Below, piece after piece: positions 1 through 55,598 of a DNA stretch of 55,598 nt; the stretch's first letter is position 1, and each line of letters opens with the position of its first letter. The position numbers were made by a program, and so were the translations under genes. The notes beneath the pieces were generated by a model. The model ran no database searches, was not told the DNA's origin, and saw only the letters and a list, made by a program, of their open reading frames with translations. The DNA lies in IMG/VR virus record IMGVR_UViG_3300006802_000117, positions 1 through 55,598 of that record, one strand, 5' to 3'. The stretch is from a virus.

Positions 1-297
1 TTAGAAATATCAACTTTTGTCGCTAAAGGGCAGTCATATGAAGCAAGTGAAGGAAACCATGATGACTTAATGATGAATCTGGTCATGTTTGGTTATTTTG
101 CAACAACGCAGTTTTTCAGCGACATGACAAACATCAATTTAAAAGAAATGATGTTCCAACAAAAAATGCGACAGATAGAAGAAGACATTGTTCCATTTGG
201 TTTTATTGACGATGGATTAGATGCAATTGAGGTTTTAGAAGATCAAGAACGATGGAAAAATCAAGAGTGGTTGATTCCTCATCCCGAAGAATGGTAG
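1..297 (+). CDS. 17: Terminase large subunit gp17, C-terminal end (partial)
   Basis: The reading frame is open from base 1 to the stop at 297, giving the last 98 residues of a longer protein whose 5' end is outside the window. The segment AKGQSYEASEGNHDDL resembles the C-terminal nuclease-domain end of T4-type large terminases, where a conserved acidic HDD patch lies close to the nuclease active site. gp17 pumps DNA into the prohead and cuts the concatemer. It sits directly before sheath gp18, as in T4-type phages. An internal ATG at 70 is not the real start because similarity continues upstream of it. Confidence 0.85.
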   Translation, partial: LEISTFVAKGQSYEASEGNHDDLMMNLVMFGYFATTQFFSDMTNINLKEMMFQQKMRQIEEDIVPFGFIDDGLDAIEVLEDQERWKNQEWLIPHPEEW

Positions 298-313
298 TCA
301 AAAGTCCCTTTTT

Positions 314-321
314 AATAAATA
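314..321 (+). promoter_or_regulatory. Late promoter -10 element AATAAATA before gp18
   Basis: The octamer AATAAATA lies about 70 nt before the gp18 start. T4 late promoters use TATAAATA, and cyanophage T4-types use NATAAATA, recognised by the gp55 sigma factor encoded in this window. No -35 element is expected. The call rests on the motif and on its place before a tail gene. Confidence 0.5.
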
Positions 322-389
322 AATGCATTGAGCAATTACCTTGTAATGTTATTCTTATCATTAGCTAATAGAAAAGAAGGACACGAATT

Positions 390-2138
390 ATGGCACTTTT
401 TACCCAATCCGCGTCTCCTGGTATCACTATAAAGGAAATAGACTTAACGGGTGTTGTCCCGAATGTCACGACTTCTACTGGTGCCTTTGTTGGAGATTTT
501 AGTTGGGGACCAGCGGAAACACCAGTTCTAGTTGACAATGAAGGGACTTTGGTGTCTACGTTCGGTTCACCAACGACAAGTAACAATGTTGACTTTTTGT
601 CAGCAGCAGCGTTCTTAAAATATTCGAACAGCCTTTATGTTGTTCGCGAAGCAACTGGTGTTGCTAAAAACGCATATTTTGCAACAGGAATTTCTGTAAC
701 AGATCCATTTGTCAAAGACGCAACAGATTTTGATAATCAAGCATCCAGTTTGGATTCTGATGGTCATACTTTTGTTGCTCGCTATCACGGCACAGCAGGA
801 AACAGTATTAAAGTTTCTGTTTGCCCAGTAGAAGACGGTGATGCTGCATTCTCATCATGGACGTATCGAACTGAATTCGATGGCGCTCCAGGAACGAGTT
901 CATATGCATCAGCAGCTGGTGGATCAAACGACGAAGTCCATGTTGTAGTTGTTGATGAAGACGGTGATCTCACTGGAACTGCTGGTACAGTTCTTGAAAG
1001 ATATCCTTATGTCTCTCTCGCAACTGACGCTAAAACATCTGATGGCACTAAAAACAACTGGAAAGACGTAATTAATGCGCGTTCTAGTTATATTTGGGCA
1101 GTCAGCATGAACAAAGCGAACGATGTTTCTGATCAGCAATTTAGCGAAGCATCAACAGCAGCAAGCACTAATTTCGTTTTAGCAGATCCAGTATCAAAAG
1201 ATTTCAGTTTAACTGCCGGCGTAAATTCTGGCGTGTTTGGAACATCTGAATATTTGTCTGGTTTCGATAAATTCGAAAGCAACGAAGACATTCAGGTTGA
1301 TTTCTTAATCGCTCCTGGAATGTCTTCTTCATCAGATCAAGCAACTGTAGTAAATGATCTAGTTGCAACTGCTGCTAGTTTAAGAAAAGATTGCGTTGTT
1401 GTTACTTCTCCAAACCGCGCTGGCGTTGTTGGGGTAACTTCTGCTGCCACGATTGTTACTAATACGACAACTTGTGCGAACCTATTTACGGCATCATCTT
1501 ATCTGATTATGGATAACAACTACTTGAAAGTTTATGATAAATATAACGACAAGTATGTGTTTATTCCTGCTGCTTCATCAACCGCTGGTTTGATGGCAGG
1601 TACAGATGCAGTTGCTGCTCCATGGTTCTCGCCAGCGGGTAATCGTAGGGGTCAATATTTCGGTGTTACTTCTCTCGCCTATTCAGCTAGTCAATCTCAA
1701 CGAGATACGCTTTACAAGGCAGGTGTTAACCCAATCGTTAATCTTCCTGGCCAGGGTGTTACTCTCTTTGGTGACAAAACTAAAGAGTCTCGCCCATCAG
1801 CGTTCGATAGGATTAACGTTCGTCGCTTGTTCTTGGCAGTTGAGAGAGCAATCTCTGCTGCTGCTAGAAACGTTATGTTTGAATTTAACGACGAATTTAC
1901 AAGAGCGGAATTTGTTAATATCGTTGAACCATTCTTGAGAGAAATCAAGGGTCGTCGCGGTATCACAGATTTCAGAGTAGTTTGTGACGAAACTAACAAC
2001 ACGGCAGCGGTCATTGATCGTAACGAGTTTATTGCTAGTGTCTTCATCAAACCCGCACGTTCTATTAACTACATTACATTGAACTTTGTAGCGGTTAGAA
2101 CTGGCGTAAACTTTGAAGAAGTAGTTGGTTTAGTCTAA
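390..2138 (+). CDS. 18: Contractile tail sheath protein gp18
   Basis: This 582-residue protein has the T4 sheath N-terminus (SPGITIKEIDL, residues 9-19) and the conserved C-terminal region with NVRRLFLAVERAI followed by a stretch ending near VVGLV. The sheath surrounds the tail tube and contracts on infection. The length is slightly below T4 gp18 (659 residues); the variable outer domains in the middle are rich in Ser, Asp and Ala. An AAGAAGGA ribosome site precedes the ATG. gp17 is upstream and the tube gene gp19 is 20 nt downstream, the canonical order. Confidence 0.95.
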   Translation: MALFTQSASPGITIKEIDLTGVVPNVTTSTGAFVGDFSWGPAETPVLVDNEGTLVSTFGSPTTSNNVDFLSAAAFLKYSNSLYVVREATGVAKNAYFATGISVTDPFVKDATDFDNQASSLDSDGHTFVARYHGTAGNSIKVSVCPVEDGDAAFSSWTYRTEFDGAPGTSSYASAAGGSNDEVHVVVVDEDGDLTGTAGTVLERYPYVSLATDAKTSDGTKNNWKDVINARSSYIWAVSMNKANDVSDQQFSEASTAASTNFVLADPVSKDFSLTAGVNSGVFGTSEYLSGFDKFESNEDIQVDFLIAPGMSSSSDQATVVNDLVATAASLRKDCVVVTSPNRAGVVGVTSAATIVTNTTTCANLFTASSYLIMDNNYLKVYDKYNDKYVFIPAASSTAGLMAGTDAVAAPWFSPAGNRRGQYFGVTSLAYSASQSQRDTLYKAGVNPIVNLPGQGVTLFGDKTKESRPSAFDRINVRRLFLAVERAISAAARNVMFEFNDEFTRAEFVNIVEPFLREIKGRRGITDFRVVCDETNNTAAVIDRNEFIASVFIKPARSINYITLNFVAVRTGVNFEEVVGLV

Positions 2139-2158
2139 GCGCACTAAGGAGAAAATAA

Positions 2159-2686
2159 ATGGCAATTTTAGGAGTCGATGACTTTAAATCCAAACTGAAA
2201 GGTGGAGGTGCGCGTCCCAATCTATTCAAAGCGACCATAAACTTTCCAGTATACGCAGGTGGAGATGTTGAATTAACATCTTTCCTTTGCGAAGCAGCAC
2301 AATTGCCTGGATCAACGATCGGGTTGATCACAGTACCGTTTCGCGGTAGGCAATTAAAAATTGCTGGAGATCGTACGTTCGAACCATGGACAGTGACAGT
2401 TATCAATGATACTGATTTCGCTGTTCGTGATTCAATGGAACGTTGGATGAATGGTATGAACGAACATTCAGCAAATACGGGATTAACCAATCCTGTTGAT
2501 TATCAAGCAGACCTTTTGGTCGAGCAACTTGATAAAGACGGTACCTCTGTTAAGAAGTATAACTTCAGGGGTTGTTTCCCAACAAACGTAAGTCCGATTG
2601 ATGTCAACTATGCTACTGTAGATGACATCGAAAGGTTTACGGTTGAGTTCCAGATTCAATACTGGGAATCAAATACCACGAGTTAA
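2159..2686 (+). CDS. 19: Tail tube protein gp19
   Basis: The product is 175 residues, close to T4 gp19 (163). It stacks in hexameric rings to form the inner tail tube. Typical tube features are the N-terminal DDFKSKLKGGGARPNLF segment and the VPFRGRQLKIAGDRTFEPW region in which the tube fold pairs with its neighbour. AAGGAG lies 8 nt before the start. A second, divergent member of the same fold is found at 9332-9853. Confidence 0.93.
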   Translation: MAILGVDDFKSKLKGGGARPNLFKATINFPVYAGGDVELTSFLCEAAQLPGSTIGLITVPFRGRQLKIAGDRTFEPWTVTVINDTDFAVRDSMERWMNGMNEHSANTGLTNPVDYQADLLVEQLDKDGTSVKKYNFRGCFPTNVSPIDVNYATVDDIERFTVEFQIQYWESNTTS

Positions 2687-2692
2687 TCTCAA

Positions 2693-2700
2693 AATAAATA
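2693..2700 (+). promoter_or_regulatory. Possible late promoter AATAAATA between gp19 and gp20
   Basis: AATAAATA occurs right after the gp19 stop and about 55 nt before the portal start. It matches the NATAAATA late consensus known from T4-type cyanophages. A hairpin follows immediately, so initiation here would place that hairpin in the leader. Confidence 0.4.
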
Positions 2701-2703
2701 CTT

Positions 2704-2727
2704 GGGACTTCATTAATTTGGAGTCCC
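2704..2727 (+). terminator. Hairpin between gp19 and gp20, weak terminator or leader structure
   Basis: GGGACTTC (2704-2711) pairs with GGAGTCCC (2720-2727), one G-T wobble, with an 8-nt AT-rich loop. The following tract, TTGTGTTT, is a poor U-run, so termination would be partial. It would reduce portal expression relative to the very abundant tube and sheath. Confidence 0.45.
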
Positions 2728-2754
2728 TTGTGTTTAACACTGTGAGAAAATTAA

Positions 2755-4329
2755 ATGGCAGACGACAGCGTTTTAAAATTATTTGGATTTGAAATAAAAA
2801 GGGCAGGAGCGAAGGAGAAAAAAGTTCTCCCTTCAGTCGTTCCACCTGTTGATGATGATGGAGCAGGATATGTTTCTGCTACCGCTGGTCATTATGGTCA
2901 ATACATTAACATGGATGGTGATAACTCTAAGGATAATCATCATCTTATTTTGAGATATCGCGGTGTAGCGATGCATCCTGAAGTTGATATGGCGATTGAA
3001 GAAATCGTTAATGAATCAATTTCAGCGTCAGAATTAGAATCAACTGTTGAGTTATCGCTCGACAAAGTTGAAGCACCAGATAAAATCAAAGATCAAATTA
3101 CGGAAGAGTTTGAGAATATTGTTTCAATGTTAAAGTTCAATGAACTTGGGCATGATATTTTCAGATCTTGGTATGTTGACGGTCGAATCTATTATCATCT
3201 ACTAGTAAACGAAAGCAATCTCAAAGCAGGTATTCAAGAGATTAGAAGTATTGACGCGTCAAAGATTCGCAAAGTGAAAAACATTAAGTATAAAAAAGAT
3301 CCGATTACTGGGGCAAAACTCGTTGACAAAATAGACGAATTCTATATTTTTGAAGATAAACCAGGACAGCAAAATTCTGGTGTTAAAATGTCTCTTGACT
3401 CGATCACATATGTGACTTCGGGCATGTTAGACGAAACAAAGAAAAAAGTAGTTTCACATTTACATAAAGCATTAAAACCCATCAACCAGTTACGTATGAT
3501 GGAAGACTCTCTTGTAATCTATCGATTAGCAAGAGCACCTGAAAGAAGAATCTTTTATATTGATGTTGGTAATTTACCTACAGGTAAAGCAGAACAATAT
3601 ATGAAAGATATTATGGCGAAATATCGTAACAAATTAGTTTACGACGCCAGCACAGGTGAAATGAAAGATGATCGTAAACATATGTCAATGCTTGAAGACT
3701 TTTGGTTGCCTCGTCGTGAAGGTGGTAGAGGTACTGAAATCTCTACATTGCCTGGTGGCGAGAACCTTGGTCAGATTGATGATATAATTTATTTTCAAAA
3801 GAGATTATATCGTTCATTGAATGTTCCAATAAACCGTTTGGAACAAGAAGCACAGTTTTCTTTGGGTCGTTCAACAGAAATTACTAGGGACGAACTAAAG
3901 TTTCAAAAGTTTATTGATAGATTGAGAAAGAAATTTGCTAACGTATTTCTCAATATCCTCAAGAAACAACTTATCCTTAAAGGTGTTATTACTGATCAAG
4001 ATTGGGATGAGTGGAAAAACGACATTGTAGTAGATTTCGTTAAAGATAACCATTTCACAGAATTGAAAGAAATGGAAATCCTTAGAGAGAAATTGAATAC
4101 AATGAATGAGATTCAACCGTTCGTTGGAGAATTCTTCTCTAAAGAATGGATTATGAAAAATGTTATGAGATTATCTGATGAAGATATCGAAGACATGAAG
4201 AAAGAAATTGATCAAGAGATCAGTTCTGGTGATATTGATACAGGCGAAGAAGAGGGTCAACCTCCTGAATCTGCTCCAGCAGCACAGGAAAAGAAACCTC
4301 AGCCACCTAAAGCAGAGAAAGAGGAGTAA
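2755..4329 (+). CDS. 20: Portal protein gp20
   Basis: The 524-residue product matches T4 gp20 in length (524). It forms the dodecameric portal ring on which the prohead is built and through which DNA is packaged. Recognisable portal segments are HPEVDMAIEEIVNE (about residues 74-87), the RAPERRIFYIDVGNLPTGKAEQY region and NVPINRLEQEAQFSLGRSTEI. The C-terminal tail from about residue 490 is low-complexity, rich in Glu, Pro and Lys. The stop is 3 nt before the acidic core gene. Confidence 0.95.
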   Translation: MADDSVLKLFGFEIKRAGAKEKKVLPSVVPPVDDDGAGYVSATAGHYGQYINMDGDNSKDNHHLILRYRGVAMHPEVDMAIEEIVNESISASELESTVELSLDKVEAPDKIKDQITEEFENIVSMLKFNELGHDIFRSWYVDGRIYYHLLVNESNLKAGIQEIRSIDASKIRKVKNIKYKKDPITGAKLVDKIDEFYIFEDKPGQQNSGVKMSLDSITYVTSGMLDETKKKVVSHLHKALKPINQLRMMEDSLVIYRLARAPERRIFYIDVGNLPTGKAEQYMKDIMAKYRNKLVYDASTGEMKDDRKHMSMLEDFWLPRREGGRGTEISTLPGGENLGQIDDIIYFQKRLYRSLNVPINRLEQEAQFSLGRSTEITRDELKFQKFIDRLRKKFANVFLNILKKQLILKGVITDQDWDEWKNDIVVDFVKDNHFTELKEMEILREKLNTMNEIQPFVGEFFSKEWIMKNVMRLSDEDIEDMKKEIDQEISSGDIDTGEEEGQPPESAPAAQEKKPQPPKAEKEE

Positions 4330-4332
4330 ATT

Positions 4333-4680
4333 ATGTCTGAACAAGAAGCATTGGTTGCCGACGAACAAGAAATTGAAATGCCTTCAAACCAACAGGGTAT
4401 TTTAGATTTTCTTAAACACATTGAAGACGGCGACTTCACTAATGCAGAAAGAGGATTTAATTCTTTAGTCAACGATAAGATCACTGACGTATTAGATCAA
4501 ACTAAAATGAAACTCGCCGATCAAATCTTCAATGATTATGAAGACGATGGTGATGATGATGAAGAAATTGAATATGAAGAAGACTTCGACGAAGATGATG
4601 AAGAAATCGACGAAGAAGACGAAGATGATGATGACGAAGAGTGGGAAGAAGACGACGAAGAAGATCCTTCTGAAAATTAA
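4333..4680 (+). CDS. 67: Acidic prohead core protein, gp67-like
   Basis: This 115-residue protein follows the portal with a GAGGAG ribosome site. Its second half (from about residue 70) is almost entirely Asp and Glu. T4 gp67 occupies the same slot (20-67-68-21) and is a small, very acidic prohead core protein degraded by gp21 to peptides retained in the head. The assignment rests on position and composition, not on a sequence motif. The strong acid bias also produces long spurious antisense frames here. Confidence 0.7.
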   Translation: MSEQEALVADEQEIEMPSNQQGILDFLKHIEDGDFTNAERGFNSLVNDKITDVLDQTKMKLADQIFNDYEDDGDDDEEIEYEEDFDEDDEEIDEEDEDDDDEEWEEDDEEDPSEN

Positions 4681-4685
4681 TTTTT

Positions 4686-4693
4686 TATAAATA
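4686..4693 (+). promoter_or_regulatory. Late promoter TATAAATA placed for a leaderless start
   Basis: A perfect T4-type late element TATAAATA ends 7 nt before the ATG at 4700. T4 late transcription starts about 6 nt after the last base of this element, so the RNA would begin at 4699-4700, at or one base before the start codon. No Shine-Dalgarno is visible in the gap. Confidence 0.6.
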
Positions 4694-4699
4694 AATAAC

Positions 4700-4909
4700 A
4701 TGAAATCGTTTACACAAATACGAGAAAAGACCAGCAAGATGCCTCCTGGAGAGCATGTCTTTGACAAAAAGGTTGGTAAAGTCAAAGTAATGGTTCATAA
4801 AACCGATAAGGGATTTGTGGTTTATGTAGACGGTGACAAGTTAGATACATATAGATCTAAATCAGAAGCGCAAAGGATGGGAATCCAATTCGCTAAGGAA
4901 CTCAAATGA
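4700..4909 (+). CDS. 68: Small prohead core protein, gp68-like, with capsid-targeting-like N-terminus
   Basis: This 69-residue basic protein begins MKSFTQIREK, similar to the short N-terminal capsid-targeting sequences of T4 internal proteins (M-K-[ST]-[FY]-x-x-F-I-x-E). It sits in the gp68 slot between the acidic core gene and the protease, and its stop overlaps the gp21 start by 4 bp. The rest is a compact beta-rich-looking sequence (VKVMVHKTDKGFVVYVDG). T4 gp68 is a prohead core component; that role is inferred from position. Confidence 0.6.
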   Translation: MKSFTQIREKTSKMPPGEHVFDKKVGKVKVMVHKTDKGFVVYVDGDKLDTYRSKSEAQRMGIQFAKELK

Positions 4910-5571
4910 AACTGATCGCAGAGTATATCGAACACGATTTAGAAGTTATCACCGAGAAAAAAGAAAACGGTGAAAAGTCTTACGCCATTGAAGGCGTTTT
5001 TGCGCAAGCAGAACAAAAGAATCGTAACGGTCGCATTTATCCTCGCCCTATTATGGAAAAGGCAGTCGACAAATATGTGGTTGAACAAGTTTCACAAAAG
5101 AGAGCAGTTGGAGAATTAAATCATCCAGAGGGTCCGACTGTTAATTTAGATAAAGTTTCTCACCTCATCACTGACCTTCGCTTCGAGGGCAATGATGTGG
5201 TTGGAAAAGCATCTATACTGGATACTCCTAATGGCAAGATTGTTAAAGGATTGTTAGATGGGGGCGTCAGATTAGGTGTTTCAACTCGTGGTATGGGTAG
5301 TCTTGAGAATCGTGGTGGTACTATGTACGTTAAGGATGACTTCATTCTTAATACAGTAGACATTGTACAAGATCCATCAGCACCAGCAGCTTTCGTTAAT
5401 GGAATTATGGAAGGTGTTGAATGGGTTTGGAACAATGGCATTATCGAACCTCAAGTAATTGAAGAAATGGAGACTGAAATTAAAACAGCTCCGCGCAAGC
5501 ATCTCTACGAGACGCAAGTTCGTGAGTTTAAAAATTTCCTCTCGTTGCTTAAATCGAACTTTAAGGAGTAA
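4906..5571 (+). CDS. 21: Prohead core protease gp21
   Basis: The product is 221 residues, near T4 gp21 (212). It cleaves scaffold, core and capsid precursors after [LI]-x-E motifs during head maturation. The fold is related to herpesvirus assemblins: the catalytic His is probably H73 in GELNHPEG and the Ser S126 in LGVSTRG. The N-terminal segment before FAQAEQKNRNGRIYPR is short. It is followed directly by scaffold gp22 and capsid gp23, its main substrates. Confidence 0.93.
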   Translation: MKLIAEYIEHDLEVITEKKENGEKSYAIEGVFAQAEQKNRNGRIYPRPIMEKAVDKYVVEQVSQKRAVGELNHPEGPTVNLDKVSHLITDLRFEGNDVVGKASILDTPNGKIVKGLLDGGVRLGVSTRGMGSLENRGGTMYVKDDFILNTVDIVQDPSAPAAFVNGIMEGVEWVWNNGIIEPQVIEEMETEIKTAPRKHLYETQVREFKNFLSLLKSNFKE

Positions 5572-5574
5572 AAT

Positions 5575-6615
5575 ATGTCTGAAGAATACTTAGACAATGT
5601 TGAACTTCACGATGAGGACAACCAAGTCGAGGAAGGTCACGACATGAAAAACGCAGAAGCGCAAAGCGTAGCGTCCGTGGATAAAGCATCTGAACCTGGC
5701 AAAAAAGCAAAAGCTCGTAAGGGTGATAACACTAAACAGGATCCGATGCCGAAAACTAAAGCAGGCATGATCAATGCAATGTATACAAAGATGGCAGGTA
5801 TGAAGAAAGAAGACCTCGCTCTCGCGTATTCTAAAATGCATGAAGAGTTTGGCGAAATGGAAGAAGACGAAACTGTCGAACTTCCAGAAATGTCTTATGA
5901 TTTTTCTGCCGAACTTACAGATCTCGTTGAATCAGAATCAACTCTTTCTGATGAATTCAAGTCAAAGACTGCTGTAATTTTCGAAACTGCAATTCGTTCC
6001 AAGATCGCTGAAGAAGTTGATCGATTGGAAGATGATTATCAATCACGACTGGAAGAAGAACTTGAGTCATCACGTTCTGATATGGTCGAGAAGGTTGATT
6101 CCTACCTCAACTATGTTGTTGAAACTTGGATGGAAGAAAACCGTGTTGCTGTTGAGCAAGGTTTACGTACTGAAATCGCTGAGAACTTTATGGGCAAACT
6201 CAAGGAGTTGTTTGTTGAGTCTCACATCGAAGTACCTGAGTCCAAAGTTGACCTAGTTGACGAACTCGCTGCACAAGTTGATGAGTTGGAAGAAAAACTC
6301 AACGCACAAACTTCTGCTGCTATTGCAATGCAAGAAAAAATGGAAGAGTATCAAAGAGAATCTGTGATTCGTGAGAATGCACGTGACCTCGCTGATACCG
6401 AAGTAGAAAAACTGAGGTCACTCGTATCTTCACTTGACTTTGAAGACCAAGAGTCTTTCGCTCATAAAGTTAAGACTGTTAAAGAATCTTATTTCAAGAA
6501 AGCAGTTGCAACTGAGTCCGAAGAAATCGCTGAAGATTGGAGCGCTGACGTAACTGAAACATCAAGCGCAATGGATCTCTATCTTAAATCAATCAAGAAA
6601 ATGCATAAGGAGTAA
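5575..6615 (+). CDS. 22: Prohead scaffold protein gp22
   Basis: This 346-residue, Glu-rich and coiled-coil-prone protein lies between the protease and the major capsid gene, the T4 position of the main scaffold gp22 (269 residues). A basic Lys/Ala/Gly segment occurs near residues 40-60 and a long acidic helical region (about 80-260) follows. It would form the core of the prohead and be digested by gp21. The 70-residue excess over T4 is mostly the N-terminal extension. Confidence 0.88.
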   Translation: MSEEYLDNVELHDEDNQVEEGHDMKNAEAQSVASVDKASEPGKKAKARKGDNTKQDPMPKTKAGMINAMYTKMAGMKKEDLALAYSKMHEEFGEMEEDETVELPEMSYDFSAELTDLVESESTLSDEFKSKTAVIFETAIRSKIAEEVDRLEDDYQSRLEEELESSRSDMVEKVDSYLNYVVETWMEENRVAVEQGLRTEIAENFMGKLKELFVESHIEVPESKVDLVDELAAQVDELEEKLNAQTSAAIAMQEKMEEYQRESVIRENARDLADTEVEKLRSLVSSLDFEDQESFAHKVKTVKESYFKKAVATESEEIAEDWSADVTETSSAMDLYLKSIKKMHKE

Positions 6616-6618
6616 ACA

Positions 6619-7974
6619 ATGCAACAAGTTTCTTATGATCAATTAGTTGAGAAATGGGCACCTGTACTCAACGAAGAGTCTGCTGGTAAGATCCAGGACG
6701 CTCATCGTCGTGCAGTAACTGCCGCTGTTCTCGAAAACCAAGAAATCGCTTTCCGTGAAGAGGCTGCTCAAAATGGAATGCTTAACGAAACTCCAGCAAA
6801 CGTAACGACTAACGTTGCTAACTGGAACCCAGTACTTATCGCCCTCGTGCGTCGTGCAATGCCTAACTTGATGGCATATGACGTTTGTGGTGTTCAACCT
6901 ATGTCTGGTCCTACTGGTTTGATCTTCGCTATGAAGTCAACCTATAAGACTACTCGTGGTGGCGCTACTACTGGCGACGAAGCGTTGTTTAATGAACCAC
7001 GCGCCGCATATTCTGGTGATTCATCAATAACTTCATCTGGTTATTCATCAGGTTTGGACGGTGTTACTGATACAGATAACGACAGTTCTATCGCTGATTC
7101 AGGCGGTTCTTATATTCCTAATGGAATTGGAACTCCTCCTGCTGGTGCTGGTATGTCTACTGCTGACGCTGAATCTTTGGGTAACACTGGATCTGCTTTT
7201 GCAGAAATGGGTTTCACCATTGAAAAAGCAACAGTAACTGCACAATCACGTGCTCTGAAAGCAGAATACACGCTTGAACTCGCTCAAGACTTGAAAGCAA
7301 TTCATGGTCTTGACGCTGAGACAGAACTTGCTAATATTCTGTCAACAGAAATCCTTGCTGAGATTAACCGCGAAGTAATTCGTACGATTAACTCTCAAGC
7401 ATTGATTGGTGCTACTACGTCTAACCTTCAAACTAAAGGTATTTTTGATCTTTCTACAGACGCTGATGGTCGTTGGTCTGCAGAAAAATTCAAGGGTCTT
7501 GTAGTTCAGTTGGATCGTGAGTGTAACCAAATCGCTAAAGACACTCGTCGTGGTAAGGGTAACGTTGTAATCTGTTCTTCAGATGTCGCGACTGCTCTTT
7601 CTGCTTCAGGTATGCTTGATTATACTCCTGCTATGTCTACTTCTTTGCAAGTTGACGACACAGGTAACACTTTCGCTGGTACTTTGAATGGTCGAGTTCG
7701 CGTTTACATCGATCCATATGCTGGCGCTGACTACATCACAGTTGGTTATAAGGGTACTAACCCATATGACGCTGGTGTGTTCTACTGTCCTTACGTGCCC
7801 CTCCAAATGGTACGTGCGGTTGGTGAGAATGACTTCCAGCCACGTATCGGGTTCAAGACTCGTTATGGCATGGCTTCCAACCCATACGTTGGTTCAACTC
7901 CTGCTAACGGTCTTGCTACAGTACGTACTAACCAATACTATCGTATCTTCCGCGTCGATAATATTTTGACCTAA
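6619..7974 (+). CDS. 23: Major capsid protein gp23
   Basis: The 451-residue product is a little shorter than T4 gp23 (521). Diagnostic segments include NWNPVLIALVRRAMPNLMAYD and GVQPMSGPTGLIFAMKS (about residues 68-110), and the C-terminal region with CPYVPLQMVRAVGENDF and PRIGFKTRYGM. gp21 should remove an N-terminal propeptide before NWNP. Codons are strongly biased, as expected of the most abundant protein. AAGGAG lies before the start, and a strong terminator follows at 8022. Confidence 0.97.
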   Translation: MQQVSYDQLVEKWAPVLNEESAGKIQDAHRRAVTAAVLENQEIAFREEAAQNGMLNETPANVTTNVANWNPVLIALVRRAMPNLMAYDVCGVQPMSGPTGLIFAMKSTYKTTRGGATTGDEALFNEPRAAYSGDSSITSSGYSSGLDGVTDTDNDSSIADSGGSYIPNGIGTPPAGAGMSTADAESLGNTGSAFAEMGFTIEKATVTAQSRALKAEYTLELAQDLKAIHGLDAETELANILSTEILAEINREVIRTINSQALIGATTSNLQTKGIFDLSTDADGRWSAEKFKGLVVQLDRECNQIAKDTRRGKGNVVICSSDVATALSASGMLDYTPAMSTSLQVDDTGNTFAGTLNGRVRVYIDPYAGADYITVGYKGTNPYDAGVFYCPYVPLQMVRAVGENDFQPRIGFKTRYGMASNPYVGSTPANGLATVRTNQYYRIFRVDNILT

Positions 7975-8021
7975 TAAGAAGAACAATAGTTGCCGATTGG
8001 TGACATCCATTCGGATTAATT

Positions 8022-8046
8022 GGGGGACTTCGGTCCCCCTTTTTTT
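8022..8046 (+). terminator. Rho-independent terminator after gp23
   Basis: GGGGGAC (8022-8028), a TTCG tetraloop and GTCCCCC (8033-8039) form a perfect 7-bp GC-rich stem, followed by seven T residues. It closes the head operon 48 nt after the capsid stop. Confidence 0.92.
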
Positions 8047-8059
8047 GCGTCAAATTTAT

Positions 8060-8067
8060 TATAAATA
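8060..8067 (+). promoter_or_regulatory. Late promoter TATAAATA before the kelch-like gene
   Basis: A perfect TATAAATA lies just after the gp23 terminator and 28 nt before the start at 8096. This spacing leaves room for a short leader containing a GTGAGA ribosome site. It restarts late transcription for 8096-9853. Confidence 0.65.
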
Positions 8068-8095
8068 GAGTTGTAATATTACTCGTGAGAATTCC

Positions 8096-9328
8096 ATGGC
8101 AACAGTTAATCTTAAAGAAGTAATGGAAGCAGTACAAAAGAAAATTTATGCTGCTGATTCTTCTACCTCTAATCTTCAAGATTTAATCTATCTTCTCAAA
8201 GCAGCAAAAAGAGGAGATGGTACTATGGTTCAGCAGGTAGCGTCTGCTTCTGTTTTGCCTGATTTAACTGACAGTGCTGCTGATACTGAGATGATAGCAT
8301 TCGTACAGAATGAAGGCAAGTTGTATTTTAAACAGGACAGTTCTGGTACGACTGTTTGGAAAACGTATACAGTAACTCCGTCAGCACCATCATTTGTTTA
8401 TGGTGGCGAAACGAGTGGATTTTTTTCTGGTTCTTTATTATATCCAGGAGGCGGCGGGACAAGCAGTTCATCAATCATAAAAATTCCATTTACGTCCGAT
8501 ACAGGATCTAGTTCTCAAGGGAGCACAACTGTTGCGATGAATAATGCGCACGGATGGTCTAATTCTACAAATGGATATATTGCTGGTGGTTCAAGCAGTC
8601 CAGTTACTGCCTTCGACTTAACGCAGATTGAAAAATTCCCAATGTCTTCTGCAGCGAGTTCTTCTGACACTGGTGCAGATCTGTCCACTTTTCGCGGTGG
8701 CGGCGCTGCCAACCACAATGAAAGTTACGGGTACGCTACAGCAGGTAATCCTGTTGCTTCACCTACTGTTGCTAACGCTACTGATAAATATACTTTTGCG
8801 AACGAAACATCAAATGCTGCTATAATCTCAGGACTAACAAACGTCAGTCCTCAGATGCGTTATTCTAGTGGAGTCCCTAGTCCAACATATGCTTATATAG
8901 CAGGTGGACAAAACCCTGCTGTAAGTGCTTATCTTAACAATATTGAAAAATTTCCTTTCGCTGCTGAAGATACTGTTAGTGATGTTGGTGATTTATTTTT
9001 AGCACATCACTCTGGTGCTGCAGTAGCGTCAACAGAAAATGGTTACATTATGGGAGGAAACATTAGTCCTACTTACACTAATACAATTCAAAAATGGTCT
9101 TTTAGTTCTGACGGTAATGGTACTGATGTAGCAGATTTAACAGCTGCCAGTTATGGATCAGGTGGTTGTTCTTCAACGACTGCTGGATATAAAGCAGGTG
9201 GTATCATTACATCACCAACCTTTACTACGTTGACAAATACTGAAAAATTCACTTTTTCATCTGAGTCCAATTCTTCGAATATAGGTACAAGTCCGATCGG
9301 TTCTGATGCAGCAACCCAACAGGTATAA
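8096..9328 (+). CDS. Virion-associated beta-propeller (kelch-like) repeat protein, probable adhesin
   Basis: The 410-residue protein has a short helical N-terminus (1-60), then five or six imperfect repeats of about 50 residues. Each repeat holds a GY-I/A-x-GG element followed by an [IN]-x-[KR]-[FW]-x-[FM] strand, for example GYIAGGSSSP with IEKFPM, YIAGGQNP with IEKFPF, and GYIMGG with IQKWSF. This is the spacing of kelch/galactose-oxidase-type propeller blades. Ser, Thr and Gly dominate. It lies between gp23 and a tail-tube paralogue behind a late promoter, so a tail or head surface protein binding sugars is plausible. No T4 homologue is recognised. Confidence 0.6.
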   Translation: MATVNLKEVMEAVQKKIYAADSSTSNLQDLIYLLKAAKRGDGTMVQQVASASVLPDLTDSAADTEMIAFVQNEGKLYFKQDSSGTTVWKTYTVTPSAPSFVYGGETSGFFSGSLLYPGGGGTSSSSIIKIPFTSDTGSSSQGSTTVAMNNAHGWSNSTNGYIAGGSSSPVTAFDLTQIEKFPMSSAASSSDTGADLSTFRGGGAANHNESYGYATAGNPVASPTVANATDKYTFANETSNAAIISGLTNVSPQMRYSSGVPSPTYAYIAGGQNPAVSAYLNNIEKFPFAAEDTVSDVGDLFLAHHSGAAVASTENGYIMGGNISPTYTNTIQKWSFSSDGNGTDVADLTAASYGSGGCSSTTAGYKAGGIITSPTFTTLTNTEKFTFSSESNSSNIGTSPIGSDAATQQV

Positions 9329-9331
9329 ACA

Positions 9332-9853
9332 ATGGCATTAACAACAAACATTAATTACCTGCAACCTACTGGGTTTGGTATCACGATTAATCGTGAAAAC
9401 TATCCAAACCTTGAATATTTTGCGCAGGCAGTTTATCATCCAACTGTTAATGTTTCTGGCGTAGAATTACCCGTTAGAAGAACTCGTCTTGCTTTTCCTG
9501 GTGATAATATCTCGTTTGGAGATCTTAACGTTACTTTCTTAATTGACGAAGATATGAACTCGTATACTGAAATGTATAATTGGTTGGTTCGTATTATTCA
9601 AAAAAACAACACTACATCATTTAAAGGTATTAGTCTTGGAGGTTTCGATGAAGAAACTATTACAGAAATTCCAACAGAGTGTGACATCACAGTATCAATG
9701 CTTACTTCTTCGAACAACCCTAATAAGAGAATACGATATTATAATGCCTTTCCTACCTCTATTAGCGATATTGAAATGACAGCGACTCAAACTGACATCA
9801 CACCACTTGTTTTCACATCATCATTTAGATTTGCTTATTTCGAAATAGTATAG
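9332..9853 (+). CDS. Second tail-tube-fold protein (gp19/gp3-type)
   Basis: The 173-residue protein carries the tube-family signature FPGDNISFGDLNVTFLIDED (residues about 48-67) followed by a helix with YTEMYNWLVRI. Its length equals gp19, but the sequence differs clearly from the gp19 at 2159. In T4-type marine phages a gp19-fold protein lies between gp23 and uvsY and is sometimes labelled gp3, the tail terminator and sheath stabiliser. It could be that terminator or a minor tube or baseplate ring. The overlap-free 3-nt spacing ties it to the kelch-like gene. Confidence 0.6.
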   Translation: MALTTNINYLQPTGFGITINRENYPNLEYFAQAVYHPTVNVSGVELPVRRTRLAFPGDNISFGDLNVTFLIDEDMNSYTEMYNWLVRIIQKNNTTSFKGISLGGFDEETITEIPTECDITVSMLTSSNNPNKRIRYYNAFPTSISDIEMTATQTDITPLVFTSSFRFAYFEIV

Positions 9854-9883
9854 TATACTAACTCTTTTGACTGAAATTACATT

Positions 9884-10327
9884 ATGAACCTGAATAAAAT
9901 CCTCGAAGAGTGGAAAGAAGATTCACAACTAGAATCTAACTACCTTGACGAATCTTCTAGATTGACTCCTTTTCTTCATTCTAAATATCTAGAACTGCTT
10001 TCTAATGCTAAGTTACAATTAAAACAGGCAGAGTATAAACAGAAATCATTAATGAAAAAGAAATGGTTATGGTATAATGGTAAACTGAGTCAGCAAGAAG
10101 TTGAAGAACTCGGGTGGGACCCAGACCCATTTGATGGTCTTAAAATACTTAAAGGCGAGATGGAACATTATGTTAATGCTGATCCAGAGCTCGTTGAATC
10201 GCAAGCGAAAATAGATTACCTTACTACTGTAATAGATACATTGAAAGAAATACTTTCTCATATAACATGGCGCCATCAAACAATTAAGAACATGATTGAT
10301 TGGCGTAAGTTTGAATCAGGCGTTTAA
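9884..10327 (+). CDS. uvsY: UvsY recombination mediator
   Basis: The 147-residue, highly charged helical protein matches T4 UvsY in length (137) and in place, directly before uvsW. UvsY loads the UvsX recombinase onto gp32-coated single-stranded DNA. Typical segments are KKWLWYNGKL (about residues 64-73) and a C-terminal ITWRHQTIKNMIDWRKFESG. The stop codon overlaps the uvsW ATG by one base, so the two are translationally coupled. Confidence 0.85.
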   Translation: MNLNKILEEWKEDSQLESNYLDESSRLTPFLHSKYLELLSNAKLQLKQAEYKQKSLMKKKWLWYNGKLSQQEVEELGWDPDPFDGLKILKGEMEHYVNADPELVESQAKIDYLTTVIDTLKEILSHITWRHQTIKNMIDWRKFESGV

Positions 10328-11808
10328 TGGAAACCATAGAAACAACACTGAAAGATTATAGCATGATTCGCGTGAATTGTTCTAGCGGTATTGCTCAAGA
10401 ACTTTCAGATTATTTTTGTTTCTTTGTTCCTGGTTATAAGTTTATGCCAGCGTATCGCCGTAAAGTTTGGGACGGTAAGATACGTTTATTTAATCGAACC
10501 AACGGCGAGATTAGTGCAGGTCTTTTCTGGCAGATTAAAAAGTTTGCTATGGAAAGAGGATATGGCGTTTCTGTTAAAGAAACAAAATATGGTTTACCAA
10601 ACGATCAAAATAAAGTAAATCATATTGAACTACTCAAAAGCATTTCTCAGTTCGAGAACTTACCTTTCCTACCGCGCGATTATCAGTATGACGCAATAAC
10701 CCACGCAATAGAAAAGAAACGTGCAGTTCTAGTTTCTCCGACGGGTTCAGGTAAATCGTTTATAATCTATTTGTTAATGCGTTGGTTCCTTGAACATAAC
10801 GAAGATCAGAAAGTTTTAATCGTGGTGCCGACTACAGGACTCGTACAACAGATGTATTCTGACTTTGACGAGTACGGGTTTGATTCAGAGACTCATTGCC
10901 ACCAGATTTATTCTGGTAAAGATAAAGACACCGACAAAAGAATTATCATTACAACCTGGCAATCTGTTTATAAACTCAGCGGTAAGTGGTTTGAAAACAT
11001 TGGCGTCATATTCGGCGACGAGTGTCATGGATTTAAAGCGAAGTCTTTATCTTCTATTATGAATAAAGCGATTAATGCTGAGTATCGTTTTGGTACAACA
11101 GGTACGCTCGACGGAACTCAAACACACAAAATGGTTTTAGAAGGTTTATTTGGTCCTGTTTATAAAGTAACAACAACTGCTAAACTGCAGAAAGAAAAGA
11201 AACTTGCAGACCTAAATATTGATATCATACAACTTACTTATCCTAAGGAAGTATGCGATGGATTCGAAAATAAAACGTATCAAGAAGAAATTGATTTCTT
11301 GGTGGGTCATAGAGGTCGCAATTTATTTATTCGCAATCTATGCTGTAGTTTGGATGGCAACACTCTTGTCTTATTTAATTTGGTAGATAAACACGGTAAG
11401 GTATTAAGAGATTTAATCGAAGACAAACTAGAAACCAAAAGAAAATTATTTTATGTATCTGGCGAAACTAAATCAAGCGATAGAGAATATGTTAGAAAAA
11501 TTGTCGAAACTCAAACCGACGCAGTGGTTATCGCATCCTTGGGCACCTTTTCTACTGGGATTAATATTAGGAATTTGCATAATATCATTTTTGCATCTCC
11601 TTCAAAATCTCAAATCAGAGTATTACAGTCAATCGGACGTGGGTTGCGAGTGTCGGAAGATGGTCGCGAAACAAAACTCTACGATATTGCCGATGACTTA
11701 CGATCAAAAGGGAAACCAAATTTTACCTTGCAGCACAGCGCCGAAAGAATAAAAATATATAAGAATGAGAAGTTTAATTTTAAAGTTACCAGAGTAAATA
11801 TTTCATGA
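10327..11808 (+). CDS. uvsW: UvsW ATP-dependent helicase
   Basis: This 493-residue SF2 helicase unwinds R-loops and branched DNA, and drives fork regression and the switch from origin- to recombination-dependent replication. Motif I is SPTGSGKS (residues 137-144), motif II is DECH, motif III-like TGTLDG, and motif VI QSIGRGLRVSE. The N-terminal 100 residues hold the UvsW-specific domain with YRRKVWDGKIRLFNR. The length fits T4 UvsW (about 500). It overlaps the next gene by 4 bp. Confidence 0.95.
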   Translation: METIETTLKDYSMIRVNCSSGIAQELSDYFCFFVPGYKFMPAYRRKVWDGKIRLFNRTNGEISAGLFWQIKKFAMERGYGVSVKETKYGLPNDQNKVNHIELLKSISQFENLPFLPRDYQYDAITHAIEKKRAVLVSPTGSGKSFIIYLLMRWFLEHNEDQKVLIVVPTTGLVQQMYSDFDEYGFDSETHCHQIYSGKDKDTDKRIIITTWQSVYKLSGKWFENIGVIFGDECHGFKAKSLSSIMNKAINAEYRFGTTGTLDGTQTHKMVLEGLFGPVYKVTTTAKLQKEKKLADLNIDIIQLTYPKEVCDGFENKTYQEEIDFLVGHRGRNLFIRNLCCSLDGNTLVLFNLVDKHGKVLRDLIEDKLETKRKLFYVSGETKSSDREYVRKIVETQTDAVVIASLGTFSTGINIRNLHNIIFASPSKSQIRVLQSIGRGLRVSEDGRETKLYDIADDLRSKGKPNFTLQHSAERIKIYKNEKFNFKVTRVNIS

Positions 11809-12206
11809 CAATAAGACAAATAAAATTTACGAACGGTGAAGAAATACTTTGCAATGTTATGGAATGGGATGATGAACTTCTCGTTAAAGATGCTATGCGT
11901 ATTGAAGCAGTAGGTAGGGGTAATCAAAAGTTTTATGTTTTTCGCCCTTGGTTACATTATCAAGAAAGTCCTTATAATATTATTTCTATTCAGAGCGAAC
12001 ACATAACTGCAGTTGCTGATCCTAACACTCATTTAAAAGATCAGTATTTTGATGCTGTACATGATATGCACGACACCGATGAAGAAAGAAACCAATATTA
12101 TTTGGCAGAGAGAATGCAGAAATTAAGTGAGATCGCAGGTTCGATAGCAAACGCACAAGCGTTAGATTCTGCTAAAAATAATATAATTCAGTTCCCAAGA
12201 AATTAG
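11805..12206 (+). CDS. Conserved T4-type protein with Sm-like N-terminus
   Basis: The 133-residue protein overlaps uvsW by 4 bp. Its first 60 residues (FTNGEEILCNVMEWDDELLVKDAM) look like the small beta-barrel of Sm/LSm folds; this is an impression from strand pattern only. The C-terminal half is acidic and helical. A gene of this kind between uvsW and gp55 is common in marine T4-type phages, and I know of no assigned function. An RNA- or RNA-polymerase-related role would suit the neighbourhood but is not shown. Confidence 0.55.
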   Translation: MTIRQIKFTNGEEILCNVMEWDDELLVKDAMRIEAVGRGNQKFYVFRPWLHYQESPYNIISIQSEHITAVADPNTHLKDQYFDAVHDMHDTDEERNQYYLAERMQKLSEIAGSIANAQALDSAKNNIIQFPRN

Positions 12207-12289
12207 TATGATCCTCCGGCAACCGCTAAGCTCTTATTCTACTGAATTTTTTTAATAAAAGCAACCTTTTTTACAAATTAAATTTATAG

Positions 12290-12295
12290 TATAAT
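12290..12295 (+). promoter_or_regulatory. Possible promoter -10 TATAAT before gp55
   Basis: TATAAT lies 18 nt before the gp55 start in a 107-nt gene-free stretch (12207-12313). The -35 position 17 nt upstream is only a T-run, and TTTACA at 12270 is too close (14 nt). The call is weak; nothing else is visible in this gap apart from a GAGG ribosome site. Confidence 0.35.
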
Positions 12296-12313
12296 TTTCT
12301 ATTTGAGGCAATT

Positions 12314-12904
12314 ATGAAACCAAGTGAAAAACCCCATTACGTTAACAACGCAGAATTTTCTGCAGCAGTCGTAAAGTACGTAAGTTCTGCTAACCAAGCG
12401 AAAGAGAATAATGAACCTAAGCCAATCATTCCTGACTATGTGGCAAGATGTTTCCTTAAAATTGCTGAAGGGTTGTCACACAAAGCAAACTTTGTTCGTT
12501 ATACCTATCGCGAAGAAATGGTTATGGATGCAGTAGAGAACTGCCTCAAAGCAATTGAGAATTATAATCTGGAAACTGCAACCAGGACAGGTAAACCAAA
12601 TGCTTTCGCATATTTTACCCAGATTGCTTGGTATGCATTTTTACGAAGAATTCAAAAAGAAAAGAAACAGCAAGATATCAAATTAAAGTATCTCGCTGAG
12701 TCGGGTTTAGAGCTTCTTGTTTCTGAGGAGATAGATAATGATGAAGCATCAAGACAAACCCAAGCATTTGTTGATGAATTAAGACAAAGAATCGATGTTG
12801 TCAAAGAACACGATAACCAATTTACTCAATATGTCAAAGAAGAAAAAACTAGAAGAAGAACGAGACACGCGGACTCTGACTTAACCGAATTCTTGGTGAA
12901 TTAA
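12314..12904 (+). CDS. 55: Late-transcription sigma factor gp55
   Basis: The 196-residue protein (T4 gp55 is 185) is a minimal sigma70-family factor that directs host RNA polymerase to late promoters. A region-2-like core is visible: EMVMDAVENCLKAIENYN and NAFAYFTQIAWYAFLRRIQKEK (about residues 60-120). In T4 the extreme C-terminus binds the gp45 clamp, which activates late promoters. Here the C-terminus is SDLTEFLVN (188-196), the same class of tail as on gp43 and the DNA-modification proteins in this window. Confidence 0.92.
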   Translation: MKPSEKPHYVNNAEFSAAVVKYVSSANQAKENNEPKPIIPDYVARCFLKIAEGLSHKANFVRYTYREEMVMDAVENCLKAIENYNLETATRTGKPNAFAYFTQIAWYAFLRRIQKEKKQQDIKLKYLAESGLELLVSEEIDNDEASRQTQAFVDELRQRIDVVKEHDNQFTQYVKEEKTRRRTRHADSDLTEFLVN

Positions 12905-13062
12905 TGAAACTCTGGACGATCTGGAAATATGCTCTTGGTGGATTCTCAGACGATAAGACCGAACCTTACGATGATTATGTTGCTTTACTTCGAACAGTAA
13001 TTGTTGGAGTAAACTTCATGACTTGTTTTTTTATTATGGCAACCGTGGTGCATAACTGGTGA
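12904..13062 (+). CDS. Small membrane-type protein between gp55 and gp47
   Basis: This 52-residue ORF starts at an ATG overlapping the gp55 stop by one base, and its own stop overlaps the GTG start of gp47. The N-terminus MKLWTIWKYALGGFSDD is followed by an acidic stretch and one hydrophobic segment (about residues 28-48) likely to span the membrane. Similar tiny proteins occupy this slot in marine T4-type phages. The function is unknown. Confidence 0.65.
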   Translation: MKLWTIWKYALGGFSDDKTEPYDDYVALLRTVIVGVNFMTCFFIMATVVHNW

Positions 13063-14114
13063 AAATAGCAATACTAAACGATACTCATTGTGGTATACGA
13101 AACTCTTCTGAAATCTTTATGGATTATCAGGAAAAGTTTTATAGAGATGTGTTCTTTCCGTTTTTAAAAGAAAACGATATTAAGAAAATTATTCATCTGG
13201 GAGATTATTATGAAAACAGGACTTCGATCAATTTTAAAGCACTTAATCACAATCGTAGGATATTCCTTGACGTTCTTAGGGATATGCATATTCACATGGA
13301 TATTATTCCTGGGAATCACGATGTCTACTACAAAAACACCAATAAACTAAATGCGTTGAAAGAACTTCTTGGTCATTATATGAACGAGGTTCGTATTATT
13401 GAGAAACCAACCGTAGAACAATATGACAGCCTAAAGATAGCGTTAATCCCCTGGATTAATCCAGACAATGAAGAAGAAACAGTTCAGTTTATTAATAATT
13501 GCACTGCTGATGTTGTTGGAGCACACTTAGAATTATTTGGGTTCGAAATGCAAAAAGGCGTGTCGTGTCCAGCGGGTATGGATCATTCGTTATTTTCCCG
13601 TTTCGAAGCAGTTCTCTCAGGTCATTTTCATACTAAGTCACAGAACGATAATGTTCATTATCTTGGTTCTCAGATGCAGTTCTTTTGGTCAGATTGCGAC
13701 GATAGAAAATACTTTCATGTTCTTGATACTGAAACTCGTGAACTTCAAGCAGTTGAGAACCCAATAACAATATTTGAAAAAATTTATTATGACGATAACA
13801 AATCAGCGCTGACTAATTTATCGCACCTAGATGATAAGTTTGTTAAATTGATTGTTGTTAATAAATCAAACCCAGTAGAATTTGAGAAATTTGTTGATAA
13901 AATAAACGCTAGAAAAATATTTGGTTTACAAATCGTTGAGAATTTTCAAGATTTTTCAGGATCAAATGTGCTCGACGATAAAATATCAGTTGAAAACACT
14001 GAAACTTTATTATATACTTACATTGATGCAGTTGATACTGATCTTGACAAAGATAGAATTAAATCTGATGTAAGGCGTTTGATGATTGAAGCACAAACTA
14101 TGGAGATTGCGTGA
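13059..14114 (+). CDS. 47: Recombination endonuclease subunit gp47 (Mre11/SbcD-like)
   Basis: The 351-residue metallophosphatase forms the gp46/gp47 complex that resects DNA ends for recombination-dependent replication and degrades host DNA. The phosphoesterase motifs are in order: NDTHCG (7-12), HLGDYYENR (about 47-55), PGNHDV, and SGHFHTKS. The start is GTG at 13059, embedded in the preceding stop. T4 gp47 is 339 residues. Its stop overlaps the GTG start of gp46 by 4 bp. Confidence 0.95.
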   Translation: MKIAILNDTHCGIRNSSEIFMDYQEKFYRDVFFPFLKENDIKKIIHLGDYYENRTSINFKALNHNRRIFLDVLRDMHIHMDIIPGNHDVYYKNTNKLNALKELLGHYMNEVRIIEKPTVEQYDSLKIALIPWINPDNEEETVQFINNCTADVVGAHLELFGFEMQKGVSCPAGMDHSLFSRFEAVLSGHFHTKSQNDNVHYLGSQMQFFWSDCDDRKYFHVLDTETRELQAVENPITIFEKIYYDDNKSALTNLSHLDDKFVKLIVVNKSNPVEFEKFVDKINARKIFGLQIVENFQDFSGSNVLDDKISVENTETLLYTYIDAVDTDLDKDRIKSDVRRLMIEAQTMEIA

Positions 14115-15817
14115 TAGTTTTTAATAAACTACGGTTCAAAAATTTTCTTTCCTCTGGCGATAACTTTGTAGAACTAGAACTTAGCAAGTCAAACTCTACG
14201 CTAATTGTAGGACAAAACGGCGCGGGTAAGTCGACAATGCTTGACGCGTTGTCTTTTGCTTTGTTTGGAAAAGCACATCGCAATGTTAATAAACCACAGT
14301 TAATTAATAGTATTAATAATAAAAACTGTTTGGTTGAGGTTGAGTTTACTGTATTTGGGCAACAATTTAAGATTGTTCGTGGTTTAAAACCAACGATATT
14401 TGAGATATGGAAGAATAATGAATTAATTAATCAGGATTCTCATAATAAAGAGTATCAAAAAATACTTGAACAAAACATTCTGAAATTAAATCATAAATCA
14501 TTCCATCAAGTTGTAGTATTGGGAAGTTCATCGTTTATACCTTTTATGCAATTACCGTCTCACATTCGGAGAGAGGTAATTGAAGATATACTAGATATTA
14601 ACGTGTTCTCAAAAATGAATACTATCCTCAAAGAGCAAACAGCAAAGTTGAAGGATAATATTTTAAATAATTCGCACGACCTTGAAATCGTACAAACTAA
14701 AATAGACGCACAGAAGAAACATATCTGTGAGTTAGAAAAAATCTCTGAATCTGCGAAAAGGGAAAAAGAAACTGAACTCAAAGAGCAGCAAGCAGAGTTG
14801 GCCCGCCTTGAGAGTGAGTTCGAGGGTATACAAACAGAAATCCTAGATGAACTGAATGTTAACCTGAACAAACTTGGTAAGAAAAAAATGGAGTTCGAGA
14901 AATATCAATTTCAATTCGAACAAAAGATTAAGAAGTTTGACAAGGATATATTATTCTATGAGGAGAACGATACCTGCCCGACTTGTGACCAGGAAATTAC
15001 AGAACTTACTAAGGAAAACAAAGTTACTGAGAGCAAAGATAAAAAACAAGAGATTATTAATGCTTCAAATGATCTCACCACCCAACTCCAAACGCTACAA
15101 GTTTCGATTGATGAAGTCCAGACCAAATATCTTGAAGAGAATAATCGAATCGATGATGCGAAAATGGTACAAGAGAAAATTAGTTGGGCAAAGAAAAGAG
15201 TTAATTCTTTACAGAGTGACGTTTCCGAACTCTCGACAGGTATGGATAGCATGTCAACCGCACGAGATACACTTGAGAGTCTCAGAAATACGAAGGAAAT
15301 ACATACAACCGAAAGACTCAAACTCGCTGAAGAAAGAGAGTACAATTCAGTAATTACTACCTTACTAAAAGATACTGGAATCAAGACAAAGATTATTAAA
15401 CAGTATTTACCTGTTATAAATAAACTCACAAATCAATATCTACAAATTTTAGATTTTTATGTACACTTTGATCTAGACGAATCATTCAAAGAAACTATTC
15501 GCTCGCGACACCGCGATGCTTTTTCTTATGATTCTTTCAGCGAGGGTGAAAAACAACGTATCGATCTTGCTCTGCTTTTTACCTGGCGTCAAATCGCTAA
15601 GATGAAGAACAGCGTTGCTACTAATCTGTTAATCCTCGACGAAACGTTTGACTCATCCCTAGACGCAGACGGTGTTGAGAATCTAATGAAGATATTAGAT
15701 ACATTAGATAACACAACGAATGTGTTTGTTATCTCTCACAAAGGTGAACTTCTTGACAATAAGTTCGATCGTAAGATTGAGTTTGTTAAGGCGAAGAATT
15801 TCAGCAAGGTCGCTTGA
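14111..15817 (+). CDS. 46: Recombination endonuclease subunit gp46 (Rad50/SbcC-like)
   Basis: The 568-residue SMC-type ATPase partners gp47. The Walker A motif is GQNGAGKST (residues 34-42), the zinc hook is CPTC (289-292) between two coiled-coil arms, the ABC signature is FSEGEKQRIDLAL, and Walker B is LLILDETFDSSLD. T4 gp46 is 560 residues. Translation starts at GTG 14111, coupled to gp47. The clamp gene follows behind its own promoter. Confidence 0.96.
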   Translation: MIVFNKLRFKNFLSSGDNFVELELSKSNSTLIVGQNGAGKSTMLDALSFALFGKAHRNVNKPQLINSINNKNCLVEVEFTVFGQQFKIVRGLKPTIFEIWKNNELINQDSHNKEYQKILEQNILKLNHKSFHQVVVLGSSSFIPFMQLPSHIRREVIEDILDINVFSKMNTILKEQTAKLKDNILNNSHDLEIVQTKIDAQKKHICELEKISESAKREKETELKEQQAELARLESEFEGIQTEILDELNVNLNKLGKKKMEFEKYQFQFEQKIKKFDKDILFYEENDTCPTCDQEITELTKENKVTESKDKKQEIINASNDLTTQLQTLQVSIDEVQTKYLEENNRIDDAKMVQEKISWAKKRVNSLQSDVSELSTGMDSMSTARDTLESLRNTKEIHTTERLKLAEEREYNSVITTLLKDTGIKTKIIKQYLPVINKLTNQYLQILDFYVHFDLDESFKETIRSRHRDAFSYDSFSEGEKQRIDLALLFTWRQIAKMKNSVATNLLILDETFDSSLDADGVENLMKILDTLDNTTNVFVISHKGELLDNKFDRKIEFVKAKNFSKVA

Positions 15818-15842
15818 TTATTCTTCTTAAATATAATATAAT
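15814..15842 (+). promoter_or_regulatory. Sigma70-type promoter for gp45
   Basis: TTGATT (15814-15819), a 17-nt spacer and a perfect TATAAT (15837-15842) overlap the end of gp46. The gp45 ATG is 28 nt downstream with an AAAGGA ribosome site, so this mRNA has an ordinary leader. Confidence 0.8.
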
Positions 15843-15869
15843 GCACTGAAATAAACAAAAGGATATATT

Positions 15870-16544
15870 ATGCAACTAAGTGAAAAGACTGTAGAGATTC
15901 TGCGCAACTTTTCTTCTATTAACCCCAACGTTGTTATTAATGAAGGCAAAGTTGTTAAGACTATCTCAGAGGCGAAAAACGTTTTGAGTACAGCGGTGCT
16001 TGATGACGAGTTTCCATCTACATTTGGAATCTATGATCTCAACGAATTCCTAAGTGTTATCTCTTTGGTTGACGACGCTCGACTAAAGTTTGAGAGCACA
16101 CATGTCTTAATTGGTGATGGTAGCGGTAGATCACGAATCAAGTATTTTTATTCTGATCTTGATATGCTGACTAAACCCTCTAAAGATATTATAATGCCAG
16201 AGGCAGAAGTGAAGTTTGAACTTGATGAAGAAGTATTACGTCGGGTTAAAAAAGCATCTTCTGTTCTCGGACATACAGAGATGTCAGTCTCTGCTTCAAA
16301 TGGTGTGATTAGTTTATCGGTAATTGACAACAACGACAAGACTTCCAACGTCTTTTCAATTGACGTCAACGGTACGGTAAACAGCGAGAATTTTAACTTC
16401 GTATTTAACATTAGTAATCTTAAGATGATTGATGGTAATTATGATGTTTCAATTTCCTCTAAATTAATTTCGCACTTTGTTAACAAAGAAACCGCTATCG
16501 AATATTGGGTAGCACTCGAAAAATCCAGTACGTACGGAGAATAA
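15870..16544 (+). CDS. 45: Sliding clamp gp45
   Basis: The 224-residue protein matches the T4 clamp (228). It forms a trimeric ring that tethers the gp43 polymerase to DNA and serves as mobile activator of late transcription through gp55 and gp33. The N-terminal MQLSEKTVEILRNFSSINPNV and the region FIYDLNEFL-like FGIYDLNEFLSVI (about 50-62) are typical. Several proteins in this window end in peptides expected to bind this ring. It is followed 2 nt later by a small gene of the same operon. Confidence 0.93.
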   Translation: MQLSEKTVEILRNFSSINPNVVINEGKVVKTISEAKNVLSTAVLDDEFPSTFGIYDLNEFLSVISLVDDARLKFESTHVLIGDGSGRSRIKYFYSDLDMLTKPSKDIIMPEAEVKFELDEEVLRRVKKASSVLGHTEMSVSASNGVISLSVIDNNDKTSNVFSIDVNGTVNSENFNFVFNISNLKMIDGNYDVSISSKLISHFVNKETAIEYWVALEKSSTYGE

Positions 16545-16546
16545 TT

Positions 16547-16774
16547 ATGTCGGACAATCAACAAATGATTGATCTCGCGAATCGAGTCACGCGCAGCACT
16601 GTTGCTGTTATTGACACGATTGCAGCGCGAGGTGGTTTTAAAGGCGAAGAACTCGCCACGATTGGTCAATTACGTGACCAGTGTATTGCGTTAATCTCAG
16701 TAGTTGAGAACGCGCAAAATGCACCATTGAAAACGCCAGCACAGGAAGAAGCGGAAAAGAAAGAAAAGAAATAA
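16547..16774 (+). CDS. Small conserved protein between gp45 and gp44
   Basis: The 75-residue protein starts at 16547, 2 nt after the clamp stop, with GGAGA upstream; longer versions would run into gp45 out of frame. It is helical (MIDLANRVTRSTVAVIDTIAARGGF) and ends in an E/K-rich tail. A gene of this size is common at this locus in marine T4-type phages. The function is unknown; co-transcription with the clamp suggests a replication-linked role. Confidence 0.6.
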   Translation: MSDNQQMIDLANRVTRSTVAVIDTIAARGGFKGEELATIGQLRDQCIALISVVENAQNAPLKTPAQEEAEKKEKK

Positions 16775-16775
16775 C

Positions 16776-16804
16776 TTGATTACTCCACCTTGAACCTTTA
16801 TTAT
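16776..16804 (+). promoter_or_regulatory. Sigma70-type promoter for gp44
   Basis: TTGATT (16776-16781), a 17-nt spacer and TATTAT (16799-16804) fill the gap before gp44. The ATG is 20 nt downstream with a GGAG ribosome site. Confidence 0.7.
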
Positions 16805-16824
16805 ATTATGAAATGGAGTAAATC

Positions 16825-17763
16825 ATGTCTACTGACTTTCTTTGGGTCGAGAAATACCGACCCCGCAAAATAGAAGATACAATTCTTCCTGAATCCTTGA
16901 AGACTACATTCCGGAATATAGTCGACAAGGAAGAACTACCGAACATGCTTTTTACTGGTTCGGCGGGTCTTGGAAAAACAACTGTTGCTCGAGCAATCTG
17001 TGATGAACTTGGTTACGATTATATCGTGGTCAATGGATCAGAAGAAGGTAACATTGACACCTTGAGGGGTAAGATCAAGAGGTTCGCCTCTTCGATCTCC
17101 CTCACTGGTGACTTAAAGGTTGTTATCCTTGACGAAGCGGATTATCTTAATCCTCAATCAACTCAACCTGCTCTTCGTGCATTCATCGAAGAGTTTTCTC
17201 AGAACTGTCGATTTATTCTAACTTGTAACTTCAAGAACAGAATAATTGAACCGCTGCATTCTCGATGTGGTGTTTATGAATTCAATACTACTAAGAAAGA
17301 AATGCAGAGTCTCTGTGCTGATTTCTTTGTGCGATTGATTTACATTCTTGAGTCTGAACAAGTTGAATTTAACAAAGACCTAATCGCTCAGATGATTATG
17401 AAACACGCTCCTGATTGGCGTCGAATCATATCCGAGTGTCAGCGCCACAGTATTGGTGGACAACTTACCACTGAGATTCTTTCTAACTCTATCGATAAGA
17501 ACTTCGATACGCTATTTGAAATTCTTAAGACCAAAGAGTTTAAAAAGATGAGATCCTGGGTCGCTAATAACGTTGACCTAGATATGACTGTGGTTCTTCG
17601 TCATATATTTGACTCGATGTACGAGCGCGTAGAACCTGCTTCAATACCGCAATTGGTATTGATTATGGCAGACTATCAATATAAGAATGCGTTCGTTGCT
17701 GATCATGAACTTAACCTTGTTGCTTGTCTGACTGAGATTATGGCAAACGTGGAGGTTAAATGA
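16825..17763 (+). CDS. 44: Clamp loader large subunit gp44
   Basis: The 312-residue AAA+ ATPase (T4 gp44 is 319) opens and loads gp45 together with gp62. The motifs are in order: WVEKYRPRKIEDTILP (7-22), Walker A TGSAGLGKTT, Walker B VVILDEADYL, and the SRC arginine-finger motif in LHSRCGVYEF. The last codons overlap the epimerase start by 4 bp, so the loader operon is split by that gene before gp62. Confidence 0.96.
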   Translation: MSTDFLWVEKYRPRKIEDTILPESLKTTFRNIVDKEELPNMLFTGSAGLGKTTVARAICDELGYDYIVVNGSEEGNIDTLRGKIKRFASSISLTGDLKVVILDEADYLNPQSTQPALRAFIEEFSQNCRFILTCNFKNRIIEPLHSRCGVYEFNTTKKEMQSLCADFFVRLIYILESEQVEFNKDLIAQMIMKHAPDWRRIISECQRHSIGGQLTTEILSNSIDKNFDTLFEILKTKEFKKMRSWVANNVDLDMTVVLRHIFDSMYERVEPASIPQLVLIMADYQYKNAFVADHELNLVACLTEIMANVEVK

Positions 17764-18494
17764 AAGTTCTATTAACAGGATCGAGTGGTTTTATCGGACG
17801 TAATTTTTTCAAACAGTATATTGGAAAATATGATTTCCTTTGTCTTGATATGAAAGAAGACAATGATGATATACGCAAGCACACTCGGGATCCTTCGATT
17901 GAGGCAGTTGTACATCTTGGAGCATACGCTGGTGTTAGGAGATCTCACGAGATACCTCAGCAGTTTTGGGAAATGAACGTCGACGGATCAAGGAATATTT
18001 TTAATCAGTATAAAGATGTTCCTATAATCTATGCGTCTTCTTCGAGCATTTACGAATGGTGGTTGTCTCCTTACGCTACTACTAAAAAGGTAGTTGAAGA
18101 GATAGCACCTCCTAATTCAATTGGTCTTAGATTTCATACTGTTTATGGGGTTGATTCTCGACCTGATATGCTTTATGATAAGATGCTTAAAAGAAAGGTT
18201 GAGTATATTACCAATCATACACGCGATTGGACGCATGTTGAAGACGTTTGTGAGGCAATAGATATTTGCCTTGATAACATTCCGAAACTCAAATTTCACC
18301 GAGCGATTGACGTTGGTAATGGAGAACCTGTTTCTGTTAAAGAAATGGCAGATAAACTTTGGCCAGGAAACAACTTACCTGTTCGAGAAGTCACTGGCGA
18401 GCGCGAGCATACATGTGCGAACTCTAAAGAACTTTTCAACTTGGGTTGGAATCCAAAGCATCATATGTTGAGGGACGATCATGAATCCGTTTGA
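17760..18494 (+). CDS. NAD-dependent epimerase/dehydratase inserted between gp44 and gp62
   Basis: This 244-residue extended short-chain dehydrogenase has the dinucleotide-binding motif TGSSGFIG (6-13), the acidic strand end CLDM, the ASSSSIYE active-site Ser/Thr strand and the YATTKK (Y-x-x-x-K) catalytic pair near residue 105. Such enzymes remodel nucleotide sugars. It is shorter than typical family members (about 310 residues). It overlaps gp44 by 4 bp and gp62 by 14 bp, so it is expressed with the clamp loader. Sugar supply for DNA or surface modification is an inference. Confidence 0.8.
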   Translation: MKVLLTGSSGFIGRNFFKQYIGKYDFLCLDMKEDNDDIRKHTRDPSIEAVVHLGAYAGVRRSHEIPQQFWEMNVDGSRNIFNQYKDVPIIYASSSSIYEWWLSPYATTKKVVEEIAPPNSIGLRFHTVYGVDSRPDMLYDKMLKRKVEYITNHTRDWTHVEDVCEAIDICLDNIPKLKFHRAIDVGNGEPVSVKEMADKLWPGNNLPVREVTGEREHTCANSKELFNLGWNPKHHMLRDDHESV

Positions 18495-18858
18495 GTTTGT
18501 TAATTCTATTAACTACAGCAAAAAAGATATAATGGATGATGATCTTACCGAGAAGGCATACAACTCATTTTTGATCAATCGTCAGTTATCTTACTTTCAA
18601 GACACTGTTATTGTTGCAAACGAGATGAATCGGTATCATCAGATCGATAATAAGTTGCAATATCATTTTTTACTAAATATTATTCGTAAGCGCAAAAGAT
18701 TCTCTAAATGGATTAAACCTGAGAGAGAAGATGATGTGGAAGCGATTAAAGAGTATTATGGATATAGCAACGAAAAAGCACGCCAGTCTCTTGACCTGCT
18801 TTCACCTGAACAAAAAGAAATAATTAGAAACAAGGTGCAGAAAGGTGGAAGAAGATAA
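18481..18858 (+). CDS. 62: Clamp loader small subunit gp62
   Basis: The 125-residue protein (T4 gp62 is 187) is placed between gp44 and regA as in T4. It lacks ATPase motifs, as expected for the small subunit that completes the gp44/62 pentamer. The segment INYSKKDIMDDDLTEKAYNS with FLINRQLSYF is characteristic of marine gp62 proteins. It overlaps both neighbours. Confidence 0.8.
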   Translation: MNPFEFVNSINYSKKDIMDDDLTEKAYNSFLINRQLSYFQDTVIVANEMNRYHQIDNKLQYHFLLNIIRKRKRFSKWIKPEREDDVEAIKEYYGYSNEKARQSLDLLSPEQKEIIRNKVQKGGRR

Positions 18859-19249
18859 AATTTGGTCACCAGCAGATATGCTTGAGGTGACGTTAAATGA
18901 ACCCGATGATTTTCTAAAGGTCCGAGAAACTTTAACTCGTATTGGCGTCGCGTCAAGAAAAGAAAACAAACTGTTTCAATCCTGTCATATTCTACATAAG
19001 CAGGGTCGTTACTTTATTGTTCACTTCAAAGAGTTGTTCCTGTTAGATGGTAAGAAATCTAACCTAGAAGAGAATGATGTTTTAAGAAGAAACACTATAG
19101 CAACATTGCTGAGCGACTGGGGGTTGATTACTATTAATGACCGCTCTAAAGCAGCAGAGTGTGCACCTCTCAGGCAGATTAAGATTATCTCTCATAAAGA
19201 AAAACACGAGTGGGAACTTTGTCCGAAATATAATATCGGAAATAAGTAA
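18845..19249 (+). CDS. regA: RegA translational repressor
   Basis: The 134-residue protein (T4 RegA is 122) binds the translation start regions of early mRNAs and represses them. Recognisable family parts are LNEPDDFLKVRETLTRIGVAS and FHIVHFKELF-like RYFIVHFKELFLLDGK. Translation starts at GTG 18845 inside gp62. It closes the replication operon; the next gene has its own promoter. Confidence 0.9.
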   Translation: MEEDKIWSPADMLEVTLNEPDDFLKVRETLTRIGVASRKENKLFQSCHILHKQGRYFIVHFKELFLLDGKKSNLEENDVLRRNTIATLLSDWGLITINDRSKAAECAPLRQIKIISHKEKHEWELCPKYNIGNK

Positions 19250-19254
19250 AAAAC

Positions 19255-19283
19255 TTGATTCTAGCAGAAAAATAAGTTATATA
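19255..19283 (+). promoter_or_regulatory. Sigma70-type promoter for hsp20
   Basis: TTGATT (19255-19260), a 17-nt spacer and TATATA (19278-19283) follow the regA stop. The predicted RNA has a 60-nt leader before the hsp20 ATG. Confidence 0.7.
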
Positions 19284-19290
19284 TATTACC

Positions 19291-19348
19291 GTCCTCGCGG
19301 AATGGTCCGGAGGATAGACAACAACCTTGCTTAAAGATAAGGAGGCAA
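19291..19348 (+). promoter_or_regulatory. Structured hsp20 leader that may mask the ribosome site
   Basis: Two elements lie in the leader. TCCTC and GAGGA around 19294-19315 can form a stem with an inner GGA/TCC pair. TTGCTT (19327-19332) can pair with AGGCAA (19343-19348, one G-U), which covers half of the AAGGAGG ribosome site (19339-19345). Small heat-shock genes of bacteria often carry RNA thermometers with weak U-rich stems on the ribosome site; the function here is inferred from the pairing alone. Confidence 0.35.
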
Positions 19349-19350
19349 AT

Positions 19351-19782
19351 ATGGTTACTACACGTACTAAAGTGTTTTCATTTCCACATTCTCGTTTCAT
19401 TGGTTTCGACCATGTCTGGGATGAGATCGAAAGACTAACTGCTGCTGGCGCTAACGAAAAGGGATTTCCCCGTCACAATATTGTTAAGTATAGTGATACG
19501 GAATATGCCATGGAGTTTGCACTCGGTGGTTACAGGAAGAAAGATCTAGAGATCGAAGCAAAACCTGGCGTCTTGGTGATTCGCGGTAATCCTGAAGACG
19601 ATACTCGACAGTATCTTCACAAGGGTATTACAACGAAGAAGTTCGTGGAAACTTTTAGACTTGCTGACCACGTTGTCGTTGATGGAGCTGAATTCGTCAA
19701 CGGACTACTAGTCATTAAATTGAGAGTGGAACTACCCGAAGAACAGCGTCCGAGAAAGATCCAAATTCAATCTCACTCATAA
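19351..19782 (+). CDS. Hsp20-family small heat-shock protein
   Basis: The 143-residue alpha-crystallin protein is a holdase that keeps unfolding proteins soluble. The N-terminus (RTKVFSFPHSRFIGFDHVWDEIE) is IbpA-like, and the crystallin core contains EYAMEFALGGYRKKDLEIEAKPGVLVIRG and the C-terminal GLLVIKLRVELPEEQRP with the ELPEE element. The start at 19351 is fixed by AAGGAGG. Hsp20 is a recognised core gene of marine T4-type phages, probably assisting virion assembly. Confidence 0.92.
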   Translation: MVTTRTKVFSFPHSRFIGFDHVWDEIERLTAAGANEKGFPRHNIVKYSDTEYAMEFALGGYRKKDLEIEAKPGVLVIRGNPEDDTRQYLHKGITTKKFVETFRLADHVVVDGAEFVNGLLVIKLRVELPEEQRPRKIQIQSHS

Positions 19783-19792
19783 GGACGTAAAA

Positions 19793-19891
19793 ATGAAAGT
19801 TTTATATAACGAGACTGCTCAAGCAGTATACACAATTGCCATCACATTATTAGTTGCCCCTGCAATGATTGCATTGGTGGTGTTATCATGA
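19793..19891 (+). CDS. Tiny membrane peptide (32 aa)
   Basis: ATG at 19793 follows a GGACG site 10 nt after hsp20. The peptide MKVLYNETAQ is followed by a single hydrophobic helix to the C-terminus, long enough to cross the membrane. Its TGA overlaps the next ATG in ATGA. The function is unknown. Confidence 0.5.
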   Translation: MKVLYNETAQAVYTIAITLLVAPAMIALVVLS

Positions 19892-20013
19892 TTATTAAAA
19901 TCAGAAACTACATGTTAGCAGCAATTGTTATTGGTGGTTGTATCCTTGGGTTTGCGGGTCCAATCATGTACCCCGAACTTATGGTGAATGCTACCTACAT
20001 GCCGATGATCTAA
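19888..20013 (+). CDS. Tiny membrane peptide (41 aa)
   Basis: The ORF starts in the ATGA overlap with the previous peptide. Residues 8-26 form a hydrophobic, Gly-containing segment, followed by a short tail with PELMVNATYMPMI. The tight coupling to its neighbour supports real translation. The function is unknown. Confidence 0.5.
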   Translation: MIIKIRNYMLAAIVIGGCILGFAGPIMYPELMVNATYMPMI

Positions 20014-20023
20014 GGAGAATATT

Positions 20024-20170
20024 ATGCAAATGTGTTTAGTGTTAGCGGCAGTATTCTTTATTGCATCCTCTGGTGAACGTGCTGAGTTAAAAAGAACTTG
20101 CGAAAGAGAAGTCGCAGCAAAAGTCTTTGAAACAAAGCGTGAATGTTATCAGTGGTATAAAGAAGATTAA
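20024..20170 (+). CDS. Small protein with signal-like N-terminus and two Cys (48 aa)
   Basis: AAGGAG precedes the ATG at 20024. A short hydrophobic start (MCLVLAAVFFIASS) is followed by a charged helix containing two cysteines (TCERE, RECYQW). It could be an inner-membrane-anchored or exported small protein. It is the third of three consecutive membrane-type small genes after hsp20. The function is unknown. Confidence 0.5.
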   Translation: MQMCLVLAAVFFIASSGERAELKRTCEREVAAKVFETKRECYQWYKED

Positions 20171-20225
20171 AAAAGTCCGTAGCGTACTTAGAGATAAAGG
20201 ATTCTCGAAACGCTACTAGAGGTTT

Positions 20226-20253
20226 TGTGGTGTTCCTCCTCAAAAACACCACA
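20226..20253 (+). promoter_or_regulatory. Perfect 9-bp hairpin before the 20272 gene
   Basis: TGTGGTGTT (20226-20234) and AACACCACA (20245-20253) form a perfect stem with a 10-nt loop. No T-run follows, so it is not a classical terminator. It ends 19 nt before the ATG, and the AAGGA ribosome site lies just after it, so a role in mRNA stability or translation is possible. The rest of 20171-20271 holds nothing else visible. Confidence 0.45.
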
Positions 20254-20271
20254 CCATTTAAGGATTATATT

Positions 20272-20946
20272 ATGCACCACGCTTTAATGATAACGGATTT
20301 AAATAATCCGATTTCAAATGAGTATAGAAACCACGCAATCTCTTCTTTTAATTCTGTTAAAGATATTATTGATATAGAACCTTACCAATGTTACACTCCA
20401 AAAAATCCATCTAAACAAATACGATTTAATCCAAGCAAAAAAAGATCTCCGACTGAAATCGCAATTCTTGAAACATATTACTCGTTATTTAAAAAAATTG
20501 CGAACGGTGAAAAATTTATTATTATGGAACACGATGCTTACCTTAGAGGAGATCGTGAAGAAATCTTTCGTAATCTTTTATCTGAGATAGATTCTTTTGA
20601 TGTTTGGAACGTCGGTATTGCTGTTGAATGTCATACATTGAAACAAGAATATGCACAACAGTTCTGTGATAATTTAGAGGATGATTTTGGTGGATCCTTC
20701 AAAGGTCCAATGTCTTTGATGAGAAAGTTAAATAATCTACAGTCTGTAGTTTATGTTAAAGATGGACAAACAGGAGAACTTTGTAAAGCGAAAAATACGA
20801 ACGATGCTGCTAAAGGCGTTGGAGAGAGTATCCTCGCTCCTGTTACGCAGTGTTACATACCAAAACTTGGCTTGACTAACACGGGAAGATCACATAATGA
20901 ATATACTATTCAAACGCAACCACAGATGATTTTTCTTGACATCTGA
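20272..20946 (+). CDS. Putative glycosyltransferase-like protein upstream of gp43
   Basis: The 224-residue product starts at 20272 after an AAGGA site. The middle section (SPTEIAILETYYSLFKKIA, then KFIIMEHDAYL, residues about 62-95) recalls family 25 glycosyltransferases, in which a helix of this type precedes an acidic E-x-D metal motif; here it reads EHD. No confident assignment can be made by eye. A cell-surface or DNA glycosylation role is possible. The gp43 promoter lies in its last codons. Confidence 0.4.
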   Translation: MHHALMITDLNNPISNEYRNHAISSFNSVKDIIDIEPYQCYTPKNPSKQIRFNPSKKRSPTEIAILETYYSLFKKIANGEKFIIMEHDAYLRGDREEIFRNLLSEIDSFDVWNVGIAVECHTLKQEYAQQFCDNLEDDFGGSFKGPMSLMRKLNNLQSVVYVKDGQTGELCKAKNTNDAAKGVGESILAPVTQCYIPKLGLTNTGRSHNEYTIQTQPQMIFLDI

Positions 20947-20964
20947 TTCAAAGAAGGATAGAAT
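20936..20964 (+). promoter_or_regulatory. Sigma70-type promoter of gp43, leaderless geometry
   Basis: TTGACA (consensus, 20936-20941), a 17-nt spacer and TAGAAT (20959-20964) precede gp43. The ATG at 20971 is exactly 7 nt after the -10, where the transcript itself should begin. No Shine-Dalgarno fits in the 6-nt gap (ACTTGT). Confidence 0.75.
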
Positions 20965-20970
20965 ACTTGT

Positions 20971-23400
20971 ATGAAATTCTATACTAATGTATCAAAAGTC
21001 GGCAACAACATCCTCTATCGAGGATACAAAGACGGTCAACGTCATTCAGAGAAAATAAAATTTAAACCGACCCTTTTCGTTGAGTCCCCAAACGCCACTG
21101 GTGAATACAAAACCCTGTACGGCAAACCTGTTGCTCCTATGCAGTTTGACGATTTAAACGAGGCGAGGGATTTCTACGAAAGATACAAAAACGTTCAAAA
21201 CTTCGAGATACACGGAATGAGTAATTTTGTGTATCAGTATCTCGCGCACGCATACCCGAACGAAGTTAAGTTTGACCGCGACCGAATCAACGTCACCACA
21301 ATAGACATTGAGGTTGCTTCAGACGAAGGGTTCCCAGAACCAGCACAGGCAAACCACCAAGTTATCTCAATTACTTGCAAGAATAATATCGACAACGTCT
21401 ATTATGTTTGGGGATTATATCACTATGATGAAACCCTGAGCGAAAAAAATATTAATTATTTCCTTTGTGAAAACGAAGCAAACTTACTTCGTTCTTTCCT
21501 TGGTTGGTGGTCCAGCGCAGTCAATTACCCTGACGTTGTAACTGGTTGGAACACCAAGATGTTTGATATACCTTATCTCGTTAATAGAATTGAGCATGTC
21601 CTCGGAAACAATGAATACAAAAGACTCTCCCCATGGGGTTTGGTCAAAGAACGTAAGTTCCATACGCGCATGGGTCAGGAAGCATTCACCTACGAACTCG
21701 AAGGTATCTCTAGTCTCGATTATTATGATCTGTTTCAAAAGTTTGGCGTCCTAACCTACGGACAACAGGAATCATTTAAACTTGATCATATTGCCCACGT
21801 TGTCCTCGGCGAGAAGAAACTATCCTATGAAGAGTACGGTTCGCTACACTCTCTTTACCGTCATGACTTTCAAAAGTTTATTGACTACAATATCAAAGAC
21901 GTTGAACTTGTCGACCGTCTCGAAGAAAAGATGGCATTGATCACGCTCGCTATGACTATGGCGTACAAAGCGAAATGTAATTATAATGATGCATTCGGCA
22001 CGACTGGTATATGGGACTCTGTTATATACAACGAACTGATTCCACTCAAGATCATCGTTCCCCCAAAGGTTGACAAGTTCAAGTCATCAATCGTTGGTGG
22101 GTTCGTTAAAGATCCAAAGATTGGAATGCATGAATGGGTTTGTTCCTTTGATTTAAATTCTCTCTATCCCAATATCATTGTACAATATAATATGTCGCCC
22201 GAGACTATTAGTGAAGACGGTATTTGCGAGGCAGCAAACGGGACTCGATATCGTAATGATGTTGAAGGTATCATTCCCCGAGTAATTAAGAAGTTCTATG
22301 CTGACCGCGTTGAAGCGAAAGATAAAATGCTCGAGGCGAAGAGAAAATATCAAGAGGCACCGACTAAAAAACTAGAGAATGAAATCACGATCTACGATAA
22401 CCAGCAGATGGCAGTTAAGATCTTGATGAACTCTCTCTATGGTGCGCTCGCGAATAAGTATTTTCGTTACTTCGATTTACGTATTGCTGAGGCAGTTACG
22501 ACCTCTGGTCAACGAGCGATCCTCTGCGCCGAGAAGGCAGTTAATGATGAGATGCAAGAAATACTTGGCACTAAAGAAGATTATGTCCTGGCGATTGACA
22601 CTGACTCAGTTTACATTAACATGGCACCTCTTGTAACTGAACATAAACCAGCGAACCCAGTTAAGTTTCTTGATAAAGTCTGTGAACATTTTGAGAAGAA
22701 GATTGCCAAGGCATATGAGAAACAAGCAAAGGAAACAAAGGCATACGAAAACCGTATGATCATGAAGCGGGAAGCGATTGCCGACCGAGGCATCTGGACT
22801 GCTAAGAAGCGATATATACTACAGGTACACAATAACGAGGGTGTACAATATACTGAACCTAAGATGAAGGTCATGGGTATTGAGGCGATTAAATCCAGCA
22901 CGCCCCAGATCTGCCGTGATAAGTTTCAGGAAATCTTTAAGGTGTTGTTGAATGGGTCTGAGTCTGAGACCCAGAAGTTTATCCGAGAGTTCAAGAAAGA
23001 GTTTTGTTCGACTCGTCCTGAGGAGGTTGCCTTTCCAAGAACTGCTAAAGAGATATCTAAGTTTCGTGATAAGAATACGATCTATGGTAAGGGCACTCCA
23101 ATTCATGTGCGCGGGTCGCTTCTTTATAATCATTACATTAAGGAGAATAAATTACAAAACAAGTATGAATTAATTAAGAACGGTGAGAAGATCAAGTTTG
23201 TTTACCTCAGGACACCAAATTTTATCAAAGAAAATATCATCGCATTTCCGAACGAATTTCCAACTGAGTTGAAACTGCATAAATACGTGGACTATGAGAA
23301 AATGTTTGACAAAACATTCCTTGAACCGTTACGTCCTCTCCTCGACGCTATCGGGTGGCAGGACGAACCTAAAGCGTCCCTTGAAGATTTCTTTGGATAA
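20971..23400 (+). CDS. 43: DNA polymerase gp43 (family B)
   Basis: The 809-residue replicative polymerase is about 90 residues shorter than T4 gp43 (898). Exonuclease motifs are TTIDIEVAS (Exo I), [15 protein letters not shown] (Exo II) and Y-N-I-K-D-V-E-L (Exo III). Polymerase motifs are [10 protein letters not shown] (A), [20 protein letters not shown] (B) and [10 protein letters not shown] (C). The C-terminus ASLEDFFG (802-809) corresponds to the clamp-docking tail of T4/RB69 polymerase. Its stop overlaps the next promoter cassette. Confidence 0.97.
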
Positions 23401-23444
23401 TCAATGACTTATCGCTTTACATTTGTGACAGAATATGGCATAAT
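23399..23444 (+). promoter_or_regulatory. Repeated early promoter cassette (copy 1), leaderless geometry
   Basis: AATCAATGACTTATCGC is followed by TTTACA (23416-23421), a 17-nt spacer and CATAAT (23439-23444). It shares the upstream block and the CATAAT -10 with the copies at 37849, 38101, 43625, 43914 and 44405. The ATG at 23451 is exactly 7 nt after the -10, with no ribosome site. Confidence 0.8.
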
Positions 23445-23450
23445 TGTTTC

Positions 23451-24380
23451 ATGTATTCTCTAACGATATTCAAAAACACGTTTGATAATAAAACGCATCG
23501 CGGAATGGCATTTGAATCCTGGGAAGGGTTCGAATCGCTTTTGTGTAACTTATCTAAAAAGGAAGGTCAGAAAGGTGGAAACAATTCTTCTCCTCTTATT
23601 AGTCCTGCTTGTTATTTTTCCGGCACTACGCGTTCTAATAAAAATGTTGATTATTGGGGCGCTTGGGCTGCTATTGATGTTGATGATTATGGCGACGTTT
23701 GGCACGACATAACTGATCTTCAGGATATATGTGGCGAATATGAATTTGTTTGTTATTCTACAGCATCATCTACGCCGATACAACCTAAGTTTCGATTGGT
23801 TTTTCCCTTAACAAGAACAGTCCCAGCGAAAGAGATACCGCATTTTTGGTTTGGTATAACGAAAGAAACCAAAGAGATTGGAGATAAGCAAACAAAAGAT
23901 CTATCAAGAATGTATTATGTTCCTGCGCAGTATCCAGATGCATTTAACTTTTACTTTCATAATGAAGGCAAGTTTATGGATCCCGCAGATATTATGAACA
24001 AGTGGGAATATACTGCACCAAGCAGCGGTAAAGGTTTCCTAGATAGATTACCCGAAGCAATTAGAGAAGAGGTTGTTAAGTATAGAAAAGAGCAAATGAC
24101 TAATACATCAGTCAATTGGTCTTCTTATCGAGACTGCCCTTTCTTCCCAAAAAAACTAGGGCAAGAATATATTGCTTTGAGTGGAACAGGATGGTATCAT
24201 AAGATGTATCAGATTATGGTTGCCATTGCGGGAAACGCAGTTAAGTCTGAGTATCCCATAACAGCAAAACAGATCGCTGAACTCTGTAAAGAATTCGATC
24301 GCGATACTGGTAACTGGTACGAGAATCGTCCCTTTGAACTTGAAGCGGATAGTGCACTAGAATATGTGTATAGAAACTAG
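23451..24380 (+). CDS. Putative primase-like (AEP/prim-pol-type) protein
   Basis: The 309-residue protein has a pattern seen in prim-pol domains of mobile-element replication proteins: AAIDVDD with D76-x-D78 (metal ligands), then CYSTASSTPIQPKFRLVFPL (residues 101-120), then DLSRMYYVPAQYP (150-162). The usual His of the s-x-H motif is not obvious, which weakens the catalytic claim. The C-terminal 100 residues are helical. It lies between gp43 and UvsX/gp41, and no DnaG-type gp61 is seen in this window. A replication role is likely; primase is inference. The tail SALEYVYRN weakly resembles a clamp-binding tail. Confidence 0.5.
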   Translation: MYSLTIFKNTFDNKTHRGMAFESWEGFESLLCNLSKKEGQKGGNNSSPLISPACYFSGTTRSNKNVDYWGAWAAIDVDDYGDVWHDITDLQDICGEYEFVCYSTASSTPIQPKFRLVFPLTRTVPAKEIPHFWFGITKETKEIGDKQTKDLSRMYYVPAQYPDAFNFYFHNEGKFMDPADIMNKWEYTAPSSGKGFLDRLPEAIREEVVKYRKEQMTNTSVNWSSYRDCPFFPKKLGQEYIALSGTGWYHKMYQIMVAIAGNAVKSEYPITAKQIAELCKEFDRDTGNWYENRPFELEADSALEYVYRN

Positions 24381-24391
24381 AGGAAAAAATT

Positions 24392-25282
24392 ATGAGTGAA
24401 GTAATTGATCTGAAAGCAGAGATGCTTGAAGAAGAGCAAGAAAAAAAATTACAACAGCAATCAAATGCTAAATTAAAAGTTTCTGTCCTTGGAGATAACT
24501 CCCTAGCAGTTGGAATAAAAACGTTGTTTTCTGGAAATAAAACTGAAGTTGTTTTGTTTGATGACATTGATGCGTCAGTTTCATGGGGACCAAACTTGAC
24601 GTTCGTTTGTTATTCAACTGAACTTCTTTCAAACGACACAATTGACGATAGTGAAATTATAACTGCTATTCAAAAAACAATTAAGCAAACTGGTGGAGGC
24701 ATTTGTTTAAAAACAGCTGTTTCTCCTGAAACCATTGGAAGAATTCAATCTTCTATTGATACTGAATCTTTCGAAAAAAGATTTGCTTATAATCCAGAAA
24801 TCTATGACGCAGAAGATATAGAATCGATAATTAATCCATCATTAATTATTGTTGGTGGTTATCCTCCTTCTGCTAGTGCTTTGATTGATGTGTATAGAAA
24901 TTATAGTAATCTAATAATTGATTCTTCTTCAATTGAGATGTGTAATCCATATGAAGCAGCGTTTGCTAAACTAGCGATTAGTGGTTTTCTTGCTGTTAAA
25001 CAGACATTTTTTAATCAACTCTACGAAGCAGCAATTGAAATTGATAACCTAAATTTCAATGCGGTTAGAAGAATATTTTCTGCTCGAGATTTGGTAAAAG
25101 AAAAAACGACTACTATTCCAACATTTATTCGAGTTAAAGATCAAAACAACTTGAACATTAAAATGGCAAAAAGTCATAAGGGAGAGTACTTAAATCGTGA
25201 CGTGAAAATTTTCTCAGCGATGAGCGATAAAATTCCACTAATTGATGAATGCGTTAATTACAAAAATCTTAAAGAGGATTAA
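24392..25282 (+). CDS. Nucleotide-sugar dehydrogenase-like protein lacking the catalytic C-terminal domain
   Basis: The 296-residue protein resembles UDP-sugar dehydrogenases: a Rossmann start (LKVSVLGDNSLAVGIKTLF), the CLKTAVSPETIGRI strand typical of the NAD domain end, and the central-helix segment EAAFAKLAISGFLAVKQTFFNQLYE. The family Cys nucleophile motif and the UDP-binding domain are not present, and the protein is about 100 residues short. A 35-residue charged N-terminal extension is added. It may be a binding or structural derivative. It sits between gp43 and UvsX. Confidence 0.55.
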   Translation: MSEVIDLKAEMLEEEQEKKLQQQSNAKLKVSVLGDNSLAVGIKTLFSGNKTEVVLFDDIDASVSWGPNLTFVCYSTELLSNDTIDDSEIITAIQKTIKQTGGGICLKTAVSPETIGRIQSSIDTESFEKRFAYNPEIYDAEDIESIINPSLIIVGGYPPSASALIDVYRNYSNLIIDSSSIEMCNPYEAAFAKLAISGFLAVKQTFFNQLYEAAIEIDNLNFNAVRRIFSARDLVKEKTTTIPTFIRVKDQNNLNIKMAKSHKGEYLNRDVKIFSAMSDKIPLIDECVNYKNLKED

Positions 25283-25285
25283 TCT

Positions 25286-26314
25286 ATGTCTCTAATGAGC
25301 AAACTCAAAAAGAATAGCAAACTCAAACATACTGAGGTATTGTCTGATTCTGAGTTTTTTACCAGCAAAGAAATGGTTAAAACTGACGTTCCAATGTTGA
25401 ACGTTGCTTTATCTGGTTCTTTTGACGGTGGTTTAGCACCAGGACTAACAGTTCTCGCTGGACCTTCTAAACATTTTAAAACGTCATTTGCTTTGAAGAT
25501 TGCATCAGCATATCTGAAGGCAGACCCCGAAGCGGTAATGCTTTTTTATGATTCTGAATTTGGTTCACCCCAATCTTATTTTGACACGTTTGAAATTGAT
25601 ACCGCCAGAGTTCTACATGTTCCAATCACAAATGTTGAAGAACTCAAATTCGATTTAATTTCGCAATTAGATAATGTAGAGAAGGGTGAAAAAGTAATTG
25701 TTGTAATTGACTCTATTGGTAATCTAGCGTCTAAGAAAGAATTAGAGGATGCGCTCGACGAGAAATCAGTTGCTGACATGTCACGCGCCAAAGCATTAAA
25801 AGGTTTGTTCCGTATGACAACACCTTACCTAACAATGAAGAATGTTCCTCTCTTAGCAGTGAATCATACCTACAAAGAAATTGGTTTGTTCCCGAAAGAT
25901 ATCGTTGGCGGTGGTACTGGTATTTACTACAGCGCTGATAATATCTGGATCCTCGGTCGACGTCAAAATAAAACAGGAACTGAAGTTGTTGGTTATGATT
26001 TTATTATTAACGTTGACAAATCAAGGTTTGTTAAAGAAAAGAGTAAGATTCCGATTAGCGTAACGTGGGATGGTGGCATAGATCAGTTTAGTGGTTTATT
26101 GGATGTTGCTCTTGCTTCTGGTCATGTAATTAAACCATCTAACGGATGGTATCAGAAAGTAAATGAAGAAAAGAAATATCGTGCTTCTGAACTTGATGGA
26201 GACTTCTGGAAAGGTATCTTGTCCAGCGTAACGTTTAAAGAAGAAGTTGAGCGTTTGTATAAAATTGGTAAGAAACCAACGTTAGAACTTGACTTGGAAG
26301 AAGTTAATGATTAA
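25286..26314 (+). CDS. uvsX: UvsX recombinase (RecA-like)
   Basis: The 342-residue strand-exchange ATPase (T4 UvsX is 391) has Walker A GPSKHFKTS (59-67), Walker B VIVVIDSIGNL and the GGGTGIYYSADNIWILGR region. The unusual SKHFKT P-loop is shared with T4 UvsX. It initiates recombination-dependent replication with UvsY. AGGA lies before the ATG, and it overlaps the next gene by 8 bp. Confidence 0.95.
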   Translation: MSLMSKLKKNSKLKHTEVLSDSEFFTSKEMVKTDVPMLNVALSGSFDGGLAPGLTVLAGPSKHFKTSFALKIASAYLKADPEAVMLFYDSEFGSPQSYFDTFEIDTARVLHVPITNVEELKFDLISQLDNVEKGEKVIVVIDSIGNLASKKELEDALDEKSVADMSRAKALKGLFRMTTPYLTMKNVPLLAVNHTYKEIGLFPKDIVGGGTGIYYSADNIWILGRRQNKTGTEVVGYDFIINVDKSRFVKEKSKIPISVTWDGGIDQFSGLLDVALASGHVIKPSNGWYQKVNEEKKYRASELDGDFWKGILSSVTFKEEVERLYKIGKKPTLELDLEEVND

Positions 26315-26627
26315 TGTTGACAAAGTATCAGAGGATATCGATTACGAATTAATTCCTGCGGTTGGGTCGAATAACGCCCAAGCGTGGGACATTCGTATAT
26401 TAACAGGAGAGTTTACTGAAACAATTATTCGTTTCGGTAATGTTTCTTTTAATGGAAAAAACGATTGCCTTAATTTTAATTTTAAGGTAATATCAACTCC
26501 TGATCCTGATTTAAATGTTACTTATGTCCCGTTACAAGATCACGCTGCTCTTATCCTTGAAGATGTTATGGCAAAGAGCATTGGTAACGGATCGATTGTC
26601 TTAAAAGATATGGAACAAAATGATTGA
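26307..26627 (+). CDS. Conserved protein between UvsX and gp41
   Basis: The 106-residue protein starts at 26307 inside the uvsX end (ATGA-type coupling) and overlaps gp41 by 8 bp. It is beta-rich (AWDIRILTGEFTETIIRFGNVSF) and ends in an acidic tail. A similar small gene lies here in marine T4-type phages. The function is unknown; the coupling suggests a helicase- or recombinase-associated role. Confidence 0.6.
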   Translation: MINVDKVSEDIDYELIPAVGSNNAQAWDIRILTGEFTETIIRFGNVSFNGKNDCLNFNFKVISTPDPDLNVTYVPLQDHAALILEDVMAKSIGNGSIVLKDMEQND

Positions 26628-27996
26628 CCTTGAAAAAACTATACTTCGCAATCTTCTAACCAATGAAGAGTTTATGCGAAGAGTCTTACCTTTTATCAAA
26701 AAAGATTATTTCCAAGGAGTTTATAAAGAACTATTCACACAAGTCGTTAAGTATGTTTCAAGATATAATAAACTTCCAACTCAGGAAGCGTTCAAGATTA
26801 ATGTAGATAGTCTTGACACATTAACTGAAGAAACTTACAAACACGCAATTGATATTTTACCAGACATCTTTACCTTTAAAGAAGAGGACGGTGACTGGTT
26901 ACTTGACACTACAGAAAAGTGGTGTCAGGATCGTGCGCTTCATGGTGCAATTATGGAGTCTATCACGATCCTTGACGGCAAGCATAACAAACTTACTAAG
27001 AATTCCTTGCCGGACCTTCTTCAAAATGCACTAGCAGTTTGCTTTGACACAAACATTGGTCATGATTACCTTGAGAATGTGGAAGAGAGATATGACTTTT
27101 ATCATGAACAGGAAGAACGTATTCCTTTTGACCTAGATTATTTCAACCGCATTACTAAAGGTGGGTTGCCGAACAAAACCCTTAACATTGCGCTCGCTGG
27201 AACTGGCGTTGGTAAGAGTTTGTTCATGTGTCACAGCGCTGCTAGTGCGCTCTCTCAAGGATACAATGTATTATATATTACACTTGAAATGTCAGAAGAA
27301 CGTATCGCTGAACGTATCGACGCTAACTTAATGAACGTCGCAATCGATCAGTTAGAAAATATGTCTAAGAGCATGTTTACTGATCGAGTGAAGCGAATCG
27401 CTGATAAAACTAAAGGTAAGTTGATCATTAAAGAGTATCCGACTGGTCAAGCACACGCGAATCATTTCCGTGCGCTATTCAACGAGCTGAAACTGAAACG
27501 CTCGTTCAAACCAGAGATTGTGTTCATAGATTACCTAAATATATGTGCGTCCTCGCGTATGAAAGGTATGGGTGGCGCAATTAATTCCTACAGTTATATC
27601 AAGGCGATTGCTGAGGAAATACGTGGGTTGGCAGTAGAATTTGATGTTCCTATTATGTCTGCTACACAGACAACTCGTAGTGGGTTCTCTAGTTCTGATC
27701 CTGGACTTGAAGATACATCTGAGTCATTTGGTCTGCCAGCAACTGCAGATTTAATGTTTGCTTTGATCTCGAATGAGGAACTTTCCTCTTTGAACCAGAT
27801 TATGGTTAAACAGTTGAAGAATCGTTATAATGACCCGAACGTGAATCTAAGATTCTGTATTGGGGTGGATCGTTCTAAGATGAGATTGTTTGATGTCGAT
27901 CAAACTAAAGATAAATCGATTATTGAGCAAGAAGATAAACCTGTGTTTGATAATACAACTGCAGGTAAGAGACTTAGTAGCATTAAAGTTTCATAG
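26620..27996 (+). CDS. 41: Replicative DNA helicase gp41 (DnaB-like)
   Basis: The 458-residue hexameric helicase (T4 gp41 is 475) has an N-terminal helical domain and a RecA-like core with Walker A GTGVGKS (194-200), the LYITLEMSEERIAERIDANL segment, Walker B EIVFIDYLNIC and the Q-rich SATQTTRSG motif. It unwinds the fork on the lagging strand. It is expressed in a chain with UvsX and the intervening small gene. Confidence 0.95.
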   Translation: MIDLEKTILRNLLTNEEFMRRVLPFIKKDYFQGVYKELFTQVVKYVSRYNKLPTQEAFKINVDSLDTLTEETYKHAIDILPDIFTFKEEDGDWLLDTTEKWCQDRALHGAIMESITILDGKHNKLTKNSLPDLLQNALAVCFDTNIGHDYLENVEERYDFYHEQEERIPFDLDYFNRITKGGLPNKTLNIALAGTGVGKSLFMCHSAASALSQGYNVLYITLEMSEERIAERIDANLMNVAIDQLENMSKSMFTDRVKRIADKTKGKLIIKEYPTGQAHANHFRALFNELKLKRSFKPEIVFIDYLNICASSRMKGMGGAINSYSYIKAIAEEIRGLAVEFDVPIMSATQTTRSGFSSSDPGLEDTSESFGLPATADLMFALISNEELSSLNQIMVKQLKNRYNDPNVNLRFCIGVDRSKMRLFDVDQTKDKSIIEQEDKPVFDNTTAGKRLSSIKVS

Positions 27997-28005
27997 GAGA
28001 AACGT

Positions 28006-28269
28006 ATGGATCCATTATATCAAACGGTCTTAACACTTTTTTGTATGTTTGGTGCATATCTTTGGGGTAGGTCCCAAGGAGTTATGTCTGGTTGTACAAT
28101 GACTTGGTTGGTTGTTATTGAGAGTTTTCGAGCGAAAGAATTGAATATTGATGAAGATACCCAAGAAATATTCTTTACGGATAATTGGGGCAGAGTCAAA
28201 AGTTCTCTAACATTTTGGAATGAAGATGGAAATCGAGATAAAGAACCAGAAGTTCTTGAGCAGACTTAA
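28006..28269 (+). CDS. Small membrane-anchored protein
   Basis: The 87-residue protein follows gp41 after a GGAGA site. Residues 4-40 are hydrophobic and contain LYQTVLTLFCMFGAYLWG and a second apolar stretch, so one or two membrane passes are likely. The rest is acidic and soluble (LNIDEDTQEIFFTDNWGRVKS). Small membrane proteins of this kind are widespread in marine T4-type phages. It overlaps the next gene by 50 bp. The function is unknown. Confidence 0.55.
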   Translation: MDPLYQTVLTLFCMFGAYLWGRSQGVMSGCTMTWLVVIESFRAKELNIDEDTQEIFFTDNWGRVKSSLTFWNEDGNRDKEPEVLEQT

Positions 28270-28876
28270 TGGTCTGATTGAAGAGTTTAATAGTATTAGA
28301 GGCGATTCTATACTACCTTCTATAAAATCTGTTGATTCTAATTTTGAATCATATCTTTCAAGAGAAAGACTTAATGAGTTAATGTCCGCTCCTCATCGCG
28401 GGGATCCAGTGGACTATCATGCCACACCCGTTGGTGATCTTAGATTAAAATATTCTGAATGGATTAATTTTTATAATGAATGGCGATTTGAAGTTCCTTC
28501 AGAAATGGGTATGGCAACTTGTGCGTTGATCAATCATTATCCTGAACAAGGATTGACGGGTTGGCATACTAATTGGAATGCCAATGCATATCAAATCCTT
28601 TTCACTTGGTCAGAAACAGGCGATGGGTACTTTTGTTACTTAGATAAAGAAAAAGATGAAATAATTAAAATTCAGGACAAACCTGGATGGCAATGTAGGT
28701 GGTTCTATTTCGGTAGAGAAGACGAACCTGAACATCATTGTTGGCATGGTTGTTATACGAATTGTGAAAGATTTACACTAGCATATAAATTTTCAAATCA
28801 AAGTAAAAACTCAAAAGTAGATTTAATTGCTCAGGAGATGAGAGATGAATTTATCGCAGAGATCACAACAGTTTAA
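28220..28876 (+). CDS. Putative 2-oxoglutarate/Fe(II) oxygenase-like phage protein
   Basis: The 218-residue protein has a late pattern compatible with the double-stranded beta-helix oxygenases: GWHTNWN (H116, N118 in place of the usual H-x-D), ILFTWSETGDGYF, then EHHCWHG (H172/H173/H176) and ERFTLAYKF (R184). If real, the second metal ligand is Asn rather than Asp, which often marks altered chemistry. The start could equally be 28226. It precedes the wall hydrolase and the TET gene by one and three genes. Confidence 0.5.
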   Translation: MKMEIEIKNQKFLSRLNGLIEEFNSIRGDSILPSIKSVDSNFESYLSRERLNELMSAPHRGDPVDYHATPVGDLRLKYSEWINFYNEWRFEVPSEMGMATCALINHYPEQGLTGWHTNWNANAYQILFTWSETGDGYFCYLDKEKDEIIKIQDKPGWQCRWFYFGREDEPEHHCWHGCYTNCERFTLAYKFSNQSKNSKVDLIAQEMRDEFIAEITTV

Positions 28877-29501
28877 ATTCATAGAAATTTTAGTTATAAT
28901 ATTGACAATGTCAGTATTGTTAATTTATGCGGGGAGCGGAGATGAAAAACAAAAACCTGAAGAGGAAATTGTTATTACGCCGTTCTCAGAAACAGGCGAA
29001 CAAGATATCGAAACAACCTCCGAAGAAACGGAAGAAATGGATCAATCAAGTGAAGGCGAGCGAGTATTGGATAGCGAACTTTATTGCCTTTCTCTTAACA
29101 TTTACCACGAGTCTCGCGGTGATTCATTCGCTGGCCAAGCTGCTGTAGCAGACGTAGTGCTCAATCGAGTAGAAGATACTTACTATCCAAATACCGTCTG
29201 CGAGGTTGTTAAACAAGCAGTCTATATAGAAAACTGGAAAGGAAACGTAGTACCGAAAAGACATATGTGTCAATTCTCTTGGTATTGTGACGGGATAAGT
29301 GATGAACCAGGAGATCCTGATGCTTGGATGGAATCTTACTTTCTTGCTGAAGAAGTATTGACAAAAGATGCATGGAGAGGTATAACTGAAGGCGCGACGC
29401 ATTATCATGCTGCACACATAAGACCTAATTGGACTGCAGATAGAGGAATGACTTATACGGGTTCAATTGGAGGACATGAGTTTTATAGATGGATAAGATA
29501 A
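28845..29501 (+). CDS. SleB-type cell wall hydrolase, membrane-anchored
   Basis: The 218-residue protein has an N-terminal membrane anchor (residues 12-29), an acidic Glu/Thr linker to about 75, and a C-terminal hydrolase domain: CLSLNIYHESRGDSFAGQAAVADVVLNRV (a SleB/CwlJ family hallmark with the catalytic Glu in YHESRG), CQFSWYCDG and GATHYHA. It would cleave peptidoglycan from the periplasmic side. Timing is unclear since it lies in the early-type region. It overlaps the oxygenase-like gene by 32 bp. Confidence 0.88.
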   Translation: MNLSQRSQQFKFIEILVIILTMSVLLIYAGSGDEKQKPEEEIVITPFSETGEQDIETTSEETEEMDQSSEGERVLDSELYCLSLNIYHESRGDSFAGQAAVADVVLNRVEDTYYPNTVCEVVKQAVYIENWKGNVVPKRHMCQFSWYCDGISDEPGDPDAWMESYFLAEEVLTKDAWRGITEGATHYHAAHIRPNWTADRGMTYTGSIGGHEFYRWIR

Positions 29502-29504
29502 ATT

Positions 29505-29588
29505 ATGAAATGGTTGACAAATAAGATAGAAAATAGTAAGATGGAACTATTCTTGGATACTATTGGACTTGAGGAATTTATGTTATGA
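29505..29588 (+). CDS. Possible 27-aa leader ORF
   Basis: ATG at 29505 opens a 27-codon frame (MKWLTNKIENSK...) ending in ATGA that overlaps the next gene's ATG. No clear ribosome site is present, and the region also contains a promoter-like sequence, so translation is uncertain. Confidence 0.25.
   Translation: MKWLTNKIENSKMELFLDTIGLEEFML
29514..29542 (+). promoter_or_regulatory. Possible promoter of the DNA-modification genes
   Basis: A consensus TTGACA (29514-29519) and a 17-nt spacer lead to TAAGAT (29537-29542), an imperfect -10. The next gene starts at 29585 after GAGGAA. It would drive the zinc-ribbon, TET/JBP, glycosyltransferase and cytidylyltransferase genes, which are all coupled by overlaps. 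Confidence 0.45.
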
Positions 29589-29914
29589 AACAAAACTTAT
29601 TCACTGAAGGTGTACAATATCGAAAGTTGTTGCCTGAACTTTCTTTAATGACTGTCTATGGTAAAAAAGATGTCGTTATGAAGCGATGTAAATGTTGCGG
29701 CGTGGTAAAATGTGGAAGCGAGTTTTATTTAAAACCAAATTCAAAAACCGAATTAAGAGATTTTTGCACCTCCTGTCACTCCAAAGATACACAAGAAAGA
29801 AGTAAAAGACTTAGATATAAAACCGCAAAGTATAAAGAAATGGTGCGGCGCAGAAAAGAAGAAGAAAAACGAAAGCGAGAAAATGCAGGATCTCTAGAGG
29901 AATTCATGGTATGA
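29585..29914 (+). CDS. Small zinc-ribbon protein with clamp-binding-like tail
   Basis: The 109-residue protein has two Cys pairs, CKCCG (about 35-39) and CTSCH (about 60-64), spaced as a zinc ribbon, with EFYLKPNSK between. This pattern is common in phage endonuclease VII/HNH-associated proteins, but no His-Asn-His core follows. The rest is a very basic helix and then GSLEEFMV (102-109). Its stop overlaps the TET gene by 4 bp. A DNA-binding partner of the modification enzymes is an inference from the tail and the coupling. Confidence 0.6.
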   Translation: MKQNLFTEGVQYRKLLPELSLMTVYGKKDVVMKRCKCCGVVKCGSEFYLKPNSKTELRDFCTSCHSKDTQERSKRLRYKTAKYKEMVRRRKEEEKRKRENAGSLEEFMV

Positions 29915-31242
29915 GAGTTGTCATTGCTGACAAAGTAATTAATTGCGAACACAAACTCGGTACATATATGGAAGATACCGATTACGATCTCTTGGTTGAA
30001 GAGGATATTGACTTCTATGCGCCGATTAAAGAAATTGGTAGAACAGAACCATCAGAGCAAGAGTGTATATTCAAGTTTCGAAAATCTGTGTTTAGCGCCG
30101 AAGAACAACTTGGCGCGTACGAAGGTTTGGTTGGCGCTGCTCAACCAACTCAGAACCGAGGTCTTGCTGCAGGTCCAAAGGGCGAGCGCCTCGGTAGTAG
30201 AAATTGGTGTACTGAAGAGCAAATAGAAATTATGGAACATCTTATGAAAGGCGGAACTTCGCTTTTCTCTGACGACCCAATTGCTGAGATACGCGAAAAA
30301 CATAGAAAAATGAAAGTGCAGCCAGAGAGTCGTGGTATTGTTTGGGTTATAACTAAGATTGAAGCGGATGGGTATGAATATGATAATTTCTTTGAAAATA
30401 AAATTCAGGAAATATTAAAACTTCCTTACGCCGATCGCCGCACAGCTGCTAAACATATGTTCGATACTTACGTATCAAAAACAACTTACGCAAATCAAGT
30501 TTTATCTGGTATTGCTGGATTCTACGATCGATATCCTCGTATTCCTTACGGTCGGGCAACTTCTTATACTGAACATAACTTTTCAACTTATGAAAAATGT
30601 TATCCATTCATGAGAAAACTATCAAATGAATTTGCCCGACTACTACCTCAGAAGTTTTCTAAACAAGAACATTATGCCAATAAACTTGATGAGCGTTTTC
30701 GAGTTGCCGGTAAAGATACACCATTTACAACAATTACAGTAAATAAAAATTTTAGAACTTCAGCGCATCGCGACGCAGGCGACTTGAGCGAAGGGTTTTC
30801 TAATTTAACAGTTGTCGCTAAAGAAAAGGATTGGGATGGTGGTTATCTTGTGTTGCCCGAATATAGAGTAGCAATCAATGTAAGACCAGGGGATTTATTG
30901 TTAATTAATAATCATGAAGGTATACATGGCAATACACAAATCATACCGAAAGAAGGAAAAACTTTGGATGAGATGGAACGTATTTCCCTAGTTTGCTATT
31001 TCCGTGAAAAAATGCTAGAATTGGGTACAATGGAATATGAAAACCATCGTTACAATTTTGTTATCAGTAGAAAAAATAATGAATCACATCCAAATTGGCG
31101 CCCACTTTGGAACGGTGTTAGTGAAGGAATGTGGGAATCAGATGAATGGTTTGATTATCTTGAAACCAACGGCGGTTCTGATATGTTAAATACATATCAT
31201 CCTAATAATGAAAAGTCATCCCTTGAGGCATTTTTTGCATGA
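29911..31242 (+). CDS. TET/JBP-family 2-oxoglutarate/Fe(II) dioxygenase
   Basis: The 443-residue protein oxidises the 5-methyl group of a pyrimidine base in DNA (family knowledge). The signature is complete: SAHRDAGD with H286-x-D288, GGYLVLPEYRVAINVRPGDLL, HEGIHGNT with H339, and ERISLVCYFREKM with R357 for 2-oxoglutarate. The N-terminal 250 residues are lineage-specific. The C-terminus is SSLEAFFA (436-443), like the polymerase clamp tail. It overlaps the glycosyltransferase by 4 bp. No C5-cytosine methylase is seen nearby, so thymine or a methylase outside the window must supply the substrate. Confidence 0.88.
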   Translation: MRVVIADKVINCEHKLGTYMEDTDYDLLVEEDIDFYAPIKEIGRTEPSEQECIFKFRKSVFSAEEQLGAYEGLVGAAQPTQNRGLAAGPKGERLGSRNWCTEEQIEIMEHLMKGGTSLFSDDPIAEIREKHRKMKVQPESRGIVWVITKIEADGYEYDNFFENKIQEILKLPYADRRTAAKHMFDTYVSKTTYANQVLSGIAGFYDRYPRIPYGRATSYTEHNFSTYEKCYPFMRKLSNEFARLLPQKFSKQEHYANKLDERFRVAGKDTPFTTITVNKNFRTSAHRDAGDLSEGFSNLTVVAKEKDWDGGYLVLPEYRVAINVRPGDLLLINNHEGIHGNTQIIPKEGKTLDEMERISLVCYFREKMLELGTMEYENHRYNFVISRKNNESHPNWRPLWNGVSEGMWESDEWFDYLETNGGSDMLNTYHPNNEKSSLEAFFA

Positions 31243-32045
31243 TTGATTACCAGATAGCAGTCCCCAGTTACAAACGACCAGTAACTATTCAAAACAAAAC
31301 ACTCAAAGTATTTGAACATCATAACATACCATCCGAAAGAGTTACTATTTTCGTTGCAGACGAAATAGAACATGAAGCATATAAGGTTGCTCTAAATAAT
31401 CACAAATATGGTTCAAACATCGTCATAGGCGTCCCCACAATTGGTGCACAGCGTAATTTTATTGAGAAGTATTATCCCGAAGGCACATTATTAATGATGT
31501 TTGATGATGACATTGAAGAAGTCCAAAGAAGGCAAGACGAAAAAACTCTTGTACCTATTGACGATTTGTATTCTGAAATCATCGAACAAGGATTTAATAA
31601 GTGTGCTGAAGTTGGTGCTAAGACCTTCGGTATATATGCAGCATCAAACGCATATTTCATGAAAGATCGAGTTTATACGAAACTTTGTTATATTATTGCT
31701 TCTATGTTTGGCGTCGTCGTTGAGCATGATGATTATCTCGCGCGCGAAACAAATCACGGCGAAGATTATGAATATAGTTTGCGCCAATATGTTAAGAATG
31801 GTGTTCTCTGCCGACTTGATAACTATACTGTTAAAAGCAACTACTATAAAGAAGAAGGTGGATTACAAACCATTAGAACTAAAGATTATGTACACGAATC
31901 AATTAGCAAGATTGCTAATATGTTTCCTGACCTTTGTACGATGTACACGCGTAAATCTACTGGTAACGCTGAACTAAGATTACGAGATAGCACTAATGGT
32001 AAATATCAAAAAGCAGAATCAACCCTTGAGGCATTTTTCGTATGA
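31239..32045 (+). CDS. TET-associated glycosyltransferase (TAGT-like)
   Basis: The 268-residue GT-A-fold enzyme begins DYQIAVPSYKRPVTIQNKTL and has the metal motif MMFDDDIEEV (DDD at 89-91) and an ETNHGEDYEYSLR segment. Glycosyltransferases of this type accompany phage TET/JBP enzymes and are proposed to glycosylate the oxidised base. The last residues STLEAFFV (261-268) mirror those of the TET protein. Both ends overlap neighbours by 4 bp, so expression is coupled. The sugar donor is unknown. Confidence 0.82.
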   Translation: MIDYQIAVPSYKRPVTIQNKTLKVFEHHNIPSERVTIFVADEIEHEAYKVALNNHKYGSNIVIGVPTIGAQRNFIEKYYPEGTLLMMFDDDIEEVQRRQDEKTLVPIDDLYSEIIEQGFNKCAEVGAKTFGIYAASNAYFMKDRVYTKLCYIIASMFGVVVEHDDYLARETNHGEDYEYSLRQYVKNGVLCRLDNYTVKSNYYKEEGGLQTIRTKDYVHESISKIANMFPDLCTMYTRKSTGNAELRLRDSTNGKYQKAESTLEAFFV

Positions 32046-32455
32046 TCGTAGGATTTACTGCAAGCACATTTGACTTGCTTCACGCTGGTCATATTTCTAT
32101 GCTGCGCGAAGCAAAAGAGCAATGCGAATACTTAATTTGTGGTTTGCAAGTTGATCCTTCGTTAGATCGCCCAGAAAAAAATAAACCTGTACAAACTTTG
32201 GTTGAACGTTATATCCAGCTGTCTGCTGTTAAATACGTTGATGAAATTATACCGTATCAATCTGAAGAAGATTTAGAAGATATACTCAAAATGGTTAGTA
32301 TCGACATACGTATTATTGGTGCTGAGTATAAGGATAAAAAATTTACTGGTCGCGCTACTTGTGCTTCTCGTGGAATTGAAATATTCTATAACAAGAGAGA
32401 CCATAGATTTTCAACCAGCGATTTAAGGAGAAGAGTTAGTGAACTACAAATTTAA
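32042..32455 (+). CDS. Cytidylyltransferase-like nucleotidyltransferase
   Basis: The 137-residue enzyme has the HxGH signature (FDLLHAGHISML, residues 10-21), RPEKNKPVQTLVERYIQLSAVKYVDEI and the RFSTSDLRRRV (I-S-S-T-x-x-R-like) motif. Relatives (TagD, RfaE C-domain) couple CTP or ATP to glycerol-3-phosphate, ethanolamine phosphate or a sugar phosphate. It overlaps the glycosyltransferase by 4 bp, so making the donor for DNA modification is an attractive inference. Nucleotide specificity cannot be read from the sequence. Confidence 0.85.
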   Translation: MIVGFTASTFDLLHAGHISMLREAKEQCEYLICGLQVDPSLDRPEKNKPVQTLVERYIQLSAVKYVDEIIPYQSEEDLEDILKMVSIDIRIIGAEYKDKKFTGRATCASRGIEIFYNKRDHRFSTSDLRRRVSELQI

Positions 32456-32837
32456 TGAAGGCAATTTAATTGCGGAGTTGAAAGAATATGTCGACAAAAC
32501 ATACGACGAACATTATGCAACGGATAAATATCAGGCTACTGATGTTATTATTGATAGCGGTCACGGTACTGGGTTTTGCTTGGGTAACGTCATCAAATAT
32601 GCAAAGCGATATGGACGCAAGGGAGATGCCGCTGAGCAACGTAAGGATCTCATGAAGATTCTTCACTATGCGTTGATTCAATTAAATATACACGACGAGG
32701 CAAACAAACCTGCTAAACCCGCACCATTTCATCATTCCGGTGTTTATCACGGAGATGATGGTAATTACCACAGATATAGCATCGATAATGCAGCAATCGC
32801 AGAGTGGAATAATCTATCAAAGAAAAAAGGAAAGTAA
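32439..32837 (+). CDS. DUF3310-like phage protein
   Basis: The 132-residue protein starts with GTG at 32439 after AAGGAG, overlapping the upstream gene by 17 bp. FCLGNVIKYAKRYGRKG and RKDLMKILHYALIQLN are the helices of the DUF3310 family, annotated in some phages as a nucleotide kinase or SaV-like protein without firm biochemistry. A His/Tyr-rich tail (SGVYHGDDGNYHRY) follows. The nuclease gene begins 2 nt later. Confidence 0.7.
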   Translation: MNYKFNEGNLIAELKEYVDKTYDEHYATDKYQATDVIIDSGHGTGFCLGNVIKYAKRYGRKGDAAEQRKDLMKILHYALIQLNIHDEANKPAKPAPFHHSGVYHGDDGNYHRYSIDNAAIAEWNNLSKKKGK

Positions 32838-32838
32838 T

Positions 32839-33594
32839 ATGAAGAAACTTCTAGCAACTGTATTGTTATTGCCAGCACTAGCATTAGCAAATCCAATTGA
32901 CGATAATTGTGCGCAGCATACAATTCATGGTGCTCCAGTTAGCAGCATTACTTCTGGTACTCAGTATATCTGTCACGGTAATTATGCGGTACACTATCGC
33001 TATGATACTAAAACGGCAGAGTACGTTGTTGAGCATTTAGACGACGCTGATATTAACGGCGACGCAAAACGCAGAAACAACTTTAGAGAAGATCCTCTGG
33101 TTGACGATGAAAAAGAAGCACAACTTGAAGATTATAAGGGTCATCCATATGATCGTGGGCATTTGTCACCAGCAGCTGATAATCGTGCTGACTCAGAGCA
33201 GATGAGCGAGAGTTTCTATTTGACTAATATGGTTCCGCAAGATCCTGGTCATAACAGAGGTATCTGGCGTATTCTAGAAATTGGAGTTCGTAATACTGCT
33301 GCCGCTGGTGGTGATATTTACGTTATTAGTGGAACAATCTACGACGAAGGATATAAAGTTATCGGTAACGACTTGGGTGTTCCAACTAGAATTTGGAAAG
33401 TAGTCTTTGATGCCAACACTGGTGAAAGCATTGCCTTCCTGTTTCCGAATGAAAAACTTAGCACTAAGGATATGCCTCTTTATGCTACCTCAGTAGATAT
33501 GGTAGAAAAAGAAACTGGTATTGACTTCTTCCCAAAAATGGGCGAGAATAAAGAAGACGTATTTGATCTTAACAACTGGCCAGAAATAAAATGA
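32839..33594 (+). CDS. Secreted DNA/RNA non-specific endonuclease (NUC1 family)
   Basis: The 251-residue protein starts at 32839 with a cleavable signal peptide (KKLLATVLLLPALALA, cut after about residue 18). The beta-beta-alpha-metal nuclease motif is YDRGHLSPAADN with catalytic H108, and the Mg-binding Asn is in HNRGIWRILE (N139, E147). Relatives are EndA, NucA and Serratia nuclease. The enzyme should act in the periplasm or outside. It could degrade released host DNA or incoming phage DNA. Its stop overlaps the next ATG by 4 bp. Confidence 0.9.
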   Translation: MKKLLATVLLLPALALANPIDDNCAQHTIHGAPVSSITSGTQYICHGNYAVHYRYDTKTAEYVVEHLDDADINGDAKRRNNFREDPLVDDEKEAQLEDYKGHPYDRGHLSPAADNRADSEQMSESFYLTNMVPQDPGHNRGIWRILEIGVRNTAAAGGDIYVISGTIYDEGYKVIGNDLGVPTRIWKVVFDANTGESIAFLFPNEKLSTKDMPLYATSVDMVEKETGIDFFPKMGENKEDVFDLNNWPEIK

Positions 33595-33845
33595 GCAACG
33601 TAGTAGACTTCGTTCAATATAAGAAATTTAAAGAAGAAACCTTGCGGCAAATCGAAGAAGAAGAAAACAATCGGAATCGATTTCGTAATATGAGTAACGC
33701 TGAGTTGTCAGGTTTATTAAAATTTCTTAATGAACTTGACGAAGGAAATAATTTAGAGTATAGTATTAATGTTGAGGATGGTCATCAATACTATGACTTT
33801 GACACTGCTACTTACACTTTAGACCTATCTACTGACGAAGACTAA
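33591..33845 (+). CDS. Small acidic protein, unknown
   Basis: The 84-residue, Glu/Asp-rich protein overlaps the nuclease stop by 4 bp and ends 1 nt before the methylase ATG. It has a helical N-half (QYKKFKEETLRQIEEEENNR) and an acidic C-half. Its coupling to a secreted nuclease tempts one to think of an immunity protein, but it has no signal peptide and nothing supports that directly. Confidence 0.5.
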   Translation: MSNVVDFVQYKKFKEETLRQIEEEENNRNRFRNMSNAELSGLLKFLNELDEGNNLEYSINVEDGHQYYDFDTATYTLDLSTDED

Positions 33846-33846
33846 A

Positions 33847-34683
33847 ATGAAACAATTAAAGACGCCCTTGAGATATCCTGGTGGTAAATCAAGGGCAACC
33901 AAGTTTTTATTTTCTAAACTTCCTGAAAAAATTCGTGCTTACCGTGAACCATTCTTAGGTGGTGGGTCAGTAGCGATTGAGTTCACTAAACGATTTCCAG
34001 ATTGCCCCGTTTGGGTTAATGATAAGTATGCTAATCTTTATCATTTCTGGTCTCAACTTCAGAAAAACGGTGAGGCGCTATATAGTGCTATCTTAAACTA
34101 CAAGTTGAAGGCAGAATCGTATGAAGACGTGGATGCAGCACATCGAGAACTTTTTCTCAAAAGTCGAGAGGAAATCAGTGGACCTCTTGATCCTTTTGGG
34201 ATTGCTGTTCGCTTTTTCATTATCAATAAGTGCAGTTTTTCTGGTCTTGGGGAATCTAGTGGATTTTCCGCAGCAGCAAGTAAACAAAACTTTTCCAAAA
34301 ACAATATATCGCGATTACCAAAATATTCAGAACTGATTCAGAATTGGTTGATCACTAATAATGATTACACAAAAATCTTAGAAGGTTGTGAACAAGACGA
34401 GTTTGTTTTCTGTGATCCACCATATGATATTAAATCAGCATTATATGGTAAGAATGGTAAGTATCATTTGTTTTTTGATCATTATGAGTTTTCTGTTGAC
34501 GCAACAAAATGCGCAGGTAATGTAATGATAACGTATAATTCAAATGAAGTACTTCGCGAAATTTATGAGGACTGGAATCAAATAGAATGGGACTTGACTT
34601 ACACTATGCATTCAGGTAAGATGTATCGTGAAGATGAGTCAAACAGAAAGGAATTGCTAATAACAAATTATGAAACTAAATGA
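33847..34683 (+). CDS. dam: Dam-type DNA N6-adenine methyltransferase
   Basis: The 278-residue D12-class methylase has the order expected of Dam: PLRYPGGKSR (7-16), the SAM-binding REPFLGGGSVAIEF (33-46), CSFSGLGESSGF, and the catalytic DPPYD (190-194). T4 Dam (259 residues) and E. coli Dam modify GATC. The phage would thereby protect its DNA from GATC-cutting enzymes, or mark packaging or replication. It follows the modification cassette and overlaps the next small gene. Confidence 0.92.
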   Translation: MKQLKTPLRYPGGKSRATKFLFSKLPEKIRAYREPFLGGGSVAIEFTKRFPDCPVWVNDKYANLYHFWSQLQKNGEALYSAILNYKLKAESYEDVDAAHRELFLKSREEISGPLDPFGIAVRFFIINKCSFSGLGESSGFSAAASKQNFSKNNISRLPKYSELIQNWLITNNDYTKILEGCEQDEFVFCDPPYDIKSALYGKNGKYHLFFDHYEFSVDATKCAGNVMITYNSNEVLREIYEDWNQIEWDLTYTMHSGKMYREDESNRKELLITNYETK

Positions 34684-34885
34684 AAATATGAAGTTTGCTT
34701 TTATTGATACTTTAGCAGCGACCCCAATTAACTTTACTTTAAATTTTATTTGTTTGAGCATAGCATTTTCTTTGCAAATGACAGCGATTGAAGCAGCACC
34801 GTTTTTGACTGCAGTTTTTTTCGTTTGTGCAATTATTAGAAAATATTATATTAGAGAGTTCATTGATAGGAGGAACTATGATTAA
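34670..34885 (+). CDS. Small phage membrane protein (DUF7220-like)
   Basis: The 71-residue protein overlaps the dam end by 14 bp. Two hydrophobic helices (about 18-36 and 42-57) are followed by RKYYIREFIDRR. Short proteins with an N-P-x-x-F helix and a Tyr-Arg-Arg tail are common in phages; the family name is tentative. The start at 34670 could also be 34688. Confidence 0.55.
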   Translation: MKLNENMKFAFIDTLAATPINFTLNFICLSIAFSLQMTAIEAAPFLTAVFFVCAIIRKYYIREFIDRRNYD

Positions 34886-34940
34886 GAAAGGCGAAACATT
34901 GCCTGATGTGGTATTTAAATTTGGCGCATACGAAAAATGA
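34878..34940 (+). CDS. 20-codon ORF resembling a peroxiredoxin N-terminus
   Basis: A strong AGGAGG site precedes ATG 34878. The peptide MIKKGETLPDVVFKFGAYEK looks like the first strand of peroxiredoxins. It overlaps both neighbours (8 bp upstream, 4 bp downstream). It may be a relic, or only a coupling ORF that hands ribosomes to the next gene. Confidence 0.35.
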   Translation: MIKKGETLPDVVFKFGAYEK

Positions 34941-35209
34941 AAATTAGAACTGAACACACTAACATTGCTGGTTTTACTAAGGCAGCGAAACAAGGCGTTG
35001 TAACTGTAGAGTTTACCAAGATTGATTCTGGTGAACTTCGAGTAATGCCCTGTACTCTAAATACAACGTTGTCAGATCATAATGTTCAGGAGATTCTTGA
35101 ACAAAAAGAAGACAATGAACATCTCGTTGTTTGGGCATTAGACAAAGAAGCGTGGAGATCATTCCGCGTTTCTACTCTAATTAAATGGTACGAAGGATAT
35201 CCGCAATGA
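34937..35209 (+). CDS. DUF2693-like small protein
   Basis: The 90-residue protein contains VVTVEFTKIDSGELRVMPCTLN and WALDKEAWRSFRVSTLIKW, the two blocks of a small beta-barrel family frequent in marine phages (DUF2693-like). The function is unknown. It is linked by ATGA overlaps to the 20-codon ORF upstream and the next gene. Confidence 0.65.
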   Translation: MKIRTEHTNIAGFTKAAKQGVVTVEFTKIDSGELRVMPCTLNTTLSDHNVQEILEQKEDNEHLVVWALDKEAWRSFRVSTLIKWYEGYPQ

Positions 35210-35388
35210 CAGGAGCATACTTAGAAAGTCCTATGCATGAAGTAGAAGAAGAACCTCCTTTTCAAACTGAACTTGATATGGGCGCGAAAATTGACAAACC
35301 TTATGATGGTCTATTTTACTGTTACATACGTAATGGTATGTTTCGATGGCCAGAATTTATTTCTTTTTACAAGAGGAAGAGATTATAA
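35206..35388 (+). CDS. Small protein of unknown function
   Basis: The 60-residue product (start at 35206 in an ATGA overlap) has an acidic N-half and a C-half rich in aromatic residues (YDGLFYCYIRNGMFRWPEFISFYKRKR). An earlier in-frame ATG at 35185 lies within the upstream gene. The overlap with the L33 gene (TAATG) suggests coupling. No family is recognised. Confidence 0.5.
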   Translation: MTGAYLESPMHEVEEEPPFQTELDMGAKIDKPYDGLFYCYIRNGMFRWPEFISFYKRKRL

Positions 35389-35576
35389 TGGCAAGAAAAG
35401 ATCTTGATGTTGTTTATATGATTCCCGAGGGACAAACTCGAGAGTCACATGATTATCATTATACGGTATACAAGAAAAAGAAATTTCCTGAGAAATTTCG
35501 TATGAGAAAGTATAATCCGATCAGTCGTAAGCACGAATGGTTCATCGAAGTTAAGAAACCGCCGCACTCAAAATAA
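35388..35576 (+). CDS. Ribosomal protein bL33-like
   Basis: The 62-residue basic protein matches bacterial L33 along its length: DYHYTVYKKKKFPEKFRMRK corresponds to the L33 HFYTTxKNKRxxPEKLELKK region, and YNPISRKHEWFIEVKK to the FDPVVRxHVxYKEAK end. It belongs to the zinc-free type, without Cys pairs. It should join the 50S subunit near the E site. Phage-encoded ribosomal proteins are known from marine viruses and may alter host translation. AAGAGGAAGAG precedes the start. The IscU gene follows in a TAATG overlap. Confidence 0.8.
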   Translation: MARKDLDVVYMIPEGQTRESHDYHYTVYKKKKFPEKFRMRKYNPISRKHEWFIEVKKPPHSK

Positions 35577-35995
35577 TGGCATACTCAGATCAAGTAATGG
35601 ACCACTATCAAAACCCACGTAATGTGGGTAAGATGGATGCTGACGACAGCGATGTCGGAACAGGCATGGTTGGCGCTCCATCTTGTGGTGATGTTATGAG
35701 GTTACAAATAAAAGTTGAAGGCGATGTAATCGTTGACGCCAAGTTTAAAACCTACGGTTGTGGTTCAGCGATTGCATCTTCTTCCCTTTTAACTGAATGG
35801 GTTAAGGGAAGAACACTAGACGAAGCAGAAAAAATTAAGAACACAGAAATAGCAGAAGAACTGGCATTACCGCCAGTAAAAATTCACTGTTCTGTTTTGG
35901 CAGAAGATGCTATCAAAGCAGCAATTAAAGATTTAAAAGAAAAGAAAAAGAAATATAATAGTTTCTCTTATGAAACTCGTGTTGAAAAATCTTAA
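35576..35995 (+). CDS. iscU: IscU-type iron-sulfur cluster scaffold
   Basis: The 139-residue protein has all IscU hallmarks: SDQVMDHYQNPRNVG at the start, C37 with D39 in APSCGDV, C62 in TYGCGSAIASSS, LPPVK (98-102) for chaperone HscA contact, and C105 in HCSVLAEDAI. It would assemble Fe-S clusters with host IscS. IscU homologues occur in marine T4-type phages. The tail (KKKKYNSFSYETRVEKS) is longer and more basic than usual. Its job is probably to sustain Fe-S proteins during infection. Confidence 0.93.
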   Translation: MAYSDQVMDHYQNPRNVGKMDADDSDVGTGMVGAPSCGDVMRLQIKVEGDVIVDAKFKTYGCGSAIASSSLLTEWVKGRTLDEAEKIKNTEIAEELALPPVKIHCSVLAEDAIKAAIKDLKEKKKKYNSFSYETRVEKS

Positions 35996-36030
35996 TCATA
36001 TAAGTAGTGTCAAACAACACGGTAAGTATC

Positions 36031-36159
36031 ATGGACACAGAAACATATGTTTCTAAACTGGCAATATTATTGAACCTTGAAAACTCTGAGAAAGAGAAAC
36101 TGAAGCAAAAAATTGAACAGCAACAAGCAGAATCTCCTACCACAGAACAACAAAGTTAA
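36031..36159 (+). CDS. Small coiled-coil peptide (42 aa)
   Basis: The ORF codes for a Glu/Gln/Lys-rich helical peptide (YVSKLAILLNLENSEKEKLKQKI). A GGTAAG stretch lies before the ATG, not a strong ribosome site. The position between IscU and the cupin and the clean frame support it modestly. The function is unknown. Confidence 0.4.
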   Translation: MDTETYVSKLAILLNLENSEKEKLKQKIEQQQAESPTTEQQS

Positions 36160-36191
36160 TATATAATTCTACACATCATTGAGGTTATATC

Positions 36192-36608
36192 ATGAAAGCA
36201 GGAAAAATATGGGGTCAGACAGAACTGGTCGAGCATACTCCTTCCTTTGAATTTCATCGAATTGAATTCAAAGCGAACACGTGTTGTTCCGAACACTACC
36301 ATAAAACAAAATGGAATGGTTTTTTCGTTGAGTCCGGTACTCTAATGATCAAAACCTGGTCAGATGAACCGAGCGATGAACGACCAAACCTTTGCGATCA
36401 AACCATTTTAAGATCAGGCGACTACTATAAAGTTCCTCCTGGTAAATGGCATCAGTTCGTTGGTGTTGATGATGGTGTTGCCTTCGAGTTGTATTGGGCA
36501 GAATTCAACGCTGACGACATAGTCCGTCGTACACAGGGAAAACGTTTAGAAGAGGTACAAACTGAACGAACCAATCACCCTATGACGGATTTGAATTATG
36601 AGGATTGA
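36192..36608 (+). CDS. Cupin-domain protein
   Basis: The 138-residue single-domain cupin has motif 1 [19 protein letters not shown] (two His and a Glu) and motif 2 [13 protein letters not shown], which together bind a metal in the barrel. The closest pattern is the C-terminal cupin of mannose-6-phosphate isomerase/GDP-mannose pyrophosphorylase, but the substrate cannot be assigned. GAGG precedes the ATG. It overlaps the GMP reductase start by 11 bp. Confidence 0.82.
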
Positions 36609-37653
36609 AACTGAAATTAAACTCGATTACAGTGACGTGCTCCTTAAACCAAAAAGGAGCACAATGGGTTCTAGGAAAGAAGTAGAACTCAAAAGAGAAT
36701 TTAATTTTAGAAATTATCTTCAAAGAAGAGAACCACACTATTCCGGCATTCCTATAATGGCTGCAAATATGGATGGTGTTGGTACTTTTGAAATGGCGAT
36801 TTCTCTCTCTAGGCACGATATGTTTACTTGTCTTAAAAAAGATTATACGCCAAAACAGATTTCAACTTTTTTTAATGATAATAATAACATCAGAGAAAAC
36901 GTTGCTTATACAATGGGGATCGTTGATGCTGATGTTGTTAAGTACAAAGAAACGTTGAAACTAACAGATAAAATCAAATACGTTTGTATTGATGTAGCAA
37001 ATGGTTATAGTGAAAGATTTATTGATTTTGTTGCGAAGTTCAGAGAAGAAAACCCAAGAGTCGTTATCATAGCAGGAAATGTTGTTACACCAGAAATTAC
37101 AGAGGAATTAATTCTACGTGGAGCTGATATTATCAAAGTCGGTATTGGTCCCGGTAGCGTGTGTACTACTCGTATTAAAACAGGCGTGGGATATCCACAA
37201 TTATCTGCAACCATTGAATGCGCAGATGCCGCTCATGGACTTGATGCACACATTATTGCTGATGGCGGGTGTGTATCTCCTGGCGACGTCGTAAAAGGAT
37301 TCGCTGGCGGCGCAGACTTTGTAATGCTCGGTGGTATGTTTGCTGGTTGTGATGAAGGCGGTGGCGTTGTTGAAAACGGTCTAGTCAAATTCTACGGGAT
37401 GAGTTCTAACGAAGCGCAAAAAAGTCACGGTGGTGTTAAAAACTATCGCGCGAGCGAGGGGAGAGTTGTAACTATTCCACACAAAGGAAAAGTTGAACAT
37501 GTAGTTGAGGATATTCTTGGTGGGTTAAGATCAACTTGTACTTACGTTGGCGCGAAAACTCTCAAATCGCTAAGTAAATGTGCTACCTTTATTCGCGTGA
37601 ATAATGGTAAACAATACAACACAACCTTTGAATCTCTAACGGTAGGCGATTAA
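36598..37653 (+). CDS. guaC: GMP reductase
   Basis: The 351-residue enzyme reduces GMP to IMP and ammonia with NADPH. It aligns closely by eye with E. coli GuaC (347 residues): [39 protein letters not shown]-type [15 protein letters not shown], the catalytic GPGSVCTTR with C189, and [19 protein letters not shown]. It has no CBS domains and has the GuaC-type ending [11 protein letters not shown]. In a phage it would shift purine pools from G towards A. Coupling to the cupin is by overlap. Confidence 0.92.
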
Positions 37654-37850
37654 TGAGCGAAACAATCTCAGCGATAACAGGCGTAACTCCTTCAGTCACA
37701 TCCTACACCTATACCCAACAGCAGGTATACGGCGCACCTGTTTTTGGTAAAGATAAAATTGTCGAAACTACTTACTCATACATCCTCTATGATAGGAATG
37801 GATACGTTCAAAAAGTCGCTAATACCAGCACTGTTTCATATTTCGTTTAA
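37653..37850 (+). CDS. Small Ser/Thr/Tyr-rich protein, unknown
   Basis: The 65-residue protein starts in a TAATG overlap with guaC. Its composition (many Thr, Tyr, Val) suggests an all-beta fold. No motif is recognised. Its stop codon lies within the promoter repeat that begins at 37849. Confidence 0.5.
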   Translation: MSETISAITGVTPSVTSYTYTQQQVYGAPVFGKDKIVETTYSYILYDRNGYVQKVANTSTVSYFV

Positions 37851-37896
37851 AATCAATAACTTACCGCTTTACTTTTTCGAGAGAAATGGGCATAAT
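37849..37896 (+). promoter_or_regulatory. Repeated early promoter cassette (copy 2)
   Basis: AAAATCAATAACTTACCGC, TTTACT (37868-37873), 17-nt spacer, CATAAT (37891-37896). The spacer differs from the other copies, but the upstream block and both hexamers agree. The leader contains AAGGA before the ATG at 37923. Confidence 0.82.
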
Positions 37897-37922
37897 ATGT
37901 TTTCTTAATAAGGAAACGTAAG

Positions 37923-38102
37923 ATGATTAAAGTTAAATTAGAAGACCGAATTAAACGCTTTTTAGAAAATTATAGCGACGCCCGCTATATACCACTACAC
38001 CCTGACGACTATAACCTTTTAAAAGCTGAAGGTCGCCTAAACAATTTTCCACTTCCCCTTTATAAACTAAAACCCTCCGGCGGCGGTAAAAAACCCGTTT
38101 AA
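37923..38102 (+). CDS. Small basic protein (59 aa), unknown
   Basis: The ORF follows a promoter cassette and an AAGGA site. It encodes a Lys/Arg-rich helix (KVKLEDRIKRFLENYSDARY) and a Pro/Gly-rich end (LYKLKPSGGGKKPV). Its stop is embedded in the next promoter cassette. The function is unknown; a small early host-takeover protein is a fair guess from its promoter. Confidence 0.55.
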   Translation: MIKVKLEDRIKRFLENYSDARYIPLHPDDYNLLKAEGRLNNFPLPLYKLKPSGGGKKPV

Positions 38103-38148
38103 AATCAATGGGTTAACGCTTTACTTTTTTATGGTTTTAGTTCATAAT
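38101..38148 (+). promoter_or_regulatory. Repeated early promoter cassette (copy 3)
   Basis: AAAATCAATGGGTTAACGC, TTTACT (38120-38125), 17-nt spacer, CATAAT (38143-38148). The spacer is identical to that of the copies at 43625, 43914 and 44405. The leader has AAGGA for the start at 38179. Confidence 0.85.
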
Positions 38149-38178
38149 TGTTTTATAAATTGAAGATAAGGAATGAAT

Positions 38179-38568
38179 ATGGGAACAAGAGCAACTTACG
38201 AGTTTCGCGACGAACTTCGCGGCAACCAAACTTTCTACATCCACTGGGATGGTTATCCCGAGGGTGCAGCGACGTACTTCCGCGAAATGCTTAGATCACC
38301 GAAAGGTGGGTCTCTCGCAGCGAGATTCTTCCGCGCTAATCCTACCGCTGAGTTTACTCAAGGTTGTGAGTCGCACGGTGATACTGATTACCACTACATG
38401 GTAGAACGAACAGATCTGCGTGGTCTGACAGTAACTGCTTATCTGATCAAGCGTAACTGGGAAACTGGTGATGCTGGTTACAATAACATCTGGCGTGGCA
38501 GCATCGAAGATTTCGTCGCTAAGTTTTGCGACGAAGATGAACTTTGCGACCAGTTGGAGATAGCGTAA
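38179..38568 (+). CDS. Conserved phage protein, unknown (129 aa)
   Basis: The start at 38179 has AAGGA at proper distance; the ATG at 38173 abuts it. MGTRATYEFRDE and IHWDGYPEGAATYFREML are conserved blocks of a small protein seen in many phages and some plasmids, of unknown function. It begins a four-gene run joined by one-base stop/start overlaps. Confidence 0.6.
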   Translation: MGTRATYEFRDELRGNQTFYIHWDGYPEGAATYFREMLRSPKGGSLAARFFRANPTAEFTQGCESHGDTDYHYMVERTDLRGLTVTAYLIKRNWETGDAGYNNIWRGSIEDFVAKFCDEDELCDQLEIA

Positions 38569-38798
38569 TGAAAACTTTCCCTATGCCAGCATCCGTTTAC
38601 GAAGCAACAGATCTTGAGTCTACCCTTAGAATACTTGATCAGTGTTCCGATATCATTCATGACTATCGCGAAGCAGGATGTCCTGGTTTTCCTGGTAGCA
38701 ACCCCTTCTATGATCGTCTGAGAGCGGTAGGTGTCACTCCTTTTGAAGCAGTAGACATCTTAGCAAGAACTTGGGATAACACTGAGGAGAATGTGTAA
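38568..38798 (+). CDS. Small acidic protein, unknown
   Basis: The 76-residue product starts in a TAATG overlap with the previous gene. It is helical and acidic, with DYREAGCPGFPGSNPFYDRL in the middle. No family is recognised. It belongs to the operon driven from 38101. Confidence 0.5.
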   Translation: MKTFPMPASVYEATDLESTLRILDQCSDIIHDYREAGCPGFPGSNPFYDRLRAVGVTPFEAVDILARTWDNTEENV

Positions 38799-39046
38799 TG
38801 AAAATTCCTGTAACAACCAATCGATCTGATTTGTCTCGTGAGTTGAAGAACATGTTGGACGCCAAGATGTCAAAGGTTCACGAACAGATGTTAGAGTATG
38901 AACGTGAAGGCGACACTGATATGGCGAACCGCATGGACTCATATGTCAATGCTCTCGAATATGCTTTTGCTTGTATCCTTGACCTTGACGAAGCGTACGA
39001 GAAAGCGTATACTATTAGTTACAAGATCCCAATGGAGGTGGCGTAA
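38798..39046 (+). CDS. Small helical protein, unknown
   Basis: The 82-residue product starts in a TAATG overlap. It is a charged, probably coiled-coil helix pair (SRELKNMLDAKMSKVHEQML and MANRMDSYVNALEYAFAC). The function is unknown. Confidence 0.5.
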   Translation: MKIPVTTNRSDLSRELKNMLDAKMSKVHEQMLEYEREGDTDMANRMDSYVNALEYAFACILDLDEAYEKAYTISYKIPMEVA

Positions 39047-39285
39047 TGGACGATTATGATGTTTTTGAAAGCATCCGCGAGGAAGTCGAGTCAATCGAAG
39101 AGCGCGATCTTGGTAAGATCGCTGATGTTGTCCTTGGCGACAACTGGATCTTTCGTAACAACGGTATTGAAGATACTATTGAACAAGTGACGAAAAAATT
39201 ATATAGTAGTTACTTTGACACCTGCGCATCTGACGAGTGGGGTCCCAGCAAGTACGCTCGCTGGTTTATTGGTTCAAATTGTTAG
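39046..39285 (+). CDS. Small acidic protein, unknown
   Basis: The 79-residue product starts in a TAATG overlap. Its first half is strongly acidic (DDYDVFESIREEVESIEERD). It could mimic DNA surface charge, as anti-restriction proteins do, but that is only a compositional impression. It resembles the 78-residue protein at 47014 in the spacing of W-F-x-x-N/NRG and helix pattern (DNWIFRNNGIEDTIEQ versus DLWFLKNRGRKDIIQK), so the two may be paralogues. Confidence 0.5.
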   Translation: MDDYDVFESIREEVESIEERDLGKIADVVLGDNWIFRNNGIEDTIEQVTKKLYSSYFDTCASDEWGPSKYARWFIGSNC

Positions 39286-39292
39286 GAATCGT

Positions 39293-39616
39293 ATGATTAT
39301 ACATACTACCTCTCGCTATGATTTCAATGGTCGTAAACGCAAACCTCGTAAGATAAAAGGAGAAGTCTGTGCCAAATATGTCCCACCGAAGTTCCAGGAG
39401 TACAAACCGAAATCGTCAATCTCAGCAGAAAGAGCGTCTGAGACAAATCGCTACCCATCGTGTGTGGCTTCTCCAGCAAAAGCGCGAGGAAATAGCAAGG
39501 AGTCTCCAAGATACACAGGAGACTACGTCATCGGAATCGCAACCCTCCACAAATCAAACGCAGTTCCTGTAACCAACAAGAAGTACGCGACTGAAATTTC
39601 GGAGATGATTTCATGA
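39293..39616 (+). CDS. Basic Ser/Lys-rich protein, unknown
   Basis: The 107-residue product starts at 39293 with AGGA upstream; earlier frames would overlap the previous gene. It contains RYDFNGRKRKPRKIKGEV and a low-complexity Ser/Ala/Lys middle, and looks disordered and nucleic-acid-binding. It overlaps the next gene by 4 bp. No family is recognised. Confidence 0.45.
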   Translation: MIIHTTSRYDFNGRKRKPRKIKGEVCAKYVPPKFQEYKPKSSISAERASETNRYPSCVASPAKARGNSKESPRYTGDYVIGIATLHKSNAVPVTNKKYATEISEMIS

Positions 39617-39777
39617 CAGATTACACTTCGAAGAAGTGGAACAGTCTCAACGATCTGAAACGAGCGATTGAGAACGATAAAAAAGAAACGGTAATTGACT
39701 TTAATGGTCATACCCTTTTGACTAAAAAATGGCAATACCAGTTGTATGATGGTATTTTGATTAGGAAGAAAAGATGA
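39613..39777 (+). CDS. Small protein (54 aa), unknown
   Basis: ATG 39613 lies in an ATGA overlap with the upstream stop and its own stop overlaps the next ATG. The peptide has a helix (KKWNSLNDLKRAIENDKKE) and a strand pair (VIDFNGHTLLTKKWQYQL). The chain of overlaps supports expression. The function is unknown. Confidence 0.5.
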   Translation: MTDYTSKKWNSLNDLKRAIENDKKETVIDFNGHTLLTKKWQYQLYDGILIRKKR

Positions 39778-39992
39778 CAGTTCGTTATAAACAAGAGATC
39801 ACTGACTGGACGAAAGCACCAGCAACCCCAAACCATATCTACATCACCGATGGGAAAACTCTCATCGGTGTCATTCCACAGTTTGGTCCTCAAAAAGGGA
39901 TCAAAAAAATGTTCTCAAAACCCTATCGTCAATGGAGTGCCTCGCGTCGAAAGTTTCGAGAATTATCTCCGAAGGAAATTGAATCTTTATAA
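39774..39992 (+). CDS. Small basic protein (72 aa), unknown
   Basis: It starts in an ATGA overlap. It contains PNHIYITDGKTLIGVIP, a short beta motif, then a Lys/Arg-rich C-terminal helix (KKMFSKPYRQWSASRRKFREL). The late promoter at 39988 overlaps its end, so this gene closes the early-type run. The function is unknown. Confidence 0.5.
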   Translation: MTVRYKQEITDWTKAPATPNHIYITDGKTLIGVIPQFGPQKGIKKMFSKPYRQWSASRRKFRELSPKEIESL

Positions 39993-39995
39993 ATA
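39988..39995 (+). promoter_or_regulatory. Late promoter TATAAATA for the envelope cassette
   Basis: A perfect TATAAATA lies 34 nt before the start at 40030, with a GAGG ribosome site in between. It suggests that the exported-protein genes at 40030-43616 are expressed late. Confidence 0.6.
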
Positions 39996-40029
39996 AGTTT
40001 CGATTAGATGATGTTACTGAGGTTATATT

Positions 40030-40578
40030 ATGCGATATTTAATTTTGTTGTTGTGCGTTTTGATTTCTTCTAATGTTTTTGCGGAAGAGACCGATATTAT
40101 TTACACCGATTCTACCACAAGGAGCACGGTAGATTCTAAAGCAAAGAATGAAACAACCCTGAAGTCTCCTCCCCCATCAGCAATCACGCCGACTATTAAT
40201 ACTTCAAACTCTGATTTATGTACATTCGGCGTTGCTGGTGCAATACAGACACAGATACTAGGTATTTCTACTGGTACTCAGGTTACGGATGAGAACTGCG
40301 AAAGGTTGAAGTTGTCCAAGACCCTCTATGATATGGGTATGAAAGTTGCTGCGGTATCTACATTGTGTCAAGATCGTCGAGTTTTTGACGCAATGATGAT
40401 GGCAGGAACTCCTTGCCCTTATGATGGTTTGATTGGAGTTGAGGCAAAGAATGCTTGGGAGACAGACGAAGAACTGCAACCCATTGCATCAAAAAACGAA
40501 AAAGGAATGAAGGATGGTACTAAGACGTTGCTTGGTGGCGCTGGCGTTGCTAGTCTGCTCATCTTACTCCTCATCTGA
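40030..40578 (+). CDS. Exported protein with C-terminal membrane anchor
   Basis: The 182-residue product has a signal peptide (RYLILLLCVLISSNVFA, cut about residue 18), a Ser/Thr-rich linker, four cysteines in the mature part (DLCTFG, ENCERL, TLCQDR, TPCPYDG) that could form disulfides, and a final hydrophobic helix (LGGAGVASLLILLLI). It should sit on the periplasmic face of the inner membrane. No family is recognised. Its 3' end overlaps the next gene by 65 bp in another frame. Confidence 0.6.
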   Translation: MRYLILLLCVLISSNVFAEETDIIYTDSTTRSTVDSKAKNETTLKSPPPSAITPTINTSNSDLCTFGVAGAIQTQILGISTGTQVTDENCERLKLSKTLYDMGMKVAAVSTLCQDRRVFDAMMMAGTPCPYDGLIGVEAKNAWETDEELQPIASKNEKGMKDGTKTLLGGAGVASLLILLLI

Positions 40579-41389
40579 GGAAGTTTTCGGGACGACAAAT
40601 AATGCTGCCCAATTTGGTTACAATTGGGTAATGACAAATGTGTTGCCGCAACAAGCAGGTCTAAGAGTCAATGGCGTAATATATCAATATACCGCTGTTA
40701 AAGAAACTCAAGACGATATGCTCGTTCATGTACAAAACGAAAACGCCAGAGGTCCTGGTTATATTTTCCGCGAAACAGATGACTGGTCTGGACTACCAGG
40801 AAACACAATTAACAAACTTGTTCCTATAAATATGATTGATATTTCCTATTGGGGAAATGGTTCGATTGAGGTTGAAGGAACTGGCGCAGTAGAAGACGCG
40901 GAAGTAATTTATTCGTATCAATACGATCCATGTTTTGATCCGCAATCTGATCCAAATTGCCCAGGGTATGTCGATTTGTTTTCAATTGAGGTTATGAATC
41001 CTGATATTACAGACCCTTTAGATGAAGAGTATGTACAGGCAGAACTTGATAGAAAAGCAAATATGAAAGCGCAGGAGGAAGAGGAAAGAGAAGAGGCAAG
41101 AAAAAAGGCATTAGCAAATAAAACTGTTGAAAAAAACTTAGAATCAATTCTTGGCATTGTCAAAGAACTTGATATGTTTTCTTCACAAGCATTGTTGCAA
41201 CATGACTTACTCGTCAATTTAAATCTTCTGCCAAACTCTTATCAAGTTGCTTTAAAAGGTGGTGTTTATCCTGATGGACAAATGCCCCCAGATGGAAAAC
41301 TGCCGTCTAATAAAAATGGATTGAGACTAGGAATGGGAAGTCAAATACTTCATGATAAATTGGTTGAGTTACAGTATGAAAAGAAATAA
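40514..41389 (+). CDS. Exported protein with coiled-coil C-half
   Basis: The 291-residue product starts with a signal peptide (VLRRCLVALALLVCSSYS) encoded entirely inside the end of the previous gene. The mature N-half is beta-type (LRVNGVIYQYTAVKETQDD) with one Cys pair (DPCFDP, DPNCPG). Residues about 195-225 are an E/K/A-rich coiled coil, followed by a helical tail. Its function is unknown. AAGGA just before the ATG supports this start. Confidence 0.6.
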   Translation: MVLRRCLVALALLVCSSYSSSEEVFGTTNNAAQFGYNWVMTNVLPQQAGLRVNGVIYQYTAVKETQDDMLVHVQNENARGPGYIFRETDDWSGLPGNTINKLVPINMIDISYWGNGSIEVEGTGAVEDAEVIYSYQYDPCFDPQSDPNCPGYVDLFSIEVMNPDITDPLDEEYVQAELDRKANMKAQEEEEREEARKKALANKTVEKNLESILGIVKELDMFSSQALLQHDLLVNLNLLPNSYQVALKGGVYPDGQMPPDGKLPSNKNGLRLGMGSQILHDKLVELQYEKK

Positions 41390-41406
41390 CATTAAGAGGA
41401 AATTTT

Positions 41407-41904
41407 ATGTTTAAGAAAATAATTACTTTGACTCTACTTACATTATGTGTAAATGCCTTTGCTGAAGATATACCGATTAGAGGTAAAGTTGAATCAAAGT
41501 GCATTGTGACTCAAGACACTGCTGGTGTTTATGGTAACCCATTGCCTGAAGAATTGTCCACTGATCCTACCGACGGTGGTGTTGATCCAGTTGTTCGTTA
41601 TGATGTAATTCAAGCAAGTTACTACAAAGCAAAGATTACACATCCTGTATCTTTCAATGACAGCCCAACGTTGTCTGACGTTGTAACATGGACAGGTTCT
41701 ACCTCTGTTGATCAAGTATCTGATACTAACATGTCAGGATACGATACAAGCAAGGTTGAATACGATAATGTCACAGAGGTTGATTTGACGGTTGCTGGTA
41801 GCACTTGGTTTAAAGTCGAATCACAAGCAGACTATGGGTATGATAAAGCATTCCCAGCGGGTGATTATGAGGCAATTGTTACTGCAGAGTGCATTGCCCT
41901 TTAA
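41407..41904 (+). CDS. Exported beta-rich protein, pilin-like
   Basis: The 165-residue product has a clear signal peptide (FKKIITLTLLTLCVNAFAED) and a mature domain made of short strands ending in AGDYEAIVTAECIAL, with Cys near both ends (ESKCIV, AECIAL). This arrangement resembles secreted pilin or spore-coat-U-like subunits, but the match is by pattern only. AAGAGGA precedes the start. It may work with the chaperone-like protein that follows. Confidence 0.5.
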   Translation: MFKKIITLTLLTLCVNAFAEDIPIRGKVESKCIVTQDTAGVYGNPLPEELSTDPTDGGVDPVVRYDVIQASYYKAKITHPVSFNDSPTLSDVVTWTGSTSVDQVSDTNMSGYDTSKVEYDNVTEVDLTVAGSTWFKVESQADYGYDKAFPAGDYEAIVTAECIAL

Positions 41905-41916
41905 AAAGAAAATTAT

Positions 41917-42285
41917 ATGCGTTATGTGTTTTTGATTTTATTGTTAGTAAGTGGGCGAGCAATCGCCCACGAATTTACACCAACGTATCCGGTTCTAGAA
42001 CCTTCTTACGTTTCAGGTGTTGTTAAAGCAAGTATGAGATTGTTCAATAAAAGGAGCGAGATATCATACTATGAAGTTGAGGTTTTTGATTCAGAATGGA
42101 AAAATCAAAAGTTTGCGATGTTGGGTTCAAGGATTATACCGATTGCTTACTTAGAGACCAAGGAGTTTGATGTTTTCTTTCCTGAAAAAAATAACGTTAC
42201 ATATATTTGTACAAGGTCTAGATTGCTCACAGAAGGTAAGACGCAGACAAGATTGAGTTCAAGGATATGTTCTAAAGTTAAATAA
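41917..42285 (+). CDS. Exported single-domain protein, PapD-chaperone-like pattern
   Basis: The 122-residue product has a signal peptide (RYVFLILLLVSGRAIA) and a domain with ASMRLFNKRSEISYYEVEVFD and IPIAYLETKEFDVFFP. This alternation recalls the N-terminal immunoglobulin-like domain of periplasmic pilus chaperones. There is only one such domain, half the usual chaperone. It lies directly after a pilin-like protein. The assignment is suggestive, not firm. Confidence 0.45.
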   Translation: MRYVFLILLLVSGRAIAHEFTPTYPVLEPSYVSGVVKASMRLFNKRSEISYYEVEVFDSEWKNQKFAMLGSRIIPIAYLETKEFDVFFPEKNNVTYICTRSRLLTEGKTQTRLSSRICSKVK

Positions 42286-42287
42286 TT

Positions 42288-42737
42288 ATGAAACTATTTT
42301 TTGTTATTGTGTTACTGATGATGAGTTTTAAAGTAAGCGCCGAATCTAGTTCATTAAATTTGGCGCTACCTAATACAAATCAACCGTATTCATCTGACAG
42401 AATACGAGCGGGCAACTTAGAATGTCAGAATGCGATAGGTGGATCGACCAATTTAGAATTTGGTGTTGTTGGTATTTTAAATCAAAATGGTCCATATAAT
42501 AATTACTATGATCCTACTTTTGAACTGCCAGGATATGATAGTAATGGGTTTGTTAGAGACGTTGGTGTATATGCTAAGATTACAGTTCCATTAAATGCAC
42601 CGAAGGAGCGTTTGAATTGTAATGCGCTCTACAAGTTGGAACTTGAGCGTAGAAGATTAGAGATACAAAAACTGAAAGAAGAAGTTGCAAATCTACGAAG
42701 ATTGCAATTTGCTGATGAGGGTTCAGATGGCGGCTAA
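42288..42737 (+). CDS. Exported protein with C-terminal coiled coil
   Basis: The 149-residue product has a signal peptide (KLFFVIVLLMMSFKVSA), a mature domain with GNLECQNAIGGSTNLEFGVVGILNQ, and a C-terminal helix (LYKLELERRRLEIQKLKEEVANLRR) likely to oligomerise. The GGSTNLEFGVVG segment resembles phage- or host-encoded outer-surface proteins, but no family is certain. It overlaps the next gene by 11 bp. Confidence 0.55.
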   Translation: MKLFFVIVLLMMSFKVSAESSSLNLALPNTNQPYSSDRIRAGNLECQNAIGGSTNLEFGVVGILNQNGPYNNYYDPTFELPGYDSNGFVRDVGVYAKITVPLNAPKERLNCNALYKLELERRRLEIQKLKEEVANLRRLQFADEGSDGG

Positions 42738-43287
42738 GAAGAAAGTAAAAGAAAAAGATCTAGGCGATGCGCTAGACAACATTGAAGGTGAAGTTGAGAA
42801 CTTAAAGAATACCAAACTCAAACTCTTTGGTATTACAATGACACCGACCACCATTGCTGCGGCACTTACGCTTGTTGGTTCTATTATTGGCACGATGTAT
42901 GCTGGGTTTGAATCATACAAAGCATTCCAAGAAATGGCAGAGAAATTAGAAGTTCTTGATATCGACGCAGTTGAAGCAAGAAACGTTGCCATTGAGACAA
43001 AACTTAATGACGCAATTGATTACACACGCGACATTAAGAATAGTTTGAGAGACGACATTGTGCGAATCGAACGAGTAACCGAAAGCACTAGCACTCGTAT
43101 GAAAACGGTACAGGATGAAATCGATACACGTATGAGAAACCTTACCGATTTAAGTCGCGAATCGGAAAAGGATGTTCGTGATACAATGCGTGAAACCGAA
43201 GATCGTATTGAAAAGAAGATGGAAAAATTAGATAAGGATCTCAGAGACACGCTACAAAAAGCACTCGACAACCCACTATCGGATTAA
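42727..43287 (+). CDS. Membrane-anchored coiled-coil protein
   Basis: The 186-residue product starts at 42727, within the end of the previous gene. A charged N-terminus is followed by one membrane segment (TPTTIAAALTLVGSIIGTMYAGF, about 38-60) and a long coiled coil to the C-terminus (MKTVQDEIDTRMRNLTDLSRE, EKKMEKLDKDLRDTLQ). It resembles spanin-like or envelope-linking architecture but has no lipobox. It is the only member of the cassette without a cleavable signal. Confidence 0.55.
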   Translation: MAAKKKVKEKDLGDALDNIEGEVENLKNTKLKLFGITMTPTTIAAALTLVGSIIGTMYAGFESYKAFQEMAEKLEVLDIDAVEARNVAIETKLNDAIDYTRDIKNSLRDDIVRIERVTESTSTRMKTVQDEIDTRMRNLTDLSRESEKDVRDTMRETEDRIEKKMEKLDKDLRDTLQKALDNPLSD

Positions 43288-43292
43288 AATCT

Positions 43293-43616
43293 ATGAGATA
43301 TTTATTACTACTCTCACTCTTCCCGATGTCTGCATTCGCGGGTCCATACATCGAAATCAAATCAGAAGTCACCTACAAAGACTGGGCAGTTTCGGATCAA
43401 ACCAATCACACAAGGTTTGGTTGGGAAAAGAAAACCCAGACCGGAAACAATGTCTACTTTGAAGCAGGTCATATGACTGGGGGTTATTCTTGGGAAGCAG
43501 GATACAAGACCCGATTGTCCGATAACCTCGTTGTCAAAGGAAAACTCGAAACCAAGGGAGAGAGTGGTTTCAAACCAAAACCCAAATTAGAGACCGAAAT
43601 TAGATATACTTGGTAA
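43293..43616 (+). CDS. Exported beta-barrel-like outer-membrane protein
   Basis: The 107-residue product has a signal peptide (RYLLLLSLFPMSAFAG). The mature part alternates polar and aromatic residues (YIEIKSEVTYKDW, NVYFEAGHMTGGYSWEAGYKT, LVVKGKLETKG) and ends in IRYTW, the terminal aromatic typical of outer-membrane barrels. It is too short for a full eight-strand barrel, so it may oligomerise. It is the last gene of the envelope cassette. Confidence 0.55.
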   Translation: MRYLLLLSLFPMSAFAGPYIEIKSEVTYKDWAVSDQTNHTRFGWEKKTQTGNNVYFEAGHMTGGYSWEAGYKTRLSDNLVVKGKLETKGESGFKPKPKLETEIRYTW

Positions 43617-43624
43617 TCCCTTTT

Positions 43625-43672
43625 AAAATCAATGACTTGCCGCTTTACTTTTTTATGGTTTTAGTTCATAAT
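43625..43672 (+). promoter_or_regulatory. Repeated early promoter cassette (copy 4)
   Basis: AAAATCAATGACTTGCCGC, TTTACT (43644-43649), 17-nt spacer, CATAAT (43667-43672). The sequence is nearly identical to the copy at 44405 over more than 50 bases. A leader with AAGGA leads to ATG 43700. Confidence 0.88.
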
Positions 43673-43699
43673 TGTCTTATCTTTTAAGGAATATGAATT

Positions 43700-43915
43700 A
43701 TGACTAATTTTTTCCCCGCTAAAACTTTAATCGCTTTTGACCGCGTCGCTGGTTATAATGACGCGGTCGCTGATATTCGTGAAGGTTGGGTTGAAACGTT
43801 TGACCCTGAATTTAATCGTAATAATTTAGTGAAAATGATGGGCGCTTCTGACGCTTATATTGAAGGCTACTTAAAAGCTCTTGAAAAAAACGGTGAGTTG
43901 GAAATCTGTAATTAA
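43700..43915 (+). CDS. Small protein (71 aa), unknown
   Basis: It is a single-gene unit between two promoter cassettes. The product FDRVAGYNDAVADIREGWVE with a helical C-half is acidic and soluble. Its stop codon is part of the following cassette. No family is recognised. Confidence 0.5.
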   Translation: MTNFFPAKTLIAFDRVAGYNDAVADIREGWVETFDPEFNRNNLVKMMGASDAYIEGYLKALEKNGELEICN

Positions 43916-43960
43916 ATCAATGACTTGCCACTTTACTTTTTTATGGTTTTAGTTCATAAT
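43914..43960 (+). promoter_or_regulatory. Repeated early promoter cassette (copy 5)
   Basis: AAATCAATGACTTGCCAC, TTTACT (43932-43937), 17-nt spacer, CATAAT (43955-43960). It drives the HNH gene at 43996, which has a GTAAGGA leader. Confidence 0.87.
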
Positions 43961-43995
43961 TGTTTTTGTGTTTATGTTAAACGTAAGGAAAAAAA

Positions 43996-44394
43996 ATGAT
44001 CAACCCTAAAGTTAACCCAGATTTTCCGAATTATAAACTTTATCCAACTACCGGTAAGGTTCAAAATATAACCACTGGCAGGTTTTTAAAATTGCCTACT
44101 AAAACGTATGGGCAATGTCCATATCCAAAGATCCGCGTAACCAACAAAAAAGGTGAGCGGAAAACACTGACGTTGCATCGTTTATTCGCTGAGACGTTTT
44201 GTAAAAAACCAAAACATCCTGAAATAACAAAAAAGGTTTGGCGTTCTTTGCCGTTAGAAGTTCGGAAGATACTTCAAAAAGATATGCAGGTCGATCATAT
44301 CAAAAGAAATCATTTTAATTGGAAACCAAGCAATTTGCGTTGGGTAACTGGCGAAGCAAATCGTAGATACTATCAAGAAGGGCAATCTAAGTAA
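43996..44394 (+). CDS. HNH homing-type endonuclease
   Basis: The 132-residue protein has a NUMOD4-like N-terminus (PNYKLYPTTGKVQNITTGRFLK), then the helix LHRLFAETF and the HNH core VDHIKRNHFNWKPSNLRWVT (D100, H101, N113). This is the layout of free-standing HNH homing endonucleases of phages. It is flanked by direct promoter repeats at 43914 and 44405, which could let it move or be lost by recombination. Confidence 0.87.
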   Translation: MINPKVNPDFPNYKLYPTTGKVQNITTGRFLKLPTKTYGQCPYPKIRVTNKKGERKTLTLHRLFAETFCKKPKHPEITKKVWRSLPLEVRKILQKDMQVDHIKRNHFNWKPSNLRWVTGEANRRYYQEGQSK

Positions 44395-44404
44395 ATTCTT
44401 GTTT

Positions 44405-44452
44405 AAAATCAATGACTTGCCACTTTACTTTTTTATGGTTTTAGTTCATAAT
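44405..44452 (+). promoter_or_regulatory. Repeated early promoter cassette (copy 6)
   Basis: AAAATCAATGACTTGCCAC, TTTACT (44424-44429), 17-nt spacer, CATAAT (44447-44452). The leader has AAGGA before ATG 44482 and drives a run of four genes to 46222. Confidence 0.88.
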
Positions 44453-44481
44453 TGTCTTATAAATTGAAATAAGGAATAAGT

Positions 44482-44751
44482 ATGAAAAAAGTGATTGACT
44501 ACGTTTGTATCGGTAATGGCGCTATTCGTCTTTATGCTAATGACGTCTGCGTTGGGTTGAGCAATTCAGCTCCTGCTCTCGCGGATCTCATTCGACGCTT
44601 TAACGCTGACGCTGGTCCTGCTTGGAAAATCATGGCATCTTCGCTCTTTATTGAAGCGATCGCTGGTTGTGACTCTTCTGCCCAAGAGGGTGGTTTCGCG
44701 ACTGGTAAAGAAGTTGCTGATCTTTGGAAGGAGGTTTGTGATTATGTCTAA
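44482..44751 (+). CDS. Small protein (89 aa), unknown
   Basis: The product has a short beta hairpin at the start (VCIGNGAIRLYANDVCVGL) and an Ala-rich helical body. It overlaps the next gene by 8 bp. No family is recognised. Confidence 0.5.
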   Translation: MKKVIDYVCIGNGAIRLYANDVCVGLSNSAPALADLIRRFNADAGPAWKIMASSLFIEAIAGCDSSAQEGGFATGKEVADLWKEVCDYV

Positions 44752-44914
44752 GATCGGCACTGTCAATCTAGCAGTTTTAGATATGTGGGAGCAAGGTTAT
44801 TTCTACACTGATATCATTGAAGAAGTTGCCTTCGACTACAACTGTTCTAAACAGTTTGTTGCAAAAATTTTGGATAACATCATAATGGAGAATGCGAATG
44901 GCGCATCTAGTTGA
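44744..44914 (+). CDS. Small helical protein (56 aa), possible HTH
   Basis: The start at 44744 is fixed by GGAGG. The helices LAVLDMWEQGYFYTDIIEEVA and YNCSKQFVAKILDNI could form a helix-turn-helix. It overlaps the next gene by 17 bp. The function is unknown. Confidence 0.5.
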   Translation: MSKIGTVNLAVLDMWEQGYFYTDIIEEVAFDYNCSKQFVAKILDNIIMENANGASS

Positions 44915-45842
44915 AACAATGGCGTATGCTGGTCAAGTACCTTGGCATGGACTCGGCGAGCGAGTCTCAAATGATCTCTCACCAATGCAGATGATGCAGA
45001 AAGCGAGAGTCGATTGGTCAGTCACCAAAGAAAATATGTACATTCTTGACGGAATTAGTGTTCCGAGCAAGAAAGCATTGCTTCGGGGTGGTGACAACAA
45101 AGTTCTCGATATCGTCGGAGACGATTGGGAACCAGTACAAAACGAGGAAGCATTTAACTTCTTCAATGAGTACTGCGCAGCAGGTGACATGGAAATGCAC
45201 ACTGCTGGATCGTTGATGGATGGCAAGATCGTTTGGGTTCTTGCTAAGATCAAGGAGTCGTTTGATGTTCTACCTGGAGATCAGGTCGACAACTTCCTCT
45301 TGTTCACAAACCCCCATCGTTACGGTCAATCTTTGAATGTTCGAATGACTCCGATTCGTGTTGTTTGCAATAACACGCTACAGATGTCTTTGTCGAGCAA
45401 GTCAAAGAATGAAGTCTCCTTGAACCATCGTCGAACCTTCGACGCTGATTTGGTCAAACAACAACTGGGCATTGCTCATCAGAAGTTTGATCAATACAAG
45501 GAATTCGCTCAGTTCCTCGCGAACAAGAAAGCGAAGTCTGCTGATGTAATTCAGTTCGTCAACAAAGTCTTCCCTCACTCTAATACCAAGGGTCGGGATG
45601 TTAAAGACTATGAAGACCTTTCCCCTTCAGCGAAGCGTGCTATGGATGCACGTCAATCGCAACCTGGTGCAGAATATGCCGAAGGCACTTGGTGGAATGC
45701 GCTCAACGCAGTCACCTACCTTGTTGATCACGAACTCGGTCGTAGCGACGACACGAGAATTACCTCAGCGTGGTATGGTTATAACGCGAAGCGTAAACTA
45801 ATCGCTGTCAACACCGCCATCGAAATGGCAGAGGCAGCATAA
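44898..45842 (+). CDS. DUF932 protein
   Basis: The 314-residue protein starts at 44898 (GGAG 7 nt upstream). It has the DUF932 pattern: VPWHGLGERV near the start, VGDDWEPVQNEEAFNFF, and the NPHRYGQSLNVRMTPIRVVCNNTLQMSL block. The family is widespread in phages and plasmids without known activity. It is preceded by short genes with one early promoter. A stop/start overlap joins it to the next gene. Confidence 0.85.
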   Translation: MAHLVETMAYAGQVPWHGLGERVSNDLSPMQMMQKARVDWSVTKENMYILDGISVPSKKALLRGGDNKVLDIVGDDWEPVQNEEAFNFFNEYCAAGDMEMHTAGSLMDGKIVWVLAKIKESFDVLPGDQVDNFLLFTNPHRYGQSLNVRMTPIRVVCNNTLQMSLSSKSKNEVSLNHRRTFDADLVKQQLGIAHQKFDQYKEFAQFLANKKAKSADVIQFVNKVFPHSNTKGRDVKDYEDLSPSAKRAMDARQSQPGAEYAEGTWWNALNAVTYLVDHELGRSDDTRITSAWYGYNAKRKLIAVNTAIEMAEAA

Positions 45843-46222
45843 TGTATCATAACCATAAACAAATCCCTACGCATTACCGTAGGTTAATCCTAGAAGAAAC
45901 TGGTCTCAAACGTGTAAGCAAGGTGCCTCTGCACGTTTGTAATCAAATCATCGAAGATATCCTCGAAGAGGAGATGGAGAACGAGTCGCTCAAGCACTAT
46001 CAAGTCGAGTACTACAAAGAGGGTCAATTCGGTTCTGTGGACGTCGTAGGACGTCAACAGGCATTGATCGAAGTTGACCGGATAATGGAGTTCGGCGATT
46101 ACAATGACCCGTCACTGGTCATTGCAGTTCGTCAGGCGAAGCGTTTGATCCAGGGTTTCATTAAGGGACAATGGATCTATCCAGAACCGCGTGATAAATT
46201 ATTAGTAAAATCAACGAGTTAA
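45842..46222 (+). CDS. Protein of unknown function (126 aa)
   Basis: It starts in a TAATG overlap with the DUF932 gene. The N-half is charged and helical (HYRRLILEETGLKRVSKVPLHVCNQIIEDILEEE); the C-half is mixed. The 3' end contains the upstream block of the next promoter. No family is recognised. Confidence 0.5.
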   Translation: MYHNHKQIPTHYRRLILEETGLKRVSKVPLHVCNQIIEDILEEEMENESLKHYQVEYYKEGQFGSVDVVGRQQALIEVDRIMEFGDYNDPSLVIAVRQAKRLIQGFIKGQWIYPEPRDKLLVKSTS

Positions 46223-46254
46223 AACTTGACTTTTTGGTTAACAAACAGTAGAAT
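46207..46254 (+). promoter_or_regulatory. Divergent member of the early promoter family (copy 7), leaderless geometry
   Basis: AAAATCAACGAGTTAAAAC lies the same 19 nt before the -35 as in the other copies; TTGACT (46226-46231), 17-nt spacer, TAGAAT (46249-46254). The ATG at 46261 is exactly 7 nt after the -10 with no ribosome site. Confidence 0.75.
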
Positions 46255-46260
46255 ATTCGT

Positions 46261-46701
46261 ATGATTAAATTACTAATGACAGGTAGTTGCCCTCAGTTTT
46301 CTCGGATGGAAGATTTCGCTTGTGATGTAATCAATCACTTCTTTCCGCGAGACCTAAAGAGAAATATTGTTATTGGAGTTGACTTTCTGAAAAATTTAGA
46401 GGATAATGATGCAGGTCAGTGTGTTGATTATGGCGTAATGGATAACGACAGACTGATTCACATATCTCTGTCCAAGCGATTTATCGCTGACGACGAGAAC
46501 TTTGCCTACTCGGCAAAGGAAATTGCCACTACGTTGGCGCATGAATTGGTACACGCTAAACAATGGATCCGTAACGAACTGAGTAATAAACTGCTCAACG
46601 CTACGCTTAAATCATCGATGACGGAGGATTATTACCACCGTCTTCCTTGGGAAGCTGAAGCATTCGATTTACAGGATTTTCTTGTTGACTTGTACTGGTA
46701 A
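46261..46701 (+). CDS. Zincin-type metallopeptidase-like protein
   Basis: The 146-residue protein has TLAHELVHAKQW with the H-E-x-x-H zinc motif (94-98) and a downstream Glu in PWEAEAFDL that could be the third ligand, as in SprT-like and gluzincin folds. The substrate is unknown; phage proteins of this type may act on host proteins early in infection. It has its own promoter and apparently a leaderless mRNA. Confidence 0.75.
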   Translation: MIKLLMTGSCPQFSRMEDFACDVINHFFPRDLKRNIVIGVDFLKNLEDNDAGQCVDYGVMDNDRLIHISLSKRFIADDENFAYSAKEIATTLAHELVHAKQWIRNELSNKLLNATLKSSMTEDYYHRLPWEAEAFDLQDFLVDLYW

Positions 46702-46726
46702 CTTTACTATGAAAAGGAGGGACGTA

Positions 46727-46978
46727 ATGTCTCAAGTAACTCGCGTTTTGAACGCACTCATGGATGGTCAAGAATTGACTGCAAAGCAAATCTCTGCTCG
46801 TTTCGGTGCTGGTAACCCTCGTGCAGTAATCCAAAACATTCGTTTCGCAGGATATCCTGTATATCTTAACAAGCGAACAAACACTAAGGGTCAAACCAAA
46901 GGTTTCTACCGTCTTGGTACTCCTTCTAAGTCTGTAATCGCTGCTGGTTACAAAGCACTCGCTGCTTCCGCAGTATAA
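46727..46978 (+). CDS. Small winged-helix-type DNA-binding protein
   Basis: The 83-residue basic protein starts at 46727 with a perfect AAGGAGG. VTRVLNALMDGQELTAKQISARFG is a helix-turn-helix and NPRAVIQNIRFAGYPVYLNKRT extends as recognition helix plus wing. Codons are strongly biased (GCT, CGT, GGT) as in gp23, pointing to high expression. A strong terminator follows, so this is likely an abundant early regulator or nucleoid-type protein. Confidence 0.72.
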   Translation: MSQVTRVLNALMDGQELTAKQISARFGAGNPRAVIQNIRFAGYPVYLNKRTNTKGQTKGFYRLGTPSKSVIAAGYKALAASAV

Positions 46979-46986
46979 AACAAAAC

Positions 46987-47013
46987 GGGGGAGGCAACTC
47001 CCCCACTTTTTTT
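46987..47013 (+). terminator. Rho-independent terminator
   Basis: GGGGGAG (46987-46993), GCAA loop and CTCCCCC (46998-47004) make a perfect 7-bp stem, followed by AC and seven T. It ends directly at the next ATG. Confidence 0.92.
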
Positions 47014-47250
47014 ATGACCGAAATGACTCATGAACAAATCGTTACTGTTATTCTCGAAGATTGTACCGAAATACAACTCGCGAATTTTGCTGATGATTTC
47101 CTTGATGATCTTTGGTTCTTAAAAAATAGAGGACGCAAAGACATTATTCAGAAACTCGCTCATGTTGCTGTAGATTTATGGCAGTGGTCGGAAGAAGAAG
47201 TTGACTTTGCTACCTTTTCTCGAGAGTTTTTTGGTTTCACTACACATTGA
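47014..47250 (+). CDS. Small acidic protein (78 aa), unknown
   Basis: The frame opens directly after the T-run of the terminator, so its mRNA must come from read-through or an unseen promoter; no ribosome site is visible. The start may be 47023. The segment DDLWFLKNRGRKDIIQKLAH parallels the acidic protein at 39046, so they may be paralogues. The C-half is rich in Trp, Glu and Phe. The function is unknown. Confidence 0.45.
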   Translation: MTEMTHEQIVTVILEDCTEIQLANFADDFLDDLWFLKNRGRKDIIQKLAHVAVDLWQWSEEEVDFATFSREFFGFTTH

Positions 47251-47267
47251 TAAGTACGGAAATTGCT

Positions 47268-47618
47268 ATGACTGCTATGAACTTACCGCCGTTTAGTCAA
47301 CCAAAACTCAACCTCGTTCTCATTGAGAACACTTTTTCCCGAAGGAACTCAATAGTAGTCGATGCTATCGACTACTTTCCTGAGGGAGGACTTCTTTATA
47401 TCTGGGAAGACATTAAAGAAAGAGCACTCTCTTTAATTCATAAGAGAGACAAAGACGACTATCGTGTTGATCTTGATCGCAATCTAGAAGGTTTTCCCAC
47501 TGCAACTTTTTGGAAAAGAGGATATCGTCATCCTGTCGCCAGACTTTATGTTACTAAAAAATCGCCTGAGGTTTCGGTTAATGATGAAACATACGAGTCT
47601 GTTGTTGGTCGATTTTAA
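47268..47618 (+). CDS. Protein of unknown function (116 aa)
   Basis: The start at 47268 (ATG) is preferred to the upstream TTG at 47247; the ribosome site is weak. The product has mixed strands and helices (IVVDAIDYFPEGGLLYIWEDIKER) and is basic overall. No family is recognised. An AATAAATA that could act as a late promoter overlaps its stop (47617). Confidence 0.45.
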   Translation: MTAMNLPPFSQPKLNLVLIENTFSRRNSIVVDAIDYFPEGGLLYIWEDIKERALSLIHKRDKDDYRVDLDRNLEGFPTATFWKRGYRHPVARLYVTKKSPEVSVNDETYESVVGRF

Positions 47619-47643
47619 TAAATAGCATCAGGGGGATTAACTT

Positions 47644-47988
47644 ATGATCAAGAAACTATTAATCGGTCTCGTCATTATTTTGTTTGCTGTTGACGCATAT
47701 GGTCATCGTGATGTTGTTGGGCAACTTCGTCAATTAGAAAATGCGGTTCCAAGCGAATGTCCACTTTGTCTTTGTGTTCGCGAAAAAGAAAATGGTATGA
47801 TTGAAAGAACTACCGGAAAGGTCTTTGGTTCAACAGAAGGTGCTGTTGGAGCAGTGATTGGCGGTGTTATTGGTAAAGAAGTTTTTGACCATGATGTTGG
47901 TACTGCCGTAGGGGTCATCGTTGGCAATAAGATTGGCAACAAAATGACAAAAGAGAAAATAAAATGCTATGAGGTGGTGGAGAGTTAA
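47644..47988 (+). CDS. Exported glycine-zipper membrane protein
   Basis: The 114-residue product has a signal peptide (KKLLIGLVIILFAVDAYG), a Cys cluster (SECPLCLCV) and a Gly-zipper region (GAVGAVIGGVIGKEVFDHDVGTAVGVIVGNKIGNKM, about 59-95). Gly-zipper proteins pack in membranes or form pores, often in the outer membrane. A role in envelope modification is an inference. The next gene follows in a TAAATG junction. Confidence 0.6.
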   Translation: MIKKLLIGLVIILFAVDAYGHRDVVGQLRQLENAVPSECPLCLCVREKENGMIERTTGKVFGSTEGAVGAVIGGVIGKEVFDHDVGTAVGVIVGNKIGNKMTKEKIKCYEVVES

Positions 47989-48141
47989 ATGCACGTACAT
48001 CGTTTGAAGAGAATAACTTTTGCTTATGAAAGATCTTGGAAAGATTTTGGCGAGTTTCATCTAACACCAGGAATTACCATTTCCAAAGAAGAAATCATGA
48101 TATCATTTTTGCTATGGAAGGTTTCTGTTTTTATTAATTAA
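47989..48141 (+). CDS. Small protein (50 aa), unknown
   Basis: The ORF fits exactly between the glycine-zipper gene and the DUF1289 gene, with no spare bases on either side. The product (RLKRITFAYERSWKDFGEFHLTPG) starts basic and ends with a short apolar helix. GGTGGTGGAG provides a ribosome site. The function is unknown. Confidence 0.45.
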   Translation: MHVHRLKRITFAYERSWKDFGEFHLTPGITISKEEIMISFLLWKVSVFIN

Positions 48142-48327
48142 ATGGTAATAAAATTCGATTTTGTAGAATCCCCTTGCGTCAATGTTTGTACGATGCAGGG
48201 GGATTTTTGCATTGGATGCAAGAGAACTTTAGATGAAATAGGGAAATGGTTTGAAATCACGCCAGAAGAAAAGCGAGAGATTATAAATAGTATAAAGCAA
48301 AGAACTCTCGATCATGGCAAACCTTAA
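48142..48327 (+). CDS. DUF1289-family small Cys protein
   Basis: The 61-residue protein has ESPCVNVCTMQGDFCIGCKRTLDEIGKW with four Cys in C-x3-C...C-x2-C spacing, the family hallmark; it probably binds Zn or Fe. DUF1289 proteins are common in proteobacteria, so this is likely a host-derived gene. The final codons overlap the next gene by 14 bp and contain a late promoter. Confidence 0.8.
   Translation: MVIKFDFVESPCVNVCTMQGDFCIGCKRTLDEIGKWFEITPEEKREIINSIKQRTLDHGKP
48282..48289 (+). promoter_or_regulatory. Late promoter TATAAATA within the DUF1289 gene
   Basis: A perfect TATAAATA lies 24 nt before the start at 48314. It should drive the virion genes that follow. Confidence 0.6.
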
Positions 48328-49483
48328 TCTATCAGAAATAACAAGAGACGGTAAAGAATATCGATCTATTCTTTTGGTTGAGAAAACTTTTGGTAAGAAT
48401 CAAAAGTCTAACAACTTCAAGACTGATGGTGGATTGTTTCATGCTAAGTATCTGGTAATCGGAAATGAAAAGGTAACTACTTGCAAAGACGCAGAATATG
48501 TTGCTGGAAAAATACTTGGATTAAAAGCATTCAAGTCTGCAATAGATAAGAAATTAATGATTGGCGGATCGTATGTCGGTCAAAAAAAGATAGAAGAGAT
48601 TCCAATAACCAAACTGGAAAAGAGCGAAGAATTTGGTGGTATACCTGCTGGCGGAACTCGGGTTAATAAAGGTCTTTTGTTTGAAAGCGATTTAGCAGAG
48701 CGATTAGATGAATGTATCGAAGGAAAGGTTTGTAAAGGAAGATATTCAAAACAAACTGAAAAAATAATTCATCTTTGTTCTCAACAAGAAAAATCTCCAG
48801 TAATTAATTTTGTGCATGAAGGCGGCGCTAATAAACCAAGACCAATAGTTAATTCAGGAAAAAATGTTTTTATCTCTCCAAGAGATCATAAACAACACGG
48901 TCCTCAACTTACCGATATAACACTTCAACACAAAAACGGTGCAGAAAGTTACCTTTCTCTAAAATTTAGTTCAACGCTTACCTTTGTTAACTCTGGCGTC
49001 GGTAGAATATTTCCGCAAGATGAAATGAAAAAGGGTAAGATTAAAGCACCAATCGGGCAAGCAATATTTAAAGCGTTCGGTATTGAAGAAACTACGTTTT
49101 GTGATGTATTTAATTTATATGGGAAAGGGAAAAAATTTCCAGTTGGTGTTGACGTTTCTAGAAAAGTCGACAAAAATATTTTACAATTGTTTTTATCAAC
49201 AGCAATTGGTTCTGGTTATTGGATGATTCATGGGATGGAAGGCGAAAAAGTGTACTGTTGGTACATGGACCCAAGTAAAAATCGAGCGATGTCAACTATT
49301 AATGGTAAGATCTTAGTTAATTATGGTGGATCTGGAGGTAATGGCAAGAGAGTCGATATTGAATTTGCAAACGATTATTTTGATTTTAAGGTTAATATAA
49401 GAAACAAGCAGTCAGGTTTATATCCATCACATATTATGTGCGATTATAAAAGTAAAGCAGCAACCGGAAAAAAATTACTATAA
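48314..49483 (+). CDS. Putative PD-(D/E)XK-type nuclease-like protein in the late region
   Basis: The 389-residue product has NKGLLFESDLAERL (about 117-130) and TDITLQHKNGAESYLSLKFSS (about 199-219). The second segment has the D-x...-[LS]-x-K shape of PD-(D/E)XK nucleases and the first could give the helix Glu. No standard family is certain. It begins a late operon with virion proteins, so packaging with the DNA or a maturation role is possible. The N-terminus lacks a capsid-targeting-like start. Confidence 0.4.
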   Translation: MANLNLSEITRDGKEYRSILLVEKTFGKNQKSNNFKTDGGLFHAKYLVIGNEKVTTCKDAEYVAGKILGLKAFKSAIDKKLMIGGSYVGQKKIEEIPITKLEKSEEFGGIPAGGTRVNKGLLFESDLAERLDECIEGKVCKGRYSKQTEKIIHLCSQQEKSPVINFVHEGGANKPRPIVNSGKNVFISPRDHKQHGPQLTDITLQHKNGAESYLSLKFSSTLTFVNSGVGRIFPQDEMKKGKIKAPIGQAIFKAFGIEETTFCDVFNLYGKGKKFPVGVDVSRKVDKNILQLFLSTAIGSGYWMIHGMEGEKVYCWYMDPSKNRAMSTINGKILVNYGGSGGNGKRVDIEFANDYFDFKVNIRNKQSGLYPSHIMCDYKSKAATGKKLL

Positions 49484-49493
49484 AGGAACTAAC

Positions 49494-50213
49494 ATGGCAG
49501 TATCACATTACATAGAAGAAGATACAAGACTTACAATCGCTCGTGGATTGACTAGAGCTTCGTTCGTCCATAAGTTTGGCGCTGTTCCTGCCATGTCTGT
49601 TAATACAACAGGAACGATTTGGGATATAAACGATACTTCTTATCCTTGGACTGCTTTTAATACGCCAGGAGTTTTAACTATTCCCGCAGTAAATGCTGGG
49701 GACAATGGCGATAAAGTTGTTGTTTTTGGATTAGATGCTAACTATGCTTTGATTGAAGAAGAGTTTACGTTATCCAGTTCGGGAACGGTAACTGGTACTA
49801 AAACATTTGGTCGTGTTTATAGAGCATATTACTATGATGATACAACTAACGCAGGAAATATCGATATTCAAAGAGGTGGAACCACAGTTGCTCGTATAAC
49901 TGCAGGCAAGGCACAAACGCTGATGGCAGTTTACACTGTTCCTGTTGGGCATACTGCTTATCTAACTCAAGGTGTTGCTTCAATTCAGTATGGTGGCGAC
50001 GCAACAATTGATATGTTCGTTAGATATCATGGTCAATCTTCATTTAGAATCGGGCATTCGGGAGAAGTCGCTGGAACTGGTATGCCATACCATTATGAGT
50101 TTAGTGTTCCTCTTGCTATCCCAGAAAAATCAGATATTGATGTGAGAACAAGGGTTCGATCTAATAACGCTCGCGTTACTGCGGCGTTTGATATTATTTT
50201 AATGCCGGAATAG
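49494..50213 (+). CDS. Virion structural protein, beta-rich
   Basis: The 239-residue product is all-beta in character (TTGTIWDINDTSYPW, GDKVVVFGLDANYALIEEEF, TLMAVYTVPVGHTAYLTQG, ending in FDIILMPE), typical of jelly-roll head or fibre proteins of marine T4-type phages. AAGGA precedes the start. It lies between two late genes. The location in the virion is unknown. Confidence 0.6.
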   Translation: MAVSHYIEEDTRLTIARGLTRASFVHKFGAVPAMSVNTTGTIWDINDTSYPWTAFNTPGVLTIPAVNAGDNGDKVVVFGLDANYALIEEEFTLSSSGTVTGTKTFGRVYRAYYYDDTTNAGNIDIQRGGTTVARITAGKAQTLMAVYTVPVGHTAYLTQGVASIQYGGDATIDMFVRYHGQSSFRIGHSGEVAGTGMPYHYEFSVPLAIPEKSDIDVRTRVRSNNARVTAAFDIILMPE

Positions 50214-50220
50214 ATAAACA

Positions 50221-51444
50221 ATGGATAATTTCGCAAGTTACATAACAGAGCAAAAAAATACTCACATGACCCATATTGAGGATAAAGTCCTCTATGGTGG
50301 AGTGAGTGGCACACGCCAAGCAATTTTTGCGCTCCGTGACTTGCGAGATATGCTTGGTGGTAAAAAAGAAGGAAATGTTTCGGTCAAATGGGATGGCGCT
50401 CCTGCTATTTTCGCTGGAGAAGATCCTCGTGATGGACAATTCTTTGTTGCTAAAAAGGGTATCTTTAATAAGAACCCAAAGGTATATAAAACAAATACAG
50501 ATATTGACGCGGATACTTCAGGTGATTTAAATAAGAAACTGAAAGACGCTCTTAAATATTTGCCCGAACTTGGGATTAAAGGCGTCATACAAGGTGACTT
50601 TCTTTTTGGTCGTGGCGATGTTAAAACTAAAAACATCGATGGAAAGAAGTATGTAACCTTTCATCCTAACACGATTGTCTATGCTATTCCTTTTGAACAA
50701 GCAGACGCAATTCGTAAAGCAAAAATCGGTATTGTGTGGCATACTACATATACTGGTAGAACATTCGAGACTATGAAGGCATCTTACGGTGTCAATGTGA
50801 AGGGATTGAAGAACTCCTCTTCGGTATGGTCTCAGGACGCAATGTTGCGCGACCTTCAAAGCGCGACTATGAGTAAAAAAGAAACAGAAGAGGTTAATGC
50901 AATACTTACGAAAATTGGTTACCTTTTTAACGGGATCGCAGGCAGCACTCTCAGAACCCTCGAGCGAGATCCGACCCTCGCAGGAACCATCGAAACCTTC
51001 AATAACACCTACGTCAGAAAAGGCGAAGTCATCGGGAATTCGAAAGCGCACGTCAACAAACTCATCAGGTACATCAAAAACAAGTACCAAAAAGAAATCA
51101 ACTCGCGCTCGAGCGAAAAAGGCAAAGCAACCCAGCGAGCAAAACTAGCGGCGATTCTTTCTTTCTTTTCTGATGAGAACAAAGAAAACTTAACCAAGAT
51201 GTTTGAATTACAAAAATTAATTGTTTTGGCGAAGTTGAAACTTATAAATAAATTGAACAGACTTGTAAATGTTGATACTTTTGTAAAAACAAGAAAAGGT
51301 TTTAAGGTAACAGGTCAAGAAGGATTTGTTGCCATAGACAGATTAGGTGGTGATGCGGTAAAGATTGTTGATAGAATGGAATTTTCATACAACAACTTTT
51401 CGCCCGATATTTTGAAGGGATGGGATAAACCTACGAGGAAATAA
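50221..51444 (+). CDS. Ligase-fold-like protein with capsid-targeting-like N-terminus
   Basis: The 407-residue product begins MDNFASYITE, similar to a capsid-targeting peptide. SVKWDGAPAIFAG (K56, D58, G59) matches nucleotidyltransferase motif I (K-x-D-G) of ATP-dependent ligases; FFVAKKGIF, VIQGDFLFGRGD and IVYAIP could be later core motifs. Proteins of this type in cyanophages are annotated DUF6267, with no activity shown. From about residue 290 it is helical and basic. It may be packaged in the head and enter the cell with DNA. Confidence 0.55.
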   Translation: MDNFASYITEQKNTHMTHIEDKVLYGGVSGTRQAIFALRDLRDMLGGKKEGNVSVKWDGAPAIFAGEDPRDGQFFVAKKGIFNKNPKVYKTNTDIDADTSGDLNKKLKDALKYLPELGIKGVIQGDFLFGRGDVKTKNIDGKKYVTFHPNTIVYAIPFEQADAIRKAKIGIVWHTTYTGRTFETMKASYGVNVKGLKNSSSVWSQDAMLRDLQSATMSKKETEEVNAILTKIGYLFNGIAGSTLRTLERDPTLAGTIETFNNTYVRKGEVIGNSKAHVNKLIRYIKNKYQKEINSRSSEKGKATQRAKLAAILSFFSDENKENLTKMFELQKLIVLAKLKLINKLNRLVNVDTFVKTRKGFKVTGQEGFVAIDRLGGDAVKIVDRMEFSYNNFSPDILKGWDKPTRK

Positions 51445-51446
51445 CA

Positions 51447-51896
51447 ATGGCAAAGCCATTAGGATTCAAAGACTTCATTAACGTTGATTACACTCAATCG
51501 GGTGACGATCAACTCGCCTATAATGCTAAGAAAAGAAAAAAAGCAGATCAGGAACACGAAGCACTCTCTATAACGCAGCGTCTTGCTCGTTCTCGTCAGA
51601 TGAAGAAATATAAATCCCGTCTTAAGATCGGTCGTGAGAAAGCAAAGAGAAGAACTGCGGGCAAAGAAGTTTTACGTAAGCGAGCAAAGAAAGATGTTCG
51701 CAATAAATTATTTTTGAAATTTAGTAAAGGTGTCAAGAAAGGTGATATGGCACCACAAAGGAGAGGGGAGATCGAGAAAAGAATCGATAAACTTCCTAAG
51801 TCCAGAATTGATATGTTGGTTCGCAAAGCGATTCCACAAATGCGTAAAAAGGAAATGCTTAGAAAGAGAGGAGCTGCTCCTGCTGCTGAAAAATGA
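51447..51896 (+). CDS. Highly basic internal-type protein
   Basis: The 149-residue protein starts MAKPLGFKDFINVDY, in which GFKDFINVD may be a capsid-targeting-like element. The rest is Lys/Arg-rich helix (RQMKKYKSRLKIGREKAKRR, and a C-terminal RKKEMLRKRG). Such composition suits DNA packing inside the head. The gene is common in T4-type cyanophages without a function. It overlaps the next gene by 4 bp. Confidence 0.55.
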   Translation: MAKPLGFKDFINVDYTQSGDDQLAYNAKKRKKADQEHEALSITQRLARSRQMKKYKSRLKIGREKAKRRTAGKEVLRKRAKKDVRNKLFLKFSKGVKKGDMAPQRRGEIEKRIDKLPKSRIDMLVRKAIPQMRKKEMLRKRGAAPAAEK

Positions 51897-53314
51897 TAAA
51901 CATACCATCGTTTAAACAATATCTCGTTGAAGAAGAAAGAGAGATCTATTTCACGTTCGGAAGAATGAATCCTCCGACAGTAGGTCATGGGAAACTCATC
52001 ACCCAATTATCAACAAAAGCAGGTAGAAATCCCTACAAAGTATTCGTTTCACAATCTCAAGACGCAAAGAAAAACCCACTCTCTTACGCTGACAAAATTA
52101 AGCATGTACGTAAGATGTTTCCAAAGCACGCACGCAACGTTCTACTCAACCGCAAGGTTAAAAGCGTATTTGATGCCGCAACTAATCTTTATGATCAAGG
52201 ATATAAAAAGATTGTAATGGTTGTTGGGCAAGACCGTGTTGTCGAATTCGAGACACTGTTAAACAAATACAACGGGGTCAAGGGGAAACACGGATTCTAC
52301 AACTTCGAGAGGATCCGTGTTGTCTCCGCTGGTCAAAGAGATCCAGACTCTGAGGGAGTTGAAGGAATGTCAGCGTCTAAGCAACGAGAGGCAGCGAGAG
52401 AGAATGATTTCGTGTCATTCGCTCAAGGGTTACCCAAAAATCTTTCTAACAAAGACGCTAAGAAACTGTTCAATGATGTTCGCATTGGTATGGGTTTAAA
52501 AGAAGAAACTCAATTTAAGAACCACGTTGAACTTGAACCAGTTTCAGATATTCGTGAAAAGTATATCGAAGGTTCTTTATTCGAACCAGGCGATCGTGTT
52601 GTTATTAAATCATCTAACGAAAAGGGAAGAATCCATAGACTCGGAACCAATTATGTTATCATTAGTTTAGATGAAGGTAACATTTCTCGTCAATGGATCG
52701 ACGGTATCGTTAAAGAAAAAACCGACCGTTGGTATAAGGATCAACCAGAGTGGGGTACTCCAGAAGCAACTAAGAAAGCGAAGAAGGTTACGCCCAACGA
52801 AGGTGTCAAGCAAGATCCGGATATTAAAGACAGAAAAGGCACACAACCTGCTCGTTATCATAGCGGACTATCTAAGGCACAAAAGATTAGTCGTGATCGC
52901 CAATTCAAACGCCAATCTAAGATGTCAGATAGCGACCCCAATGCATACAAACCAGCTGCTGGGGATAAAACAACTAAAACCAAACCTTCGAAGTATACCA
53001 AATCATTCAAGGCGATGTACGGCGAAGATGCTGTGCTACGCGCCAAAGATAAAATTGATAAAGAAAAGAAAGCAGATAAGATTAAGCACGATCGAATGAT
53101 GGATCGTGCTCGTATACAAAAAGCAAGGAACATTAATAGAACCACAGTTCCTGAAGGACAGGATAAAATGAACGGTGTTAAGTTTAACCCGAGAGATATG
53201 ATGACGCATAATCCTGTTGCTAAAAATGCACACAAGTTTAATAAAGCAGCAGTGCATACAGATAAGAAAAAAGCAACGAAACGCGGATACATCAAACACA
53301 AGGGTAAGTCATGA
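51893..53314 (+). CDS. Nucleotidyltransferase-domain protein with basic tail and capsid-targeting-like start
   Basis: The 473-residue product begins MINIPSFKQYLVEEE, then EIYFTFGRMNPPTVGHGKLI (a HxGH-type motif with T-V-G-H, 29-32) and GMSASKQREAARENDF (an I-S-S-T-x-x-R-like site). These place residues 15-200 in the cytidylyl/adenylyltransferase superfamily. A KOW/SH3-like segment (FEPGDRVVIKSSNEKGRIHRL) follows near 227-250, then a long Lys-rich tail. Late expression and the N-terminus suggest a packaged enzyme. The nucleotide substrate is unknown. Confidence 0.65.
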   Translation: MINIPSFKQYLVEEEREIYFTFGRMNPPTVGHGKLITQLSTKAGRNPYKVFVSQSQDAKKNPLSYADKIKHVRKMFPKHARNVLLNRKVKSVFDAATNLYDQGYKKIVMVVGQDRVVEFETLLNKYNGVKGKHGFYNFERIRVVSAGQRDPDSEGVEGMSASKQREAARENDFVSFAQGLPKNLSNKDAKKLFNDVRIGMGLKEETQFKNHVELEPVSDIREKYIEGSLFEPGDRVVIKSSNEKGRIHRLGTNYVIISLDEGNISRQWIDGIVKEKTDRWYKDQPEWGTPEATKKAKKVTPNEGVKQDPDIKDRKGTQPARYHSGLSKAQKISRDRQFKRQSKMSDSDPNAYKPAAGDKTTKTKPSKYTKSFKAMYGEDAVLRAKDKIDKEKKADKIKHDRMMDRARIQKARNINRTTVPEGQDKMNGVKFNPRDMMTHNPVAKNAHKFNKAAVHTDKKKATKRGYIKHKGKS

Positions 53315-53538
53315 AGTTCAAAGAGTTCATCCTAGTTGAGGATGCAATAGCAGATAAAGCAAAGAAATCTGGTTTCTCTGCTTCAACTTTACGCAAAGTA
53401 TATAATCGAGGCGTCGCAGCGTGGAAGACTGGACATCGTCCAGCAACAACTTCTCAGCAATGGGGCATGGCTCGTGTTAATGCGTTTATTGTTAAAAAGA
53501 AAAAGGGCGGATTAAACCACGATAAAGATCTGGCATAA
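53311..53538 (+). CDS. DUF5824-like internal protein
   Basis: The 75-residue protein begins MKFKEFILVEDA, a capsid-targeting-like peptide, followed by KKSGFSASTLRKVYNRGVAAWKTGHRP and TSQQWGMARVNAFI, a small conserved phage domain (DUF5824-like). It is basic. It overlaps the upstream gene by 4 bp. A head-internal role is inferred from the start peptide. Confidence 0.65.
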   Translation: MKFKEFILVEDAIADKAKKSGFSASTLRKVYNRGVAAWKTGHRPATTSQQWGMARVNAFIVKKKKGGLNHDKDLA

Positions 53539-53546
53539 TATAAATA
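53539..53546 (+). promoter_or_regulatory. Late promoter TATAAATA, leaderless geometry
   Basis: A perfect TATAAATA directly follows the stop at 53538 and ends 7 nt before ATG 53553, the same geometry as at 4686. No ribosome site is visible in the gap (ACGATT). Confidence 0.6.
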
Positions 53547-53552
53547 ACGATT

Positions 53553-54692
53553 ATGAAAAAAGAAAACGTAAAATCAGCAGATAAGAAACCCGAAGTCTAT
53601 ACTGACGAAAAGGGTAGAAAACGCGTACGCATGGTATCTGTAGATAAAGAAATTGTTAAAACAAACGAGAAAGCAGTTTCTAAAGCACAACAAAAGTTTT
53701 TTGGGATTGTTCGTGGTTTGCAAAAGGGTGAAATTAAGAACGCTTCACCAGACGCTAAAAAGGCAGCAGCATCAATGAGTAAAAAAGACGTTAAAGACTT
53801 TGCTGCTACCAAGCACAAGGGGTTGCCTACTAAGAAAGAAGCAACGATGGCAGATAAAGCAGGTCCAGGAAAAGGGAAAGACATGAGGGATATGTCTAAG
53901 TTGGATCACGCTAAGGCAAGAGACTGGCATCAATACAGAGTTAAAAGCAAAGGCGACTATCATTCCAAGATGGCAAAGATTCATCACGCTAATGCTATCG
54001 GCGGTAGTTCCATGTTACATAAAGAATCTTTGCAGAAAGATATTGCAACACTTTCTGGCAAGTATCCAGAAAGGTCTAAAGTTAAAACCAAAGATGGAAA
54101 AACAGGCACAGTTGTTTCAGTTGGAAGGGATTATGTTAAAGTCGCTCACGGTAATAGGATGAAAGACTACCATCCTTCTAAATTGGAAGCGTGTTGGACT
54201 GGATACAAGCAAGCAGGTATGAAAAAGAAAGGAGATAAAATGATCCCTAATTGTGTTCCTGAATCATTTAAATCTTTCATTGGTGAAGCAGTTAAAATTT
54301 CTCCTGCTAAACAAAAAGAGATAGACGCCAGGAAAGCAGCAAGAGACGCTGATGGTCGATCTTCTGCTGCTAGGAAAGCAAGGAAAGCAAATCCTCCTGC
54401 GCCTAAACCAAAACCCGCGCCAAAGAAACAAACTGCTCGTAAAGACACGTATGATAAAGCAGACCTGCATCCTATTATGCAGCTGAGAAAAGTAGTTGAT
54501 AATCCGAAACACGTTCCTACTTTTCATATGGGTAAATCTGGAAAGGTTAATCCGAAAGACGCAGCAGATGCAATTAGGTTTTATGAAAAATTGCCGGTAA
54601 TGGGTAAACGTCAACTGCAAATTAGAATCGCTAAAGGCGGTCCTGCTGCAGTTAAACAAGCAGCAGATGCATATAGAGGGATGAAAAAATGA
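53553..54692 (+). CDS. Composite basic head protein (DUF3008 domain plus internal capsid-targeting-like site)
   Basis: The 379-residue protein is modular. Residues 40-95 are a DUF3008-type domain (SKAQQKFFGIVRGLQKGEI, SMSKKDVKDFAATKHKGLP). Residues 172-205 look like a small KOW/SH3 barrel (SKVKTKDGKTGTVVSVGRDYVKV). A CWTGYKQAGMK...PNCVPE module follows (214-236). Then comes ESFKSFIGEA (237-246), which copies a capsid-targeting/cleavage peptide inside the chain. The rest is Lys/Ala/Pro-rich and basic. It may be a fusion of two head-protein genes cleaved by gp21. Confidence 0.6.
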   Translation: MKKENVKSADKKPEVYTDEKGRKRVRMVSVDKEIVKTNEKAVSKAQQKFFGIVRGLQKGEIKNASPDAKKAAASMSKKDVKDFAATKHKGLPTKKEATMADKAGPGKGKDMRDMSKLDHAKARDWHQYRVKSKGDYHSKMAKIHHANAIGGSSMLHKESLQKDIATLSGKYPERSKVKTKDGKTGTVVSVGRDYVKVAHGNRMKDYHPSKLEACWTGYKQAGMKKKGDKMIPNCVPESFKSFIGEAVKISPAKQKEIDARKAARDADGRSSAARKARKANPPAPKPKPAPKKQTARKDTYDKADLHPIMQLRKVVDNPKHVPTFHMGKSGKVNPKDAADAIRFYEKLPVMGKRQLQIRIAKGGPAAVKQAADAYRGMKK

Positions 54693-55261
54693 AGTCGTTC
54701 AAATCTATTAGAGAAGCAGAATGGAAAAAAGAAACTCCATGGCGTAAAGTTAAACCTGGCGATAAAAAGGATAAGTACGGCAATACGGTTAAAGACAAAA
54801 ACGTTGCCAGAAACCTTGCTCGTTCTGCTATGAAGAAAACTGCTTCTGGTAAAACAGAATCATCTGATGCTTATGGTAAGAGTCAAGACGCGATTGCTAA
54901 TAAAAAGAAAAAAGATGCAATTACGCCACAGGATCGTGTGACGCTTGCCAGATTAGATGCTCTAATGAAAATGCAAAAAAGAAAAAAAGAAAGCGTTGAA
55001 GAAGGTAAAGCGTCTGTTTCTAAGCATAAAAGAATTCTTGCTATAATCGGAAAAGCACAAAATATGGACCAAGCAATTAGTATGGTCATGAAAGCACGTA
55101 ATACTGACGAAAAGAAAGCAAAGAAATTGGTACATAATGCAGTAAGATCTGCCTTTTATGATGATCATCGCGAGGCGCTCAACCCAAGACAAAAACAAAA
55201 AGCACAAAAGTCTGCTTCACAGAACAAGTCCTTTAATACTGTAAGAGACCGACTCAAATGA
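54689..55261 (+). CDS. Basic internal head protein with capsid-targeting-like start
   Basis: The 190-residue product begins MKSFKSIREAEWK, a capsid-targeting-like peptide. The remainder is Lys-rich (about one residue in five) and helical, with KESVEEGKASVSK near 110, a possible second gp21 site. It overlaps both neighbours by 4 bp. T4 analogues (IPI-IPIII, Alt) are packaged and injected with DNA; a similar role is inferred. Confidence 0.6.
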   Translation: MKSFKSIREAEWKKETPWRKVKPGDKKDKYGNTVKDKNVARNLARSAMKKTASGKTESSDAYGKSQDAIANKKKKDAITPQDRVTLARLDALMKMQKRKKESVEEGKASVSKHKRILAIIGKAQNMDQAISMVMKARNTDEKKAKKLVHNAVRSAFYDDHREALNPRQKQKAQKSASQNKSFNTVRDRLK

Positions 55262-55598
55262 AATCTTTTAAATCTTTCATAGAAGCAAAGATCCCTTGGT
55301 ATTCTCCGCAGATTGGTGCACAAACACCAGCAGCTCGCAACAGAAAACATAAACCAATTGATCGACTGACTAAAGAACCTCATGGCACCAAGACCAAATA
55401 TGATTCTGAACGCGCAGTTCGATCTGGTAATCCTGCCCGCTATGATAAAAAGAAAGCAGAATTAAAGAAAAAACTTGATGCATTGCAGTTAAAAAGAGAA
55501 TTAGATCGCATCAATAAAGAAGACGTTGATGAAGCAACATACCAAGGAAGGAAAGTGCCTCTTAACAAACCAATGAAAGGCGATGTTAAGAAGTCAAA
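55258..55598 (+). CDS. Basic internal head protein, 3' end outside the window
   Basis: The ORF starts at 55258 in an ATGA overlap and runs off the window after 113 codons. It begins MKSFKSFIEAKIP, the best match in this window to the T4 capsid-targeting consensus. The visible part is Lys/Arg-rich with KKKLDALQLKRELDRINKE and ends in DEATYQGRKVPLNKPMKGDV, a module frequent in marine T4-type phage head genes. Full length and function are unknown. Confidence 0.6.
   Translation, partial: MKSFKSFIEAKIPWYSPQIGAQTPAARNRKHKPIDRLTKEPHGTKTKYDSERAVRSGNPARYDKKKAELKKKLDALQLKRELDRINKEDVDEATYQGRKVPLNKPMKGDVKKS

What the first reader, a model, noticed from the sequence alone, without database searches (positions are those of the whole stretch)
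29888..32042. DNA-modification proteins share a polymerase-like clamp-binding tail
Seen: gp43 ends ASLEDFFG (23374-23397). The zinc-ribbon protein ends GSLEEFMV (29888-29911), TET/JBP ends SSLEAFFA (31216-31239), the glycosyltransferase ends STLEAFFV (32019-32042), and gp55 ends SDLTEFLVN (12875-12901). The primase-like protein's SALEYVYRN is a weaker match. All are at the extreme C-terminus of otherwise unrelated proteins. Known: C-terminal hydrophobic/acidic peptides dock T4/RB69 gp43 and T4 gp55/gp33 on the gp45 clamp. Inference: the oxidase, glycosyltransferase and zinc-ribbon partner ride on the clamp and modify DNA just behind the fork. I know of no description of clamp-tethered TET/JBP hypermodification.
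Basis: partly seen in the sequence, partly recalled or inferred. Interest (0 to 1): 0.85.

Follow-up and report, generated by a model that had tools for sequence, protein, structure and literature searches.

The report
DNA-modifying enzymes with polymerase-style clamp tails
In this T4-type phage the enzymes that chemically disguise the phage DNA end in the same short peptide by which the phage's DNA polymerase grips its ring-shaped sliding clamp, and related phages show the peptide changing in step in polymerase and modifying enzymes, so the disguise machinery probably rides on the replication clamp.

Summary
The tails are present at the stated coordinates. A profile trained only on DNA-polymerase (gp43) tails ranks gp43, the TAGT glycosyltransferase, the TET/JBP oxidase and the zinc protein as the top four of 838 ORFs in the whole 155-kb genome. 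The tail is kept in 60 of 65 non-redundant TETs and about 33 of 40 TAGTs, behind variable linkers and with free codon choice. Homologues in phages without gp45 lack it.

The pattern is wider than the finding. Tail scans of related genomes also gave the amino acid:DNA transferase ADDT, Mom, a Dam methylase, a GNAT protein, gp33 and 5-hmdU DNA kinases. Tail "dialects" switch in step: in Vibrio phage K485 gp43, gp33, ADDT, both kinases and a zinc protein all end in a basic K/R-L-W/F tail; Vi01, Cygsa01 and Cr30 show their own versions.

Best reading: DNA-modifying enzymes dock on gp45 as gp43, gp55 and gp33 do. Action just behind the fork is inference. Precedent: T4 alpha-glucosyltransferase binds gp45, without such a tail. 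No binding was measured. The zinc protein is the weakest case; the primase tail is rejected.

The parts
31216..31239 (+). C-terminal tail SSLEAFFA of the TET/JBP dioxygenase
   Evidence: 19.5 bits with gp43-trained matrix; L438 invariant, E439 92%, F442 96% in 24 homologues; AF2 pLDDT <50 over residues 434-443 with a short helix 438-442
29911..31242 (+). TET/JBP 2-oxoglutarate/Fe(II) DNA dioxygenase, 443 aa
   Evidence: Pfam PF12851 E 1.7e-23; Foldseek matches to CcTet, NgTet1 and TET2
32019..32042 (+). C-terminal tail STLEAFFV of the glycosyltransferase
   Evidence: 20.2 bits; L263, F266, F267 invariant in 14 homologues; helix 263-267 at low pLDDT after a loop
31239..32045 (+). TET-associated glycosyltransferase (TAGT), GT-A fold, 268 aa
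   Evidence: Pfam PF20691 E 5.2e-16; AF2 mean pLDDT 85 and Foldseek matches to TarS/TarP/RmlT
29888..29911 (+). C-terminal tail GSLEEFMV of the zinc protein; overlaps the TET start codon and a GAGGA Shine-Dalgarno-like stretch
   Evidence: 11.0 bits; one search shows near-identical DNA at the end of ADDT just upstream of TET in relatives, so this tail is the least secure
29585..29914 (+). small zinc-ribbon protein, 109 aa, distantly like HNH/endonuclease VII zinc segments
   Evidence: PHROG 2255/1035 E ~1e-7; only two relatives found, L008 and L009
23374..23397 (+). clamp-binding tail ASLEDFFG of DNA polymerase
20971..23400 (+). gp43 DNA polymerase
   Evidence: 31% identical to T4 gp43
12875..12901 (+). 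tail SDLTEFLVN of gp55
   Evidence: C-terminal clamp-binding epitope of T4 gp55 in PMC2988020
12314..12904 (+). gp55 late sigma factor
   Evidence: phrog_234 E 8e-52
15870..16544 (+). gp45 sliding clamp, the proposed docking partner
   Evidence: PF09116 and phrog_223; homologous to RB69 clamp 1b77/1b8h and T4 clamp 1czd/6drt
16825..17763 (+). gp44 clamp loader large subunit
   Evidence: homologues next to gp45 in relatives; annotated 'sliding clamp loader subunit' in DLP6
32042..32455 (+). cytidylyltransferase-like protein, probable sugar-nucleotide supplier for the GT; no clamp tail (ends RRVSELQI), as expected for a soluble-substrate enzyme
   Evidence: PF01467 E 1.7e-15

Best explanation
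The TET/JBP oxidase and the TAGT glycosyltransferase (and perhaps the zinc protein) carry a C-terminal sliding-clamp-binding peptide of the gp43 type, consensus [S/T/A]-[S/T]-L-E-x-F-F, on a short flexible linker. They dock on the hydrophobic patch of the gp45 ring, as gp43, gp55 and gp33 do in T4, and so are held on phage DNA that carries clamps. There TET oxidises its base and TAGT glycosylates it, so newly made phage DNA is modified before host restriction enzymes act. SHOWN by sequence: tails are present, under protein-level selection, associated with gp45, and vary in step with the polymerase tail in several lineages. INFERRED: physical docking on gp45, the enzymes' substrate and product, and action close behind the fork. 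The same arrangement appears to extend across T4-type and Ackermannviridae phages to ADDT, 5-hmdU DNA kinases, Mom and a Dam methylase.
For: gp43-trained matrix picks GT, TET and zinc protein as the top ORFs after gp43 itself. Tail kept in 60/65 nr90 TETs and ~33/40 nr90 TAGTs; Leu uses all six codons, Glu both, Ser TCN and AGY. Tail residues are more conserved than the linker before them. Tail absent in seven complete gp45-negative genomes with TET/TAGT and recognisable in the gp45-positive isolates; in all 29 TAGT contigs where gp45 was seen the TAGT is tailed, and the 7 tailless ones lie where no gp45 was found, some of these with siphovirus-type genes. Scans of whole gp45-positive genomes return mainly known clamp clients and DNA-modification enzymes: Dam, Mom, ADDT, GNAT, gp33. 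Dialect switching: K485 gp43, gp33, ADDT, two 5-hmdU kinases and a zinc protein all end in a basic K/R-L-W/F tail; the ending [RK]KL[WF] is absent from 2263 genes of ten other genomes; Vi01, Cygsa01, Cr30 and L171 likewise; exhaustive permutation 5 of 13,824, 25-genome permutation 0 of 20,000. T4 tails of gp43/gp55/gp33 are gp45-binding and interchangeable (PMC2988020). T4 alpha-GT co-purifies with gp45 (PMC13216743).
Against: No direct binding or complex model. The covariation signal rests on divergent lineages; among the 20 near-consensus genomes it is not significant (2765/20,000), and in phiEa2809 ADDT and HMUDK match each other better than their gp43. Relatedness among genomes was not modelled. 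One TET clade (L010-L013, L050) has lost the tail although its gp43 keeps one, so it is dispensable there. Cyanophage Dam and the window's own Dam have none. gp33 of the window genome, C48C1 and Melnitz ends NTLPV or similar without the full motif. In T4, clamp binding by alpha-GT was judged not to set the modification ratio (PMC13216743).
Confidence: 0.86

Rival explanations
1. The tail codons are conserved as nucleotides: GAGGA-like stretches in Leu-Glu-x serve as the Shine-Dalgarno site of the next, overlapping gene, and the shared peptide is a by-product.
For: Many TET tails overlap the next start codon (gap -4 or -1) and 45/60 contain an SD-like core; the zinc protein and ADDT tails sit on near-identical DNA before the TET start.
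Against: TAGT and gp43 tails are kept with the next gene up to ~400 nt away and have an SD-like core in only 8/27 and 13/34; synonymous codons vary freely; FF is not part of an SD; gp45-negative phages with the same ATGA overlap (L068-L071) lack the tail; K485 replaced the motif with RKLW.
Confidence: 0.05
2. The tail docks the enzymes on another shared partner (host RNA polymerase, a phage hub or a host chaperone) rather than on gp45.
For: No binding to gp45 was measured here; gp55 and gp33 also contact RNA polymerase.
Against: In T4 these very tails are the gp45-binding epitope and are interchangeable between gp43, gp55 and gp33 (PMC2988020); RB69 gp43 peptide on gp45 is a solved structure (1b8h); tail presence follows gp45 presence and the polymerase carries the same dialect.
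Confidence: 0.05
3. Hydrophobic C-terminal degron or general stability tag read by a host protease.
For: Short hydrophobic ends can serve as C-degrons (general knowledge).
Against: Shared by the polymerase, which must persist; restricted to DNA-acting proteins and gp45-bearing phages; positions L and FF with acidic spacing match clamp motifs.
Confidence: 0.02
4. Docking is real but is not coupled to the moving fork: clamps left behind on phage DNA recruit the enzymes at any time (a refinement of the best explanation, not exclusive of it).
For: In T4 gp45 acts as a mobile tether away from the fork in late transcription (PMC2988020); clamp binding of alpha-GT was judged not decisive for the modification ratio (PMC13216743).
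Against: None decisive; sequence cannot separate fork-coupled from post-fork recruitment.
Confidence: 0.4

Closest known systems
C-terminal sliding-clamp-binding motif of T4/RB69 gp43, T4 gp55 and gp33
   Same: Extreme C-terminal hydrophobic/acidic peptide on a variable linker, same consensus, same gp45 homologue in the genome
   Different: Here it is on DNA-base-modifying enzymes, not on polymerase or transcription factors
T4 alpha-glucosyltransferase (AGT)-gp45 interaction (Sommer et al. 2004; confirmed by pull-down in PMC13216743)
   Same: A phage DNA glycosyltransferase that binds the replication clamp, proposed to couple modification with replication
   Different: T4 AGT has no C-terminal tail of this type (ends FDIITK) and binds even with a C-terminal His tag; TAGT and TET are unrelated to it and use a polymerase-type C-terminal peptide
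T4 DNA ligase-gp45 (solved complex cited in PMC7892883; 6drt)
   Same: A DNA enzyme docked on the gp45 patch
   Different: No C-terminal motif of this type in the last 16 residues of T4 ligase; not a modification enzyme
Eukaryotic PIP-box proteins such as DNMT1-PCNA (general knowledge; PMC5264654 lists DNMT1 as a PCNA client)
   Same: Works alike: a DNA-modifying enzyme tethered to the sliding clamp through a short L-x-x-aromatic-aromatic peptide
   Different: No conserved Gln; extreme C-terminal; unrelated enzymes; phage gp45
TET/TAGT hypermodification clusters in actinobacterial phages (Acadian, Altadena)
   Same: Homologous TET and TAGT side by side
   Different: No gp45 and no tail

Membership tests
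gp45 (T4-type) sliding-clamp client through a C-terminal SCBM | hydrophobic/acidic peptide at the extreme C-terminus matching the gp43 tail | tested here: met
gp45 (T4-type) sliding-clamp client through a C-terminal SCBM | peptide attached by a variable, probably disordered linker | tested here: met
   linker variable and gapped; low pLDDT at both tails
gp45 (T4-type) sliding-clamp client through a C-terminal SCBM | cognate gp45 encoded in the same genome | tested here: met
   window 15870-16544
gp45 (T4-type) sliding-clamp client through a C-terminal SCBM | tail conserved where gp45 is present and absent where it is not | tested here: met
   exceptions: L010 clade, Cr30 TET
gp45 (T4-type) sliding-clamp client through a C-terminal SCBM | tail varies in step with the polymerase tail | tested here: met
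   significant only through divergent lineages, phiEa2809 gp43 fits poorly
gp45 (T4-type) sliding-clamp client through a C-terminal SCBM | physical binding to gp45 | not testable with these tools
   no complex prediction or assay available
TET/JBP dioxygenase | PF12851 domain and TET-like fold | tested here: met
TET/JBP dioxygenase | oxidation of a DNA pyrimidine | not testable with these tools
   no assay
TET-associated glycosyltransferase (TAGT) | PF20691, GT-A fold with DDD motif | tested here: met
   (D89-D91 invariant)
Zinc protein as clamp client | tail conserved independently of the TET ribosome-binding site | tested here: inconclusive
   only 3 members; DNA shared with the ADDT end
Primase-like protein as clamp client | SCBM-like C-terminus | tested here: not met
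   conserved ..AIEFIYRN end, no fit

The most novel reading that the evidence does not exclude
Phages with a T4-type clamp (T4-like and Ackermannviridae) tether most of their DNA base-modification pathway to gp45: TET/JBP, TAGT, ADDT, 5-hmdU DNA kinases, Mom-like, GNAT and some Dam enzymes each acquired a polymerase-type tail independently, and the tail dialect evolves with the clamp. The clamp would thus be a hypermodification toolbelt that confines modification to the phage's own replicating DNA, and the tail would be a search key for undiscovered DNA-modifying enzymes.
Probability: 0.6. Interest if true: 0.87.

Novelty: new variant of a known kind. Interest (0 to 1): 0.8.

Why it matters
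How phages finish post-replicative base modification on their own DNA before restriction enzymes cut it is open. A clamp tether on unrelated modifying enzymes gives a simple, testable answer, extends the gp45 client list from polymerase, ligase and late transcription to a chemical-disguise pathway, and provides a cheap sequence key (match to the genome's own gp43 tail) for finding unknown DNA-modification enzymes. Vi01, whose 5-NeOmdU modification is known (PMC11721090), K485 and Cr30 bring the question to sequenced isolate phages.

Tried and rejected
Shine-Dalgarno by-product: rejected for TET and TAGT by codon variation and by the gap to the next gene, kept open for the zinc protein. Chance: rejected. 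Primase tail: rejected. The baseplate hub protein ending G[IL]xDFF scores 5-9 bits in several genomes and is taken as a false positive, so scores below ~10 need other evidence. A wider scan with the zinc protein gave only its own locus. gp33 as positive control was mixed: tailed in DLP6 and K485, NTLPV-like without the full motif in the window genome, C48C1 and Melnitz. T4 AGT C-terminus: no motif.

Full report
OBSERVATION. Every tail named in the finding is at the stated position and at the extreme C-terminus. The window is bases 99,534-155,131 of a 155,131-base virus record (G001, IMGVR_UViG_3300025889_000075) with T4-type replication and structural genes. A position matrix built only from 21 distinct gp43 tails was run over all 838 ORFs of at least 40 aa in that genome. 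The top four are gp43 (22.6 bits; it is in the training set), the glycosyltransferase (20.2), TET (19.5) and the zinc protein (11.0); shuffled tails give 0.3 ORFs at 10 bits and 0.015 at 14. gp55 scores 5.4. The primase-like protein does not score.

WHAT THE PROTEINS ARE. TET/JBP is PF12851 (E 1.7e-23), the glycosyltransferase is PF20691 TAGT (E 5.2e-16), the clamp is PF09116/phrog_223. The clamp is homologous over its length to the RB69 clamp, whose entry 1b8h is the complex with the gp43 peptide, and to the T4 clamp (the nature of 1b8h and 6drt from general knowledge and PMC2988020/PMC7892883). AlphaFold2 gives a GT-A fold for TAGT (pLDDT 85) and a moderate model for TET (pLDDT 73); in both, the tail is a low-confidence end with a short helix at L-E-x-F-F. 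Foldseek finds wall-teichoic-acid and related GT-A enzymes for TAGT and CcTet, NgTet1 and TET2 for TET.

CONSERVATION. Of 65 TETs non-redundant at 90%, 60 carry a tail at 10 bits or more; the rest are a variant SLAGFL (L171), LEDMFGE (L056), the tail-lost L010 clade, Cr30 (ATLF) and S-CBWM1 (none). Of 40 TAGTs, 27 score 10 or more, about six more carry a recognisable variant, and seven have none. In alignment, L438 is invariant, E439 92% and F442 96% in TET, and L263, F266 and F267 invariant in TAGT, while the linkers before them vary and gap. Leu is written with all six codons, Glu with both, Ser with TCN and AGY, so selection is on residues.

DEPENDENCE ON gp45. Complete genomes with TET or TAGT but no detectable gp45 (S-CBWM1, Acadian, Rich, Altadena, Lilmac1015, HTVC112P, P12024L) have no such tail; gp45-positive DLP6, C48C1 and Melnitz do, and Cr30 does on its GT in a divergent form. 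Fisher P = 0.003, or 0.02 if Cr30 is counted against. Among 50 TAGT contigs, all 29 where gp45 was seen have tailed TAGTs; the seven tailless ones lie in records where gp45 was not seen, and the larger of these carry terminase and tape-measure genes of siphovirus type. Those contigs are fragments, so absence there is weak evidence. The genomes are not independent samples.

OTHER CLIENTS. Scanning eight related genomes and T4 with the same matrix returned gp43, TET and TAGT again, and in addition: a D12 Dam methylase in C48C1 (STLDAFFG), a Mom-family protein in Melnitz (TATLEGFF), a GNAT protein next to TET in G061 (NTLEGFF), gp33 in DLP6 (ATLEAFQET), an unassigned 208-aa protein in G061 (NLEDFFGE), and, at a lower score, ADDT (amino acid:DNA transferase) upstream of TET in G058 (GLEEFMV). 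ADDT tails are kept across about 20 loci as L-E-x-[FLI]-[MFLW]. Mom of Mu and of phage ABTNL-9, which lack gp45, has no tail. The baseplate hub protein that ends G-x-x-D-F-F is a false positive at 5-9 bits.

DIALECTS. The strongest evidence is that tails change together. In Vibrio phage K485 gp43 ends KARKLW, gp33 KTRKLF, ADDT KTRKLW, the 5-hmdU kinase HMUD2 KTKKLW, the HMUDK homologue STKRLW and a small zinc protein KTKKLW; the strict [RK]KL[WF] ending occurs in none of 2263 genes of ten other phages. In Vi01 gp43 ends VNLLSMMGKKG, ADDT VNLMSLLKR, HMUD2 VSLLGLMRKA, HMUDK VNLLDRLKKPE. In Cygsa01 gp43 ends ASVMDFFS, ADDT NDLMGFFQ, HMUD2 KNVFDLF, HMUDK KSVLDLF and a zinc protein NSLLDFF. In phiEa2809 ADDT (NNLLSLFGR) and HMUDK (RNLTSLFSRK) agree with each other and less with gp43 (VNLMAMLKKQQDKG). 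All four phages encode gp45. Exhaustive permutation over these four genomes reaches the observed agreement in 5 of 13,824 cases. Within T4-like relatives Cr30 (gp43 ADLSSLFD, GT SDLSKLF) and L171 (gp43 SDLSAFLV, GT SSLADFLV, TET GSLAGFL) show the same; the 25-genome test gives 0 of 20,000, 29 of 20,000 without the Ackermann-type phages, and is not significant among the 20 near-consensus genomes, where there is little variation to test.

MECHANISM. In T4 the highly similar C-termini of gp43, gp55 and gp33 are the gp45-binding epitopes and can be exchanged (PMC2988020). A shared, co-switching tail on modification enzymes therefore most simply means docking on gp45. The linker gives reach to nearby DNA, and one trimer offers three sites. 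Consequences (inference): TET and TAGT are concentrated on phage DNA carrying clamps, modify it soon after synthesis, and spare unreplicated host DNA. The cytidylyltransferase downstream, which would make a soluble sugar nucleotide, has no tail, as expected. Whether modification is tied to the moving fork or to clamps left on DNA cannot be told from sequence.

PRIOR ART. T4 alpha-glucosyltransferase binds gp45 (Sommer et al. 2004, as cited in PMC13216743; pull-down repeated there), and was proposed to modify DNA with replication; the 2026 paper concludes that this binding is not what sets the alpha/beta ratio. T4 AGT has no tail of the present type. Library searches for clamp and hypermodification found nothing on TET/JBP, TAGT, ADDT or 5-hmdU kinases as clamp clients; the library is open-access only, so this is not proof of absence.

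LIMITS. No binding was measured or modelled. The zinc protein has three known members and its tail DNA nearly equals the end of ADDT that precedes TET in relatives, so a transferred ribosome-binding junction remains possible. One TET clade lacks the tail, and Dam enzymes of cyanophages and of the window lack it, so tethering is common but not obligatory.

Noticed in passing
L010-L013, L050 (TET C-terminus): A TET clade has lost the tail (ends KKKVSLWS); the next gene is an epimerase-like ORF instead of the GT, a natural tail-loss experiment.
   Followed up: partly
G060, G061, G066 (L265-L267, L275-L278): gp43 is split into two ORFs (about 485 and 375 aa) in several relatives; the C-terminal piece keeps the clamp tail.
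   Followed up: no
L027, L030, L031, L033, L035, L036, L040-L049: gp55 of these relatives ends in a basic KRRKVKKR-type stretch without a clamp tail, unlike the window's gp55.
   Followed up: no
G061 832-1458 (L306): Unassigned 208-aa protein with a strong tail NLEDFFGE and no Pfam or PHROG match; a candidate new clamp client.
   Followed up: partly
G061 58288-58941 (L308): GNAT-family protein near TET with tail NTLEGFF; possibly a DNA-base acyltransferase.
   Followed up: partly
window 28220-28876: 218-aa protein two genes upstream of the modification cluster with a 2OG-dioxygenase-like look by eye and no Pfam or PHROG match.
   Followed up: no
K485 56708-57007; Cygsa01 109399-109710; phiEa2809 30517-30765: Small cysteine-rich proteins in Ackermann-type phages also end in a local clamp-like tail, recalling the window's zinc protein, without detectable homology to it.
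   Followed up: partly
L063 (DLP6) 11995-13341; L065 (Cr30) 11998-13326: TET genes of isolate phages are annotated 'SNF2 DNA repair protein'; this looks like a misannotation.
   Followed up: yes
window 33847-34683: The window's own Dam methylase lacks the tail that its C48C1 homologue carries.
   Followed up: yes
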